In this document: piece by piece, positions 1 to 10,646 of the stretch
Numbering within the stretch: position 1 is the first letter of the stretch
Layout: every line of letters starts with the position of its first letter
Source of the DNA: Hyphomicrobiales bacterium
GTDB lineage: Bacteria > Pseudomonadota > Alphaproteobacteria > Rhizobiales > Aestuariivirgaceae
Direction of reading: 5' to 3'
Assembly: GCA_014380505.1 (NCBI GenBank)
Contig: JACMJT010000107.1
Span: 1 to 10,646, forward strand
Length of the DNA stretch: 10,646 nucleotides
Position numbers and translations under genes: made by a program
The notes under the pieces: generated by a model
The model's input: only the letters and a program-made list of their open reading frames with translations
Databases searched by the model: none
What the model was told of the DNA's origin: nothing

Positions 1-318
1 GCCATCGGCCACGTGTTCGGCGCCGCCATATTCGAAATCGATGGCATGGCCATCGGCGCAAACCACGGCGTAGTGCGAGGCGTTGTGGGTCATCCACAAT
101 TGCATGTTTGAGACATCAAGCGCGTAGCGGATGTTGACGGGATCGTAGAGCAGGATGGCCGCGCAATCGTGCTTCTTCAACTGATCCACCAGCCGCTGCT
201 TGCGGTAGGCGCGCGCCGCCTTGAGCGTCGCATGGGGAAGTGGGCTCTTGAGCGGCTTGTCGGCGCCATCGGCGTTCAGATATGCCTTCTTGCGCGCGTC
301 CTTGAAAATTTCGGGCAT
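1..318 (-). CDS. M24 (creatinase/prolidase-fold) protein, DddP-like, N-terminal part only
   Basis: The first 106 codons of a minus-strand gene that continues past the left edge. The start is ATG at 318-316, preceded by an AGGA ribosome site six bases upstream. Residues 58-78 (YDPVNIRYALD, then NMQLW and HN) and the VCADG near residue 87 closely resemble, from memory, the N-terminal domain of DddP, the M24-family DMSP lyase (DPLNIRYATDSTNMQLW). M24 proteins with this 'pita-bread' C-terminal domain include aminopeptidase P, creatinase, ectoine hydrolase and DddP. The metal ligands and catalytic residues lie in the missing C-terminal half, so neither peptidase, C-N hydrolase nor lyase activity can be decided here. 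It is divergent from the LysR gene, which suggests shared control. Family membership is fairly secure; a DMSP-lyase function is only a possibility. Confidence 0.8.
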   Translation of the reverse strand, partial: MPEIFKDARKKAYLNADGADKPLKSPLPHATLKAARAYRKQRLVDQLKKHDCAAILLYDPVNIRYALDVSNMQLWMTHNASHYAVVCADGHAIDFEYGGAEHVADG

Positions 319-366
319 GATTGTCCTGTCGTTCCGGGAGGGTTAGGGAAATTCGTTTCACTGACG

Positions 367-422
367 TTGCGCACACTAGGCAATTGCGGATATTGCAACA
401 ACTGTTTAATCTGCTGCAACAA
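367..422. promoter_or_regulatory. Divergent promoter region with clustered LysR-type operator repeats
   Basis: The 118-base gap between the divergent M24 and LysR genes carries repeated TTGC/GCAA half-sites. TTGC-N9-GCAA lies at 367-383. TTGC-N7-GCAA at 384-398 (TTGCGGATATTGCAA) is a 15-base interrupted palindrome with the T-N11-A spacing of a LysR box. The two join as a perfect GCAATTGC palindrome at 380-387. TGCAACAA occurs twice as a direct repeat (394-401 and 415-422), 21 bases apart, about two helical turns. Weak sigma-70-like elements fit both directions: on minus, TTGTTG (401-396) and TAGTGT (378-373) with a 17-base spacer; on plus, TTGCGG (384-389) and TAATCT (407-412), also 17. The repeats overlap both candidate promoters, as expected for an autoregulated divergent LysR operator. 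The repeats are seen directly; the promoter calls are inference. Confidence 0.55.
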
Positions 423-436
423 TCAGGATTCCTGCA

Positions 437-1333
437 ATGGCCAGACGCATGCCTCCCTTCGCAGCATTGCGCGCCTTTGAAGGTGCTGCGCGTTTGGGGA
501 ACTTGCGGCTTTCGGGCGAAGAACTATCGCTATCGGTTTCGGCCATCAGCCACCAGATCAAGTCGCTTGAAGAATTTGTCGGCATTGCACTCTTCCATCG
601 CGACAAGAACAAACTCCGGCTGACTGCGCCGGGCAAGGATTACCTGCTGGAATTGACGCGGGCACTCGATCTTATCGCCACGGCGACCGCCCGGATCGAA
701 CAGGAACGGCACTCCAATAGCGTATCCATCAATCTGTTTTCGTCCCTGGCGGCATTGTGGCTGCTTCCCCGGCTTGCATCCTTCAGGAAGCTGGAACCCA
801 ATGTCGACGTCCGTGTCATTACCACGGACGATCCCATCGACTTCCGGACAGGATTGGTCGACATGGCGATCAGATACGCAAAACAAGCTCCCGACGCCGC
901 AAAAACGGCTCTTCTGTTCAAGGAATCCGTATTTCCGGTTTGTTCGCCGTCTTACCGTGGCGAATTTCTGCGCTTCGATCCCAGCAGCGATCTCTCCCGC
1001 CAAACCCTTATCACCTGCCAGTCATCGCCGGAAGAATGGGCGCAATGGTTCCGCTACATTGGTTTTTCCGGCAAACCGCCGCGCCATACCATCGACGTCG
1101 ATAGCCGGGCCCTGGCACTGGAAGCCGCCATGGATGGTCTTGGCATAGCCATGGGCCGGACGCCGTTTGCCGACCGGGGAATGGCAGCGGGCCGGCTGGT
1201 GCGGTTCAACAAACGCATGTTGTCGACAGGGCAATCCTATTTCCTGGCCATGACCGAGAGCGCCATGCGCAGCAAGGCCGCCAGAAGCTTTTCAGATTGG
1301 CTTGTGGCCCAAACGGGGGAAAAGCACTCGTGA
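437..1333 (+). CDS. LysR-family transcriptional regulator
   Basis: A 298-residue protein of normal LysR length. The N-terminal winged helix-turn-helix spans about residues 5-65, with the LysR-type core SAISHQIKSLEEFVG at 35-49, then LFHR and the wing (RLTAPG). A periplasmic-binding-like effector domain follows from about residue 92 to the end (SINLFSSLAALWLLPRL, later LVDMAIRYAK). This arrangement and wording are closest to the GcvA/AmpR-type branch as I recall it. ATG 437 is preceded by AGGA at 425-428, eight bases away. The gene is divergent from the M24 gene and ends 111 bases before the MttB-family operon in the same orientation. It is probably the local regulator, sensing a substrate or intermediate of the pathway and binding the TTGC/GCAA sites upstream. 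The effector is unknown. Confidence 0.93.
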   Translation: MARRMPPFAALRAFEGAARLGNLRLSGEELSLSVSAISHQIKSLEEFVGIALFHRDKNKLRLTAPGKDYLLELTRALDLIATATARIEQERHSNSVSINLFSSLAALWLLPRLASFRKLEPNVDVRVITTDDPIDFRTGLVDMAIRYAKQAPDAAKTALLFKESVFPVCSPSYRGEFLRFDPSSDLSRQTLITCQSSPEEWAQWFRYIGFSGKPPRHTIDVDSRALALEAAMDGLGIAMGRTPFADRGMAAGRLVRFNKRMLSTGQSYFLAMTESAMRSKAARSFSDWLVAQTGEKHS

Positions 1334-1342
1334 CTTGCCAGT

Positions 1343-1359
1343 CTTGAATCATTTTCAAG
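1343..1359. promoter_or_regulatory. Perfect inverted repeat CTTGAA-N5-TTCAAG upstream of the catabolic operon
   Basis: In the 111-base gap between the LysR stop and the first MttB-family gene lies CTTGAATCATTTTCAAG, two perfect 6-base arms around a 5-base centre, 10 bases after the stop codon. No U-tract follows (CCGGGTTGGCC comes next), so it does not look like an intrinsic terminator. The 17-base size suits a dimeric operator. Its sequence is unlike the TTGC/GCAA repeats upstream of the LysR gene, so a second regulator may act here. I found no convincing -35/-10 pair in the gap; a promoter here is assumed from the spacing only. Confidence 0.4.
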
Positions 1360-1444
1360 CCGGGTTGGCCCCCTTTCACTTTCGCATATCGGACGTTACC
1401 GCTAACCCTCATCAGCCATTCCCTCAAAAAAGACCGAAAGATCC

Positions 1445-2992
1445 ATGGTTTCCCGGCGATCGGAAGATTCGAAATCAAAGCGGGAGGCGCGGCGGGCCTC
1501 CGCATCGAGCGGCCAACAGCCGGCATGGGGCAAATTCCGCAACCCAATGCCGCCATTGGCCATCCTCAACGAGGCAGAACTCACGCTGATCGACGATACG
1601 GCCCTGCGGATACTGGATGAACTTGGACTGGAATTCCAAAGCTCCGAGGCACTCGACATTCTTGAGAAAAACGGCGCGGTGGTCGATCGCGAGACCTCAA
1701 TGGTGCGAATGGCTCCCCGTCTAGTCCGTGAACTGGTGGCGAAGGCGCCGCCCCAATTCGAACTTCATGCCCGCAACCCCGAGCGTTCCGTGACCATGGG
1801 GGGAAACTGGGTGAACTTCGCGCCCGTTGCGGGGCCACCCTATGTCAGCGATCTGGAGCGGGGACGCAGGCCCGGCACCTTCGAAGATCAATGCAACCTG
1901 ATCCGGTTGCACCAGAGCCTCAATGTGTTGCATCTCGCGGGTGCTGCGCCTGTTGAAGCACAAGACCTCCCTGCCGAAACCCGCCATCTCGATTTCTATC
2001 ATGCCCAGATCACACTGACGGACCGTGTATGGAATGCCCGCGCAATTGGCCGTGAGCGCATCGAAGATGCACTGGAAATGATTTCCCTGGCGCGCGGCTG
2101 CTCCCGCGACGCCCTGCTCACTGAGCCAAGCTTGCTGACGGTCATCAACGTCAATTCCCCACGGCGGGTAGACAAGGAACTCCTATCGGGTCTCATGGCG
2201 ATGGCGGAAAACGGTCAAGCTGCTATCATCACGCCCTTCACCCTTGCGGGGGCCATGAGCCCCGTAACTATTGCCGGCGCCCTTGCCCAGCAGACCGCCG
2301 AGGCGCTCGGCGTCATTGCTTTCACGCAAATGGTCCGGCCCGGTGCCCCCGTAATTTTCGGCGGCTTCACGTCAAACGTCGACATGAAATCGGGAGCACC
2401 GGCCTTCGGCACGCCGGAATATGTGCGTGCCGTCATCATCGGCGGCCAAATCTCCCGGCGCTGGAAACTTCCTTACCGGTCGTCAAATGTGACGTCGTCG
2501 AATGCCGTCGATGTGCAGGCCACGGGCGAGTCGATGATGTCGTTATGGGCCGTCATCATGTCCCATGCCAATCTCGTCTATCATTCAACCGGCTGGCTGG
2601 AGGGCGGCCTCACGGCGTCTTTTGAAAAATCGGTCGTCGACGCCGACTTGATCGGATCGATGCGTGCTTGGCTTGAACCACTGGAGATCAGCGAAAGCTC
2701 ACTTGCCTTCGATGCGATAGCGGCAACCGCGCCGGGCGGCCATTTCTTTGGTTCCACCCATACGCTGGAACGCTTTGAAAACGCGTTCCATGCCCCCATG
2801 CTCGCCGATCTTCGGCCCTACCAGACATGGGCGGAAGATGGCGCAAAAACGGCGACGGAGCGCGCCAACAGGGTGTGGAAAAATTTGCTGGAAAACTACC
2901 AGGCGCCACCACTCGATGCGAGCGCGCGCGAAGCCCTTGACGCCTATGTCGCCCGGCGCAAACAAGAGATCGCCCGAACCGGACTATCATGA
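1445..2992 (+). CDS. MttB-superfamily (trimethylamine methyltransferase-like) protein A, non-pyrrolysine
   Basis: A 515-residue COG5598/MttB-type TIM-barrel methyltransferase. Characterised members demethylate quaternary or tertiary amines (trimethylamine, glycine betaine, proline betaine, carnitine-type substrates), passing the methyl to a corrinoid protein. Family hallmarks seen are HARNPERSV near 107, NVNSPRR, ITPFTLAGAMSPVT, FTSNVDMKSGAPAFGTPE at 308-325, SSNAVDVQ at 351-358, GWLEGGLTAS and GGHFFG. There is no in-frame amber codon, so no pyrrolysine. The N-terminus is basic and disordered-looking (about 30 residues), as in the paralogue at 7701. The start is ATG 1445, with only a weak GAAAG ribosome site; an in-frame TAA at 1403 bounds it upstream, and M35 (1547) is a less likely alternative. 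It shares roughly half its residues, by eye, with the paralogue. It overlaps the aminotransferase by ATGA. Substrate unknown; no partner corrinoid gene is nearby. Confidence 0.93.
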   Translation: MVSRRSEDSKSKREARRASASSGQQPAWGKFRNPMPPLAILNEAELTLIDDTALRILDELGLEFQSSEALDILEKNGAVVDRETSMVRMAPRLVRELVAKAPPQFELHARNPERSVTMGGNWVNFAPVAGPPYVSDLERGRRPGTFEDQCNLIRLHQSLNVLHLAGAAPVEAQDLPAETRHLDFYHAQITLTDRVWNARAIGRERIEDALEMISLARGCSRDALLTEPSLLTVINVNSPRRVDKELLSGLMAMAENGQAAIITPFTLAGAMSPVTIAGALAQQTAEALGVIAFTQMVRPGAPVIFGGFTSNVDMKSGAPAFGTPEYVRAVIIGGQISRRWKLPYRSSNVTSSNAVDVQATGESMMSLWAVIMSHANLVYHSTGWLEGGLTASFEKSVVDADLIGSMRAWLEPLEISESSLAFDAIAATAPGGHFFGSTHTLERFENAFHAPMLADLRPYQTWAEDGAKTATERANRVWKNLLENYQAPPLDASAREALDAYVARRKQEIARTGLS

Positions 2993-4209
2993 TGTCTAAT
3001 CCCGCACTGTCGCCCATTCTTGATCTCTTCAAGCCCTCCGCCATTGCGGCCACGATGGCTCTCGCCGCACGCATGCGCGCCGACGGCCGGAAGCTCTATG
3101 ATTTCTCTACAGGTGAGCCGGACTTCGACACGCCCGATCATATCAAGCAGGCTGCAATTGAGGCGATCAATCGAGGCCAAACAAAATATTCGCCCACCGA
3201 CGGCACCATCGCGGTGCGGGAAGCCGTACAGCGCAAGTTCAAGCACGATAACGGCCTGATCTTCGCGCTTCAACAAATCGTCGTGGGAAGCGGCGCCAAG
3301 CCCTTGCTTGCCGATATTATTCGGACACTCGCATCCGACGGTGACGAGATCCTGCTTGCCGCGCCGTGCTGGACTTCTCACGCGGGTATAATCGAGCTCT
3401 CTGGGGCTAAACCGATCTATGTGACGGCCAGTCAGGCGCAAGGCTTCAAGATTACTCCCGGCGCCCTGGCCGATGCCCTAACGGCGCGCAGCCGGGCTGT
3501 CGTCTTGTGTTCACCGTCGAATCCGTCCGGTGCAACGTATTCGGACATCGAACTCGCCGCCATCGCTGAGGTGCTCAGGCTCCGGCCCGATCTGTGGATC
3601 ATCACCGACGATCTCTACGAGCATATCGTATTTGACGGGCGGCGCTTTCGCACAATTCTCAACGTCGCACCGGATTTGGCCGACCGCACTGTGGTCGTTA
3701 ATGGCGTTTCCAAAGCCTACGCCATGACCGGCTGGCGGATCGGCTATGCGGCAGGACCGCCAAAGCTCATGGACGCGGTCCGCAAAATGATGTCACAGGC
3801 CGCAGGCTGCCCAAGTTCGGTCAGCCAGGCCGCAGCCGTTGCGGCGCTTGATGGACCGCTGGACTGTGTACAGGCTTTCGTCGCGGCCTATCAGGTCCGG
3901 CGCAACCGCACGGTGCGCGCGCTCAATCAGTTTCCAGGTATCTCGTGCATTTCGCCGGAGGGTGCTTTCTATGTTTATCCCTCATGTCAGGGCGTTATTG
4001 GGGCGTTCACGGCAAAGGGCGAGCGGATCGATTCTTCCACTGACTTCGCGCGGTATCTGCTGGAAGAGTGGTCGGTGGCGGTGGTCCCCGGCGCCGCATT
4101 CGAACTCGACCCGCATTTCCGCATTTCCATTGCAACCGCCGATGCGGACCTCGATGAAGGCATAGCCCGCATTGGCCGCGCGATATCCGCCTTGAGCAGG
4201 CACCGATGA
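2989..4209 (+). CDS. Class I PLP-dependent aminotransferase (aspartate aminotransferase fold)
   Basis: A 406-residue fold-type I aminotransferase that should move an amino group from an amino acid to a 2-oxo acid in the cytoplasm. All key residues can be placed: the N-terminal GEPDFDTP and KYSPTDG motifs, N178 in SPSNPSG, D207 and Y210 in TDDLYE (contacting the pyridine nitrogen and O3'), the Schiff-base lysine K242 in VSKAYAMTGWRIGY, and the carboxylate-binding R378 in HFRIS. The ATG at 2989 overlaps the methyltransferase stop as ATGA, so translation is coupled; a second ATG immediately follows at 2992. Motifs place it in the AspC-like Ia/Ig group, but these enzymes vary in substrate. Its position between demethylating enzymes suggests it acts on the demethylated amino acid. 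That role is inference. Confidence 0.93.
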   Translation: MMSNPALSPILDLFKPSAIAATMALAARMRADGRKLYDFSTGEPDFDTPDHIKQAAIEAINRGQTKYSPTDGTIAVREAVQRKFKHDNGLIFALQQIVVGSGAKPLLADIIRTLASDGDEILLAAPCWTSHAGIIELSGAKPIYVTASQAQGFKITPGALADALTARSRAVVLCSPSNPSGATYSDIELAAIAEVLRLRPDLWIITDDLYEHIVFDGRRFRTILNVAPDLADRTVVVNGVSKAYAMTGWRIGYAAGPPKLMDAVRKMMSQAAGCPSSVSQAAAVAALDGPLDCVQAFVAAYQVRRNRTVRALNQFPGISCISPEGAFYVYPSCQGVIGAFTAKGERIDSSTDFARYLLEEWSVAVVPGAAFELDPHFRISIATADADLDEGIARIGRAISALSRHR

Positions 4210-4215
4210 GTAATT

Positions 4216-4220
4216 GGAGA
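4216..4220 (+). promoter_or_regulatory. Ribosome binding site fixing the flavoprotein start
   Basis: GGAGA at 4216-4220 sits seven bases before ATG 4228. A TTG two codons upstream at 4222 is in frame but only one base from this site, too close for initiation. ATG 4228, giving MAEITQAK, is therefore the better start. Confidence 0.75.
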
Positions 4221-4227
4221 ATTGTTA

Positions 4228-6654
4228 ATGGCTGAAATCACACAGGCGAAGGTCGTGGTCATCGGTGGTGGCATCGTTGGCTGCGCTATCCTCTATCACC
4301 TGGCCAAGGCCGGCTGGCGCGACGTGGTGCTGCTTGAGCGCAAGGAGCTGACATCGGGATCGACCTGGCACGCGGCCGGCAGCCTTTATTCGCTGACCAG
4401 CCCCTCGAGCACAGTGGTGTTACAGAAGTATACGCGCGATCTCTATCCGGTCATCGAGCGCGAGGCAGACCAGCCGGTGGGCTACCACACGTGTGGCGGC
4501 CTTGTGGTGGCGCGCACCGCCGATGAGGTGACGAAGCTCAAAATCTTGCGCAGCCTGTGCCAGCGCAACGGCATTCCATCCGAATTCATCTCCCCCGAGG
4601 AAGCCAAACGGCGGGCGCCCGTCATCAATACCGATGGTTTGCTCGCAATTCTCTACGAGCCAGAGAAGGGCCACGTCGATCCATCGAGTGCGACGAACGC
4701 CTTCGCCCGTGCCGCACGCAACCATGGCGCCCGCGTCCTGAGGAATACGCCTGTCACCGGCACCCGTCAGCTCGCCTCGGGCGAGTGGGAAGTGGACACG
4801 CCGCAAGGCCCGATCCGCTGCGAATATATCGTCAACGCCGCTGGCCTGTGGGCGCGCGAGGTGGCCGCGCAAGCTGGCATCACGCTTCCCCTCATGCCGG
4901 TCGAACATCATTATCTCGTCACTGATAACATCCCTGAAATCGAAGCCATGGCCGGTGAGCTCCCGACAATTTCCGACGGCGAAGCCAACTGGTATTCGCG
5001 GCAGGAAGGCAAAGGGATACTCCTCGGGGCCTACGAATCCCGTTGTGTGCAATGGGCCGAAAACGGCACACCGCTCGAATTCGCCCACGAGCTGCTTCCC
5101 GATGACCTGAGCCGCATGGAAGAGAACTTCGCGTCCGCCGTGGAGCGCATGCCCTGCCTCGGCAGAACCGGAGTCAAGCGGGTCATCAACGGCCCTATGA
5201 TCTTCTCGCCCGATTTAAACCCGCTGCTCGGGCAATGGCCGGGTAAGCGCGGATATTTTTGCGCTAATGGCGTGATGACCGGATTTAACCAGGGTGGCGG
5301 GATCGGCAAGGTGATCAGCGAGTGGATCATCGAAGGCGAGCCGTCGCTCGATCTTCTTGCCTGGGACGTGGCCCGCTTCGGACCCTGGGCCTCGAAACGT
5401 TACACCAAGGCCAGGTCAGCTTATTTCTATGAACACCGCTCCCACCGCATCTATCCACACCAGCAATTTGAAGCCGGCAGGCCTGTCCGGCAGTTTCCTT
5501 CCTATGACCGCCTCAAGGAGCGCGGCGCAGTCTTCGGCGAAAGTTTCGGTTTCGAATATCCGCTGTGGTATGCGCGATCCGGCGAAGCGGCGCGCGATAC
5601 CTATGGCTACAAGCGGCAGAGCTGGTTTGAAGCAGTGGGTGAGGAAGCCCGCGCAGTGCGTTGTAATGTCGGGCTTTTTGATACATCGACTTATTCAAAA
5701 TTCTTTGTGACCGGTGCCGGTGCGGCGTCCTGGCTCAACCGGATGCTAGCAAACCGTTTGCCAAGTCTGGGCCGGGCGGTGCTCTGTCCAATGCTCTCCG
5801 CCAAGGGCAAGCTCATCGGTGATTTCACGGTGTCATGCCTTGGGGCCGATGAGTATCTCGTTTTGGGTTCGGGGCCGGTGCAGATGATCCACATGCGCTG
5901 GTTCCTGCAAAATCTGCCCACGGACGGTTCCGTCATTATCGAGAACCGGTCGGCATACTGGTGCGGCCTGCATCTCGCCGGTCCCAAATCGCGCGAGCTG
6001 CTACAGACACTCACCACGGACTCCTGCGGCAGCAACGCCATGCCGTTTCTATCAGCCCGCAGAATGGAAGTCGCCGGCTGCCCGGAGGCCATCGTAGTGC
6101 GCGTCTCCTTCACCGGCGAATTGGGTTACGAGATATGGATGCCGTCTACCTACATGGTGCCGGTGCTCGACAGGGTGCTTGAATCCGGCGAGAGCTTCGG
6201 TCTCAAGCTTGCCGGATCGAGAGCCCTGATGTCGCTCAGGCTGGAAAAGGCATTTCCGAGCTGGGGCCTCGAACTCAGTTCCGACTATAGCCCGTGGTCC
6301 ACCAGCCTCGCCCGCTTCGTCAAGACGGATAAGGGAGAATTTATCGGCCGCGATGCGGCAATCGAGCTGAAGAAAGCGAACGGCAGCGTTCGCTTCGCCA
6401 TGCTGACCGTCGATGCGCTGGATGCCGATGCGGTGGGCGGCGAAGCGATTTACTGTGACGACGCTTATGCGGGTTATGCCAGTTCCGGCGGTTTTGGATA
6501 TGCCGTGAACAAGAGCCTCGCGTTGGCCTACCTCAAGCCCGGCATAGCGAGGCCCGATGCCCGCTACGAAATCGAGATCATGGGCGAGCGCCGTCCGGCA
6601 CAGCTCATCATGGAGCCACCCTATGATCCCAGCGGCAGCAAAATGCGCGATTGA
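4228..6654 (+). CDS. Dimethylglycine/sarcosine dehydrogenase-like FAD-dependent oxidoreductase with GcvT domain
   Basis: An 808-residue fusion matching the DMGDH/SARDH architecture. The N-terminal DAO fold (about 8-370) carries the FAD-binding GGGIVG at 13-18 and SGSTWHAAG, where H48 aligns with the histidine that holds FAD covalently in mammalian DMGDH. A central FAO_M-type segment follows, then a GcvT aminomethyltransferase domain (about 470-700) with D532 in LIGDFTV, aligned by eye to the GcvT catalytic aspartate, and FTGELGYE at 628-635, then a GcvT C-terminal barrel. Such enzymes oxidise an N-methyl group to an iminium and pass the carbon to tetrahydrofolate as methylene-THF, with electrons to ETF. 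Length and domain order are full. It lies 18 bases after the aminotransferase and probably removes N-methyl groups left after the MttB-type step. The exact substrate could be dimethylglycine, sarcosine or another N-methyl amino acid. Confidence 0.92.
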   Translation: MAEITQAKVVVIGGGIVGCAILYHLAKAGWRDVVLLERKELTSGSTWHAAGSLYSLTSPSSTVVLQKYTRDLYPVIEREADQPVGYHTCGGLVVARTADEVTKLKILRSLCQRNGIPSEFISPEEAKRRAPVINTDGLLAILYEPEKGHVDPSSATNAFARAARNHGARVLRNTPVTGTRQLASGEWEVDTPQGPIRCEYIVNAAGLWAREVAAQAGITLPLMPVEHHYLVTDNIPEIEAMAGELPTISDGEANWYSRQEGKGILLGAYESRCVQWAENGTPLEFAHELLPDDLSRMEENFASAVERMPCLGRTGVKRVINGPMIFSPDLNPLLGQWPGKRGYFCANGVMTGFNQGGGIGKVISEWIIEGEPSLDLLAWDVARFGPWASKRYTKARSAYFYEHRSHRIYPHQQFEAGRPVRQFPSYDRLKERGAVFGESFGFEYPLWYARSGEAARDTYGYKRQSWFEAVGEEARAVRCNVGLFDTSTYSKFFVTGAGAASWLNRMLANRLPSLGRAVLCPMLSAKGKLIGDFTVSCLGADEYLVLGSGPVQMIHMRWFLQNLPTDGSVIIENRSAYWCGLHLAGPKSRELLQTLTTDSCGSNAMPFLSARRMEVAGCPEAIVVRVSFTGELGYEIWMPSTYMVPVLDRVLESGESFGLKLAGSRALMSLRLEKAFPSWGLELSSDYSPWSTSLARFVKTDKGEFIGRDAAIELKKANGSVRFAMLTVDALDADAVGGEAIYCDDAYAGYASSGGFGYAVNKSLALAYLKPGIARPDARYEIEIMGERRPAQLIMEPPYDPSGSKMRD

Positions 6655-6667
6655 ACAGATGAAGCGA

Positions 6668-6681
6668 AGCACCAACGTGCT
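6668..6681. other. Small inverted repeat in the 63-base intergenic gap
   Basis: AGCAC-CAAC-GTGCT, two perfect 5-base arms, lies in the longest gap inside the operon (6655-6717). It has no following U-tract, so it is not a convincing terminator. It could be a minor RNA hairpin affecting processing or readthrough, or chance. The rest of the gap holds no gene, promoter or ribosome site that I can support. Confidence 0.25.
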
Positions 6682-6717
6682 AATATCCGGAGCCTGTCCA
6701 CTCGGGCCATCCAAACA

Positions 6718-7689
6718 GTGAACCCGCCCGTCTCGCGCATTCTGGTGCACGACGCGGCGCCGGAACCTCTGATGGAGATTCTCCGTCAGCGCCATCCCGA
6801 AGTCAGCGTTTCATCGTGCTCGACCTATGCAGGGCTTGCAGACGCACTTAAGGCCTTCGGCGCCGATATCGTCTATTCGGTGCGGTTTGCGGGAACGCCG
6901 GGCTTTCCCCGGAGCGCCCTCATCGAGGATGGCAATGTGCGCTGGATCGCGGTTGGCGGTTCAGGCACCGATCATCTGGTTCCGTGGGACCCGGCGCGCG
7001 TCACTGTGACCAATTCCGCGGGGGTCGCCGCGGAGATGATGTCGCAATACGCCATCGGCGCCATGCTGCATTTCGCGCTGGATGTGCCGGGCCTCGAGCG
7101 TGACCGCAGGGCACGGCGCTGGCAGTCCCGCAAGATGATGTCTCTCGACGGTAAGACGCTGCTTGTCATCGGGCTGGGGCAAACGGGCCGCGCCATTGCG
7201 CGGCGCGCCAAGAGCTTTGGACTCAACGTGCTGGGTGTCCGGGCGAACCCTCGCGCCACTCCGTTTGTCGACGAGGTGCTGGGTACCGGCGACCTCCACG
7301 TCCTGCTGCCGCGAGCCGACATTGTCGCGGTCTGCCTCCCGCTTCTCGCCACCACGCGCGGGTCCATCGGCGAGCTCGCTTTCCATGCGATGAAGCTGGG
7401 GGCGATCCTCATCGACCTCTCCCGCGGTGGCGTCGTCAATCAGGCGGCATTGATCCGCGCGCTTGAGGGGCGCCGGCTCTCAGGCGCTGCGCTCGATGTT
7501 TTTGAAACCGAGCCGTTGCCGGCAGAAAATCCGCTTTGGCAATTTGAAAATGTGCTTATTTCACCGCACTGCTCTAGTGTCTATGACGGGTGGGAGCTTA
7601 ACTCCATGCGCATGTTCTGTGATAATCTGGAACGCTGGCGGCAGGGCAAGCCCCTGTTTAACATTGTCGACCCGGCTCGCGGGTACTGA
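6718..7689 (+). CDS. D-isomer-specific 2-hydroxyacid dehydrogenase (NAD(P)-dependent)
   Basis: A 323-residue cytoplasmic enzyme interconverting a 2-oxo acid and a D-2-hydroxy acid. The Rossmann motif VIGLGQTG (glycines at 152, 154 and 157) is intact, and the catalytic triad can be placed as R236 in DLSRGG, E265 in FETEPLP and H284 in SPHCSS. The early strand RILVHDA at residues 7-13 argues against starting at the internal ATG (6772, residue 19). The best start is GTG 6718, the only ATG/GTG upstream in the open frame. It lacks a clear Shine-Dalgarno sequence, so expression may be low. The residue after GLG is Q, then T where many members have I. It follows the flavoprotein by 63 bases and precedes the second methyltransferase by 11. 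In context it may reduce the 2-oxo acid made by the aminotransferase; glyoxylate or hydroxypyruvate reduction is an alternative. Confidence 0.9.
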   Translation: MNPPVSRILVHDAAPEPLMEILRQRHPEVSVSSCSTYAGLADALKAFGADIVYSVRFAGTPGFPRSALIEDGNVRWIAVGGSGTDHLVPWDPARVTVTNSAGVAAEMMSQYAIGAMLHFALDVPGLERDRRARRWQSRKMMSLDGKTLLVIGLGQTGRAIARRAKSFGLNVLGVRANPRATPFVDEVLGTGDLHVLLPRADIVAVCLPLLATTRGSIGELAFHAMKLGAILIDLSRGGVVNQAALIRALEGRRLSGAALDVFETEPLPAENPLWQFENVLISPHCSSVYDGWELNSMRMFCDNLERWRQGKPLFNIVDPARGY

Positions 7690-7700
7690 GGGAGATTGGC

Positions 7701-9251
7701 ATGACGGTGACAACAGCGACAAGGGGCAGACGCCGCGGCGGCTCCGGCGCGCGCAGCTCGCAGGACGACCGGCTGCATCAGCTCCCCTGGCGCCGCGTGC
7801 TGAATTCCTATCCCAAGCTTGAAATCTATTCTGCCGACAAGATCGAGGCCATCCACAACACGTCGATGCGCATCATCGAGGAGCTTGGCATCGAGTGCAT
7901 GTCGGCGGCGGCGTGCGACCTGTTCGAGCGGGCGGGCGCCAAGGTCGACCGCAGCACCATGAACGTGCGTCTCGATCGCGGCATTGTGGAGCAGGCGCTG
8001 GCTACCGCTCCGGCCACCTTCACGTTAACACCGCGCAACCCCGAACGCGCCGTCCATTTCGGCGGAAACGATGTTGTATTCGGCCTCGTGGCGGGGCCGC
8101 CCAACGTTCACGATTGCATCCGGGGCCGGCGCAACGGCAACCATGCCGACTACTGCAACTTCATCCGCCTCGCGCATTACTTCAACGCCATTCACATTAT
8201 CGGCAACCAGGTGGTGGCGCCGATCGAGCTACCCGCGAACACGCGCCATCTCGATACGTATCTGGCGAACATCACCTACTCCGATCTTTCCTATCATTGC
8301 ACTTCGATCGGGCGGGGACGGCCGACGGATGGCGCGCGGATGATGGCGATCAGCAGGGGCATCACGCTTGATGAACTGGCGAAATCGCCGGGGGTTACGA
8401 CCATCATTTCCGTGAACAGCCCGCGCCGGTTCGACGAAGCCATGTCTGACGGGCTGACGGCCATGGCTGAGATGGGTCAACCGATTTCCATCACGCCTTT
8501 CACCCTGCTCGGCGCCATGACGCCCGTCACGCTGCCCGCCGCACTGGCCCAGCAGAACGCCGAAGCGCTATTCGGCATAACGCTCACGCAACTCGTCAAC
8601 CCAGGTGCTCCGGTGCTGTACGGCGCCTTTACGTCGAATGTCGACATGAAATCAGGGGCGCCCGCCTTCGGCACGCCCGAGAACACCAAGGCCAATATCG
8701 TCTCGGGCCAGCTGGCGCGCCGCTATGGCCTGCCGTATCGCACGTCCAATACCAATGCCTCAAACGCCGCCGACGCACAGGCGGTTTACGAGACGGAGAT
8801 GGCGCTGTGGGGCGCTATTCTGGGCGGTGGCAATCTGATCTATCACGCCGCGGGTTGGCTCGAAGGCGGCTTGACCGCATCCTACGAAAAACTGGTGCTG
8901 GACGTGGAGATGATCCAGCACATGATGGAATTCCTGCGCGAAGACCAGTTCGACGAGGATTCCCTTGGGTTCGAGGCGATAGCGCGGGTGCCGACCGGAG
9001 GGCATTTCTTCGGAGATCCCCACACCATCGCCCGGTACTCTACCGCCTTCTATCAGCCGCTTGTCTCGGACTGGCGCAACTACGGAGCGTGGATGGAAGC
9101 CGGCGGAAAGGACGCCACGGCGCGAGCCACCGATATCTGGCAACGAGCACTTGCCGAGTACGAACAGCCAGCGCTTGAGCCCGCCATTCAGGAGGAACTC
9201 GCTGCCTATGTCGCCAAGCGCCGCGAGGAGATCGGAACGGGCGAACCATGA
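7701..9251 (+). CDS. MttB-superfamily (trimethylamine methyltransferase-like) protein B, non-pyrrolysine
   Basis: A 516-residue paralogue of the protein at 1445, collinear over its whole length, with the same hallmarks: PRNPERAV, SVNSPRR, ITPFTLLGAMTPVT, FTSNVDMKSGAPAFGTPE at 310-327 (identical in both), NASNAADAQ at 352-360, GWLEGGLTAS and GGHFFG. It starts at ATG 7701 with a strong GGAG at 7691-7694, six bases upstream, which overlaps the end of the dehydrogenase gene region. The basic N-terminus (RGRRRGG) is typical of alphaproteobacterial members. No amber codon is in frame. Family chemistry is methyl transfer from a methylated amine to a corrinoid; the acceptor here is unknown. It closes the operon and converges on the oxidase genes. 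Having two diverged copies suggests either sequential steps, different substrates or a mixed oligomer. Confidence 0.93.
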   Translation: MTVTTATRGRRRGGSGARSSQDDRLHQLPWRRVLNSYPKLEIYSADKIEAIHNTSMRIIEELGIECMSAAACDLFERAGAKVDRSTMNVRLDRGIVEQALATAPATFTLTPRNPERAVHFGGNDVVFGLVAGPPNVHDCIRGRRNGNHADYCNFIRLAHYFNAIHIIGNQVVAPIELPANTRHLDTYLANITYSDLSYHCTSIGRGRPTDGARMMAISRGITLDELAKSPGVTTIISVNSPRRFDEAMSDGLTAMAEMGQPISITPFTLLGAMTPVTLPAALAQQNAEALFGITLTQLVNPGAPVLYGAFTSNVDMKSGAPAFGTPENTKANIVSGQLARRYGLPYRTSNTNASNAADAQAVYETEMALWGAILGGGNLIYHAAGWLEGGLTASYEKLVLDVEMIQHMMEFLREDQFDEDSLGFEAIARVPTGGHFFGDPHTIARYSTAFYQPLVSDWRNYGAWMEAGGKDATARATDIWQRALAEYEQPALEPAIQEELAAYVAKRREEIGTGEP

Positions 9252-9261
9252 GGCAGCTCAT
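9248..9261. terminator. Short hairpin between converging operons (weak terminator candidate)
   Basis: ATGAG-GCAG-CTCAT forms a perfect 5-base stem with a 4-base loop. It spans the plus-strand TGA (9249-9251) and reaches to within one base of the minus-strand TAA (9264-9262). The stem is short and AT-containing, and only three Ts follow on the plus strand. It is at best a weak bidirectional terminator and may be chance. No better candidate exists in the 10-base gap. Confidence 0.2.
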
Positions 9262-9549
9262 TTAGAATGGCACGATCCACAGAACCAATGCCTGAAGCAG
9301 CACGGCAACAAGCGATAGCGCCGCGAGAGTCCTTGCTATTTCTGGCATAGATGCGCGGTTGCCATGGGCCAGCCAGAGTATTGCCGTGAGCGCGGCACAA
9401 GCCAAGAGCGTGGCACTCCAGCAGAAAAGCCGGATGCCCATGGGCGAAAATCCGAACGCACCGCCAAAGCCCGCGGCGCCGTAAATAAAACTGAAATGAA
9501 CGAACCAGATGAGCGGTCCATATAGCATCAGCAGCAGCGGGCGCGTCAT
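9262..9549 (-). CDS. Small three-helix membrane protein of the cytochrome oxidase operon, function unknown
   Basis: A 95-residue protein whose ATG (9549-9547) overlaps the TGA of the oxidase subunit I+III gene as ATGA, so translation is coupled. It has three hydrophobic helices: about 4-32 (LLLMLYGPLIWFVHFSFIYG), 39-62 (LFCWSATLLACAALTAILWL) and 72-93 (LAALSLVAVLLQALVLWIV). It has one histidine in helix 1 and one after helix 2, and no CxxxC or cytochrome c motif. I do not recognise the family. Size, topology and operon position suggest an accessory or subunit IV-like oxidase component, or an assembly factor; this is inference only. Confidence 0.75.
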   Translation of the reverse strand: MTRPLLLMLYGPLIWFVHFSFIYGAAGFGGAFGFSPMGIRLFCWSATLLACAALTAILWLAHGNRASMPEIARTLAALSLVAVLLQALVLWIVPF

Positions 9550-10646
9550 CCGGCAATCCTCGGAAAGCCGTGCACAATCAGCAAACCCAATAGGCCCTGG
9601 CCTACCGTGTAATGCCAGAACAGCATGGTGTTGTCGTAGGTTGCCCGCCGCACCGGGCTCAGCATCCCGCTGGCGTTCCGCGCAATCGTATAAAGCCCCA
9701 TGATCAGCGCGGTCAGTACCAGTTGGCCCTCGACGGCAATCACGGTGTAAACGAGCGCCCCGTAGCTGCTGGCGGAAGGGCGCAAGCCGCTTTCCCATTG
9801 GCCGTGGAATTCAAAATAAAGTGCTGCGGCAAGCGCGCAGCAGGCGAGGAGCATGACGAGACGTACAAACCAGTTTCGCGCAAGCATCCGGCCTGCGAAC
9901 ATCACGGCTGCACTGCTCAGGACAAACGCGGTAGCGCTGGCAGCCGGCCAGAGGGTGGCGGGCATTGGCAAACCCGCGGCGGCGGGCCAAACCTCCGGCG
10001 ACACGGTCCAAATGTAAAGATAGGAAAACACGAGAGCGATGAACAGGGATGCCGCAACCAGCAGCAATATCACCATGGCCCACCATGAATGGGAGGTGTT
10101 GCCGGTTACATAAACCGGGAGCGTCATACCGCCTCCGATATCGACAGGTGGATGATTGAGGCCGGGATCGGTCTGCCACAACCAGGCGATGATCATGACA
10201 AGGGCAACCGCTCCGCACGCGAAGGCCAGCGTCACAAGTTTGACCGTTAGCAGGAGGAAAAAGGCGGCTGTGAAAACGGCGGCAAGGAATGACCGCCAGC
10301 TAGGACCCGGCACTTGCAGCACATACTGGGGTATCGCCTCGACCGCGCTGGTGACTAAGGTTTCACGGCCGCCGGTCGGCGCGCCGGGTAGATAGTAGCG
10401 GCCGGCCTCCACGTCGCCGGCAAGTTTTGCGTCGTCCCACAAAGGTTTAAGGGTTGAGACCGGAGGAATGCTGCGCGTTCCGTATGCGTGGTTCGGCAGC
10501 CATTCGAGGGTGCCAGCGCGCCAGACATTTCCGGCAGGCTTGGATGAGGAAAAGCGAAAATTGATTGCCAAGTCCACAAGACACACCAGAACGCCTGCCG
10601 CCACCACGAATGCGCCCATGGTCGAAACAAGATTGTACCACTCCCA
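9546..10646 (-). CDS. Fused cytochrome c oxidase subunit I+III, C-terminal part
   Basis: 366 codons of a gene whose 5' part lies beyond the right edge; the frame is open to the last base (WEWYNLVSTMGAF), so the ATG at 10619 is internal. Residues 1-30 match the last helix of subunit I (NLVSTMGAFVVAAGVL) and NVWRAGTLEW is the usual subunit I tail motif. A linker of about 70 residues follows, then about seven helices arranged like subunit III, with HSWWAMVILLL, FSYLYIWTVSPEVWP and TMLFWHYTVGQ. The subunit III part is divergent: the usual SEV glutamate of its third helix and the GFHGLH motif are replaced (AVEGQL). The fused protein pumps electrons from cytochrome c to O2 in the inner membrane as a heme-copper oxidase; the haem and CuB ligands lie outside the window. 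It overlaps the next minus-strand gene by 4 bases and is unrelated in function to the converging catabolic operon. Confidence 0.88.
   Translation of the reverse strand, partial: WEWYNLVSTMGAFVVAAGVLVCLVDLAINFRFSSSKPAGNVWRAGTLEWLPNHAYGTRSIPPVSTLKPLWDDAKLAGDVEAGRYYLPGAPTGGRETLVTSAVEAIPQYVLQVPGPSWRSFLAAVFTAAFFLLLTVKLVTLAFACGAVALVMIIAWLWQTDPGLNHPPVDIGGGMTLPVYVTGNTSHSWWAMVILLLVAASLFIALVFSYLYIWTVSPEVWPAAAGLPMPATLWPAASATAFVLSSAAVMFAGRMLARNWFVRLVMLLACCALAAALYFEFHGQWESGLRPSASSYGALVYTVIAVEGQLVLTALIMGLYTIARNASGMLSPVRRATYDNTMLFWHYTVGQGLLGLLIVHGFPRIAG

Follow-up and report, generated by a model that had tools for sequence, protein, structure and literature searches.

The five genes at 1445-9251 on the forward strand of the window (the whole 10,646-bp stretch of Hyphomicrobiales DNA analysed here) form an operon with a gene for an MttB-superfamily methyltransferase at each end; open frames and Pfam matches agree on this layout, as a first-pass annotation had proposed. 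The genes are best explained as a LysR-controlled betaine-catabolic operon that uses an off-site set of MtgC, MtgD and RamA common to MttB paralogues, a reading to which we give a probability of about 0.78. The substrate would be one or more quaternary amines, most likely amino acid betaines. No corrinoid partner, activator or second methyltransferase had been seen in the operon, and indeed none of the corrinoid-binding, RACo/RamA or stand-alone pterin methyltransferase families was found in the nine window frames scanned (Pfam, and the NCBIfam matches listed, limited to 25 for three of the frames). The window extends 1.4 kb to either side of the mttB1-mttB2 stretch.

Gene content and gene order

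The features of the window are as follows.

1-318, reverse strand: N-terminal part of a DddP-like protein of the M24/creatinase fold (Creatinase_N), running off the left window edge
437-1333, forward strand: LysR-type regulator, GcvA-like (PF03466/PF00126)
1445-2992, forward strand: mttB1, encoding MttB1 (PF06253, 632.8 bits, profile 3-499 of 500)
2989-4209, forward strand: class I/II PLP aminotransferase, AatA/AatB-like (PF00155)
4228-6654, forward strand: DMGDH-like flavoprotein with a GcvT (folate) half (DAO, FAO_M, GCV_T, GCV_T_C)
6718-7689, forward strand: D-2-hydroxyacid dehydrogenase (PF02826, 2-Hacid_dh_C)
7701-9251, forward strand: mttB2, encoding MttB2 (PF06253, 658.3 bits, profile 2-500 of 500)

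The operon genes are separated by a 4-bp overlap and then by 18, 63, and 11 bp, when the flavoprotein is counted from the ATG at 4228, which is more probably the start than the TTG at 4222. The LysR gene, on the same strand and 111 bp upstream of mttB1, probably belongs to the operon unit and would control it. Its frame scores 255 bits with the NCBIfam GcvA model, below the cut-off of 288, and regulators 43-44% identical to it adjoin the MttB1 relative in two other genomes (G057 and G058). The DddP-like gene is possibly part of the functional neighbourhood of the operon; its fragment is 80% identical over its 106 aa to a gene beside mtgC-DUF1638-mttB1 in a relative (locus L061), and scores 75.9 bits with NF043017 against a cut-off of 600. 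The name of true DddP (DMSP lyase) was not adopted, because two complete DddP-like proteins score 405 and 415 bits, also below this cut-off.

Among solved structures, the aminotransferase is closest to aspartate aminotransferases B (6F35, 406 bits) and A (6F77, 379 bits). The flavoprotein has the DAO-FAO_M-GCV_T-GCV_T_C architecture and near full-length similarity expected of a dimethylglycine dehydrogenase (577 bits over 8-800 with mitochondrial DMGDH, 5L46), and is predicted on this ground to be an enzyme of that type.

In the fetched loci of relatives, genes were called by a codon-usage script, and labels such as MtgC, RamA, and MtgD are best BLAST matches to reference frames, some of them scanned with Pfam/NCBIfam. 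Conservation of the five-gene order, which the first-pass annotation had proposed to check, was not borne out: the order occurs in 0 of 80 loci (tblastn matches at E up to 1e-20, read with flanks of at most 10 kb per side), and around MttB1 relatives it is absent in five genomes. Parts of it recur. A 52% identical aminotransferase lies directly 3′ of the MttB1 relative in G057 (one of the six clade loci read), and D-2-hydroxyacid dehydrogenases, 52-57% identical, lie directly 5′ of MttB2-like genes in 9 of the 80 loci. Of 122 MttB-family frames, which include places fetched twice, 36 have a DMGDH-like gene next to them on the same strand, as do 16 of the 82 frames left once the set was dereplicated at 85% identity; 26 of the 36 MttB frames are MttB2-type. 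Loci L085 and L061 carry genes for the sarcosine oxidase subunits, soxA and soxB (scores above the cut-offs), close to their MttB1-clade genes, and L003 has divergent relatives of both (900 and 454 bits, below cut-offs) near its MttB2-like gene.

Some further observations concern linkage and surroundings. Relatives of MttB1 and of the aminotransferase appear on contigs of equal size (11222, 10239, 1433529, 52835, 23463; best-120 lists compared by eye), a hint of linkage. For MttB1 and MttB2 relatives, the best-120 lists hold no equal-sized contigs above 5 kb from the same source; the pairs at 5203 and 7311 are from different sources. In the Mesorhizobium locus L003, a DHDPS-fold gene lies 5′ of the pair of 2-hydroxyacid dehydrogenase and MttB2 genes. 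In G057, a 4-hydroxyproline epimerase gene (535 bits, cut-off 376) is located upstream of the MttB1 locus. Hydroxyproline betaine is kept as a lead only, since an opposite-strand MmgE/PrpD gene intervenes between the two in this genome.

Sequence and clades of MttB1 and MttB2

MttB1 and MttB2 share 50% identity across 487 residues, and both belong to PF06253, far above its cut-off of 25 bits. Against solved structures, MttB1 scores 364 bits with PDB 4YYC, which we take to be a Sinorhizobium meliloti protein, and 323 bits with MtgB 2QNE; the corresponding scores of MttB2 are 328 and 321 bits. In a tree made by a quick ML method, they fall into separate clades of 29 rows (MttB1, SH-aLRT 100) and 32 rows (MttB2, SH-aLRT 99). 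Both clades stand apart from the MtgBs found beside MtgC or RamA, which places the window proteins outside the 4YYC-type MtgBs. Nor are they pyrrolysine MttBs: the position of Pyl334 in M. barkeri is Val in MttB1 and Thr in MttB2, and the scores with TIGR02369 (NCBIfam) are 282 and 290 bits at a cut-off of 525.

Alignment with 118 other rows gives 47 columns with conservation of 95% or more, and both proteins retain every one of them (a very divergent row, L093_12656, was kept in the tree and dropped before this count). Gly372 of MttB, a corrinoid contact (PMC9842639, excerpt), is Gly in both, and a second contact, Thr111, is Gly in MttB1 as in MtgB 2QNE. The loop near 345-358 of MttB1 reads SSNV-TSSNAVD versus SGGGLNDSKTVD in 2QNE, and in MttB1 and MttB2 alike this loop differs from those of 2QNE and 4YYC.

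The closest relatives, 94-95% identical, come from protein records. The 17 genomes searched in the order of G014 yielded no MttB1 relative at E up to 1e-190, and in one search for relatives the scoring covered the three best candidates of each genome at this same threshold. The family of G057 comprises one genome only. A plasmid search with MttB1 returned 197 records, all less than 60% identical.

Partner genes in related genomes

Corrinoid protein genes do adjoin the MttB1 branch in relatives. In two of the six MttB1-clade loci read, L061 and L090, mtgC, DUF1638, and mttB1 are adjacent on one strand, and L061 also carries RamA and the DddP-like gene; no MtgC is near the MttB1-clade gene in the other four. 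An adjoining corrinoid gene, which the first-pass annotation had set against its own claim, thus exists for this branch in relatives and not in the window. None of the 47 MttB2-type frames has MtgC within three genes, and the acceptor proposed for MttB2 therefore rests on co-occurrence in genomes.

Sets of partner genes were also read in relatives. A Mesorhizobium genome (G003, locus L087) has a set of MtgC, DUF1638, MetF, MtgD, and RamA, and G057 (L092) one of RamA, MtgD, MtgE, DUF1638, and MtgC. A pterin methyltransferase was read in L087, L092, L112, and L116, and no MtgD in the 20-kb stretch of G294 with MtgC and RamA (L093). G003 and G057 also have MtgBs separate from the window types, 83% and 75% identical to 4YYC, respectively; the former lies with the MtgC/RamA set and the latter beside RamA and MtgD.

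Across 101 genomes of the order of one relative, 43 have both MttB and RamA, 2 MttB only, 5 RamA only, and 51 neither (Fisher p = 2.9e-20, kinship ignored), so that only 2 of 45 MttB-positive genomes (G036 and G116) lack a RamA match. Usually a single RamA accompanies the MttBs, which number up to at least 13; at most 13 MttB candidates were scored per genome, and counts of 13 are lower bounds. The RamA domain was matched in 1 of 14 control genomes, Methanosarcina acetivorans. In 20 genomes hand-picked from the 80 loci, all with MttB2-like genes, RamA and a corrinoid cap domain are present without exception; the frames are stand-alone with full domains in 19, and G011 has an 87-aa partial frame only. 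RamA is single-copy in all 20, whereas MttB matches, fragments among them, number 2-13 per genome. Likewise, five of five genomes with MttB1 relatives (59-63% identical) have a stand-alone corrinoid protein and RamA. Between a partner encoded elsewhere and a different acceptor, which had been left as alternatives, the former is strongly supported by these 20/20 and 5/5 genomes together with L061 and L090.

Proposed pathway, alternatives and known systems

In the pathway that we favour, MttB1 and MttB2 would each demethylate a quaternary ammonium substrate once, loading the methyl group onto cob(I)alamin bound to an MtgC-type corrinoid protein, presumably encoded elsewhere in the same genome and common to other MttB paralogues. 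The reduced state of the cobalt would be maintained by a RamA-type activator, and transfer of the methyl group to tetrahydrofolate would fall to an MtgD-type pterin methyltransferase. The DMGDH-like flavoprotein may then demethylate the tertiary or secondary amine product oxidatively, yielding methylene-tetrahydrofolate, after which the amino group thus freed would be removed by the aminotransferase, leaving a 2-oxo acid as substrate for the D-2-hydroxyacid dehydrogenase.

The absence of a corrinoid gene from the scanned window frames and of MtgC near the MttB2-type frames would also fit another acceptor for one or both MttBs, either THF in the GcvT half of the flavoprotein, a folate-binding protein inside the operon, or free cobalamin, since a free corrinoid cofactor, when supplied in vitro, is methylated by some of the superfamily members characterized so far (PMC8604678, excerpt). 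We consider this very improbable: MttB1-clade genes lie directly 3′ of mtgC-DUF1638 in L061 and L090, MttB and RamA co-occur across the 101 genomes, the 47 columns and the Gly at G372 are kept in both proteins, and MtyB methylates MtqC while its methylation of free cob(I)alamin is undetectable (PMC8604678, excerpt). Its narrower form, in which MttB2, for which no corrinoid-linked relative was seen, passes methyl directly to THF on the GcvT half and the operon would encode MttB-type demethylation free of corrinoids, has a slimmer chance still. Two paralogues in an operon without partner genes might, in turn, both be catalytically dead and have another role, as the first-pass annotation had allowed; this is scarcely credible, as the intact columns, the near-full PF06253 profile coverage, and the existence of relatives at 94-95% identity all argue against loss of catalysis.

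As to substrates, there is an even chance that the two MttBs serve two quaternary amines and that the operon fuses two older modules, one of LysR-MttB1-aminotransferase and one of 2-hydroxyacid dehydrogenase-MttB2, with a DMGDH-like enzyme, which is compatible with the off-site partner set and specifies that reading further. The separate supported clades, the occurrence of both gene pairs apart in other genomes, and the presence of MttB1 and MttB2 relatives at separate places in G057 favour it; on the other hand, one MttB could have relaxed specificity or be a subunit of a mixed oligomer, and the MttB1-aminotransferase pair was read in the DNA of only one other genome. Glycine betaine as the sole substrate, with the operon as a variant of the MtgBCD/DMGDH/sarcosine oxidase route, was considered and is not favoured. 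DMGDH is the closest solved structure of the flavoprotein, and soxA/soxB genes occur near MttB1-clade genes (L085, L061), with divergent ones near an MttB2-like gene (L003); nevertheless this is unlikely, given that the separate 4YYC-like MtgB could do that job in G003 and G057, that the loop near 345-358 is unlike those of 2QNE and 4YYC, and that glycine betaine catabolism offers no evident role for the aminotransferase and the 2-hydroxyacid dehydrogenase. Because of these two enzymes the substrate is a guess, and for it the earlier remark that the biochemistry of the MttB1/MttB2 branch is poorly defined holds.

A corrinoid gene missing from an MttB operon is thus not evidence of a new acceptor, and a single common corrinoid set appears to serve many MttB modules in related Alphaproteobacteria. 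The operon is a good entry to this MttB branch because the aminotransferase and 2-hydroxyacid dehydrogenase narrow the choice of substrate. The MttB1 and MttB2 clades are open to the published corrinoid-methylation assay, and identifying the substrate would extend B12-dependent aerobic methylotrophy by one methylated compound.

No title or abstract opening about this five-gene set was found among the papers listed from the open-licence PMC literature. A dispersed layout with a common corrinoid set is already published for Ruegeria pomeroyi and Eubacterium limosum (excerpts of PMC12478193 and PMC8604678): known MttB/MtgB enzymes do need partners, as had been claimed, and an operon without them is no oddity. 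The MtgBCD(E) system of R. pomeroyi DSS-3, a glycine betaine demethylase/split methionine synthase, belongs like the window to aerobic Alphaproteobacteria, and its demethylation products are passed to dimethylglycine and sarcosine enzymes. Growth on glycine betaine requires mtgC and mtgD, and the locus tags of the two induced pfam06253 proteins and of MtgC, MtgD, and RamA lie scattered there, while colocation of such genes is common in other marine bacteria and in S. meliloti; genomes with mtgC and mtgD have up to seven pfam06253 frames (PMC12478193, excerpt). The window MttBs differ in lying outside the 4YYC-type MtgB clade (in a tree without SPO2108 and SPO2134) and in sitting with an aminotransferase and a 2-hydroxyacid dehydrogenase. 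E. limosum likewise has many non-pyrrolysine MttBs, 42 MttBs in all, three of which (MtpB, MtcB, and MtyB) use one MtqC, the methyltransferases, MtqC, and MtqA/RamQ being encoded in separate clusters; it is, however, an anaerobic acetogen, and the excerpt of PMC8604678 does not mention a DMGDH-like flavoprotein. MtgB of Desulfitobacterium hafniense (2QNE, 9YCE) and 4YYC show near full-length homology to the window MttBs at 321-364 bits. Finally, mitochondrial DMGDH (5L46, 4P9S) aligns with the flavoprotein over nearly its full length, and the two share the order of their DAO and GcvT halves, whereas the window flavoprotein is bacterial and encoded in an operon with MttBs.

Operon content and intactness of the MttB paralogues

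Open frames and Pfam matches confirm the five-gene operon with an MttB paralogue at each end that was described in the first-pass annotation. The genes, together with the upstream regulator on the same strand, are as follows:

437-1333, +, LysR gene
1445-2992, +, MttB1, covering the PF06253 profile almost end to end
2989-4209, +, class I/II aminotransferase
4222/4228-6654, +, DMGDH-like flavoprotein
6718-7689, +, D-2-hydroxyacid dehydrogenase
7701-9251, +, MttB2, covering the PF06253 profile almost end to end

MttB1 and MttB2 are 50% identical. The aminotransferase is closest, among solved structures, to aspartate aminotransferases B and A, and its nearest named relatives among the matches listed are found in an Aestuariivirga MAG (84%) and then in a Hyphomicrobiales MAG (79%), in keeping with a Hyphomicrobiales origin. 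For the flavoprotein, the alignment with mitochondrial dimethylglycine dehydrogenase is nearly full-length (577 bits); that with dimethylglycine oxidase is weaker (287 bits). As the annotation had also stated, the operon lacks a corrinoid partner: no corrinoid protein, activator or stand-alone pterin methyltransferase appears among the Pfam and NCBIfam matches listed for the nine window frames scanned. Convergent with the operon, membrane-protein-like frames occupy 9262-10646 on the - strand and match no Pfam or NCBIfam family at E 0.001.

All 47 columns with conservation of at least 95% among 118 other rows are intact in both paralogues. At the pyrrolysine position MttB1 has Val and MttB2 has Thr; the positions of Tyr364 and Gly372 of M. 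barkeri MttB, whose roles are taken from an excerpt of PMC9842639, are Tyr and Gly in both. The position of Thr111, the other corrinoid contact named in that excerpt, is Gly in MttB1, likewise in the D. hafniense MtgB structure 2QNE. The loop near 345-358 in 2QNE and in the MtgB-type structure 4YYC is unlike that of MttB1 and MttB2, which suggests, at the sequence level, that these may act on another substrate.

Corrinoid proteins and RamA in related genomes

In a 121-row tree (quick ML), the MttB1 clade (29 rows, SH-aLRT 100), which takes in the relatives from locus L061 and genomes G489 and G057, is separate from the MttB2 clade (32 rows, SH-aLRT 99). When searched for with an E cut-off of 1e-190, MttB1 relatives were found, at 59-63% identity, in 3 of 397 genomes in the order of G002 (scored by the best three candidates per genome) and 3 of 103 in the family of G294, a total of five genomes; every one of the five has stand-alone corrinoid frames and RamA, the reductive activator. 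Six MttB1-clade loci were read with their surroundings:

L084 (G057), LysR-MttB1-aminotransferase-DddP-like
L085 (G058), LysR-MttB1
L086 and L091 (G294 and G514), MttB1 without adjoining LysR, aminotransferase or MtgC (corrinoid protein)
L090 (G489), mtgC-DUF1638-mttB1 on a 7.4-kb contig
L061 (alphaproteobacterial MAG), DddP-like-mtgC-DUF1638-mttB1, one strand

In L061, the mtgC, DUF1638 and mttB1 frames touch or overlap (mttB1 is cut by the locus end), and RamA lies ~4 kb off on the opposite strand; the B12-binding, DUF1638, M24 and RACo domains are confirmed by Pfam. Over 106 residues, the L061 DddP-like protein shares 80% identity with the product of the window's left-edge partial gene, and therefore L061 and the window have a neighbourhood in common beyond MttB1. 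L091 has remote aminotransferase and LysR homologues (26-27%) at greater distance from MttB1. G514 holds five RamA-type and seven PF02607 (cobalamin-binding cap domain) matches, and several corrinoid sets may coexist there.

MtgC lies within three genes of 7 of 122 MttB-family frames: three are MttB1-type, two of which (L089 and L090) represent a single location, and four are best matched to 4YYC, one at 27% only. Because MtgC is within three genes of none of the 47 MttB2-type frames, genome co-occurrence is the basis for proposing a corrinoid acceptor for MttB2; a corrinoid-free reading for MttB2 is unlikely. Twenty genomes picked from the 80 loci, all holding MttB2-like genes, have 2 to 13 PF06253 matches each, fragments counted, and every one has exactly one match to the RACo_C_ter domain of RamA and at least one to PF02607. 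In 19/20 the latter lies in a stand-alone open frame, 231-563 aa long; in G011 it was seen only in an 87-aa partial frame and in a MetH-sized frame of 1270 aa. The RamA domain matched in only 1 of 14 control genomes and is thus not widespread. Among 101 genomes in the order of G002, one draw for both proteins, MttB occurs in 45 and RamA in 48 (both 43, MttB only 2, RamA only 5, neither 51; p = 2.9e-20, Fisher, genomes treated as independent of kinship). RamA is single-copy in 47 of the 48, the exception being G059 with four, and MttB copies reach at least 13 per genome. The only MttB-positive genomes without a RamA match (2/45) are G036, which at 2.8 Mb may be incomplete, and G116, with one divergent MttB only (E 6.6e-86).

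Recurrent neighbours and a proposed pathway

Of 122 MttB-family frames, 36 have a full-length DMGDH-like gene immediately next to them on the same strand (16/82 after removal at 85% identity), 26 of the 36 being MttB2-type, and a 2-hydroxyacid dehydrogenase (52-57% identical) lies directly 5' of MttB2-like genes at 9 of 80 loci. Sarcosine oxidase subunits are encoded close to MttB1-clade genes in L085 and L061; at L003, the MttB2-like gene has divergent relatives of these subunits nearby. The gene combination reads as stepwise demethylation, with step order and substrate class suggested by the enzyme families: MttB with a corrinoid would convert a quaternary to a tertiary amine, the flavoprotein would remove a further methyl oxidatively, and transamination would follow, after which the 2-oxo acid would be handled.

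A DddP-like M24/creatinase-fold protein is encoded beside MttB genes at:

window 1-318, -
L061:2798-4048
L084:11557-12864
L074:11548-12846

Since the complete proteins, those of L061 and L084, reach 415 and 405 bits respectively, under the DddP cut-off of 600, the substrate may be another onium or amide compound. The cluster around the MttB2-like gene at L003 (~1700-16100) includes DHDPS-fold, 2-hydroxyacid dehydrogenase, amidohydrolase, isochorismatase-like and carbamoylase-family genes as well as the divergent sarcosine oxidase relatives, a content that may point to a methylated substrate of N-acyl or carbamoyl type; L006, L009 and L037 resemble this cluster at the level of frame lengths and N-termini only. 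Upstream of LysR-MttB1-aminotransferase in G057 (L084:3-5917) are genes for 4-hydroxyproline epimerase and for D-amino acid dehydrogenase-like, aldehyde dehydrogenase-like and DapA-fold proteins.

Comparison with published systems

Neither the window's gene combination nor a substrate for either MttB clade was found in the open-licence literature searched. According to excerpts of PMC12478193, R. pomeroyi mutants show that MtgC (SPO2160) and the pterin methyltransferase MtgD (SPO1863) are required for growth on glycine betaine and methionine synthesis; the two induced pfam06253 proteins, SPO2108 and SPO2134, have locus tags apart from those of MtgC, MtgD and RamA (SPO2041). The same excerpts take the presence of several pfam06253 frames, as many as seven, as a hint of diverse substrates, and note that the genes are often colocated in other bacteria, including S. 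meliloti. E. limosum has 42 MttB superfamily members, and three of them share a single MtqC whose gene lies elsewhere (PMC8604678, in part). By analogy with these cases, the missing corrinoid partner is a layout already known, and the operon counts as an ordinary case of a type of system described recently.
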